Shown here: in pieces, positions 1 through 35,745 of the stretch | Layout of the letters: the number at the start of each line of letters is the position of its first letter | Numbering within the stretch: position 1 is the stretch's first letter | Assembly (NCBI GenBank): GCA_023458215.1 | Contig: JAEXAJ010000124.1 | Location: 1-35,745, forward strand | Length of the DNA stretch: 35,745 bases | Direction: 5' to 3' | Origin: Bacteroidota bacterium | Lineage (GTDB): Bacteria > Bacteroidota > Bacteroidia > Bacteroidales > Bacteroidaceae | Notes under the pieces: generated by a model | Seen by the model: the letters and a program-made list of their open reading frames with translations, nothing else | Told to the model about the DNA's origin: nothing | Database searches by the model: none | Position numbers and translations under genes: made by a program

Positions 1-809
1 GTATAGTGCAGTGTGTCTTCTTTCCCTTCGGCCATGAGGCGTTGCAGGCTATCCTGTACTAATGCTTTGCGTCGGGGGAGGTCACGGAGTTCCATTTCTT
101 CTTGTAGTTTGATAATCCTGTCGGATACTTCGTTTGCATCGAGCTTTTCCCATTTATTGAGATAAGGTTGAACTTTCTGTGGGGTTATTTCCAGTGTGTC
201 GCGCAAGCAGATTTGCACGATTTTCCGTTGCATATAAATATTTGACGGCATAGTGACATACCTTATTAGCAAGCGGAATTTCTCTGCTTCGTCCAACCGG
301 GCGCCTTTGGTCAGAATGTAATCCAACATGTCTGCATCAATTACATTGTCTAATTTCCATACGGTATTGAAAGTCTTTTGTCGTTCTTCTTCCCAAAGCG
401 CACCGTTACGACGCAGGAAGTCGATGGTTCTCTTTTGCTTTCCTATGATGGCATAGTCCAGGGCGGTATAAAGATGCTCCGAGACATCGCCCGCCCTGTG
501 TCGTTTGTCTATATCGGCTCCCGCTTTTATGAGGTAGTTCAGGCATACGGTGTCTCCTTCAAGTGCTTTCTGCATCAGCAGGGTGCGTCCCCGCTGGTCG
601 ATTGCATCCACCGGGATGCCTTCTTTCAACATTCGGTATATGGAGAGCGTATCACCTTTTTTTAGTTGGGTGTACTTCTTCGGAAGAGATGGCTCATCAG
701 TATTTTTGTATCTGAGCTGTGCAGACGTTGTTTGCAGGGTTAATGTCCAAAAAAGCAGGAGAAGGAATATGCTTGGGCAGATAGTATTTGTCGCTTTATA
801 TCTATTCAT
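1..809 (-). CDS. Exported ankyrin-repeat protein, 3' end outside window
   Basis: An open frame starts at an ATG (809-807) and runs uninterrupted off the left edge, giving 269 visible residues. The N-terminus is a signal peptide: a hydrophobic core (residues 13-25) followed by TTSAQ, with likely cleavage after TSA, so the protein should be periplasmic or secreted. Residues about 60-135 carry ankyrin-like helix pairs, with GRTLLMQKALEGD followed by LIKAGADID, then TALDYAI followed by LRRNGA. The rest is charged and helical (RDLPRRKALVQDSLQRL near the edge). Ankyrin repeats bind proteins, and nothing here names the partner. A TACCTTTG box sits about 33 bp upstream. The family call is firm, the role is unknown, and the total length cannot be seen. 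Confidence 0.8.
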   Translation of the reverse strand, partial: MNRYKATNTICPSIFLLLLFWTLTLQTTSAQLRYKNTDEPSLPKKYTQLKKGDTLSIYRMLKEGIPVDAIDQRGRTLLMQKALEGDTVCLNYLIKAGADIDKRHRAGDVSEHLYTALDYAIIGKQKRTIDFLRRNGALWEEERQKTFNTVWKLDNVIDADMLDYILTKGARLDEAEKFRLLIRYVTMPSNIYMQRKIVQICLRDTLEITPQKVQPYLNKWEKLDANEVSDRIIKLQEEMELRDLPRRKALVQDSLQRLMAEGKEDTLHY

Positions 810-841
810 AGGGTAGCTGTACCGTTTTAATATCGGGAGTA

Positions 842-849
842 CAAAGGTA
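842..849 (-). promoter_or_regulatory. Bacteroides -7 box for the ankyrin gene
   Basis: The minus strand reads TACCTTTG, matching the Bacteroides -7 consensus TAnnTTTG, 33 bp before the ATG at 809. No clear -33 TTTG was found. Confidence 0.5.
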
Positions 850-915
850 TCAAAATATAGGGATATTCCTATCCACGAATAGAGAAAACTACTGTGGAGT
901 AGGGTTTCATCATGT

Positions 916-923
916 TACATTTG
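916..923 (+). promoter_or_regulatory. Bacteroides -7 box for the BamE-like lipoprotein
   Basis: TACATTTG fits TAnnTTTG and lies 30 bp before the ATG at 954. The -33 element is not convincing. Confidence 0.5.
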
Positions 924-953
924 TGTCATTGATTAACACTAAAACATGCTATT

Positions 954-1403
954 ATGGATAAGTTATCAGTCTTTTTATTACTGCTTTTGGCAATCTTGTT
1001 ATCGAGTTGTGGCTTCTACAACAGCTACGGATTCAACTACAAACAATTGAGTAGTATTGAACCGGGGATGACTCTTGGGGAAGTGACCACAGTTTTAGGA
1101 GATCCGTCTTTTCGTGATTTTAACAATGAGGGAGAAACCTTGACCTTTCGGGCATTGACTGCTCCCGGATGGTCTGTTGTTAAAGTAAAGTTTCAAAAAG
1201 GAAAAGTAACGGAGATGGAGAGCTATTTGGAGAAACCCTGTCCTGCACCATCTTCAAATACAGTAAACTCTGTGAATGAGAAAAAAGGTTCTTCCGGTAA
1301 GGATAGTGGTACCCAAGTGATAGTTACTTCGGATGGCAAGCACTATATTAAAACGGGTTCTGTAGTCATTACTCCTGAGGGGAAACATATAATAATACCT
1401 TGA
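954..1403 (+). CDS. Small lipoprotein with BamE/SmpA-like domain
   Basis: The protein has 149 residues. A hydrophobic leader ends in the lipobox LLSSC, so Cys19 is the likely lipidated residue. Residues about 36-85 (LSSIEPGMTLGEVTTVLGDP, then a strand-rich segment ending VKVKFQKGKVTEME) match the BamE/SmpA fold, where 'G-M-T-xx-E-V-xx-x-L-G-x-P' is the hallmark. The tail (about 95-149) is low-complexity, then short strands rich in Val and Ile. BamE itself is an outer-membrane assembly factor. Many Bacteroides proteins with this small domain are not BamE, so only the fold is claimed. The gene stands alone with its own -7 box and ends at a strong terminator. Confidence 0.75.
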   Translation: MDKLSVFLLLLLAILLSSCGFYNSYGFNYKQLSSIEPGMTLGEVTTVLGDPSFRDFNNEGETLTFRALTAPGWSVVKVKFQKGKVTEMESYLEKPCPAPSSNTVNSVNEKKGSSGKDSGTQVIVTSDGKHYIKTGSVVITPEGKHIIIP

Positions 1404-1406
1404 CTG

Positions 1407-1447
1407 AATAGGGCTACACTATTTAGTCCAAAAGGTGTAGCCCTATT
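1407..1447. terminator. Bidirectional intrinsic terminator
   Basis: A perfect 13-bp stem (1407-1419 with 1435-1447) surrounds a 15-nt loop. The stem reads AATAGGGCTACAC on the left. It is A/T-rich at its base, so it can serve both converging genes (954-1403 plus and 1472-4099 minus). Its sequence closely resembles the hairpin at 6647-6683. Confidence 0.8.
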
Positions 1448-1471
1448 TTATCTGATATTTACAGCCTCATC

Positions 1472-4099
1472 TTAGAAGTATATCTTGTAACTGATATTCG
1501 GAATCAGCCCCATCCCGTCTTCTTGTTTTATCTTTCCGTTGCGCTCGTCATACTCATAGAAGTGCATACCTGTGCGCATGCCTATGTTGAGTATCTTTAC
1601 AGAGAATTCGTGTGAAACCTTCTTCTTGTTTATCCGGTAACTCAAGGATATATCCCCATTTACTGCCGGGCTGAACCTTTTGCTGAATGCCTGCGTCTCA
1701 TCGAAAATAATCTCATGTTTTTCCATACTTTCCACTTCATTTACGGGAGTATATCGGCTTCCTCCCTGAAGGAAGACACGCCCGTTGAGGCCGAGTACAT
1801 TCTGCCTGCGCTTTCCTACTATCCATTCTTTGCCGGCTAGCAGGTTCAGCATGTAGCCTTTATCCATACGGGTATTGCGCCAGATGCCGTCGCCGCCTTT
1901 GTATTTTGATTTGAATACCGAGCCGGTCAGCATATAGTAAAAGCCATTCCGTATATACTGTTCCAGGGTGATGTCTACGCCGTAGTTGCGTCCCAGTCCT
2001 TTGTTTACCAAGAGCCGATCGAGGTAGAAATCTTCGTGATTGACGATGGAGAAGGAAGAGTTCATTTCAACGGGAAGGTGGAAGAGGTACTGATAGTAAG
2101 GTTCTACTTTCAGATGGAGGTAGGGGTTGATATTCCAGTCGTATGTCAATCCGAAGTGGTGGGCCTTGGAGAAATCGAGGTATTTGTTGGATATGGTTTT
2201 ACCATTGATTTCCTTCTCGATGAAATAGTAATCCAGCTTTTCACGGCGGCTATGCAGTCCGTAGGCTATTGCAAAAGCATGTTTGTTGTTCGGTTTCCAT
2301 TTTAGGGCGGCGCGGGGTTCAACAGACCAGTTCTTGTTGAGAGTGAAGTATTGGGCGTTGATTCCCACGCTAGTACTCCAATAGTTGTTTAAGTTGATAA
2401 CGGAATTGCTGTAGGCTGAAAGCAGGGCACTTTCTCCACTACCTTTTGATATTTGCTCCATGGGGAGGTCAAGGCCGACATAAGGGCTGACTTTATAATC
2501 GAGGTCATACTTCAGTCCGGTAAGGGTGATGCCGGTCCGGTTGGTGTGTCGGGTGCCGAACTTCTTGTTCAGATAAGAATTGAATACCACGTCCCACTTT
2601 GAGTTCTGAATATCTCCTACATGGATGAGGTCATTATCGGCTTGGGTCAACTGGTCTACCAGCATGTGATCTTTGGTGTAAGTGGCGGCTATCGAAGAAC
2701 GGAGGTAAGCAGTCTCATTAATGGCATATTGATGCGTTAATCCGCCTGCCAACTTGTTCAGTTTGTTGCTGCCGGCTTGTCTGCTTCCCAGGTCTTTCCA
2801 TTCGCTCCGTTCCTCAAAATCATCCTTGTTGCGGTCAATCAGTCCTAATCCCCAAACGGAGAAAGTGCCTGCCCGCTTTGTAGGGAAATTCAGCTTGAAA
2901 GAAAGATCCTGGTATTTCAGATTGATATCATTGCCCGTTGCCAGCGAAGTGGTGGAAAATCGGTAGTTGAAGATATAGGAACTGCCTTGCTTCTTGCTGA
3001 TAGGCCCTTCGGAAGCGAGGTCGATACCCAAAAGCCCCAGTTGGAAGGTATGCTCGTATTTCTGATTATTGCCGTTGCGCAGGTGCATGTCGAATATGCC
3101 GGACAAGGCATTGTTGTACTCTGCCGGGAAAGCGCCATTGTAGAAATCGGAATTACCCATGACTTGCGTGCTCAGTGCAGACAGGAAACCACCGCCCAAT
3201 CCCGATAAATCGGCAAAGTGAGTAGGATTGGGAATCTCGACTCCTTCCAGCCTCCATTGGGTAAACTGGGGAGCATTTCCACGGATGGCTACAGCATTGG
3301 TTCCTACATCTCCCGCTACACCGGCAAAGGCGGAACTCAGCCGGGCAGGGTCGTCGAAGCCATTGGCAAAACGTCCGGCCTCTTCCATACTTATCATGCG
3401 TCCACCGGTCAGGGCCATGGCGTTCAGGGGCTTGTCTTTGCGCACTTCCGGTTGTACGACGATCTCATTCAGGCTTTGTATATTCTCATCCAATGGTATC
3501 TCCAAATAGATTTCTTTGGAGGAAGTCACCGGTATGCCATTGACGAGGTTTGTATGATAACCTACATAAGAAGTCTGTATGTTGTATCTTCCTATGGGGA
3601 CATTGTTGATCCGAAATCGTCCCAAGCTATCGGTCACTGTACCTGCGGAACCTCCTTGCTGTATGATGACCGTTGCAAATTCGATGGGGCTTTTTGTTTG
3701 GGAGTCTATGACAATGCCTCTTATGGTTTGAGTTAGTTCTTGTGTGGTTTCCCGGGTTGCTTTCTGTTTTCCCTCGGGCAGGGAGATGATGATGTGGTAG
3801 CCTTTTATTCGGTAGATGTATCCGGTACCTTTCAGGATTCTTGTGATGGTCTGATCGATGCTTGCTTCGTTCAAGTCCAATGATATCTTCTTGTCGATGT
3901 TCAGATTGGATTGTTGGTAGGCAACGCTATATCCGGTTTGCTGCTCTATTTGCAGGAAGGCTTCTTTTAAAGAGATATTTTTATTGAGTATGGTTATTCG
4001 TTTCTCAATGTTTTGTGCCGGGAGGCTACATGTGAGAAAAGCAAAAAATAGAAAAAGGGCAGTTTTACATCCCTTTCGGTTAGTGGTTATTCGGTTCAT
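1472..4099 (-). CDS. TonB-dependent receptor with STN and carboxypeptidase-like domains
   Basis: This 875-residue outer-membrane transporter begins with a signal peptide ending LPAQ near residue 29. An STN signalling domain follows (about 40-110, ITILNKNISLKEAF), then a carboxypeptidase-regulatory-like beta domain (about 127-205, IRGIVIDSQTKSPIEFATV), a TonB plug (about 215-340, AIRGNAPQFTQWRLEGVE), and a long beta-barrel ending in the aromatic residue F (SYKIYF). In this family the STN domain contacts the FecR anti-sigma factor, which is encoded just upstream, so ligand uptake is probably coupled to transcription. No SusD partner follows, so this is not a standard Sus glycan pair. The ligand is unknown; iron chelate or another small ligand is possible. 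Confidence 0.9.
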   Translation of the reverse strand: MNRITTNRKGCKTALFLFFAFLTCSLPAQNIEKRITILNKNISLKEAFLQIEQQTGYSVAYQQSNLNIDKKISLDLNEASIDQTITRILKGTGYIYRIKGYHIIISLPEGKQKATRETTQELTQTIRGIVIDSQTKSPIEFATVIIQQGGSAGTVTDSLGRFRINNVPIGRYNIQTSYVGYHTNLVNGIPVTSSKEIYLEIPLDENIQSLNEIVVQPEVRKDKPLNAMALTGGRMISMEEAGRFANGFDDPARLSSAFAGVAGDVGTNAVAIRGNAPQFTQWRLEGVEIPNPTHFADLSGLGGGFLSALSTQVMGNSDFYNGAFPAEYNNALSGIFDMHLRNGNNQKYEHTFQLGLLGIDLASEGPISKKQGSSYIFNYRFSTTSLATGNDINLKYQDLSFKLNFPTKRAGTFSVWGLGLIDRNKDDFEERSEWKDLGSRQAGSNKLNKLAGGLTHQYAINETAYLRSSIAATYTKDHMLVDQLTQADNDLIHVGDIQNSKWDVVFNSYLNKKFGTRHTNRTGITLTGLKYDLDYKVSPYVGLDLPMEQISKGSGESALLSAYSNSVINLNNYWSTSVGINAQYFTLNKNWSVEPRAALKWKPNNKHAFAIAYGLHSRREKLDYYFIEKEINGKTISNKYLDFSKAHHFGLTYDWNINPYLHLKVEPYYQYLFHLPVEMNSSFSIVNHEDFYLDRLLVNKGLGRNYGVDITLEQYIRNGFYYMLTGSVFKSKYKGGDGIWRNTRMDKGYMLNLLAGKEWIVGKRRQNVLGLNGRVFLQGGSRYTPVNEVESMEKHEIIFDETQAFSKRFSPAVNGDISLSYRINKKKVSHEFSVKILNIGMRTGMHFYEYDERNGKIKQEDGMGLIPNISYKIYF

Positions 4100-4162
4100 T
4101 ATTGTACATTTGTATGTTAATACTTCATTTTACTTCACGGTTTAATGTCGGTTAATGTTTCA

Positions 4163-4200
4163 AGAACCGGGTAGAGGGTCTCAAGCTGCTGCCCGGTTCT
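4163..4200. other. Stem-loop between fecR-like and receptor genes
   Basis: A 9-bp perfect stem (AGAACCGGG at 4163-4171 with its complement at 4192-4200) surrounds a 20-nt loop. It lies between the anti-sigma stop codon and the receptor start. The T-run follows it on the plus strand, not the direction of these genes, so it may attenuate or process the minus transcript rather than terminate it cleanly. Confidence 0.5.
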
Positions 4201-4225
4201 CTTTTTTCTTCATGGGCGTTGGTAA

Positions 4226-5197
4226 TTAGGGGGTGATGGTTAATTCGATGTTTGTTCCGTTCTTCTTGTAATCGAAACCGATGATATCGCCCAAGACACT
4301 CAGGACTTGTTCAAGATCATCATTCTTTAGAAATCGGACGGTATATCGCGCTTTCCCGGCAAGGGAAGTACGGTTGCTGATAGCTATGTTATAGCGCCTT
4401 TCCAAAGTCTGCTGTATCTCAGCGAGTGAAGCATTGGTGAAGATCAGTTTACCCGTAACCCAACTGTCGGTATCGGCGGCTGGGATTTCTGCAATGTTGA
4501 TGTGCGATGTCTTTTTGTTGTAGGTCAGCTGTTCGTTCGGGCTGAGTATCTCGGGGCTTTGGGAGGGAACGGTTACTTCCACTTTTCCACTGGTTAGGGT
4601 AGTGATGATCCTTTCATCGTCAGGATAGGCCTTCACATTGAAGCGGGTTCCCAAAACAGTGACCGACATTTGGGAGGCTTTTACGATAAATGGTTTGCCC
4701 GAATCTTTTTTCACGCTAAAGTAAGCTTCACCATCCAAATAGACAAGGCGCTCTTTCCCTGCAAATGTTCCGGGATATTTGAAGGTAGTACCTGCATTCA
4801 ACCATATCTCCGAACTATCTGGTAATACAAGGTGTTTCCTCTCGCCGTAGGCAACGGAGACTTCGATCAATCGGTTTGTTGTAGAGGTGTAGTAGAGATA
4901 TCCTCCTGTCAGAATGAATAATGGTATGAGAATCGCTGCCACGCGGGATATTTTCTTGTAGAAGGCGAACTGCCCTGTGTCAGAATAGTTTATTCTACGG
5001 TTAACTCGTGCCAAGGCTTCACGGCTTTCTGTTCCGGTTCTTTGTTCCAAAGTATTCCAGTAGTCCAGCGATGCCTGCTCTTTTTCTTTGATATCTTTAT
5101 CTTTAATAATCCACTTCTGTACCTTCTCCTCAGTCTCAGAAGAAAAACGGTCAGATAGATATTTCCTAATGATTCTATATATTATAGTACACTCCAT
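4226..5197 (-). CDS. FecR-family anti-sigma factor
   Basis: The protein has 323 residues. The cytoplasmic N-terminus (1-80) is the sigma-binding helical part. One membrane segment (about 86-104, AAILIPLFILTGGYLYY) is followed by the periplasmic FecR domain (about 112-205; VLPDSSEIWLNAGTTFKYP and GEAYFSVKKDSGKPFIV are diagnostic) and a C-terminal DUF4974/STN-like domain (about 245-320, LIFTNASLAEIQQTLERRY). It should hold the ECF sigma factor (5984-6535) until the receptor (1472-4099) signals through its STN domain. It is unusual in being separated from the sigma gene by an NlpE-like gene and a repeat hairpin. Confidence 0.92.
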   Translation of the reverse strand: MECTIIYRIIRKYLSDRFSSETEEKVQKWIIKDKDIKEKEQASLDYWNTLEQRTGTESREALARVNRRINYSDTGQFAFYKKISRVAAILIPLFILTGGYLYYTSTTNRLIEVSVAYGERKHLVLPDSSEIWLNAGTTFKYPGTFAGKERLVYLDGEAYFSVKKDSGKPFIVKASQMSVTVLGTRFNVKAYPDDERIITTLTSGKVEVTVPSQSPEILSPNEQLTYNKKTSHINIAEIPAADTDSWVTGKLIFTNASLAEIQQTLERRYNIAISNRTSLAGKARYTVRFLKNDDLEQVLSVLGDIIGFDYKKNGTNIELTITP

Positions 5198-5313
5198 TTG
5201 AATGGTTTTTATAATATATACAACTAAGGTTTCAAAAACTCAGTGAGAAAACTGATATTTTTTAATAGGACAGGTTACAGATACAGACTTTCTTCTGTTC
5301 TATTCCTCTTTTT

Positions 5314-5414
5314 CTCCCTACCTGCTCCCTACTTTCTCCCTGTCTATAGCGAGGGAAAACACAGGGAGTTGGTAGGGAGCAGGTAGGGAGCGGGTAGGGA
5401 GGAGATAGGGTGCA
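5314..5414. repeat. GTAGGGAG inverted and tandem repeat
   Basis: The left arm 5314-5343 is complementary to 5361-5390 in 27 of 30 positions, with a 17-nt loop. The right side continues as four 11-bp tandem units of the type GGTAGGGAGCA (5371-5381, 5382-5392, 5393-5403, 5404-5414, the last one degenerate). It fills most of the gap between the NlpE-like and FecR genes and is G-rich on the plus strand and C-rich on the minus strand. It would form a strong hairpin in RNA. Confidence 0.85.
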
Positions 5415-5478
5415 GATAAAATTGTTCTATTTGTCTTATTTCCTTTTTCTTATTTATTCTTGTACTGCTATTTCTTTT

Positions 5479-5907
5479 TTACTGTTTCTTTAGTACAAAC
5501 CAAGATGCAAGTTCGCCGGTCACTTCTTTTTTGTCTCCGTCAAGATGTGTCAGGGTGTTTTCGCCTATCTTATAATATTGTGGTTGACCGTCTGTTGTCA
5601 GTGTCAGCATATTCCCTTCAATGGTGTATGTACCGCTTTCGGTGAAAGTGGCATCTTTACGGTCTATGTAGTCCGAAATGAGAGTGAAAGTCTTATCATT
5701 GTTGACGGTTAGGGTTATTTTTATCCCCGGACAGTCGGCGGCAGGAAAGGTTCCCGTATAAGTGCCGGCAATATCCAATGAGTTTTCGGCTGTATGCATA
5801 TCTGCTACTTGGGTAGAATCGGCATTCGTTGACTGATTGGATTTAGAATTGTTGCCACAGGCAACCATAATTAGGCATGAACATGCCAGGATAAAGATCT
5901 TTTTCAT
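5479..5907 (-). CDS. NlpE-like (copper-homeostasis type) lipoprotein
   Basis: The protein has 142 residues with a lipoprotein signal ending LIMVACG (lipidated Cys17). After a Ser/Asn-rich linker, residues about 47-140 form the NlpE N-terminal beta-barrel fold (IAGTYTGTFPAADCPGIKIT, then GTYTIEGNMLTLTTDG). In E. coli NlpE this loop carries a CxxC motif (PCADC). Here the first Cys is replaced (PAADC), so a CxxC metal or redox site is not available from this motif. The gene has its own TAGCTTTG box and lies between the sigma and anti-sigma genes. It may be a member of the same regulon or simply an inserted stress lipoprotein. The fold is likely and the role uncertain. Confidence 0.75.
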   Translation of the reverse strand: MKKIFILACSCLIMVACGNNSKSNQSTNADSTQVADMHTAENSLDIAGTYTGTFPAADCPGIKITLTVNNDKTFTLISDYIDRKDATFTESGTYTIEGNMLTLTTDGQPQYYKIGENTLTHLDGDKKEVTGELASWFVLKKQ

Positions 5908-5931
5908 GATTCATCGTTTTAGTTTAGGCTG

Positions 5932-5939
5932 CAAAGCTA
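5932..5939 (-). promoter_or_regulatory. -7 box for the NlpE-like gene
   Basis: The minus strand reads TAGCTTTG, 25 bp before the ATG at 5907, and fits TAnnTTTG. It suggests the lipoprotein can be transcribed independently of the upstream sigma gene. Confidence 0.55.
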
Positions 5940-5983
5940 AGCTTTTGTTATGAACATTGGTAGCAAACAAAGTATAATTTATC

Positions 5984-6535
5984 CTACAGCAATGACCATA
6001 ACAGGCACGAGATCGCTTTCCGAATTTTTTTCAAAGCAAGGCTTAGTTGGCTCTCTACATTTCGTTTCGTGGTATTCAGCCTGGTAGCAATTTCTTCATT
6101 ACTTAGTCCTTCGTTGCGGCTCAGCTTATAGATTTCTTTCCGTTGTTGCGGCATCTTTTCAACGGCATCGTCTATCAGTATGCCAAGTTCGCGTGCTATC
6201 AGTTCTTCTTCCGAGGTCGGACTACATACTTGACCGGGAGTACTGTTCAAATAGGTATCCTCCACGTACTTATGTTTCAGATAGTTGATAGCAGCGTTTC
6301 TGGCAATGGTGTGTAGATATGAATCAAACGATTTGGAAGTGTTTATAGAACGATGATTGATCCAAAGATTAACAAAGAGTTCTTCCGCCAGTTCTTCGGC
6401 ATCGGCTTCGGACTTGATGTAACTGTAGATAAATGTCTTGACTTTAGCGTAATAAGCAACGAAGACGGTTTCGAAAGCAGCATGATTTCCATGTTGCAAG
6501 GTTTCGAGTGTGATTGTGTCCACATTACTGTTCAT
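5984..6535 (-). CDS. ECF (FecI/RpoE-type) RNA polymerase sigma factor
   Basis: The protein has 183 residues. Region 2 is visible at about 15-85 (FETVFVAYYAKVKTFIYSYIKSEADAEELAEELFVNLW), with the -10 recognition helices and SYLHTIARNAAINYLKH. Region 4 lies at about 125-175 (MPQQRKEIYKLSRNEGLSNEEIATRLN, then TKRNVESQLSLALKKIRK), the -35-binding helix-turn-helix. It is the partner of the FecR-family protein at 4226-5197 and probably drives the TonB receptor gene. The ORF begins at an ATG at 6535. No TAnnTTTG box precedes the receptor or the anti-sigma gene, which is consistent with an alternative promoter class there. Confidence 0.92.
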   Translation of the reverse strand: MNSNVDTITLETLQHGNHAAFETVFVAYYAKVKTFIYSYIKSEADAEELAEELFVNLWINHRSINTSKSFDSYLHTIARNAAINYLKHKYVEDTYLNSTPGQVCSPTSEEELIARELGILIDDAVEKMPQQRKEIYKLSRNEGLSNEEIATRLNTTKRNVESQLSLALKKIRKAISCLLWSLL

Positions 6536-6646
6536 ATCTTCCGGCTATAGAATGTTAAGATGGGGACAAAAGAAGTAATTATTTAGTTTAGAAGAGGGTT
6601 TCGTTGGGAAAGATTAAGATGTATCGTTAATTTTTGGCTAAAGAGA

Positions 6647-6683
6647 GAGGGCTACACCATTTATAGAAAAAGGTATAGCCCTC
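6647..6683 (-). terminator. Intrinsic terminator of the GNAT gene
   Basis: A 12-bp stem (6647-6658 with 6672-6683) surrounds a 13-nt loop. Its one non-Watson-Crick position becomes a G-U pair only in the minus-strand RNA, which is the direction of the gene ending at 6712. It is T-rich beyond the stem in that direction. It is a near copy of the hairpin at 1407-1447. Confidence 0.75.
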
Positions 6684-6711
6684 TTGATACTACATTACTG
6701 TATGTTGGATT

Positions 6712-7230
6712 TTACATCTTAATAAGTCCTGTAATTCCGTTTAATGCTTCCGGTGCCAACTCTTTTACCATTACGTATTCTGCCGGCAGACTTTCGTGGT
6801 TAATGCCATACAAATGAGTTAGTTTAAAGCCAAAACGTTGATAGTAATTAGGGTCTCCAATTAAGAATGCTGAATCGTAACCCATTGTTCGGGCGATGCG
6901 TAATCCTTCTTCCATTAAGGCTGATCCGGTACCAATATTACGATATTCGAGCAGTACGGAGAGTGGGGCAACGAGTAAAGTAGGATACTTGCTGCCATCG
7001 GGTTTCGTTACGTAGGTCTTCGTCAACATAATATGCCCAATGATCTTATCGTCTTGTTCCGCTACCAAGTCTAGCCGTGGGATGTAATTTTCGCCGTTAC
7101 GTAGTCCTACAGCAAAGTCTTGTTCGTCACCGTCACGATGTTCTGCCGTTTCAAAGGCCGTTTTAATCAGGTTGTAAACTGTAGTATAATCCGCTTCTGT
7201 AATTTGTCTTACTATGAAATTCTTTTTCAT
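6712..7230 (-). CDS. GNAT-family N-acetyltransferase (YhbS-like)
   Basis: The protein has 172 residues and is a single GNAT domain. The N-terminal beta strand and helix (IVRQITEADYTTVYNLIKTAF) are followed by DLVAEQDDKIIGHIMLTK, the acetyl-CoA-binding segment (about 92-110, LEYRNIGTGSALMEEGL, the usual R/Q-x-x-G-x-G/A loop in variant form) and GDPNYYQRFGFK, the strand and helix typical of YhbS-type members. The substrate is unknown; proteins of this type acetylate small amines or protein N-termini. It is a single gene with a long leader carrying two hairpins and its own terminator. Confidence 0.88.
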   Translation of the reverse strand: MKKNFIVRQITEADYTTVYNLIKTAFETAEHRDGDEQDFAVGLRNGENYIPRLDLVAEQDDKIIGHIMLTKTYVTKPDGSKYPTLLVAPLSVLLEYRNIGTGSALMEEGLRIARTMGYDSAFLIGDPNYYQRFGFKLTHLYGINHESLPAEYVMVKELAPEALNGITGLIKM

Positions 7231-7275
7231 GTTTTCTTCTTTTAAAATGATATAATAGATGGATATGAAAATATG

Positions 7276-7339
7276 GTTCGGAGCAAGGAAATGCCGAACA
7301 TTTAAGAATAGACCAGTCTGAATACGAATAATCAGACTG
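7276..7339 (-). other. Two consecutive stem-loops in the GNAT gene leader
   Basis: CAGTCTGA (7314-7321) pairs perfectly with 7332-7339 around a 10-nt loop. GTTCGG (7276-7281) pairs with 7294-7299 around a 12-nt loop. Both lie in the roughly 140-nt untranslated leader between the TATCTTTG box and the ATG at 7230. No known riboswitch class was recognised. Confidence 0.5.
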
Positions 7340-7378
7340 TATTACGCGGATATCTTATTGATTTGTAGTTTCACGGGG

Positions 7379-7386
7379 CAAAGATA
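7379..7386 (-). promoter_or_regulatory. -7 box upstream of the GNAT gene
   Basis: The minus strand reads TATCTTTG, fitting TAnnTTTG. It is the only such box found in the 197-bp gap, and it implies a leader of about 140 nt. Confidence 0.5.
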
Positions 7387-7427
7387 TGAAATTTTTAGAA
7401 GAATCAATCCTATAATTATGCTAATTC

Positions 7428-7952
7428 TTAATAGCTGATTCCTACCTTTACAGAAATGGAGTTATGATCCAACTGTTCTGCAAATTCAGTAATTAAGAGT
7501 GGATTCTCATATCTTTTCAGCCGTTCTAACTTCTGTAGCTCATACCCCAATGCAAAATAGAGTTGCATCTTCGTATGGATTTTGTACTGCATTCCTACGG
7601 ATGGATTCAGAAGAAACCCTCCATTTGTATGCTTGTCGGGAGCGAAACTATAACCAACACTGCATGCTAAATAAGGAGTGAGCTTTTTGGGTTTGGTAAT
7701 GGCGAATTTAACATCGGCAAATAAAGGTATCAATGCTTTTTCATAAAGGGAGATTCCGGATCCTATACCTGCTGAAAAGCGGTTACTTATTTCATAATGC
7801 CCCAAAACTTGCCACGTAAATGGGGTGTATGCTGGTTTGCTCATAGATATTCCTGTTCCTATACTTGTAGACAAAGTAAAGCGATTCGGTAACTGTGCGT
7901 TTGCTGATATAGCTATGATAACCATAATCAGAGTGAGTATTGTCTTTCTCAT
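7428..7952 (-). CDS. Outer-membrane beta-barrel protein
   Basis: The protein has 174 residues. A signal peptide ends ISANAQ (cleavage after residue 19). The rest is a chain of alternating-hydrophobicity strands (FTLSTSIGTGISM, HYEISNRFSAGIGSGISL, LTPYLACSVGYSF, NPSVGMQYKI, MQLYFALGYEL) ending in ISVKVGISY, with a terminal aromatic residue typical of BAM substrates. This fits a small eight-strand porin-like barrel. Its start codon overlaps the stop of the upstream lipoprotein by 4 nt (ATGA), so the two are translationally coupled and probably function together. The ligand or role is not known. Confidence 0.82.
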   Translation of the reverse strand: MRKTILTLIMVIIAISANAQLPNRFTLSTSIGTGISMSKPAYTPFTWQVLGHYEISNRFSAGIGSGISLYEKALIPLFADVKFAITKPKKLTPYLACSVGYSFAPDKHTNGGFLLNPSVGMQYKIHTKMQLYFALGYELQKLERLKRYENPLLITEFAEQLDHNSISVKVGISY

Positions 7953-8671
7953 TGGATTTGGATACTTATTTGTTTTACAATGTGCAAGGCGGTAGTTAAC
8001 TCTGAGACATCTTCATAAATAGTACCGGAAGTTCCGTCAGGACTGCTATGACCTATCAAAGTAGCTTCGAATGATTTCTTTCCTGACGCCAAGTCTACAA
8101 AGGCTGCATAGACAATTGCCGGCTGACCGCTTCCCTCTTTTCCACCCGAATAATTCTGTTCTCCTTCTTGTGCGGACTTAGGATAGAACTCATTAAAATC
8201 TGTAGAATGGTTGATTTCTATTTTGACAACGAACTGCTTGAGCTTATCCTTTGTGCATAGTCTTACATCGAAGCTGCCTTGAGGTGTAGCACCGGATATT
8301 CCATCTACCAATGGCTGATTTTTTGTCGGAAGATAGAGACCGTCTTCGTACTTGATTCCCCGCGAATAGCACCAGTGAGGCAAAGCTTCTTTCCGGCGAT
8401 TACCTCCTGAACTCTGCCAGGATTGAGTGGCTATTTTGTGACTTACATAGAGGGTAGAGAGATACTTCCCTTGCGTATCTTCCAACCAGATAGCTATCTG
8501 TGGCGGATTTTTCTTTTTAATACCCAAGAATAGTGGGAAGTCATGTAACCATTCTGCCCCTTGTTCTACACATACTTTGATATCTCCTTGGCTATATTCA
8601 ATCAGTTCCTGCTGGCAGGAAGAGAAGCTGAGGAGTGATAAATAAAGGAATGCTAATACCATTTTCTTCAT
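7949..8671 (-). CDS. Lipoprotein resembling DUF2271
   Basis: The protein has 240 residues. The lipobox is at LLSFSSCQ, with lipidated Cys19. Features matching the DUF2271 periplasmic family are PPQIAIWLEDTQGKYLSTLYVS (about 56-77), the Trp-rich LPHWCYSRG and the VDGISGATPQGSFDV segment (about 123-137), which parallels the 'DAVSGAT' motif. These proteins often sit beside redox or FMN-related proteins, but no function is established. It is the first gene of a two-gene operon with the beta-barrel at 7428-7952. A 20-bp palindrome shared with the TetR promoter lies 30 bp upstream of its ATG, so TetR control is likely. Confidence 0.72.
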   Translation of the reverse strand: MKKMVLAFLYLSLLSFSSCQQELIEYSQGDIKVCVEQGAEWLHDFPLFLGIKKKNPPQIAIWLEDTQGKYLSTLYVSHKIATQSWQSSGGNRRKEALPHWCYSRGIKYEDGLYLPTKNQPLVDGISGATPQGSFDVRLCTKDKLKQFVVKIEINHSTDFNEFYPKSAQEGEQNYSGGKEGSGQPAIVYAAFVDLASGKKSFEATLIGHSSPDGTSGTIYEDVSELTTALHIVKQISIQIQ

Positions 8672-8700
8672 GTTTGTTTAATTAATATGTTATTATTAGA

Positions 8701-8720
8701 ATGTTACCAAATGGAAACAT
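8701..8720. promoter_or_regulatory. Predicted TetR operator, lipoprotein operon
   Basis: The imperfect palindrome ATGTTACC-N4-GGAAACAT ends 30 bp upstream of the ATG at 8671. It matches the palindrome at 10337-10356 in 18 of 20 positions, differing only in the two central bases. The two sites also sit at nearly the same distance from their genes. Confidence 0.75.
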
Positions 8721-8736
8721 TAGGGACAAAAAAATA

Positions 8737-9693
8737 TCAAATGAGTATCTCTCCTGTTTCTTTGCGTGGTGAATAGGGAACTGGTTTAGCATAGCCTATT
8801 CTTAACAGGATTGTAGGCCACTCATTATTAATAGGAAGAACGTTTTGCAGGTTGAGAACCAATGTTTCTACTTCACAAGGCTGATTCATAAAGGCGTAAC
8901 TGATTCTTGCCTCAGTGAGTTTGAGCAGGAAGCGTTGCAAGGTACGTCCTGAATTGATCCACTCTTTGAAAGTATTAGAACAGGTTGTGAATAATACTAT
9001 ATGTGAGGAAGAATCTATTTTTTTCATATCGGACTTATTCTGTAGGTTTGGTTTTAGAAACATGCTTACTATAGGCTTGGCAATACACTGAGGAAGTGCC
9101 GGACTTCCGAAGACTTGGTAACTTAAACCGTCTTGCGTCGTTTCTACCTGCTTGGGATTAAACCGCATCCAAGAGAGCAGTTCTGTTTTGAAAGGCTTGT
9201 CATTCATTTGAAGTTTATTCCCTTCCCTGATATATCCTTTTATCGTTTGAGCAGTTGCACTTTCTTTTTCGAAAATGTAAAACTGTACTTGGGCTTCTTT
9301 GTGGAAGGATATTATTTGTCCCAACGTCTCTTCGGAAATATGTTCCCCATTGTAAATACCACGGTTGGTTTGACGCTTTTCTATTTGAACAAATAGGGGA
9401 TTATCTTCAATATCAGCTTCTCGGACGAGGCTGGCTCTTATTCCCTCGGGACAACAAGAGGTGATTTGAGCTTTGTAACCTAAGTGGTTAGATGCAATAA
9501 ATAGATTCTCTATAGCACACCCAATACTAATGAATAACTCCCGATTGTCAGGATCGACAACAGGTAATGCTACCTCGTAGTTTGGTAGAATTGTAATTTC
9601 ATTATCGGAGATATGGAAGCGCCACGGCTGCGTATTATGTCCTGATGGGGCTTTAGTGGCAAGCCGTACTATCTCCAAAAAGTCATTGTTCAT
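8737..9693 (-). CDS. Nitroreductase-family protein (Acg-like)
   Basis: The protein has 318 residues from the chosen ATG at 9693. An upstream in-frame ATG at 9720 would add nine residues inside the TetR reading frame. The chosen start gives the usual family opening, with LEIVRLATKAPSGHNTQPWRF as the FMN-binding N-terminus. Later segments (FISIGCAIENLFIASNHLGY, and near the end VLPINNEWPTILLRIGYAKP) fit the large Acg/Rv3131-type branch of nitroreductases rather than the classic 200-residue enzymes. It presumably binds FMN and reduces an unknown substrate. Its start overlaps the TetR stop by 11 nt, so the two are one operon and the enzyme is likely induced by the TetR ligand. Confidence 0.85.
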   Translation of the reverse strand: MNNDFLEIVRLATKAPSGHNTQPWRFHISDNEITILPNYEVALPVVDPDNRELFISIGCAIENLFIASNHLGYKAQITSCCPEGIRASLVREADIEDNPLFVQIEKRQTNRGIYNGEHISEETLGQIISFHKEAQVQFYIFEKESATAQTIKGYIREGNKLQMNDKPFKTELLSWMRFNPKQVETTQDGLSYQVFGSPALPQCIAKPIVSMFLKPNLQNKSDMKKIDSSSHIVLFTTCSNTFKEWINSGRTLQRFLLKLTEARISYAFMNQPCEVETLVLNLQNVLPINNEWPTILLRIGYAKPVPYSPRKETGEILI

Positions 9694-10306
9694 AGTTCTC
9701 TGATTTAAAATATTTATCAATCAATGCATTTATTCCTTCGCTAATTTGTTCCCAACCGGAGTTTTCATTAATAGCAATGCCATTGAACACCGGGCAGAAT
9801 TCTTCGAGCATCGCCAAGTAGGTTATGGAAGCAGTCAGCATGGAGGCCATTACCGCAATTTCTCTTTGAGGTAATCCTGTTAACTCACATACTTTTTCTA
9901 CCAGATTGAGGCCTACTTTTTCTCTCTGTTCTCTCAACTGGGCTATCATTTCATTGTTGCAGGACAATTCCCATCGATATAGTCTCTTTGCAGTGGCGTT
10001 ATTGCGAAGGTCTTCAATTTGGTTTTGAAATGTTCTTTTGAGGAATGCAGGCAATTCTTCCCGGTTTGGAAAGTCGAGCGGGAAGTTAATCCAGAAGTCA
10101 TGTTGTCTTATATAGGTGGCTATAAGTCCTTCGACTGAATCGAAATAGCGATATATCAATATTTTCGATACACCGGACCGGGCAGCCACTGCATTAATGC
10201 CTATTTTCTCGAAACCATTTTCGGCAATCATCTCGCCAATGGTATCTACCAATCGTTTTTCAGTTGCTTCTCTGTCTCTTTCTGTTAGTAGGCTTTTCTC
10301 TTTCAT
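9683..10306 (-). CDS. TetR-family transcriptional regulator
   Basis: The protein has 207 residues from the ATG at 10306. A longer frame reaches an ATG at 10357, but that codon lies in the predicted operator and upstream of the -7 box, so it cannot be used from this promoter. The N-terminal helix-turn-helix is clear (about 14-58, TIGEMIAENGFEKIGINAVAARSGVSKILIYRYFDS). The remainder is the all-helical ligand and dimer domain (about 65-207). It is co-transcribed with the nitroreductase. Matching palindromes lie at 8701-8720 and 10337-10356, so it probably represses its own operon and the lipoprotein/OMP operon and responds to a small toxic or redox-active ligand. Confidence 0.9.
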   Translation of the reverse strand: MKEKSLLTERDREATEKRLVDTIGEMIAENGFEKIGINAVAARSGVSKILIYRYFDSVEGLIATYIRQHDFWINFPLDFPNREELPAFLKRTFQNQIEDLRNNATAKRLYRWELSCNNEMIAQLREQREKVGLNLVEKVCELTGLPQREIAVMASMLTASITYLAMLEEFCPVFNGIAINENSGWEQISEGINALIDKYFKSENYEQ

Positions 10307-10329
10307 ATTATAGGTGTTACTATTCGGGA

Positions 10330-10337
10330 ACAAATAT
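10330..10337 (-). promoter_or_regulatory. -7 box of the tetR operon
   Basis: The minus strand reads TATATTTG, fitting TAnnTTTG, 24 bp before the ATG at 10306. A TTGG lies 19 nt further upstream as a possible -33 element, which places the palindrome between the two promoter elements. Confidence 0.65.
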
Positions 10338-10356
10338 ATGTTACCTGATGGAAACA
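10337..10356. promoter_or_regulatory. Predicted TetR operator, autoregulatory site
   Basis: ATGTTACC-N4-GGAAACAT is an imperfect palindrome lying directly between the proposed -33 and -7 elements of the tetR promoter, where a bound repressor would block polymerase. It is a near-identical partner of 8701-8720. Confidence 0.78.
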
Positions 10357-10467
10357 TCCAAGAGAATCAGAAGAAAAATGCAGAAAGCAGTCTGTTTTGC
10401 TATGTCTTCTATATCTCAATGCTAAAAAATAGTGAAACGATATTCTATATAGTTTTGATATAAAGAT

Positions 10468-10475
10468 TAACTTTG
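10468..10475 (+). promoter_or_regulatory. -7 box for uraA
   Basis: TAACTTTG fits TAnnTTTG and lies 20 bp before the ATG at 10495. The nearest TTTG (10454-10457) is too close to be a standard -33 element. Confidence 0.55.
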
Positions 10476-10494
10476 CAAACAAACTATTTATTTC

Positions 10495-11679
10495 ATGGAT
10501 ACAAATAATCTGTCTCCTTTGCGTAAAGGCGTGGTAGGTGTGCAATTTCTGTTTGTGGCTTTCGGAGCTACGGTACTTGTGCCTTTGCTTGTAGGTCTTG
10601 ATCCTTCTACAGCTTTATTAACTGCCGGCATTGGTACACTCATTTTTCATGCGGTTACCGGTGGTAAAGTGCCTATTTTCTTAGGCAGTAGCTTTGCGTT
10701 TATCGCTCCTATCATTAAAGCGACGGAACTTTACGGATTGCCGGGAGCACTATCGGGCATGGTAGGTGTGGCATTGGTTTATTTTTTGATGAGTGCATTG
10801 GTAAAATGGCAAGGGGTACGTGTGATTGAACGTTTGTTTCCACCGGTTGTTATAGGACCTGTCATTATTCTGATCGGTCTTTCTTTATCGGGCACGGGCG
10901 TAACTATGGCGAAGGAGAATTGGGTACTGGCTCTGCTTTCATTAATAACGGCTGTGGTTGTTTCGATGAAGGCGAAAGGGCTTTTGAAATTAATACCCAT
11001 CTTCTGTGGCATCATTGTAGGCTATATAGCTGCCTGGTTGTTTTATGATTTAGATTTGTCGGGCGTGAGGGATGCCGCTTGGATAAGCCTGCCTCAATTT
11101 ACATTCCCTCAGTTTTCTTGGGAACCCATATTGTTCATGATTCCTGTTGCTATTGCTCCCGTAATAGAACACATAGGAGATGTGTATGTAGTGAATACTG
11201 TTGCCGGAAAAGATTTCGTGAAAGATCCCGGTTTGCATCGCACACTGCTGGGTGACGGACTGGCTTGCTTCTGTGCCGGCTTGTTGGGAGGACCTCCCGT
11301 GACGACTTATTCGGAGGTGACGGGTGCTATGTCTCTTACAAAAATCACGAATCCGCAGGTAATCAGAATTGCCGCTATTAGTGCCATTTTATTTTCTGTG
11401 GTTGGTAAGGTTAGCGCACTCCTCCGGTCAATTCCCGGTGCTGTACTGGGCGGGATAATGTTGCTGTTGTTCGGAACCATTGCTTGTGCAGGTATAGCTA
11501 ACTTGATAAACAGTTGCACCGATTTGAGTCGTACAAGAAACATCATCATCATTTCGTTGACATTGACTGTGGGGATCGGTGGTGCCGTATTTACTTGGGG
11601 TGAGTTCTCCTTATCCGGTATTGGCCTGGCGGCTCTGACCGGGGTAGTGCTGAACTTGATATTACCGAAAGAAGATTGA
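10495..11679 (+). CDS. uraA: Uracil permease (NCS2 family)
   Basis: The protein has 394 residues with about 12-14 hydrophobic segments and no signal peptide. It is an inner-membrane nucleobase symporter of the NCS2 family. Residue cues favour uracil over xanthine transport: AIAPVIEHIGD (Glu225) matches the substrate-binding Glu of UraA, and GGPPVTTYSEVTGAM (Glu274) matches its second Glu. The segment GSSFAFIAPI (64-73) corresponds to the substrate-site strand. It imports uracil, probably with protons, for salvage. It is single, with a short leader, and its 3' end converges on the response regulator gene 15 bp away with no clear terminator between them. Confidence 0.87.
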   Translation: MDTNNLSPLRKGVVGVQFLFVAFGATVLVPLLVGLDPSTALLTAGIGTLIFHAVTGGKVPIFLGSSFAFIAPIIKATELYGLPGALSGMVGVALVYFLMSALVKWQGVRVIERLFPPVVIGPVIILIGLSLSGTGVTMAKENWVLALLSLITAVVVSMKAKGLLKLIPIFCGIIVGYIAAWLFYDLDLSGVRDAAWISLPQFTFPQFSWEPILFMIPVAIAPVIEHIGDVYVVNTVAGKDFVKDPGLHRTLLGDGLACFCAGLLGGPPVTTYSEVTGAMSLTKITNPQVIRIAAISAILFSVVGKVSALLRSIPGAVLGGIMLLLFGTIACAGIANLINSCTDLSRTRNIIIISLTLTVGIGGAVFTWGEFSLSGIGLAALTGVVLNLILPKED

Positions 11680-11694
11680 GCAATAAAGAATGGG

Positions 11695-12489
11695 TTACAT
11701 ATCCAGCCACTTCTTGAATCCTGCGGCTTTTTCACGGCTTATCAGAATTTCTTCCTGCGGATATCCGTTCATTTCTACTTTCAACTTATAATTAAACCAG
11801 TTGTTTACCTTCTTGATGTGGCTTGCTTGAATCAGGTATTGGCGGTTTGCCCGAAAGAAGGAACTGGGATTCATCTCTTTCTCCAGTTGATCCAGTGGGG
11901 AGGAGATAGCGGCAGATGTTCCGTCCGTCAGATAAAGGCGGGTGATATTCTGCTGGGAGTTGATAAAACAGACATCCTTGGTATCTATAGTAATGTACTC
12001 GTCTTTGCGAGAGACGAGGAAACGTTCGCGGTAGCGGGGGGTAGAGGAGGAAGAGGAATTACCTATATATTCCAGCAGTCGTTCCAGGTTAGGATCAAAA
12101 CCGGATGGTGATTGCACGGTTCTTGTACTTCCCGGTGCAATCCTTTCAGCAGCCTTTTCAATAGCCACTTCCAATTCATCCGAGTCAATGGGTTTCAGCA
12201 GATAGTCGATGCTGTTGAACTTGAATGCTTGTATGGCATACTGGTCATAAGCAGTGGTGAATATAATAGGAGAGGTAACTTTCACGTCACGGAATATCTC
12301 GAAGCTCAATCCGTCTTGGAGGCGGATGTCTGCGAAGATCAAGTCCGGTTGCTCGCGTTGCAGGAAGTCGATGCTTTGGGCAATGCTTTTGGTGATGCCG
12401 GAGATTTCGTAATCGGGGTGGAGCGTGCAGATGTAACGTTGCAGGCGTTCGGCGCTATGGCTTTCGTCTTCTATAATTAGAACTTTCAT
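11695..12489 (-). CDS. LytTR-family response regulator
   Basis: The protein has 264 residues. The receiver domain (1-120) has the acidic pair E7/D8, the phospho-acceptor Asp54 in LIFADIRLQDG, Thr78/79 and Lys99 (DYLLKPID). A Ser-rich linker (about 122-152) leads to a LytTR DNA-binding domain (about 155-262; DEYITIDTKDVCFINSQQN, then SSFFRANRQYLIQASHIKKV). LytTR proteins bind direct repeats near promoters. Its partner kinase ends 5 nt upstream, so the pair is co-transcribed. The pair is divergent from the RND pump operon, which makes that pump a plausible target, but the sequence does not prove this. Confidence 0.93.
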   Translation of the reverse strand: MKVLIIEDESHSAERLQRYICTLHPDYEISGITKSIAQSIDFLQREQPDLIFADIRLQDGLSFEIFRDVKVTSPIIFTTAYDQYAIQAFKFNSIDYLLKPIDSDELEVAIEKAAERIAPGSTRTVQSPSGFDPNLERLLEYIGNSSSSSTPRYRERFLVSRKDEYITIDTKDVCFINSQQNITRLYLTDGTSAAISSPLDQLEKEMNPSSFFRANRQYLIQASHIKKVNNWFNYKLKVEMNGYPQEEILISREKAAGFKKWLDM

Positions 12490-12494
12490 GCGAT

Positions 12495-14258
12495 TTACTG
12501 TTTTATTTGAAGTGTTGAGAGAGTGACACGATATAGGTTTTCGTTCTCAAAAATCTCGGGTACGGGAGCGCCGGTGAGCTTATAGCGTTCACGGATGTTC
12601 CGCAAACCGATGTGATGGGTGGAAATGCTTGGCACAAGAGGTTTACGATTATTCTCTACTATCAACTTATCTCCGTCGGAGTATATCCGGATCAGGAGGG
12701 GCGCTTCTTCTGACGCCTGGTTGTGCTTGATGGCATTCTCCACTAGCATCTGTAGCGTGATGGGTGGAATCTGTTTCTCACGGATGGCACCTTCTACCTG
12801 CACCTCTATCCGTATGGTATCTTCAAACCGTATTTTGAGCAGGAAGATGTAGGGTTCCAGACTGGATAACTCTTCGGCTACAGTCGATAGGTTCTTATCG
12901 GCATTTGCTACGATATGCCGATAGACTTTAGATAGACATTTGATATAGATAGGTGCGGTGGTATCACCTGTTTCTACAAGGTCGAGCAGGATGCTGAGGT
13001 TGTTGAAGATGAAGTGCGGGTCTATCTGCATCTTCAAGGCATCGAGACGGGCTTGTTGCCGTTTCAGTTGAAGGTCTCTCTTCTTCTTTTGCAGGATGAC
13101 GGAGACGGACATCAGAATAAGGATGCAGACAAAGGCGGCTACCATTATCCAAAAATAGACTATCCATGAATGATAATAGGCGGCTTCGGCAGCTTCGGCG
13201 TCACGGATGGTTTTGCGCAGCCGCTCTACGTTTTCGGCTTTGCTGAGGTTTTCGTGGGTCTCGATGCTGTCGGTCAATTGCCGGTAGCGGTTGAACTGTT
13301 CCAGACTGTGGGACACGCCGCTCATAGAGCCGGTATGTATATTCAGATCTATCAGTTGGCGGTATGATTTGAGGCAGAGGGCGGGATTGCTGCTCCGGCT
13401 GCTACGATTGAGGTAGAGGCGGGCGGAATCGGCCTGTTGGCGTTGCATATAAATCTTTCCCATCAGGTAGTCGATAGAGTCCTGATACAGACGGGGAATT
13501 TGCTGGGTGTAGAATAGTGCCGAGTCCGGTTGATGGCGGTGGGTGTATTGCTCGCTCAACAGGTAGAGGATGCGGGCTTGCAAGGAGCCTGTGTAGCCCT
13601 GTCCGGCAGCTTCTTTGAGCAGAGGGATGCTTTGAGGGCAGTCTTCCATCTCTGCGTAGTAATGGGTAAGTTCGGAGTAAGCTTCCTGTACGAATTTCGG
13701 ATCTTTCAGGGCTTTGGCAAGTGACAATGCTTCAAGCTTGGCTATTTGCTCTTCTTTGCTCATGCGTTTGAAGTGATAGGCTTGTCCTTTGAAGTTGTTG
13801 AGGTAGAAGTTCAGTTCGCGCAGGTCGTATATGCCGCTGTTGTATTGCGTACATAGCGTAAAATATTCTATAGCTTCGAGCAGGAAGTTGGAGGAACGGG
13901 CTATTTCACCTTTGTAATAGTAGATTTCGGACAAGTGCAGGGAGTCGTTGGTATATTTATAGTAAGGCATGACGAAGTCCAATAACGAGTCTGATACAAC
14001 ATATTCTTGTGTATTTACGAGTGCGCCGGCTTTCAGAAGATCGCACAGCATGTAGTTGCTTTCGGTAAGGAAAGTGCGGTCTATGCGTTCTATCTCCATT
14101 AATGTTTTTTGGGGCGAAGAGCTCACGAAGCCTGAATTTTGCATCAGCGTGCTGCGTACCGAACGATTGATGCGGTAGAGGCAGATAGCTGCAATGCCGA
14201 TGGTCAGCAGTGCTGCGGAGACTATGATTAGTATTCGCTTTCGGGTGGATGCAGTCAT
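12495..14258 (-). CDS. LytS-type sensor histidine kinase with TPR sensor
   Basis: The protein has 587 residues from the ATG at 14258. A longer frame begins at 14303, but that codon lies upstream of the TATCTTTG -7 box, so the shorter start is preferred. It has an N-terminal membrane anchor (about 9-27) and an extracytoplasmic region of TPR-like helices (about 45-345, for example SEIYYYKGEIARSSNFLLEAIEYF). A second membrane segment (about 365-388) and coiled coil lead to a His_kinase domain (PF06580 type) with QIDPHFIFNNLSIL (phospho-His), an N-box VENAIKHNQ and GLRNIRERY. It should phosphorylate the LytTR regulator 5 nt downstream. The stimulus is unknown; TPR sensors usually detect proteins or peptides. 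Confidence 0.9.
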   Translation of the reverse strand: MTASTRKRILIIVSAALLTIGIAAICLYRINRSVRSTLMQNSGFVSSSPQKTLMEIERIDRTFLTESNYMLCDLLKAGALVNTQEYVVSDSLLDFVMPYYKYTNDSLHLSEIYYYKGEIARSSNFLLEAIEYFTLCTQYNSGIYDLRELNFYLNNFKGQAYHFKRMSKEEQIAKLEALSLAKALKDPKFVQEAYSELTHYYAEMEDCPQSIPLLKEAAGQGYTGSLQARILYLLSEQYTHRHQPDSALFYTQQIPRLYQDSIDYLMGKIYMQRQQADSARLYLNRSSRSSNPALCLKSYRQLIDLNIHTGSMSGVSHSLEQFNRYRQLTDSIETHENLSKAENVERLRKTIRDAEAAEAAYYHSWIVYFWIMVAAFVCILILMSVSVILQKKKRDLQLKRQQARLDALKMQIDPHFIFNNLSILLDLVETGDTTAPIYIKCLSKVYRHIVANADKNLSTVAEELSSLEPYIFLLKIRFEDTIRIEVQVEGAIREKQIPPITLQMLVENAIKHNQASEEAPLLIRIYSDGDKLIVENNRKPLVPSISTHHIGLRNIRERYKLTGAPVPEIFENENLYRVTLSTLQIKQ

Positions 14259-14279
14259 GGAATGGTGTAATTTTGGTGG

Positions 14280-14287
14280 CAAAGATA
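14280..14287 (-). promoter_or_regulatory. -7 box of the two-component operon
   Basis: The minus strand reads TATCTTTG, 22 bp before the ATG at 14258. It decides against the longer in-frame start at 14303. Confidence 0.6.
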
Positions 14288-14360
14288 AGATTAAATACTT
14301 CATTTCACCTCTTTCCTCTGCGGTTTCATCCCCTTTTTTGCCGCCTTTGATCGGTTTTCC

Positions 14361-14392
14361 ATTGCCTGCGCTGCCGTAGGCATCTACTTTTG
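14361..14392 (+). promoter_or_regulatory. Promoter of the RND efflux operon
   Basis: TACTTTTG (14385-14392) fits TAnnTTTG. ATTG (14361-14364) lies 20 nt upstream as a near-consensus -33 element. The start codon follows 47 bp downstream. It faces away from the kinase promoter at 14280-14287. Confidence 0.6.
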
Positions 14393-14438
14393 TGCCGCCA
14401 TTTCAGCGACTATTAATAACAATAATATATTGAATTTT

Positions 14439-15554
14439 ATGAAAATGAGAACAAGCAAAATGTGGCAAATTTGTGCATTGGCAATGATTATCACCTTTGC
14501 CGGATGTAAGAATGGGGGAGACTATTCCCAGCCCGTGCCGGAATATACAACGATGAAAGTGGCTCCGGTGAACAAGACACTTTCCGCCAACTATCCGGCT
14601 GCCATCCGTGGCCGGCAGGATATTGATATTTATCCGCAGGTGTCCGGCTTCATCACTCGGATGAGTGTGAATGAAGGGCAAGCGGTACGAAAGGGGCAAG
14701 TACTTTTCGTCATCGACCAAGTGCCTTATCAGGCAGCATTGGCAACTGCAAAAGCAAATGTAGAAGCCGCCAACGCCGCACTGGCAACCGCCCAACTGAC
14801 CTATGACAGCAAGAAAGAACTCTTTGCCCAAAACGTAATCTCTTCTTTCGAACTGAAGACTGCCGAAAACGGCTTGTTGACAGCCCGTGCCGGAAAAGCG
14901 CAAGCGAAAGCACAAGAACTGAGTGCAGCCAACAACCTTTCCTATACCGAAGTAAAAAGCCCTTCAGACGGTGTGGTAGGTACATTGCCCTATCGGGTGG
15001 GAGCATCTGTGGGTCCTACGATGCAGCAACCGCTTACTACCGTATCGGATAACTCGGAGATGTACGTCTATTTTTCAATGACCGAGAATCAGTTGCTCGA
15101 TCTTGTCCGCCAGTATGGCTCGAAGGACAAGGCTTTGCAATCCATGCCCGGCATTGAACTGATGCTGAACGACCGCTCGATGTATAGCGAGAAAGGCAAG
15201 ATTGAAACCATCAGTGGTGTGGTCGATGCTTCGACGGGAGCAGTGAGCGTACGTGGTGTATTCCCCAATAAAGGCGGATTGCTGCATAGCGGCAGTTCGG
15301 GTAATGTCGTTCTATCTTCCGAACATAAAGATGGCATTGTCATTCCTCGTGCGGCTACTTTCGAAGTGCAGGACAGGATATTCGTCTACAAAGTAGTGGA
15401 TGGAAAAACGCAAGCTACGCAAATCAGTGTAGAGCGTGTGGCAGGTGGTCAGGATTACATCGTACTGAACGGAATCGCCGTAGGTGACGAGATTGTGACG
15501 GAAGGTGTCGGCCTGTTGCAGGACGGAATGGCGATCACCCCCCGGACCCCCTAA
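14439..15554 (+). CDS. RND efflux periplasmic adaptor (AcrA/MexA type) lipoprotein
   Basis: The protein has 371 residues from ATG 14439; a TTG nine bases upstream is less likely. The leader ends ITFAGC, so it is a lipoprotein anchored in the inner membrane (Cys23). It shows the barrel-sandwich biotinyl-lipoyl fold (IYPQVSGFITRMSVNEGQAV, and later SYTEVKSPSDGVVG), an alpha-hairpin between them (about 95-165, Ala-rich heptads that touch the outer-membrane channel) and a beta-barrel with membrane-proximal domain to the end. It bridges the pump (15662-18889) and the channel (18908-20293). The final residues TPRTP and the stop codon are encoded inside a 35-bp inverted-repeat arm, so the C-terminus was probably altered when that repeat arrived. 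Confidence 0.92.
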   Translation: MKMRTSKMWQICALAMIITFAGCKNGGDYSQPVPEYTTMKVAPVNKTLSANYPAAIRGRQDIDIYPQVSGFITRMSVNEGQAVRKGQVLFVIDQVPYQAALATAKANVEAANAALATAQLTYDSKKELFAQNVISSFELKTAENGLLTARAGKAQAKAQELSAANNLSYTEVKSPSDGVVGTLPYRVGASVGPTMQQPLTTVSDNSEMYVYFSMTENQLLDLVRQYGSKDKALQSMPGIELMLNDRSMYSEKGKIETISGVVDASTGAVSVRGVFPNKGGLLHSGSSGNVVLSSEHKDGIVIPRAATFEVQDRIFVYKVVDGKTQATQISVERVAGGQDYIVLNGIAVGDEIVTEGVGLLQDGMAITPRTP

Positions 15555-15647
15555 AGGGGGAGGGGAATACTCCTGCATGATGTTACTCGCTGATAATTTA
15601 TGATAACCAAACTATCCCCCTCCCCCTTCAGGGGGTCCGGGGGGTGA
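15535..15647. repeat. 35-bp inverted repeat pair between adaptor and pump genes
   Basis: Arms 15535-15569 and 15613-15647 are complementary in 33 of 35 positions around a 43-nt loop. Each arm also holds its own small palindrome (CCCCCT-ANA-GGGGG type). The left arm includes the last five codons and TAA of the adaptor gene. The right arm ends 14 bp before the pump ATG. It resembles dispersed extragenic palindromic elements of Bacteroidales and would form a very strong hairpin in the operon mRNA. Confidence 0.88.
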
Positions 15648-15661
15648 AAAACTTAAGCATT

Positions 15662-18600
15662 ATGAACTTACGAATATTTATTGAACGCCCCGTGCTTTCC
15701 GCCGTTATCTCGATTGTTATCGTGGTAGTGGGCATCATCGGGTTATTCACCCTGCCTGTGGAGCAATATCCCGACATTGCCCCGCCCACCGTGCAGGTGT
15801 ACACCGGCTACGACGGTGCTAGTGCCGAGACTGTTCAGAAGAGTGTCATCGCTCCTTTGGAAGAAGCCATCAACGGTGTGGAAAACATGACCTACATGAC
15901 TTCCAGTGCCTCCAACTCCGGTTCGGCCGAAATAACCATTTATTTCAAGCAAGGCACCGACCCCGACATGGCAGCCGTCAACGTGCAGAACCGTGTATCA
16001 AAAGCCGCCGGACAACTTCCGGCAGAAGTAACCCGTGTCGGCGTCTCTGTAAACAAGCGCCAGAACGGTATGTTGCAGATATTCACGCTGCATAGCCCCG
16101 ACAGTTCGTTCGACGAGAACTTCCTCTCGAACTACATCAATATAAACCTGAAACCTGCTATTCTGCGTATCTCCGGTGTGGGCGACGTGCAAGTGATGGG
16201 TGGCGTGTACTCCATGCGTGTGTGGCTCAAGCCCGATGTGATGGTGCAGTATAAGCTGATCCCTTCCGACGTAGTTGCCGCACTGGCATCGCAGAACATC
16301 GAAGCCTCCACCGGTTCTATCGGTGAGAATTCAAAAGAAGCCAAAGCATATACCATGAAGTATCGCGGACGCTTGATGACTCCCGAAGAATTCGGTGAAA
16401 TCGTAGTGCGCAGTACTCCGGGTGGCGAAGTGTTGCGATTGAAGGAAGTTGCCGACATCAGTCTCGGACAAGAAAACTATTCTTATACGGGTAGCTTCAA
16501 CGGCAAGCCAGGTGTAGCTTGTATGATTTACCAGACTGCCGGCTCCAATGCTACGGAAATTAACCGTGAGATTGACGCCCTGTTGGCCGATGCCTCAAAG
16601 ACTCTTCCCAAGGGTGCTGAAATCACCCAGTTGATGAGTACCAATGAGTTCTTGTTCGCCTCTATCCACGAGGTAGTGAAGACGCTGATAGAAGCGATTC
16701 TGCTGGTAATTCTGATTGTATATATCTTCTTGCAGGATATTCGCTCTACGATTATCCCGTTGGTGGGTATTGTCGTTTCACTTATCGGAACGTTTGCTTT
16801 CATGGCCATGGTAGGTTTCAGTATCAACCTGATAACACTCTTTGCATTGGTACTCGTCATCGGAACGGTGGTGGACGATGCCATTATCGTGGTGGAGGCG
16901 GTACAAGCCAAGTTCGATGCGGGTTACCGTTCGCCCTTCAAGGCTAGTGTGGATGCGATGAAGGGATTGAGTAACGCCATTATCACCACATCCATGGTAT
17001 TTATGGCAGTGTTCATCCCCGTATCGTTCATGACGGGAACTTCGGGTACGTTCTACACCCAGTTCGGTCTGACAATGGCAGTAGCGGTAGGTATATCGGC
17101 CATCAATGCCTTGACGTTGAGTCCCGCTCTCTGCGCTTTGCTTCTGAAACCTTATACCAACGAAGACGGTACGCAGAAGCAGAACTTCGCCGCCCGTTTC
17201 CGTCGCGCGTTCAATACGGCTTTCGACCTGATGGTGGAGAAATATAAGAAAGGTGTATTGTTCTTTATCCGTCGCAAATGGCTCGCGGGAACGCTTCTTG
17301 CCGGAACCGTCGTGATACTTGTACTGTTGATGAACAGCACCAAGACCGGACTGGTGCCCGATGAAGACCAGGGACTCGTTTTCGTCTCCGTTGCCACTCA
17401 GCCGGGTAACTCGCTCTATGCTACGGACGGAGTGCTGACACGTGTGGAAGAACGCATTCAGCAGATTCCGCAAGTGAAACACGTTCTTAAAGTAGCCGGA
17501 TGGTCGGTAGGCGGTGCGGGTAACTCTTCGGGTATGTTCTTTGTCCGGTTGAAACCGTGGGACGAACGTCCAAAAGAAGAAGACCATGTACAGGCGGTTA
17601 TCGGGCAGATCTATGCTCGTACGGGAGACATTAAAGACGCTACCGTCTTTGCTATGGCGCCGGGCATGATTCCGGGTTACGACATGGGTAACGCTCTCGA
17701 AATACAGATGCAGGACAAGGCAGGCGGCAGTCTGACGGAATTCTTCGGTATCACCCGCCAGTTCATCGACTCGCTGAACCACCGTCCGGAACTCGCTATG
17801 GCATTCTCCTCATTCGACATCAAGTACCCCCAATGGCAGGTCGATGTCGATGCGGCCAAATGTCTGCGTGCCGGTATCATGCCCGACGAGGTGCTTGCTA
17901 CGATGGGTGGATATTACGGAGGCAGCTATGTATCTAACTTCAACCGCTTCTCCCGTGTATATCGTGTGATGGTGCAGGCCGATCCGAAGTATCGTCTCGA
18001 AGAGGCTTCGCTCAACCATCATTACGTACGTCTTTCCAACGGCGAGATGGCACCGTTGAGCCAGTTCGTTACCTTGACGAAAGTGTATGGCGCCGAGAGC
18101 TTGAACCGCTTCAATATGTACAACTCCATTACCCTTAATGCCATGCCTGCCGAAGGATATAGTACGGGTGAAGCCATCCGTGCCGTACAGGAAACAGCTA
18201 CCAAAGTGCTGCCCGCAGGCTATGGATTCGACTTCGGTGGACTGAGCCGCGAGGAAAGCAAGCAGAGCAATACTACGGTTATTATCTTCGGCATCTGCCT
18301 CTTGATGGTTTACTTGTTGCTGAGTGCACTCTACGAAAGCTTCTTTGTGCCGTTTGCCGTCTTGCTCAGTGTTCCGGCAGGGTTGATGGGTAGCTTCTTG
18401 TTTGCCAAACTGCTCGGGCTGGAGAATAACATCTATCTGCAAACGGGACTTATCATGCTCATCGGCTTGTTGGCTAAAACAGCGATTCTGCTTACAGAAT
18501 ACGCCACCGAACGCCGCCGTGCCGGAATGAGTCTGACGTCTGCCGCACTCATTGCTGCCAAAGATCGTCTGCGTCCCATTCTGATGACAGCATTGACAAT

Positions 18601-18889
18601 GATCTTCGGTATGATACCGCTGATGCTTGCTTCGGGAGTAGGCGCCAATGGTAACAGTTCGCTCGGAACAGGTGTAGTAGGAGGTATGGTGGTAGGAACA
18701 TTGGCGTTGCTGTTTGTAGTGCCTGTTATGTTTATCATCTTCCAGGCTATTCAGGAACGAGTACGTCCTATTCATTTCGGAGCTACAGAAGACTTGCAGA
18801 TTCAAGAGGAAGTAGAAGCTGCCGAGATAGAGCGGCAACGTCATTTAGAGCAAAAAGGGAGTAAGAAGTTAAACGTTCCCCTTTCATAA
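15662..18889 (+). CDS. RND efflux pump, inner-membrane HAE1/AcrB type
   Basis: The protein has 1075 residues from ATG 15662; a GTG 18 bases upstream lies in the repeat arm. The N-terminus IERPVLSAVISIVIVVVGI is the standard first membrane helix. The porter-domain opening VEQYPDIAPPTVQV is nearly diagnostic of HAE1 pumps. The proton-relay Asp pair is present (VIGTVVDDAIIVVEA), as is its partner Lys in GLIMLIGLLAKTAIL. The full length and two six-helix halves with two periplasmic loops are intact. It exports hydrophobic or amphipathic compounds with the adaptor and channel encoded on either side. The specific substrates cannot be read from the sequence; antibiotics, bile salts or dyes are typical for this class. 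Confidence 0.95.
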   Translation: MNLRIFIERPVLSAVISIVIVVVGIIGLFTLPVEQYPDIAPPTVQVYTGYDGASAETVQKSVIAPLEEAINGVENMTYMTSSASNSGSAEITIYFKQGTDPDMAAVNVQNRVSKAAGQLPAEVTRVGVSVNKRQNGMLQIFTLHSPDSSFDENFLSNYININLKPAILRISGVGDVQVMGGVYSMRVWLKPDVMVQYKLIPSDVVAALASQNIEASTGSIGENSKEAKAYTMKYRGRLMTPEEFGEIVVRSTPGGEVLRLKEVADISLGQENYSYTGSFNGKPGVACMIYQTAGSNATEINREIDALLADASKTLPKGAEITQLMSTNEFLFASIHEVVKTLIEAILLVILIVYIFLQDIRSTIIPLVGIVVSLIGTFAFMAMVGFSINLITLFALVLVIGTVVDDAIIVVEAVQAKFDAGYRSPFKASVDAMKGLSNAIITTSMVFMAVFIPVSFMTGTSGTFYTQFGLTMAVAVGISAINALTLSPALCALLLKPYTNEDGTQKQNFAARFRRAFNTAFDLMVEKYKKGVLFFIRRKWLAGTLLAGTVVILVLLMNSTKTGLVPDEDQGLVFVSVATQPGNSLYATDGVLTRVEERIQQIPQVKHVLKVAGWSVGGAGNSSGMFFVRLKPWDERPKEEDHVQAVIGQIYARTGDIKDATVFAMAPGMIPGYDMGNALEIQMQDKAGGSLTEFFGITRQFIDSLNHRPELAMAFSSFDIKYPQWQVDVDAAKCLRAGIMPDEVLATMGGYYGGSYVSNFNRFSRVYRVMVQADPKYRLEEASLNHHYVRLSNGEMAPLSQFVTLTKVYGAESLNRFNMYNSITLNAMPAEGYSTGEAIRAVQETATKVLPAGYGFDFGGLSREESKQSNTTVIIFGICLLMVYLLLSALYESFFVPFAVLLSVPAGLMGSFLFAKLLGLENNIYLQTGLIMLIGLLAKTAILLTEYATERRRAGMSLTSAALIAAKDRLRPILMTALTMIFGMIPLMLASGVGANGNSSLGTGVVGGMVVGTLALLFVVPVMFIIFQAIQERVRPIHFGATEDLQIQEEVEAAEIERQRHLEQKGSKKLNVPLS

Positions 18890-18907
18890 ATAAGATATAT
18901 ACAGATA

Positions 18908-20293
18908 ATGAAAAAGCAAATAATCACTTTAGTTGTAGCAGCGCTCTCATTGAGCAGCTGCGGCATCTATAATAAGTACAAACCCGTAACTGCCGTTCCC
19001 GACAAACTCTACGGAACGGATGTAACAGCGGTTGATACACTTGGAACGGCAGGCAGCACCCGCAGTCTCGCCGATCTGAGTTGGCGTCAACTCTTCACCG
19101 ATCCCCAGCTGCAAACCCTCATCGAACAGGGTTTGCAAAATAACACCGACCTCCAATCCGCCCAATGGCGGGTAGAAGAGGCACGTGCTTCACTCAGTGC
19201 AGCCCGTCTTGCCTATCTGCCTTCTTTCGCCCTCTCTCCGCAAGGCACAGTGAGCAGCTTCGACAAAGGGAAGGCTTCACAAATCTATTCGCTACCCGTC
19301 ACCTCCAATTGGGAGATCGACATCTTCGGTCGTCTGACTAACGCCAAGCGTCGCGCCAAAGCCCTCTATGCCCAAAGCCAAGAGTACGAACTTGCCGTTA
19401 AAACGCAACTGATAGCGAACTTGGCGAATGCTTACTACACCCTCCTGATGCTCGACGCCCAACTGGCCATCTCGCAGGAGACCGAAGTAAAATGGAAAGA
19501 AAGTGTCCGTGTGATGCAAGCTTTGAAGAATGCCGGCCAAGGTAACGAAGCCGGACTGGCACAGACCGAAGCAACCTATTACTCCATCTGTACCACCGTT
19601 CTCGACCTGAAAGAACAAATCAGCCAAGTAGAGAACAGTCTTTGTCTGATGTTAGGTGAAACGCCTCAGTCTATCCGTCGCGGCAACCTCGAAGGTCAGG
19701 TTCTTCCGCAGGAACTCTCAGTAGGCATCCCCTTGCAGCTTCTTGCCAACCGCCCCGACGTAAAAGCTGCCGAACTGGCACTGACACAAGCCTTTTACAC
19801 TACCAACGAAGCCCGTTCTGCCTTCTATCCGTCTGTTACTCTCAGTGGTTCTGCCGGATGGACAAACGGAGCAGGAGAGATGATTTTAAATCCGGGAAAA
19901 CTATTGTTATCAGCCGTCGGTTCACTCACCCAACCGCTGTTTAATAAAGGCCAAAACATCGCCCGCCTCAAAATAGCCAAAGCCCAACAAGAGGAAGCCA
20001 AACTCGCCTTCACCCAATCGTTGCTCAACGCCGGTGCCGAAGTGAATAATGCCTTGAAACAAAACCAAACGGCTCGTGACAAAGCAGGCTTCTACACCAA
20101 GCAGATCACTTCACTGCAAACAGCGGTTTCCAGCACCCGGCTGTTGATGCAACACGGCAGTTCCACCTATCTCGAAGTGCTTACCGCACAGCAAACCTTG
20201 CTGACCGCAGAACTGACGCAAGTCAGCAACCGCTTCCAGGAGATACAAGGGATAATTAATCTGTATCAAGCATTGGGAGGAGGGAGAGATTAG
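18908..20293 (+). CDS. TolC/OprM-like outer-membrane efflux lipoprotein (NodT type)
   Basis: The protein has 461 residues. The lipobox LSLSSC gives lipidated Cys18. Two outer-membrane-efflux (OEP) repeats follow (about 65-255 and 265-455). Hallmarks are the hairpin helices QTLIEQGLQNNTDLQSAQWRVEEARA, the PSFALSPQG strand, VTSNWEIDIFGRL and the second-repeat RPDVKAAELALTQAFY and SLTQPLFNKGQNIARLKIA. It forms the trimeric exit duct of the pump. It starts 18 nt after the pump stop, so it is the third gene of the operon. A large hairpin follows directly. Confidence 0.93.
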   Translation: MKKQIITLVVAALSLSSCGIYNKYKPVTAVPDKLYGTDVTAVDTLGTAGSTRSLADLSWRQLFTDPQLQTLIEQGLQNNTDLQSAQWRVEEARASLSAARLAYLPSFALSPQGTVSSFDKGKASQIYSLPVTSNWEIDIFGRLTNAKRRAKALYAQSQEYELAVKTQLIANLANAYYTLLMLDAQLAISQETEVKWKESVRVMQALKNAGQGNEAGLAQTEATYYSICTTVLDLKEQISQVENSLCLMLGETPQSIRRGNLEGQVLPQELSVGIPLQLLANRPDVKAAELALTQAFYTTNEARSAFYPSVTLSGSAGWTNGAGEMILNPGKLLLSAVGSLTQPLFNKGQNIARLKIAKAQQEEAKLAFTQSLLNAGAEVNNALKQNQTARDKAGFYTKQITSLQTAVSSTRLLMQHGSSTYLEVLTAQQTLLTAELTQVSNRFQEIQGIINLYQALGGGRD

Positions 20294-20391
20294 TTATTAG
20301 TTATAAGTTATAAGTTATTTGTTTGTAATCAAGCTACGCTCTACATTACATGAAAACATAAACAAATAACTTATAACTAATAACTTATAAC
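20293..20391. repeat. 32-bp inverted repeat, likely terminator of the efflux operon
   Basis: Arms 20293-20324 and 20360-20391 are complementary in 30 of 32 positions around a 35-nt loop. Each arm consists of tandem AGTTAT/AAGTTAT-like heptamers, so the arms can slip against each other. It lies between two converging genes and begins at the last base of the channel stop codon. Confidence 0.8.
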
Positions 20392-20394
20392 TAT

Positions 20395-20973
20395 TTAAAT
20401 CGATCTTCCTTTAAATACATTCGATTCATCTAGTGGCACTAATTTTCCACTCAGAGTCAGAGTATTGGAGTTGTAGTTCGGGCTGATTCGGGCAGTAGCT
20501 TTATTTCCTCCATTCGTCAGTGTAATGAATACTTGGGCTGAAATGCCGATGCCTTGCACACTGAAACTACAATTTACATTTCCTCTCTTATCCGTAGAAA
20601 TCTTTAAATCACCGGTATTACCGTCAACAGTTATACCACCGATGCCGTTCGGACCCGGATTTGGCGTATTGAAAGCCACTTGTACAGAAGCGCGCTTATC
20701 ATTCAACATCACAAAGTTTGTATTCGAGGTGACGAAAGCGTTCCGTCCCCGTTTAAAACTAACCTGATCTACTTCAAGTACAAAACTTTTGTTGTTTATA
20801 GCATCTACTGCGACTTGGTAGGCACGTTCCTCTTCTGCTTTGATACGGGCTTTTTCAGCTTCACGTTTTGCTTTACGGTCTTCTTTGCTGCTCGAACTGC
20901 TGTTTTGCTGTGCTTGGGCGGCAACAAATGCGCCGGCAAGCACTAATAAGGTTAATGCAATAATCTTTTTCAT
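20395..20973 (-). CDS. DUF4251 exported protein
   Basis: The protein has 192 residues. A signal peptide ends AAQAQ (cleavage near residue 21). A highly charged Lys/Arg/Glu/Ala helix (about 30-52, SKEDRKAKREAEKARIKAEE) precedes the conserved DUF4251 beta domain (about 55-190, KSFVLEVDQVSFKRGRNAFV, NTNFVMLNDKRASVQVAF, VQGIGISAQVFITLTNGG). The family is found in Bacteroidota and its function is unknown. It is likely periplasmic. It is transcribed alone, with a palindrome in its upstream region, and its end abuts the repeat hairpin of the efflux operon. Confidence 0.85.
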   Translation of the reverse strand: MKKIIALTLLVLAGAFVAAQAQQNSSSSSKEDRKAKREAEKARIKAEEERAYQVAVDAINNKSFVLEVDQVSFKRGRNAFVTSNTNFVMLNDKRASVQVAFNTPNPGPNGIGGITVDGNTGDLKISTDKRGNVNCSFSVQGIGISAQVFITLTNGGNKATARISPNYNSNTLTLSGKLVPLDESNVFKGRSI

Positions 20974-20991
20974 AATTGTTCCGTTTTTTAG

Positions 20992-21018
20992 GTTTATATA
21001 TTTGTTCTTTATATAAAC
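20992..21018. other. 9-bp palindrome upstream of the DUF4251 gene
   Basis: GTTTATATA (20992-21000) is exactly complementary to 21010-21018 around a 9-nt spacer, 19 bp ahead of the ATG at 20973. It could be an operator or a leader hairpin. It is very A/T-rich, so chance formation is possible. Confidence 0.35.
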
Positions 21019-21051
21019 AATGTAAAGATGAAAAAGTTATCTGAATATAAC

Positions 21052-21059
21052 TAACTTTG
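21052..21059 (+). promoter_or_regulatory. -7 box for the DJ-1-like gene at 21099
   Basis: TAACTTTG fits TAnnTTTG, 40 bp before the ATG. Confidence 0.55.
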
Positions 21060-21098
21060 CAGCATTGATAATCTGTTTAATATCTAACTTGTTTGATT

Positions 21099-21677
21099 AT
21101 GAAATTATTGGTGTTCATTGCAAAAGGATTTGAGACGATAGAGTTCAGTGCTTTCATCGATGTAATGGGGTGGGCAAAGATTGACTTTGATTGTAAAGTA
21201 GATGTCGTGACTTGCGGCGTAAACAAGCAAGTCATCGGTTCCTTCAATATACCCGTCTTGGTGGATAAAACCATTGATGAAATATCTGTAGATGACTATG
21301 ATGCCCTTGCAATACCCGGTGGCTTTGAGGAGTTCGGATTCTATGAAGAAGCGTATGACGAAAGGCTTATGGAACTGATTAGATTGTTTAATCAGCAAAG
21401 AAAATGGATCGCAACAGTTTGTGTAGGAGCACTGCCCGTCGGCAAGAGTGGTGTGTTGAAAGGCAGAAACGCAACAACCTATCATCTTAGAGGTGCACAT
21501 AAACAGAAAGTCCTCGAAGGTTTCGGAGCAACTATCATACAATCTCCTATCGTGGTGGATGATAATATCATTACCTCTTATGGTCCCCAAACGTCTTATG
21601 GAGTTGCATTGCTTCTATTAGAGAAACTGACTTCTCATCAGGAAATGGTTTTAGTGAAAGAAGCTATGGGATTTTGA
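21099..21677 (+). CDS. DJ-1/PfpI-family protein
   Basis: The protein has 192 residues from ATG 21099; a TTG six bases upstream is less likely. It is a Rossmann-like alpha/beta sandwich opening with LLVFIAKGFETIEFSAFIDVM, where Glu15 is the usual acidic partner. The nucleophile elbow is at Cys108 (WIATVCVGALPV), and AIPGGFEEFGFYEE is the conserved glycine loop. DJ-1/PfpI members act as chaperones, glyoxalase-like deglycases, peptidases or amidotransferase relatives, and the exact activity cannot be assigned here. A YoaP-like acetyltransferase gene follows after 66 bp, possibly co-transcribed. Confidence 0.85.
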   Translation: MKLLVFIAKGFETIEFSAFIDVMGWAKIDFDCKVDVVTCGVNKQVIGSFNIPVLVDKTIDEISVDDYDALAIPGGFEEFGFYEEAYDERLMELIRLFNQQRKWIATVCVGALPVGKSGVLKGRNATTYHLRGAHKQKVLEGFGATIIQSPIVVDDNIITSYGPQTSYGVALLLLEKLTSHQEMVLVKEAMGF

Positions 21678-21743
21678 TGAAAAGATACGAAGACAGTGAG
21701 CTAATAACGAAGGTCTATATACCTATTAAATAAAATCTGACTT

Positions 21744-22514
21744 ATGGAAGCAAATTACATAACCCTTACAAAGGAGAATATCGGCAAGGAGCATATCTGC
21801 TGTGGTTTCTCCGATAAGAAATGCAAAGAGAGCTATGAACTTAAAAAAGCATGGCTGAAGAAAGAGTTTGATAACGGATATGTCTTCCGGCGGCTGGACG
21901 AGCGTGCAAAGGTTTTCATAGAATATGTTCCTGCCGAAAAGGCGTGGATGCCTGTCGATGCACCGGGCTATCTGATGATAGGCTGCTTTTGGGTGGCAGG
22001 GCAGTATAAAGGGCAGGGACATGCAAAAGCTCTGTTGCAGTCGGTCATTGAGGATGCAAAGTCGCAAGGCAAGAACGGAATTGTTACGGTAGCCGGCACT
22101 AAGAAGTTCCACTTTATGAGCGATACGAAGTGGTTGCTGCAACATGGTTTTGTAACGGTTGAGAAACTTGCTGACGGCTTCTCTCTTTTGGCTCTGACCC
22201 TAAAGCCTGATGCACCTGTTCCTGCGTTTAAAGAATGTGTACGGCAGGGTGAATGTCCCGAAAAGAGTGGTTTGGTGGTATATTATACCAATCGTTGTCC
22301 CTTCACGGAATATTATGTGAATGAATCGCTTGTGCAGTTGGCAGAGAAATATGGAATGCCTTTAAAGATAATAAAACTGAAAACGATGGAACAAGCGCAA
22401 TCTGCACCTACTCCGGCTACTATCTTTTCTGTTTACAATAACGGGAAGTTTGTTACGACCGATATGAGTATCTGCACCGAAGCAAAATTCGTCAAGATAC
22501 TCAGTCCGGGATAA
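21744..22514 (+). CDS. YoaP-like GNAT acetyltransferase with C-terminal redox-like domain
   Basis: The protein has 256 residues. Residues 1-155 form a GNAT domain (RRLDERAKVFIEYVPAEKAW, then CFWVAGQYKGQGHAKALLQ with the acetyl-CoA loop QYKGQG). Residues about 180-255 form the YoaP domain, a thioredoxin-like unit (LVVYYTNRCPFTEYYVNESL with one active-site-like Cys, then QSAPTPATIFSVYNNGKFV, resembling the cis-Pro loop). The acetylation target is unknown; pairing with a Cys domain hints at thiol or peptide substrates. It ends 6 bp from the converging transporter gene, with no visible terminator between them. Confidence 0.87.
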   Translation: MEANYITLTKENIGKEHICCGFSDKKCKESYELKKAWLKKEFDNGYVFRRLDERAKVFIEYVPAEKAWMPVDAPGYLMIGCFWVAGQYKGQGHAKALLQSVIEDAKSQGKNGIVTVAGTKKFHFMSDTKWLLQHGFVTVEKLADGFSLLALTLKPDAPVPAFKECVRQGECPEKSGLVVYYTNRCPFTEYYVNESLVQLAEKYGMPLKIIKLKTMEQAQSAPTPATIFSVYNNGKFVTTDMSICTEAKFVKILSPG

Positions 22515-22520
22515 CTCTGC

Positions 22521-23465
22521 CTATTTACCATTGCCGACTTTTCTCTTTATCGGCAGTCTGGGAAACAGCTTCCTGAACCGCACTAAGTATGTGGTTATAT
22601 TGCTTCCGGCTATGATGAAGGTTACAGCCAGGATAATCAGCAATATGCCACAACTGAGGCGTGGTGTCAGCGATTCTCCGAAGATCATTACTCCGAAAAA
22701 TACAGCTGTCACAGGTTCCAATGCTCCGAGAATGGCGGTTGGGGTGGAGCCGATATACTGGACAGCCTGCGTGGTGCAGAGAAAAGAAATCGCTGTGGGA
22801 AATACCGCCAATGCAATCAGGTTGCCCCATAAATACCACTTGTCCACCACATGCAGGCTTTGTCCGAAATCAATGCGTACCAGGAAAAGGGACAATCCGA
22901 AGAGCAGTACGTAGAAAGTAACTTTCAGGGTTGCCACGTCTTGCAGCCTCGGTCGGTTCACTCCTATAATATAGATGGCGTAGGAGAGGGCGGATACCAT
23001 GACCAGACCTACGCCAACCAGACTAAGCGTAGCCCCGTCACCACTTTGATAGAGCAGGCCGATGCCGCTTAGAGCCAATAAGATACATAGCCCTGTTTGT
23101 AAAGTGACTTTCTCCTTGAACACCAACGCCATAATCAACGCTACAAAGATAGGGTAAACAAAAAGTATCGTTGAGGCTATACCGGCTTCCATATAATTGT
23201 AACTCTGAAACAAAGCGAGCGAAGAGAGGGCAACCAGCCATCCCAGTACAACGAGTGGCAGCACTTCTTTCCGTTTCAGTCTGAAGTTCCTGCCCCGCAC
23301 TTTGAGCATGATGCCCAGTATGGGGATGGCAAACAGGTATCTGAAAAACAAGACAGAATCCGCATCCATGCCTTCCTTGTAGAGGGGAAGGGCAAAGAGC
23401 GGATTCATGCCTTAAGTGGCGGCGGCAATACTGCCTAATATATAACCTTTTACCTTTGCATTCAT
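22521..23465 (-). pseudogene. EamA/DMT-family transporter with early in-frame stop
   Basis: The natural start is ATG 23465, following a TACCTTTG box. Seventeen codons later, TAA (23412-23414) interrupts the frame. The reading continues in the same frame as GMNPLFALPLYKEG for another 295 residues without a break. In close relatives the interrupted spot is normally Tyr in a 'TYGMNPLF' context (recalled from the family, not aligned), so a single base change from TAT or TAC explains it. The remainder shows two EamA halves with about nine hydrophobic segments. Translation could restart at ATG 23408, losing most of the first membrane helix. It is either a recent pseudogene, a truncated but working protein, or a sequencing error. 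Confidence 0.8.
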
Positions 23466-23508
23466 AAGCTTTGATATTTATCTTCGTGATATTCGTTCTT
23501 TGGGGCTG

Positions 23509-23516
23509 CAAAGGTA
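23509..23516 (-). promoter_or_regulatory. -7 box of the EamA gene
   Basis: The minus strand reads TACCTTTG, 44 bp upstream of ATG 23465. This supports 23465 as the ancestral start. Confidence 0.55.
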
Positions 23517-23593
23517 GGTCTTCCTTTTATATCTGCAATATTCCCGGCATACAAGATTTCTAAAATTCAGTAGTGACGGGCAAAACAGAACTA

Positions 23594-24628
23594 TCAGAAG
23601 ATATATTGAAGTCCGAACTGATAGCCTATGTACAATTGCTGCACTCTTGTCGAACCGTCCTTCTTCCATAAGGAATGATTGGGGAACATTTTAAGGTTGC
23701 TCATATCCTTTGTATCCATATAATTGATTCCTGCTCCCGCAAACAACTCCACATGTTTACCGATTTTGAAAGCGGGTAGTAGCGAATAACCTGCATTGAA
23801 AACCGGTTCGTCCGTATTGTTGCCGATGCAGGTCATCTTAAGTTCATTGTTTATTCTGAACCAGGATGTAACAGGAATGTGAGCACCCAATCCGGCTTCG
23901 GTCACCAGTGAGTTGTTACTTGATTTATGGTTGTATCCCGCACCCAAGATTCCATAAGTATATTTACCACCCGAGCGGAATGATACCACTGTAGTTCCTA
24001 TTGCATCGTAAGTGACGGCAATACCTTTCTCCCCATTCTTTATGATGTTGATTAGTCCGATGGGGCAGTCACTGTTTTCAGCGATATTGATAAGTCCGGC
24101 AAACTGCACACCGCGAACATCTTTAGCGATATTTATTAATCCTGCAAACTGTACGCCGCTAATGTCTTTTGCCTTGTTCATCAGTCCCGCAAACTGAACA
24201 CCACTTGCATCCTCTGTCATATTGGCTAATCCTGAGAGTTGAAAGCCCTTCATCTCTGAAGCTGTATTTACTAATCCTGCCATCTGGAAGCCGCTGAAAC
24301 GGTTCTTGTTAATATTGGCCAATCCTGCATACTGAACCCCTTGTCCGTCATTTCCCACGTAGTTTGCCAATCCCGCCATTTGAAAACCTTTGGCATCATT
24401 CAGTATGATATTCGCGAGTCCTCCCCAGGTAAGTGCTTCTTCGTTTTGTGAAATACCCGCCAGCAGATTGATAGAAAATGTATTTGTATATTGAGACGAA
24501 TACATCCCATTAGTGCTCAGCGGGGGAAAGAAACTTAACTGAAATGTTGTTTTCTTATCTACACTTGTTTGAGCGAATAAGGTGCCATAGAATGATACAC
24601 ATAGTAGTAATGCTAAAATTTTCTTCAT
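23594..24628 (-). CDS. LA_2272-type surface repeat protein
   Basis: The protein has 344 residues. A signal peptide ends TLFAQ (residue 20). Residues about 66-195 hold roughly nine repeats of 15-16 residues, each ending in a G-x-Q-x-A-G-L-x-N pattern (Leu at about 71, 87, 103, 119, 134, 149, 164, 179 and 192). This regular period suggests a stacked beta solenoid. The C-terminal part (about 205-344) has alternating strands and ends LYIGYQFGLQYIF, an outer-membrane-barrel-like ending. This matches the LA_2272 surface-repeat family, whose function is unknown. It is exported and probably in the outer membrane. A TATCTTTG box lies upstream, and the gene is divergent from the HU-like gene across a repeat-rich gap. 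Confidence 0.78.
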   Translation of the reverse strand: MKKILALLLCVSFYGTLFAQTSVDKKTTFQLSFFPPLSTNGMYSSQYTNTFSINLLAGISQNEEALTWGGLANIILNDAKGFQMAGLANYVGNDGQGVQYAGLANINKNRFSGFQMAGLVNTASEMKGFQLSGLANMTEDASGVQFAGLMNKAKDISGVQFAGLINIAKDVRGVQFAGLINIAENSDCPIGLINIIKNGEKGIAVTYDAIGTTVVSFRSGGKYTYGILGAGYNHKSSNNSLVTEAGLGAHIPVTSWFRINNELKMTCIGNNTDEPVFNAGYSLLPAFKIGKHVELFAGAGINYMDTKDMSNLKMFPNHSLWKKDGSTRVQQLYIGYQFGLQYIF

Positions 24629-24681
24629 CTTTCTTTTTTTCTTTAGTTATCGTCTATTTAGAATCTCTTTGATTTCGGGCA

Positions 24682-24689
24682 CAAAGATA
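24682..24689 (-). promoter_or_regulatory. -7 box of the surface-repeat gene
   Basis: The minus strand reads TATCTTTG, 53 bp upstream of ATG 24628. Confidence 0.5.
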
Positions 24690-24792
24690 TACCGAATTAT
24701 TCTTCTATCGATGATTTGTAGACAAACCTTGTTGTTTCTAATGACGAAATGGATAATAGGAGAGACGAAGTTCAATCATTACTTTTCGTTTT

Positions 24793-24922
24793 TGAACTAA
24801 ATGACAAAAGAATTATTTTTAGACATAAGAACAAAAGAACATATTCATAGTAAGATATAGCTTATGTTTTCTAATTTGTTCTTTTGTTCTTATGTCTAAA
24901 AAATAACATTCTGTTTAGTTCA
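24793..24922. repeat. 130-bp inverted-repeat element
   Basis: The outer ends TGAACTAAA (24793-24801) and their complement (24914-24922) flank a longer match. Its core, 24818-24840 with 24878-24900, is a perfect 23-bp inverted repeat around a 37-nt loop. Small indels separate the outer and core matches. There is no coding capacity and no adjacent transposase. The size and terminal inverted repeats resemble a MITE-like insertion, but no target-site duplication was confirmed. A structural or regulatory hairpin is the alternative. Confidence 0.7.
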
Positions 24923-24997
24923 TGTCGACCAGCGTATTGAGCCTATTTAATTGCCAACTCACATGAATAATACTTTCACGCTGCCGGATATTAATAG

Positions 24998-25232
24998 AAA
25001 ACTTCCTCGATCCTTATTGAAAACTTGCTTTGCTTAGAGATAAAACTTACCTTTGCTATAGAGAAAACTATAACCGAAACTTTTGAATATAAAACCGGAA
25101 CTTCTGATTATATAATCAAAACTTCTGATTATAAAACCGAAACTTTTGATTAAAGTTTATACTATAAGTAAAGCAACTTTTATCTCTAAGCAAAGCAAGT
25201 TTTCTCTTAACGTAAAGTAAGTTTTATATTAA
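24998..25232. repeat. Phased A-tract repeat array forming one large palindrome
   Basis: Three blocks are visible. The left block has AAAACTT at 24998, 25020 and 25042 and AAAACTA at 25064, spaced exactly 22 bp. The middle block has four 21-bp tandem units (25071-25091, 25092-25112, 25113-25133, 25134-25154) with the core A-C-C-G-A-A-A-C-T-T. The right block has AAGTTTT-type motifs at 25153, 25175, 25197 and 25219, again exactly 22 bp apart but in inverse orientation. The whole segment 24991-25232 is an imperfect palindrome centred between 25111 and 25112 (GATTATATAATC), with 27 consecutive paired bases between 25019-25045 and 25178-25204. It ends 19 bp before the HU-like gene. Confidence 0.9.
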
Positions 25233-25251
25233 CATCCAATCAATCAGAAGT

Positions 25252-25893
25252 ATGGCATATTATGTAATGGAAGAAATGCCCGACATACACAAGACGGGCG
25301 AACGGATACTCTATCCCCGTTTTGCTATGATAGAGCAAGTATCCACCGAAAAGTTGGCACAGCTAATAGCCGAAAGTAGCGGCTTCAATATGGGAGACAT
25401 CTTAGGTGTCGTGAAACAAGTTGCCATCGAGATGGCGCACCAAATGGCGCAGGGACGCTCTGTAAAGCTCGATGATATCGGAACTTTCACACCTGCACTT
25501 GCCTTGCGCGAAGGTAAAGAACGTGAAGAAGCCGGTGAGGACGCCAAGCATCGCAATGCACAAAGCATCGTGGTAGGCAAAGTGAATTTCCGTGTAGATA
25601 TGGACCTCGTGAGGCGCATCAACGGTCGATGCCTGCTGGAACGTGCACCTTGGAAGACCCGCCGATCCTCCCAAAGATTTACCCCGGAGCAGCGGCTTGC
25701 ATTGGCCTTGAAGCATTTGGAAACACACCCTTTCCTCACCGTCAGCGAATACCAAGGATTAACAGGACTACTTCGTACTACTGCCTCCACTGAGTTGCGC
25801 CAATGGGCCTACCAGGCTGATTCCGGTATCGATACTGCCGGACGTGGAGTGCATCGGGTATATATCAGAAAGAATATCCCTGTTGTCGAATAA
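25252..25893 (+). CDS. HU/IHF-related DNA-binding protein with C-terminal winged helix
   Basis: The protein has 213 residues. Residues about 25-125 are an HU/IHF-like domain (STEKLAQLIAESSGFNMGDI, GRSVKLDDIGTFTPAL), longer than classical HU (90 residues) and matching the HU-related family common in Bacteroidales. Residues about 138-210 form a separate helical unit with a basic wing (RFTPEQRLALALKHL, YQGLTGLLRTTASTELRQW, RGVHRVYIRK), similar to a winged helix-turn-helix. It probably bends or bridges DNA. The phased A-tract palindrome ends 19 bp before its ATG and is an obvious candidate binding site. A Crp/Fnr gene follows after 5 nt in the same operon. Confidence 0.85.
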   Translation: MAYYVMEEMPDIHKTGERILYPRFAMIEQVSTEKLAQLIAESSGFNMGDILGVVKQVAIEMAHQMAQGRSVKLDDIGTFTPALALREGKEREEAGEDAKHRNAQSIVVGKVNFRVDMDLVRRINGRCLLERAPWKTRRSSQRFTPEQRLALALKHLETHPFLTVSEYQGLTGLLRTTASTELRQWAYQADSGIDTAGRGVHRVYIRKNIPVVE

Positions 25894-25898
25894 GAGCT

Positions 25899-26474
25899 AT
25901 GAATAATACAATTGATGAATATAGCATCTCGCGATTAGACCTTTCTGAATTAAGGGATTACTTCATTCAGAATGGCATTGTCAAACAAATCCGTCGGAAA
26001 GAATATTTAATCCGTCAGAATGAAAAGTACGAGTTTGTAGGATTCGTTTCGGACGGCATGTTCCGATATGTACGGATAGACAATTCGGGCAAGGAGCATA
26101 TTGTAGGCTACAGTTTTACACACGAATTTGTGGCTGAATATACTTCCAACTTGTGCAACCGCCCGCCTTTGGCAAGCGTACAAGCCATCAAGGATAGTAC
26201 AGTCTATCTAATAAAATACACAGAAATAGAAAAGCTATGGGACACTTCGCCCGAAAAGCAGCGCATGGGCCGAATCGTAGCCGAACAGCTTTTTGCAATG
26301 ACCTATAGAAGACTGATTGATAGCTACTGCAATACTCCCGAAGAACGGTATATTGACTTGATGAGCCGTTATCCGAACCTCAAAGAACTGATCCCTCTGA
26401 AAGAAATCGCTTCCTTTATCGGTGTAACTCCCGAAACGGTAAGTAGTATTCGGAAAAAGTTATTGGGAAGATAA
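25899..26474 (+). CDS. Crp/Fnr-family transcriptional regulator
   Basis: The protein has 191 residues. Residues about 15-125 form the cyclic-nucleotide-binding-like beta barrel (RRKEYLIRQNEKYEFVGFVSDGMFRYVRI, then GKEHIVGYSF). A dimer helix follows at about 125-150. The C-terminal helix-turn-helix is at about 166-189 (LKEIASFIGVTPETVSSIRKKL). There is no Cys cluster for an FNR-type iron-sulfur centre, and no obvious full set of cAMP contacts, so the effector is unknown. It is 5 nt downstream of the HU-like gene and is surely co-transcribed with it. The two may act together on the upstream repeat array. Confidence 0.9.
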   Translation: MNNTIDEYSISRLDLSELRDYFIQNGIVKQIRRKEYLIRQNEKYEFVGFVSDGMFRYVRIDNSGKEHIVGYSFTHEFVAEYTSNLCNRPPLASVQAIKDSTVYLIKYTEIEKLWDTSPEKQRMGRIVAEQLFAMTYRRLIDSYCNTPEERYIDLMSRYPNLKELIPLKEIASFIGVTPETVSSIRKKLLGR

Positions 26475-26513
26475 GTCTTGAAGTATTTAAAGATAAAATA
26501 GGCGGGAACTCTC

Positions 26514-26521
26514 TATTTTTG
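26514..26521 (+). promoter_or_regulatory. -7 box of the SDR gene
   Basis: TATTTTTG fits TAnnTTTG and lies 26 bp before the ATG at 26547. Confidence 0.5.
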
Positions 26522-26546
26522 CGGTTTACTATTTATTATATAAATT

Positions 26547-27263
26547 ATGAACAAGATAATAATTGTAGGAGCTTCATCGGGGATAGGGAAAGAGTTGGCA
26601 TACTTATATGCCGATACTGACGCCAGGATAGGGTTGATAGGACGAAGAGAGGAGAAACTGAAGGAATTGTCCCTATCCAATCCGAAGAAATATATCTATC
26701 GGGTGTGTGATGTTTCTCATACCGAACTTACTGCGGTCTGTATGAAAGAGCTGACCGATGAACTGGGCGGATTGGATATTGTCATCATCTCGGCAGGTAC
26801 AGGCGAGCTGAACGATGACTTGGATTACCGTCTCGAAGAGAGTACTATCTTGACAAATGTCCTTGGATGGACGCATCTCATGGACTGGACTTATCTCTAC
26901 TTTCAAAACCAGGGGCATGGACATTTGGTAAATATCTCTTCCGTTGGCGGCATAAGAGGGGATGGAATTGCACCTGCTTACAATGCTTCTAAATCTTATC
27001 AGATTAATTACATGGAGGGCATCCGTAAGAAGGCTGCAAAGCATCGGTTACCCCTGTTCATAACCGATGTTCGCCCCGGGTTTGTAGATACTTCTATGGC
27101 AAAGGGCGACGGGTTGTTTTGGGTAGCCACTGTTGGGAAAGCAGGCAGACAGATATTCCGGGCGATACAGCAGCGAAGAAAGATTGTCTACGTCACTAAA
27201 AGGTGGAGGCTGGTAGCGGGAGTATTAAAGGTGATTCCGGGATGGCTTTATTGCAAGATTTAA
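26547..27263 (+). CDS. Short-chain dehydrogenase/reductase (classical SDR)
   Basis: The protein has 238 residues. The cofactor motif is GASSGIG (residues 8-14), and R33/R34 after beta-2 favour NADP(H). Catalytic residues are Asn104 (TNVLG), Ser131 or Ser132 (NISSVGG) and Tyr145/Lys149 (YNASK). The usual NNAG is ISAG here. The substrate is unknown. A C-terminal basic, hydrophobic tail (RKIVYVTKRWRLVAGVLKVIPGWLY) may associate with the membrane, as in some SDR proteins acting on lipids. Its stop codon overlaps by a few bases the end of an opposing AlkD-like fragment. Confidence 0.9.
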   Translation: MNKIIIVGASSGIGKELAYLYADTDARIGLIGRREEKLKELSLSNPKKYIYRVCDVSHTELTAVCMKELTDELGGLDIVIISAGTGELNDDLDYRLEESTILTNVLGWTHLMDWTYLYFQNQGHGHLVNISSVGGIRGDGIAPAYNASKSYQINYMEGIRKKAAKHRLPLFITDVRPGFVDTSMAKGDGLFWVATVGKAGRQIFRAIQQRRKIVYVTKRWRLVAGVLKVIPGWLYCKI

Positions 27264-27418
27264 GGTTCTTTCTTCATAGCTACACGTATCGGCATCTTGA
27301 TACCATATACTTTTGTCTGCCCGCCCGGTTTGAAGAATCGGTCCGAAGATTGCAGGGTCTTCGGATCGATACTTTCTCTGAGGAGTTGCCTTAATAATTG
27401 GATTGTATTTTCTTTCAT
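27260..27418 (-). pseudogene. Truncated AlkD-like DNA alkylation repair remnant
   Basis: A 52-codon frame begins at ATG 27418 and ends at TAA 27260-27262. It reads MKENTIQLLRQLLRESIDPK and then SSDRFFKPGGQTKVYGIKMP, which resembles the first helical repeat of Bacteroidota AlkD-type glycosylases (FFK..., VYGIK). Those proteins are about 230 residues. Here similarity stops at about residue 43, where the frame runs into IRVAMKKEP and a stop that overlaps the SDR gene end. The rest of the enzyme is absent. It lies 26 bp downstream of, and on the same strand as, the DJ-1-like gene. It is best read as the 5' remnant of a deleted gene; expression of a peptide cannot be excluded. Confidence 0.65.
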
Positions 27419-27444
27419 CTTGTTTTGCTTCGTGAGAATACTAT

Positions 27445-28053
27445 TTATTCAGTTTCCGGCATTTCCCAAACTCCCGATTTATTCATCCGGTAACTTCTAT
27501 CTATCTTTTTCGGAGTGTCAGCTTGCAGGGCATAGAGTATTTCACGGCTGAACTCCAAGGCAGCAAATCCGTTGGCGGTTACAATATCTCTATCTCTGAC
27601 CGCCGGTGCATCTACATAATGGCATTCACCGGTATAATCTGTGCCGGCATAGGCTTTCAAATACTCCAATCCGTTGCTGGTGTGCTTCACCTCATTCAGA
27701 AATCCGTGCTTTCCGAGAAAGACGGATGCGTTACATATCCCCGCTACCAGTTTCTTATTCTCGATAGCATCTTTTACCAGCGGGACTATAAGTTCAGCTT
27801 CGGGGGTAAACCAACTCATGCCGCCGATTAGCACAATGCCTGCATAATCGGCAGGAATATCGTTGATGGCATAGTCGGGCAATAGATTGAAACCGCCGAT
27901 GGAAGTAACCGGTTCTTTGGTTACCGATACTGTTTTTACAATGTATTTGCTCTCACTTCCGGGCTCAACTCCGGCTTGCAGGTTGGGTGCGATATAAGCT
28001 CCTTCCCAATCGGCAAAGTCATTGAGAACGACGAATAGAATTTCTTTCTTCAT
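27445..28053 (-). CDS. DJ-1/PfpI-family protein (glutamine-amidotransferase-like fold)
   Basis: The protein has 202 residues, with a second, only distantly related DJ-1-like protein at 21099-21677. The opening EILFVVLNDFADWEGAYIAP carries the acidic residue Glu17. GIVLIGGMSWF is the glycine loop. Cys107 sits at the nucleophile elbow (LVAGICNASVFLG), near EVKHTSNGLEYL. The arrangement is closest to the YdeA/ThiJ-like branch of unassigned activity. A TATTTTTG box precedes it, and a truncated AlkD-like fragment follows on the same strand. Confidence 0.87.
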   Translation of the reverse strand: MKKEILFVVLNDFADWEGAYIAPNLQAGVEPGSESKYIVKTVSVTKEPVTSIGGFNLLPDYAINDIPADYAGIVLIGGMSWFTPEAELIVPLVKDAIENKKLVAGICNASVFLGKHGFLNEVKHTSNGLEYLKAYAGTDYTGECHYVDAPAVRDRDIVTANGFAALEFSREILYALQADTPKKIDRSYRMNKSGVWEMPETE

Positions 28054-28088
28054 GATCTATAGTTTTAACTGATGTAGTATTTTGAATA

Positions 28089-28096
28089 CAAAAATA
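28089..28096 (-). promoter_or_regulatory. -7 box of the second DJ-1-like gene
   Basis: The minus strand reads TATTTTTG, 36 bp before ATG 28053. Confidence 0.5.
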
Positions 28097-28224
28097 GTTG
28101 AAAGTGCATTAGTCCCATGCTTTTTATACTATTTTATTGTATGTTGTCATGCTCTATTTCGTGTTTTACACTGCTCCAATCAATCTTGACCTTGTTTACT
28201 CGTCCTGTTTCAACAGAAATAGTA

Positions 28225-28232
28225 TAACTTTG
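28225..28232 (+). promoter_or_regulatory. -7 box of the small nitroreductase gene
   Basis: TAACTTTG fits TAnnTTTG and lies 27 bp before the ATG at 28259. Confidence 0.55.
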
Positions 28233-28258
28233 CTCCAAACATTAAAATCAATCACATT

Positions 28259-28768
28259 ATGGACTTTTTAGAACTTACTAAAAAACGCTTTTCTGCAAGA
28301 AGTTATAAGCCTGATGCTGTGGAACAAGAGAAGATAGACTATATCATAGAATGCGCTCGCTTTGCTCCTTCTGCCGTTAATTATCAGCCATGGCATTTTT
28401 TGATAGTAAAGAGTGAAGAACAGCGGATGAAAGTGCAACAATGCTATAACAGAGAATGGTTTGCAGCTGCTCCGGTTTACATCATTGTATGTGTAGATAG
28501 TTCCGTGGCGTGGGTGCGTAAGTCTGATAATAAGAATCATGCGGATATTGATGCAGCTATTGCCACAGAACATATTTGTTTGGCTGCCTCTTCTCTTGGA
28601 TTAGGTACTTGTTGGGTGTGTAACTTTGATTTGGAGACACTTAAATCTAATTTTTTGTTACCTGCTGAGAAATATCCTGTTGCCATCCTACCATTGGGAT
28701 ATGTACATGAATTGCCTAAACATTTTTCGGTCAGAAAGCCTGTAGATGAAATAGCTACAATCTTATAG
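28259..28768 (+). CDS. Nitroreductase-family FMN oxidoreductase (short)
   Basis: The protein has 169 residues, at the short end of the family. FMN-phosphate contacts are seen in KKRFSARSYKPD, then CARFAPSAVNYQPWHFLIV. A central helix (ADIDAAIATEHICLAASSLGLGTCWVCNF) and the end segment (PVAILPLGYVHELPK) complete the fold. It probably dimerises and reduces nitro or quinone compounds using NAD(P)H, with the natural substrate unknown. It is a stand-alone gene with its own promoter box and terminator. It is unrelated in detail to the large Acg-like member at 8737-9693. Confidence 0.9.
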   Translation: MDFLELTKKRFSARSYKPDAVEQEKIDYIIECARFAPSAVNYQPWHFLIVKSEEQRMKVQQCYNREWFAAAPVYIIVCVDSSVAWVRKSDNKNHADIDAAIATEHICLAASSLGLGTCWVCNFDLETLKSNFLLPAEKYPVAILPLGYVHELPKHFSVRKPVDEIATIL

Positions 28769-28824
28769 GCTAAAACGCAGAGTTTGAGTTCAGGTTATAA
28801 ATACAAAAGATGAACAAGACGAGT

Positions 28825-28850
28825 AGGCTTACCTTATCGGCAAGCCTTTT
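28825..28850 (+). terminator. Intrinsic terminator of the nitroreductase gene
   Basis: AGGCTT (28825-28830) and its complement (28842-28847) form the stem. Inner CC/GG pairs extend it, and a TTTT tail follows. Confidence 0.7.
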
Positions 28851-28932
28851 CCCAACATTCCTTTCAAAAAATTATTGAAGGCGATGTAAATTGCCCGGTT
28901 CTACTTTTATTATTGCCATATTGATGAATGAT

Positions 28933-31797
28933 TTATGTATGGATTGTTTCGTCAACTAAATAGACAATTGACTCGTAGGGGTATGAGGAATGATCTTCCA
29001 TATTGATCTCGCAGGTACGTGCTAGTGAATAATAGCCATCGAAGTGCTGACCTTGCGTTTCGGCTATCTCGTCGCGCATGGCCGATTGTCCCAATTCGGG
29101 GAAAATGAATCCACGGTCGCCCGAAGCACCGCAACAACCCCATGCAATAGGGATGATTACCTCTGTGGCGCATCGTTCGGCAATGCTCTGCATAGTGGGA
29201 GTAAGCCCCATTTGGTCGCAGGCACAGGTAGGATGAAGCAGTACACGCCCTTTCTTGTGTTGCGGTTCTATGCGAGTCAATACGTCATGGAGTAACCATT
29301 GAGTGACGTCGACAATCTTCAGCCGCTTGTATTTTTCGAGGTTTTCGGACGTGAGGACAGATTGTTTCTCGTCCGATGCCAAAGACGTGAGCAGGGTATG
29401 CGTGCAGGAGGTTGTGTCGCACATGATGGGGATGCGTCCCTCATCCGACCATTGCCAAAAGTGCTCGACCACCTTATTTGCCATGATCTTCTGCCCTTCA
29501 ATGTCGCCTTTGTGTTCCCAAATCTGCGAGCAGCAAAGCCCTTGCGCCTCTTCGGGCAGGGAAATAGCAATACCTGCTTTGTCGGCTATGCGGAGGATCA
29601 CCTGCATCATATTCGCCTTACCCTCGCCGGACGAACCGAAGATACGGGTGACGCAGGCAGGGAAATAAATAATGTCGGGATTCTCCGTGAACCTTGCCTC
29701 GAACCGGGGCGCTTTGGGGAAGTTGCGCGACCAATGCGGAACCTGGTCGGAGAGGGCATGTCCCAGTGCCATCGTCCATTCGAAAGGCTTGGGAGAGATG
29801 ACATGTTCGGCATCTACCGCCAAGGTAAGCGTCTCTTTGATGATCTTCTCTGTTCCCTTGAAGTGACGGGCGGCAGAGGTCAGTACCGAACCGAACGACT
29901 TGCCCAACTGCTGTGCACGAATGACGTCGGTCAGTTCGCCGGTATTGATTTCCATCGGGCAGACCGTTTTACACATGCCGTCGGCAGCACAAGTGTCGCG
30001 GCCTTCATATATATACTCTTTTTCGAGGAGGTCGGCCTCAGCGGAAAGATGGTTGTTCACTTTGGCGCGCATCACCCTTTGTGCTTGAATGCGCTGACGT
30101 GGCGTGAGTGTGACGTTGCGCGACGGACATACAGGTTCGCACAGTCCGCACTCGATGCAGGAATCGAGGTTGTGCACATGGAAGTGGTCATTGATGGGAG
30201 TCATTTCCTTGATATTCTCCAAGTGAGTGTTCGGGTTATCGGAAATCAGTACACCCGGATTGAGAATATTCTGCGGGTCGGCCAGTTGCTTCACCCGCTT
30301 CATCATGGCATAAATCTCGCTGCCCCATTCGCGTTCTACAAACGGAGCTACGGCACGTCCGGTGCCATGCTCGCCTTTGAGTGAACCGTTCAGGTCGAGT
30401 ACCAGGCCGACGAACTCTTCCATAAATCCACCGAAACGCGCCACAGCATCTTTGTCGGCTATGCCGGAGGTAATGAGTGGGTGCAAATCACCATCGCGGG
30501 CATGTCCGAATATAGAACCCCGGTAGCCGTGCTTGCCGAAGAGATCTTGCAGGCCGCCAACCAGTTTATATAGATTGTCCACAGGAGCAACGACATCTTC
30601 CAGAATCACATTGTCACCGATGGGACGCGCTCCCGCCACGCAGGGGAAGATAGCGTCGCGCACGTACCAAAGGCGTTCGCGCTCTGCCACGGTGGTGGTG
30701 AAATTGTCCATCAGATGCAATCCGTCCAAGCTTTTAAACGAATCGATTCTTGTGCCGATAATATGGCGGAGTTCCTCTTGTGAGTCGGCTCCAAAATCAA
30801 TCAGCAACGCCGTTGTGCCGTCGGGCATGGTGGGGACTTCGGGCGGTGTATTCGGCTTACCGATGATGCTTTGCAGGGAGGCGTAATCCATCATTTCTAC
30901 GGCCAATGCTTCAGTCTGCGATAGCATCGGGACGGCTGCTGCTGCCAACCGGGCATCTTTGAAATAGAGAATCGAACTGGAGTAGTAATTAAGTAGTGGC
31001 AGGGTGTTCTGCTCGGCCGAGGCGATAAAAGCGAGCGTACCCTCCGAACCTATCAGCAAGTGGATGAAGATGTCCATCGGGTTGTCATAATCTACGAAGG
31101 AGTTCATTCCATAGCCTGTTACGTTCTTTATCTTATATTTTTGGATGATGCGATTGCGGATTACATCATTCGCTAGTATTTCGGCGCGTATATCCATTAG
31201 TCCATGACATAATTCTCTTTCGGTCTGCTCGAAACGGGCATGGTCTTCGGCTTTAGACGAGTCATAGCGGTTGCCGTTGGCCATCACAAATTGCAACGAG
31301 GTAATCATCCGGTAGGAGTTATAAGTGGTGCCCGCTTGCATTCCGCTGCTGTTGTTGGCGAGTATGCCTCCCATCCTGGCAGCCATGTGAGAGGCGGGGT
31401 CGGGGCCCAATTTGCGTTGGTGTGCGGCTAGTATTTTATTCACTTGGTGGCAGGTCAGCCCGGGTTCGAACCATACTTTTTCGCCTTTCTCGCGCACTTC
31501 CATCTGATTCCAGGCTGTCCGTAGGTCGCAAATCACACCGTCGCCCACAGCCTGTCCCGAAAGCGAGGTGCCGCCCGAACGAAACGTCAAGTGCTGGCCA
31601 TGCTTGGGCAGAAGACGGATGAGTTGTACAACCTGCTCTACGGAGCGCGGACGTAACACCACTTGGGGCTTGATGTTGAAATAGGATGCATCGCGGCCGT
31701 AGACTTCGCGATACAAGTCACTCGATTTTATTTGCTCACGGTCGAAAATAGTACTCAGGTCCTGGAGGAAATGAGGATCGGGAACTGTTGTCTTCAT
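28933..31797 (-). CDS. FAD- and Fe-S-containing D-2-hydroxyacid dehydrogenase (YdiJ/D-lactate type)
   Basis: The protein has 954 residues and joins two modules. Residues about 45-225 form an FAD-binding PCMH domain (FRSGGTSLSGQAVGDGVI). Residues about 270-515 form the FAD-oxidase C domain, with GHARDGDLHP (His432, His439) and GEHGTGR. The second half carries two four-cysteine clusters, Cys547/550/553/557 in CIECGLCEPVCP and a second in CAADGMCKTVCP. The first is a standard CxxCxxCxxxCP 4Fe-4S motif; the second is CxxxxMCxxxCP, with only three of the usual four Cys in register. CCG-type domains follow (FPACVTRIFG, GLCCSQIWEHKG, HPTCACDQMG, WGCCGASGDRG). Such enzymes oxidise D-lactate or D-2-hydroxyglutarate and pass electrons to the quinone pool. 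The substrate cannot be fixed from sequence. Monocistronic. Confidence 0.9.
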   Translation of the reverse strand: MKTTVPDPHFLQDLSTIFDREQIKSSDLYREVYGRDASYFNIKPQVVLRPRSVEQVVQLIRLLPKHGQHLTFRSGGTSLSGQAVGDGVICDLRTAWNQMEVREKGEKVWFEPGLTCHQVNKILAAHQRKLGPDPASHMAARMGGILANNSSGMQAGTTYNSYRMITSLQFVMANGNRYDSSKAEDHARFEQTERELCHGLMDIRAEILANDVIRNRIIQKYKIKNVTGYGMNSFVDYDNPMDIFIHLLIGSEGTLAFIASAEQNTLPLLNYYSSSILYFKDARLAAAAVPMLSQTEALAVEMMDYASLQSIIGKPNTPPEVPTMPDGTTALLIDFGADSQEELRHIIGTRIDSFKSLDGLHLMDNFTTTVAERERLWYVRDAIFPCVAGARPIGDNVILEDVVAPVDNLYKLVGGLQDLFGKHGYRGSIFGHARDGDLHPLITSGIADKDAVARFGGFMEEFVGLVLDLNGSLKGEHGTGRAVAPFVEREWGSEIYAMMKRVKQLADPQNILNPGVLISDNPNTHLENIKEMTPINDHFHVHNLDSCIECGLCEPVCPSRNVTLTPRQRIQAQRVMRAKVNNHLSAEADLLEKEYIYEGRDTCAADGMCKTVCPMEINTGELTDVIRAQQLGKSFGSVLTSAARHFKGTEKIIKETLTLAVDAEHVISPKPFEWTMALGHALSDQVPHWSRNFPKAPRFEARFTENPDIIYFPACVTRIFGSSGEGKANMMQVILRIADKAGIAISLPEEAQGLCCSQIWEHKGDIEGQKIMANKVVEHFWQWSDEGRIPIMCDTTSCTHTLLTSLASDEKQSVLTSENLEKYKRLKIVDVTQWLLHDVLTRIEPQHKKGRVLLHPTCACDQMGLTPTMQSIAERCATEVIIPIAWGCCGASGDRGFIFPELGQSAMRDEIAETQGQHFDGYYSLARTCEINMEDHSSYPYESIVYLVDETIHT

Positions 31798-32154
31798 GTC
31801 ATTATGCGTTAATAGTTCTTACAATGTTGAGGATTTCGTTCTTTCACCATTGCTTACTATATTTATTAATATGTGACCTTCTTTATGTTATGTACCAAAC
31901 AATTGCACTTTGAACACATCGGATTGATAAATTGTTTAACCCTAAACTAATAAATGTAATAATGGATAACAGAATAGTTAACGTAGGTATTGTCAGGCAG
32001 GCTTATTGGGCGAAGAAAAGCAATGTTATTCTATAGTAATTGTGCTATTTTCCGGTGATTATTAAATTATTTAGACCTATTGGGTGAACCCTAAATCAGT
32101 TAGAGTTGTTTTGTACAATAAATTGGCGAGATTAACTTCAACTGATTCAAAAGA
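31798..32154. other. Divergent intergenic region
   Basis: This gap of 357 bp lies between divergent genes. It holds a probable plus-strand promoter (32110-32140), two copies of AACCCTAAA (31938 region and 32088 region) and a 24-codon frame (31962-32036) with no recognisable features. No RNA gene or riboswitch was recognised. No TAnnTTTG box was found for the minus-strand gene. Confidence 0.5.
32110..32140 (+). promoter_or_regulatory. Promoter of the fatty-acid-kinase/plsY operon
   Basis: TTTG (32110-32113) and TAACTTCA (32133-32140, near TAnnTTTG) are 19 nt apart, the normal Bacteroides spacing. The ATG follows only 14 bp after the -7 element, so the leader would be very short. Confidence 0.45.
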
Positions 32155-33972
32155 ATGGCTCGATACGCGGAAAAAACAACTAATCAGCACACGATAGTCA
32201 ACGGCAAGGTGCTTTACTATTCCTTTATTGCCGGAGCAAACCAACTGCTTCAACATCAGGTAGAGATAAATAAGATCAATGTTTTTCCTGTAAACGACAA
32301 AGATACCGGAACAAACCTCGCCGCAACAGTCCGGTCGGTATTAGATCATACGAAACCGCATAAGTCGTATAAAACTACCGTAAACGATATTGCCGAAGCG
32401 GCACTGGTGGGAGCCAGGGGCAACTCAGGCGTAATTTTTGCACAGTTCTTATACGGGCTGAGTTGTGAAACGAAAAACAAAGCCGAAATCAATATCACCG
32501 AATTTGCCGAAAGTGTATGCCGTTCCATACCTTATATTTACAGGGCCATTTCGAACCCTGTGGAAGGCACTATGCTGACCGTCATTAAAGAATGGTCCGA
32601 GTTTCTCGATACAAAGAAAGAAGATATCCATGATTTCAAGCGTGTGATCATAGATTCTTTAAGTGTACTGGAAAAATCATTGTCCGAAACCGCCTTGAAA
32701 CTAAAAGCGTTAAACAAATCGGGCTTTGTAGATGCAGGAGCAAAAGGGTTTGTATTGTTTATGAAAGGAATCATTGATTTTCTCCGCATAGGTGATATCC
32801 GGCATTTAGCTGCCGACTCCCAAACATACATTTCATTTATTCCTCCCGAGCATATCGTCGATGATGAAATAAAATATCGCTACTGTACAGAGGCTATCAT
32901 TAAGAACTTGTGTGTGGAGCGTGCTGATATTCAACAACTATTGAGTGAGAATGGCGATTCTGTCGTAGTGGCCGGTTCCGAAACGACTTGCCGGATGCAT
33001 GTGCATACCAATCATCCGGCGGAACTTTTTCAGGAATTGAAAGCGTGTGGTACGATTACTTTTCAGAAAGTGGACGACATGGTTCGACAGCACGAAGCGG
33101 CAACTAAACGCAAATGGAGCATCGCGTTAGTGACCGATTCTTCCTGTGATTTGGGGCAGGAGCTGATAGACTGTTACCAAATAAACGTTGTCCCCCTCAA
33201 TCTGAATTTCGGTGATAATCATTATCTGGATAAAGTAACGATGAAACCCGACCGTTTTTACGATATGCTTGAATCGCAAGCCGAGTTTCCCAAAACTTCG
33301 CAAATAAACGAACAGACTTTTACTAATTTGTACTCTCATCTGGCTTCGCACTACGATGCCATTATTGCGGTGCACCTGACGAGCCAATTCAGCGGGACTT
33401 TTGCCAATAGCACGAAAGCCGCAAAGCGTATCTCGAATGAGTTTCAGAAACCGATCCATGTGATTGATTCTAAGAATCTGTCCGGAGGCTTGGGGCTGCT
33501 TGTATTGAAAGCCGCACAGGGCATTGAAGCCGGAAAGACAGCCGATGCCGTTGTGCGGATGATTGAGGACGATATTGTGCGGACAAAGATATTTGTCAGT
33601 GTCCGCGACCTGAAATATATGATTAAAGGTGGGCGGGTGTCGAAGCCCAAAGGTTTCATAGCTAGCCTGATCGGCTTCAATCCGGTTATTTCGATGAATG
33701 AAGAGGGGAGATCGCTGTTGTTCGGCAATACGTTCAGCCAGCGTTCGAGCTTGAAGAAGGTGATGCGCCATATCGAAAAAATCAGTCGGCAGCAAACGGT
33801 GTGGAATTACATTGTGCTGCACGCCCACAATCCCGAAGGTGCTGAAAAGACGGCCGGAGAGATGGTGCGGCTTACCGGAAAATGCGCCGCTTCGATTGTT
33901 GATATTTCACCCGTCATCGGGATGCATGCCGGCAATGGGGCTATTGCTATTTCCTTATTATTAACCAACTAA
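32155..33972 (+). CDS. Fatty acid kinase fusion: FakA (DAK2) plus FakB (DegV)
   Basis: The protein has 605 residues with three parts. Residues 1-210 are the DAK2/FakA kinase domain (INVFPVNDKDTGTNL with Asp48/Asp50 for Mg-ATP, GARGNSGVIFAQFLYG, VDAGAKGFVLF). Residues about 235-315 match the FakA middle domain, retaining Cys244 (YRYCTEAII) and His282/His284 (RMHVHTNHP), residues that form the metal-site triad in S. aureus FakA. Residues about 320-605 are a complete DegV/FakB fatty-acid-binding protein (ALVTDSSCDLG, PKTSQINEQTF, HLTSQFSGTF, IKGGRVSKPKG, GMHAGNGAIAI). FakA's own C-terminal FakB-docking domain appears to be replaced by FakB itself. It should phosphorylate a bound fatty acid to acyl-phosphate, which PlsY, encoded three genes downstream, uses. 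Confidence 0.88.
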   Translation: MARYAEKTTNQHTIVNGKVLYYSFIAGANQLLQHQVEINKINVFPVNDKDTGTNLAATVRSVLDHTKPHKSYKTTVNDIAEAALVGARGNSGVIFAQFLYGLSCETKNKAEINITEFAESVCRSIPYIYRAISNPVEGTMLTVIKEWSEFLDTKKEDIHDFKRVIIDSLSVLEKSLSETALKLKALNKSGFVDAGAKGFVLFMKGIIDFLRIGDIRHLAADSQTYISFIPPEHIVDDEIKYRYCTEAIIKNLCVERADIQQLLSENGDSVVVAGSETTCRMHVHTNHPAELFQELKACGTITFQKVDDMVRQHEAATKRKWSIALVTDSSCDLGQELIDCYQINVVPLNLNFGDNHYLDKVTMKPDRFYDMLESQAEFPKTSQINEQTFTNLYSHLASHYDAIIAVHLTSQFSGTFANSTKAAKRISNEFQKPIHVIDSKNLSGGLGLLVLKAAQGIEAGKTADAVVRMIEDDIVRTKIFVSVRDLKYMIKGGRVSKPKGFIASLIGFNPVISMNEEGRSLLFGNTFSQRSSLKKVMRHIEKISRQQTVWNYIVLHAHNPEGAEKTAGEMVRLTGKCAASIVDISPVIGMHAGNGAIAISLLLTN

Positions 33973-33991
33973 TTAATTAAATACACTTGAT

Positions 33992-34768
33992 ATGGTGACA
34001 CTCTTTTTACAGGCATCGCTTATTATATTGATTTTTTTCACGCTTCTGTGGCTCATCAGCATAAAGCTGAGGAATGTAAGTATTGTCGATCTCTTCTGGG
34101 GGCTTGGCTTTGTGGTGGTAAATACGTTCTATGTATGGATGTCGGGCGATTTAACTCCCCGGAAAATACTCATGCTTGCTCTGGTTACTATCTGGGGTGG
34201 GAGGTTGTCTATCTATCTTGCCTGGAGGAACAGGGGGAAGGGCGAAGACTTCAGGTACCAGGAATTCAGAAGAAAATATGGCCCTGAACGCTATTGGTGG
34301 GTCAGCTTTTTTCAGACTTTCTTGTTGCAAGGAGTATTGACTATGTTGATTTCATTGCCTCTGCTGGGTGTCAGCATGGGGCATCAATCGGATTCACTGC
34401 ATGTGCTCGATTACTTGGGCGTTTTGGTGTGGCTCGTGGGATTCACTTTCGAGGCCGGGGGCGATTATCAGTTGGCGCGTTTCAAGAAGAACCCGCAGAA
34501 CAAGGGAAAAGTATTGTGTTATGGATTTTGGAAATATACCCGACACCCCAATTATTTTGGTGATTCGGCGGTGTGGTGGGCTTACGGTATCTTTAGCATC
34601 GCTGCCGGAAGTTACTGGCAAGTGGCGGGCTCTGTGCTGATGACTTTGCTTATTATAAAAGTGTCTGGTGTGGCTCTGCTCGAAAAGACATTGAATAACA
34701 CCAAACCGCAGTATGCTGAGTATGTAAGAAAAACGAGTGCTTTCCTCCCTTGGTTTCCCAAAAAGTAA
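33992..34768 (+). CDS. DUF1295 membrane protein (steroid 5-alpha reductase/ICMT-like)
   Basis: The protein has 258 residues and is strongly hydrophobic, with about six membrane segments. The N-terminal NVSIVDLFWGLGFVVVNTFY and the C-terminal KYTRHPNYFGDSAVWWAYG are the hallmarks of DUF1295. The RHPNYFG motif is the cofactor-binding region shared with steroid reductases and isoprenylcysteine methyltransferases. Members act on lipids by NADPH reduction or methylation, and the specific activity here is unknown. It lies 19 nt after the FakAB fusion and directly abuts the peroxiredoxin gene, so it belongs to the lipid operon. Confidence 0.87.
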   Translation: MVTLFLQASLIILIFFTLLWLISIKLRNVSIVDLFWGLGFVVVNTFYVWMSGDLTPRKILMLALVTIWGGRLSIYLAWRNRGKGEDFRYQEFRRKYGPERYWWVSFFQTFLLQGVLTMLISLPLLGVSMGHQSDSLHVLDYLGVLVWLVGFTFEAGGDYQLARFKKNPQNKGKVLCYGFWKYTRHPNYFGDSAVWWAYGIFSIAAGSYWQVAGSVLMTLLIIKVSGVALLEKTLNNTKPQYAEYVRKTSAFLPWFPKK

Positions 34769-35497
34769 ATGCTCATGGAATTAGATAAAAATCTTTGGTT
34801 GGTCCTTTTTCTTGCCTGGGGCTTGCCGTTGGGATATTACAGGAGTAAGTTCCGCAAAATGGTGTATCAGACCGATAGCTGGACGATTAATATCAAACCT
34901 GTGTTCTGGCTCGAAATCAAAGGCTTGTTCGGCAATCTCTATCCGGGCAACAGGAAATACAGTAAATTCCGGAACTTTTATTTGTTCTATCTATTCGTAT
35001 ATATCGCTCTTTTTATTATTTATTTTAATACCGACACCATGAAAGTAGTTGAAGGAAGTAAAGTGCCATCATTTGAATTGCGAGATCAATATGGCGAAAT
35101 GTTCTCATTGGATTCTGTAATAGGAAAGAAGAATCTGGTAATCTATTTCTACCCGAAGGACGACACGCCCGGTTGTACAAAGGAAGCGTGCTCCTTCCGC
35201 GATCAGTTTGCCGTGTTTGCCGATGCCGATGCGATGATTATCGGGATTAGTGCCCAGTCGGTAGAGAGCCATTTGGCATTTGCCAAAAAGCATCGGTTGA
35301 ATTATCTTCTGCTAAGCGATACGGATAATAAGGTGCGGAAATTATTCGGCGTGCCAAGTAATCTGTTCGGACTGATTCCGGGAAGGGTGACTTACATCGT
35401 TGATAAGCATGGAGAAGTAGTTTACGTCTTTAACTCGCAAATGGATGCAGAGAAACATGTGGACGAAGCTTTACGCATTTTGCAGTCAATGAAATGA
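34769..35497 (+). CDS. Membrane-anchored Bcp-type peroxiredoxin
   Basis: The protein has 242 residues. The start directly follows the preceding stop; a second ATG six bases later is an alternative. Two hydrophobic segments (about 9-24 and 68-87) precede a Bcp/AhpC-TSA domain (about 92-240). Peroxidatic Cys136 is in DDTPGCTKEAC, with resolving Cys141 five residues on, the atypical two-Cys Bcp pattern. Ordinary Bcp proteins of about 150 residues lack the membrane part. An internal Met91 (MKVVEGSKVPSFEL) could give a soluble form. It probably reduces lipid hydroperoxides at the membrane, which fits its lipid-operon setting. It overlaps plsY by 4 nt. Confidence 0.88.
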   Translation: MLMELDKNLWLVLFLAWGLPLGYYRSKFRKMVYQTDSWTINIKPVFWLEIKGLFGNLYPGNRKYSKFRNFYLFYLFVYIALFIIYFNTDTMKVVEGSKVPSFELRDQYGEMFSLDSVIGKKNLVIYFYPKDDTPGCTKEACSFRDQFAVFADADAMIIGISAQSVESHLAFAKKHRLNYLLLSDTDNKVRKLFGVPSNLFGLIPGRVTYIVDKHGEVVYVFNSQMDAEKHVDEALRILQSMK

Positions 35498-35745
35498 GTG
35501 CCGGGATGGAGGTCATATTTCTTTTAGCCACCTATCTAATAGGTTCAATACCCGTAGGATATCTGTTGGTAAGATACCTGACCGGACAAAATATCCTGGA
35601 GTTGGGAAGTGGGAATATCGGTTCTACCAATGTGAAAAGGATAGCGGGTAGAAGAATTGCAGCTATCACCCAGTTGTCGGATATGGCGAAAGGACTTTTA
35701 CCGGTTGGGCTGTATCTTTATTTGACGTATGATGTTGGTTTAACC
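35494..35745 (+). CDS. plsY: Acyl-phosphate:glycerol-3-phosphate acyltransferase PlsY, 3' end outside window
   Basis: 84 codons are visible, and the frame is open at the right edge. The start ATG overlaps the peroxiredoxin stop (ATGA), showing translational coupling; an alternative Met lies four codons later. Hallmarks of PlsY are the first membrane helix with GSIPVGYLL and the catalytic loop ELGSGNIGSTNVKR, the conserved glycine-rich G-S-G-N-I-G motif that holds the phosphate. It acylates glycerol-3-phosphate using acyl-phosphate to give lysophosphatidic acid. Acyl-phosphate is the product of the FakAB fusion at the start of the operon. Confidence 0.93.
   Translation, partial: MSAGMEVIFLLATYLIGSIPVGYLLVRYLTGQNILELGSGNIGSTNVKRIAGRRIAAITQLSDMAKGLLPVGLYLYLTYDVGLT

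Follow-up and report, generated by a model that had tools for sequence, protein, structure and literature searches.

A long palindrome built of regularly spaced repeats lies just upstream of a gene for an HU-like protein in the DNA analysed here, a stretch of 35,745 nucleotides from a Bacteroidota bacterium (contig JAEXAJ010000124.1), referred to below as the window. The question raised by this locus is whether the repeats belong to the gene behind them and, if so, what would read them. Genomes and loci used in the comparison carry G and L numbers, respectively. The features of the locus are as follows.

24986..25237, strand not assigned: whole palindromic element with 3+4+3 AASTT sites, from palindrome pairing and a comb fit of 50/50
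25000..25048, plus strand: left arm, sites 1–3 (25000, 25022, 25044), 22-bp pitch
25048..25055, plus strand: putative −7 box TACCTTTG (TANNTTTG), assigned to the HU-HIG gene and lying between sites 3 and 4
25068..25154, plus strand: core, four near-palindromic sites (AASTT at 25078, 25099, 25120, 25141), 21-bp pitch
25175..25223, plus strand: right arm, sites 8–10 (25175, 25197, 25219), 22-bp pitch, mirroring the left arm
25252..25893, plus strand: HU-HIG protein, 213 aa, HU domain (PF18291, TIGR01201) and predicted C-terminal winged helix
25899..26474, plus strand: Crp/Fnr-type regulator, 191 aa, a neighbor that is not conserved at homologs

The element is an imperfect palindrome centered on 25111/25112. 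A pairing count across the window gave 89 complementary pairs out of 121 at 24991–25232, with a longest perfect run of 27 pairs (25019–25045 with 25178–25204), in agreement with a hand count made in an earlier, sequence-only reading of this DNA. When all centers in the window were scored, the mean was 30.5 (SD 5.0), the next unrelated center reached 60, and 89 was the highest value; the best palindrome in 1,000 dinucleotide shuffles of 24961–25262 scored 59. The ten AASTT sites start at 25000, 25022, 25044, 25078, 25099, 25120, 25141, 25175, 25197, and 25219, and their spacing of 22-22-34-21-21-21-34-22-22 is exactly mirror-symmetric. TRF returned the pitches of 22, 21, and 22 bp that had been proposed earlier, although the two 34-bp gaps between the arms and the core had been missed. 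The paired region ends 19 bp ahead of the ATG at 25252, which bears out the distance first given. Because the whole element is a palindrome, inverted repeats are present at its ends.

Each unit of the array is a near-palindrome about AASTT. The best core unit, ATAATCAAAACTTCTGATTAT, has 9 of 10 pairs, the four core units jointly have 24 of 32, and a rigid ten-site comb fits the window array at 50/50. The unit had previously been described as an A-tract that would bend the DNA, a description that does not hold: a run of at least four A or T is found close to the center in 46 of the 180 core sites of 45 copies of the element (defined below), and sites of the ACACCCGGGTGT and CTACATGGCATGTAG type at paralogous genes contain no A-tract. 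A-tract curvature was rejected, on these sequence comparisons, as a shared trait of the arrays.

Other repeats were seen in the window. A separate inverted repeat at 24816–24902, ∼80 bp to the left of the array, has 30-nt arms that are 97% complementary and a 27-nt loop, with a partial relative at L160:3064–3119; a search of Rfam gave only sub-threshold microRNA matches, all on this neighboring repeat. The 344-aa gene to the left of the array contains a 45-bp tandem repeat (24080–24202) encoding GVQFAGL-like protein repeats. Further tandem repeats of 11 bp (for example, AGGGAGCAGGT) and 7 bp (ATTAGTT, ATAACTT) are found at 5314–5415 and 20289–20393, respectively.

The 213-aa product is a member of the HU-HIG/TIGR01201 proteins of Bacteroidota. 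In a profile search, it scored 70.2 bits against HU-HIG (PF18291) and 104.3 bits against TIGR01201, with curated cut-offs of 26.2 and 68.6, and a profile of the family retrieves HU sequences. A search gave 226 homologs, and PF18291 is present in all 120 of the 226 among the matches listed. The AlphaFold2 model (mean pLDDT 85.8, pTM 0.57) contains an HU part and a C-terminal winged helix with three helices and two strands at 145–206. HU and IHF chains rank first when the model is searched with Foldseek (best E 1.1e-3), and the C-terminal part searched alone gave no Pfam match. As modeled, the protein would be an HU fold fused to a winged helix-turn-helix, which agrees with a family whose members join the HU fold to a winged helix-turn-helix, an Ig part, or a glycine-rich part.

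To what extent the array accompanies the gene was apparent from ten homologous loci, recovered from a search of genome contigs at 30%–82% protein identity. A phased array is found upstream at all ten. The ten-site comb fits seven Bacteroides loci, which are 64%–82% identical in protein (L007, 52%), at 47–50 of 50, and in the comparison of the window with these seven orthologs the site columns are 88%–94% identical, with values of 54%–86% for non-site columns in the core and 45%–68% for those in the arms. At L008 (47% identity), four ATCTTTA...TAAAGAT sites at 21 bp replace AASTT. Four AASTT sites at 21 bp are kept at L009 and L010 (∼30% identity), and L010 has a second array, of 23-bp pitch, closer to the gene. 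In B. faecalis (L007:371–994), the HU-HIG gene is broken by several stops and frame shifts and the ten-site array before it is intact (50/50); two further homologs in this genome both read as open. The array is conserved at orthologs with fixed spacing, as a self-operator would demand. The tie between a phased array and an HU-like gene, which the sequence-only reading had proposed, is upheld: arrays missing or out of phase at orthologs were to have told against it, and it was not refuted because arrays are present at the homologous loci and their spelling follows the protein. A conserved partnership with the adjacent Crp/Fnr gene, also proposed, was rejected, since a Crp/Fnr gene lies within ∼2.4 kb downstream at none of the ten loci.

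The link extends to the wider gene family. A set of 132 unique HU-HIG genes was assembled from 13 genus-group genomes and the homologous loci; three had too little upstream DNA, and 129 were scanned for repeats with periods of 8–40 bp in the 300 bp upstream (z ≥ 4). Among the long genes (195 aa or more), 42 of 51 have such a repeat, in all 42 cases at 21–23 bp. Repeats with a period of 20–24 bp precede 14 of 78 short genes (23 of 78 for any period) and 10 of 256 control ORFs (25 of 256 for any period), and the difference between long genes and controls is pronounced (Fisher p ∼3e-33). The 51 long genes fall into 28 clusters at 60% identity, and in 24 of these at least half of the members have an array. 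A typical paralog array has four near-palindromic sites, and each paralog group spells them in its own way (ACTATAGT, CCACGGCCGTGG, GACTTAAGTC, and others). A palindrome score of 1.2 or more was reached in 45 of the 51 long genes, compared with a maximum of 1.15 in 40 shuffles of two-base blocks. A clean array also lies upstream of L048, which encodes a 129-aa protein without a winged helix. The B. xylanisolvens genome alone contains 34 HU-HIG hits; in a scan of 30 loci, four of which were left out as untestable, 12 of the 26 testable genes have a 21- to 23-bp array of their own spelling upstream. In a fresh sample of 20 hand-picked HU-HIG hits from three previously unused genomes, a 21- to 22-bp repeat (z > 5) was present in five of six long and none of 14 short genes, and the four-unit palindrome score exceeded 1.2 in just three of the six long genes.

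Arrays of AAAGC...GCTTTA palindromes at 22 bp were also seen beside a 72-aa gene at L126:1504, L099:2431, and L040:2576. These cassettes also contain a short HU-HIG gene, and those at L126 and L099 have in addition an amidase-like gene, named by eye.

The position of the array suggests how it might act on the gene. The sequence TACCTTTG at 25048–25055, inside the left arm and 32 bp before the center of the first core site, fits TANNTTTG, which we take to be the Bacteroides −7 box consensus. Given this position of the box, the 5′ UTR of the HU-HIG gene would probably include the core and right arm. Of the 51 long genes, the 45 with an array score of at least 1.2 were used for promoter counts (six fell below), and 37 of them have TANNTTTG no more than 70 bp ahead of the first site center, 32 at 31–33.5 bp; about 0.07 per 70 bp would be expected by chance. 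Among the 45 copies of the ten-site element, the box occupies its slot in all ten gene-linked copies (five of the genes lie behind ortholog loci and were counted through their own loci), compared with four of 35 dispersed copies in either orientation. In the fresh sample, the strict TANNTTTG was found at the fixed distance in none of the six long genes; one of them, L303, has TACCTTTA at −33. The array thus overlaps or adjoins the predicted promoter of the HU-HIG gene, as would be required of a self-operator.

If the protein itself read the sites, their spelling should change with it. Across the same 45 long genes, the more identical two proteins are, the more alike are their sites (Mantel r 0.57, exceeded in 0 of 2,000 permutations, in a set that includes register errors at L112 and L013/L083). 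This correlation is confounded by common descent, which alone could yield it. Bacteroides sp. ET71 (G020) offers stronger evidence. Its nearest homolog has an ATCTTTA-type array, and seven further places of this type occur in the genome (E ≤ 1e-3), of which four were examined and all proved to be 21-bp arrays; no AASTT-type copy was found there with the window array as BLAST query (E ≤ 1e-3). Conversely, B. bouchesdurhonensis (G017) has the AASTT type and no ATCTTTA-type place (best E 0.54). Dispersed arrays, in other words, share the spelling of the array at the resident HU-HIG gene.

Dispersal of the array in the genomes of related species was unforeseen in the sequence-only reading. With the window array as BLAST query (E ≤ 1e-3), which gives lower bounds, and with the gene-linked copy included, seven places were found in B. 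xylanisolvens (G001), five in B. nordii (G015), nine in G018, and 12 each in B. faecichinchillae (G016), B. bouchesdurhonensis, and B. faecalis (G019). The ten-site element is thus dispersed in intergenic DNA at 5–12 places in six of eight ortholog genomes. In B. timonensis (G014), the closest relative examined, the gene-linked copy is the only place at this threshold. With the L234 copy as query (E ≤ 1e-10), the counts rise to 18, 12, and 18 places in G016, G018, and G019. The 45 copies compared are those of the window, four ortholog loci, and 40 places (some of them weaker BLAST hits) in three genomes, G017, G001, and G018. The exact ten-site geometry fits best in 27 of the 45, and 14 of the other 18 are off by one base in one spacing; likeness among copies in BLAST is mostly ∼65%–80%. 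The flanking genes are convergent, tandem, or divergent. Only at L222, among the 40 places, does a frame of 70 codons or more cross the middle of the array, and at L251 the neighboring gene overlaps the array end by 15 bp.

Copies are gained and lost between species. Beside the NAD kinase gene, in a comparison of six genomes, the whole array is present in G017, G018, and G019 and part of it in G016, and none was found in G001 or G013. Four sister species have an intact array at the L234 locus; at the L233 locus, core units have been lost by internal deletion in two of four. The L237/L256 place is common to sister species, with neighbors 95% and 97% alike. A subset of the dispersed copies has ∼120 bp of common flanking homology, and L222, L235, and L236 have the appearance of a recent larger repeat. 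Matches in plasmid and phage sequences were confined to ten B. finegoldii records labeled as plasmids and three unannotated fecal records, and the two B. finegoldii records inspected have chromosome-like genes. Beside the L234 array (∼1430–1615), an insert of ∼190 bp is present in G016 and G017 and absent from G018 and G019; it has relatives elsewhere in G016 and G018 and looks like a small mobile element. At L271, in another Bacteroides genome, a row of TGGCAC/GTGCCA palindromes was seen by eye in the 110 bp that directly follow the NAD kinase gene.

Phased palindrome arrays are a wider feature of the B. xylanisolvens genome, since a scan for four-unit palindromic arrays in 384 kb of its other DNA (20 hand-placed stretches) found nine, all at 21–22 bp. 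One, located in a convergent gap, is a second complete ten-site AASTT element; another is of the ACTATAGT type, five are of a dispersed CCTTTTAAAGGAAC type, and two are others. The ACTATAGT type, which belongs to other paralogs, also occurs away from all 34 HU-HIG hits at 3655190, 3737889, and 2500108. The CCTTTTAAAGGAAC palindromes, accompanied by CACCGAGAAAC at a 22-bp pitch, are located at L155:1010, L167:6612, L149:27, L152:15388, and L148:17964; three of the five are in convergent gaps, and a search at E ≤ 1 gives ∼16 places genome-wide. No HU-HIG gene is linked to the four-unit palindromic arrays of 22-bp pitch at L164:8846 and L163:943. A terminator or REP-like role is possible for other arrays located in 3′ intergenic DNA.

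The array geometry, its conservation, the link to one gene family, the position of the promoter-like box, the scattering of copies in related species, and the change of spelling along with the homolog are all observed. The explanation that we favor, and consider probable, is that the array is the self-operator of a sequence-specific HU-HIG protein, which represses its own gene through a phased complex and, in some lineages, has dispersed stations elsewhere. We infer the dimers, their binding and cooperativity, the repression, and any role of the copies found elsewhere. HU-HIG homodimers would occupy the ten near-palindromic sites. As the pitch of 21 or 22 bp is about two helical turns, neighboring dimers would be placed on nearly the same face of the DNA, and it is proposed that they assemble cooperatively into one dyad-symmetric complex. 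With the promoter box located between sites 3 and 4, such a complex would shut the promoter of the HU-HIG gene, a form of negative autoregulation. The dispersed ten-site elements of several related species would serve the same protein as binding stations, likely to act in nucleoid organization or local control of transcription. Such stations are not general, given that B. timonensis has only the gene-linked copy.

Several observations do not sit easily with a self-operator: the intact array before the broken L007 gene, the coming and going of copies, and internal deletions at two orthologous copies. Moreover, 64 of 78 short HU-HIG genes have no array by the same upstream scan, yet L048, without a winged helix, has one; 22-bp palindrome arrays without HU-HIG linkage exist; and the fresh sample repeats the palindrome score only in part and has the strict promoter motif at the fixed distance in no gene. 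Some of these points would be explained if the array were a mobile palindromic repeat, MITE- or REP-like, of which one copy landed at an HU-HIG promoter, so that binding by the protein would be unnecessary. The almost entirely intergenic copies, the turnover of places between species, the flanking homology in a subset, the recent-looking repeat at L222/L235/L236, and the array left intact ahead of a broken gene all fit this possibility, and a comparable P. gingivalis element, BrickBuilt, has been termed a MITE, some of its loci showing target duplications (PMC4596501). We nevertheless regard it as unlikely. Copies that are only ∼65%–80% alike hold, in 27 of 45 cases, ten sites at the same spacing, and the arrays of paralogous genes are unrelated in spelling but equal in pitch. 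In addition, the gene-linked copy persists at homologs while other places turn over, and a comparison of two loci across three sister genomes showed no empty site, the loss there being an internal deletion.

Reading of the sites by another DNA-binding protein, such as the Crp/Fnr neighbor or another nucleoid protein that merely regulates the HU-HIG gene, would accommodate the 22-bp arrays away from HU-HIG genes, and binding by the HU-HIG protein is itself inferred. This is improbable in view of the absence of the Crp/Fnr neighbor at all ten homologous loci, the shift of site type with HU-HIG sequence, genome-wide in G020, and the recurrence of arrays within one protein family, at 24 of its 28 clusters. 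The repeats could alternatively work as RNA, in a leader hairpin or attenuator, as the core and right arm are downstream of the putative promoter box and the element is a long palindrome. Complementarity of the central bases between mirror sites gave a mixed result in the 27 copies: it was found for sites 2–9 in 22 and for sites 4–7 in 20, but for sites 1–10 in 13, sites 3–8 in five, and sites 5–6 in 15, compared with a mean of 12.0 for non-mirror pairs. Taken over all mirror pairs, these counts indicate no consistent pairing. The 196-nt leader is only slightly better folded than its shuffles (z −1.33), of which 21 in 200 do equally well, the fixed two-turn pitch is a constraint of DNA, many copies lie in convergent gaps, and the box accompanies only four of the 35 dispersed copies. 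A role as RNA is very improbable.

The self-operator proposed here has partial precedents. HU proteins are usually regarded as non-specific, and we know of no phased site array at hupA. Site arrays at helical pitch or dispersed stations occur in iterons, ParB-parS, and BIME/REP arrays, which involve unrelated proteins and motifs. Among titles and abstract openings in the literature, no description of an operator array at HU-HIG/TIGR01201 genes was found. The published element nearest to the array is BrickBuilt, from P. gingivalis (Klein et al., 2015; PMC4596501), reported to be a mobile element and a minisatellite that has promoter activity, present in 19 intergenic copies in one strain, with 23-nt tandem units numbering 1 to 22.8. 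Its copy 14 (84 nt, ∼3.7 units) lies between PGN_0871 (minus strand) and PGN_0872 (plus strand), the latter encoding a DNA-binding protein in which the domain is of the HU family (PF00216). The likeness is one of description: intergenic tandem units, a copy before an HU-family gene, and many intergenic copies per genome on both sides (for the array, in six of eight genomes). Words beginning with “palindrom” and the phrase “HU family” do not occur in the text of PMC4596501. The gene for the P. gingivalis HU-type protein PG0121 is transcribed together with an operon whose 5′ end bears a large palindrome, a 77-bp inverted repeat (PMC3969353). This palindrome is a single potential stem-loop, unlike the ten-site array, and one heading in that paper mentions non-discriminatory binding, unlike the specific binding proposed for the HU-HIG protein. 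The same source cites autoregulation of E. coli hupA, in which HU is implicated in the control of its own gene.

A broader proposal, which we hold only tentatively, is that many of the HU-HIG proteins of the Bacteroidales are sequence-specific nucleoid architects. Each of these would have a private palindromic site, read in two-turn arrays, repress its own gene through four or ten sites set at a fixed distance from the promoter, and in some lineages seed copies elsewhere on the chromosome, with several pairs of protein and array coexisting in one cell, and the “MITEs” or minisatellites of the BrickBuilt type would be stations of such proteins. If true, this would represent a new mode of sequence-specific bacterial chromatin. 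Binding sites could then be predicted for many uncharacterized regulators at once, and some of the dispersed repeats of Bacteroidota would be recast as protein stations.
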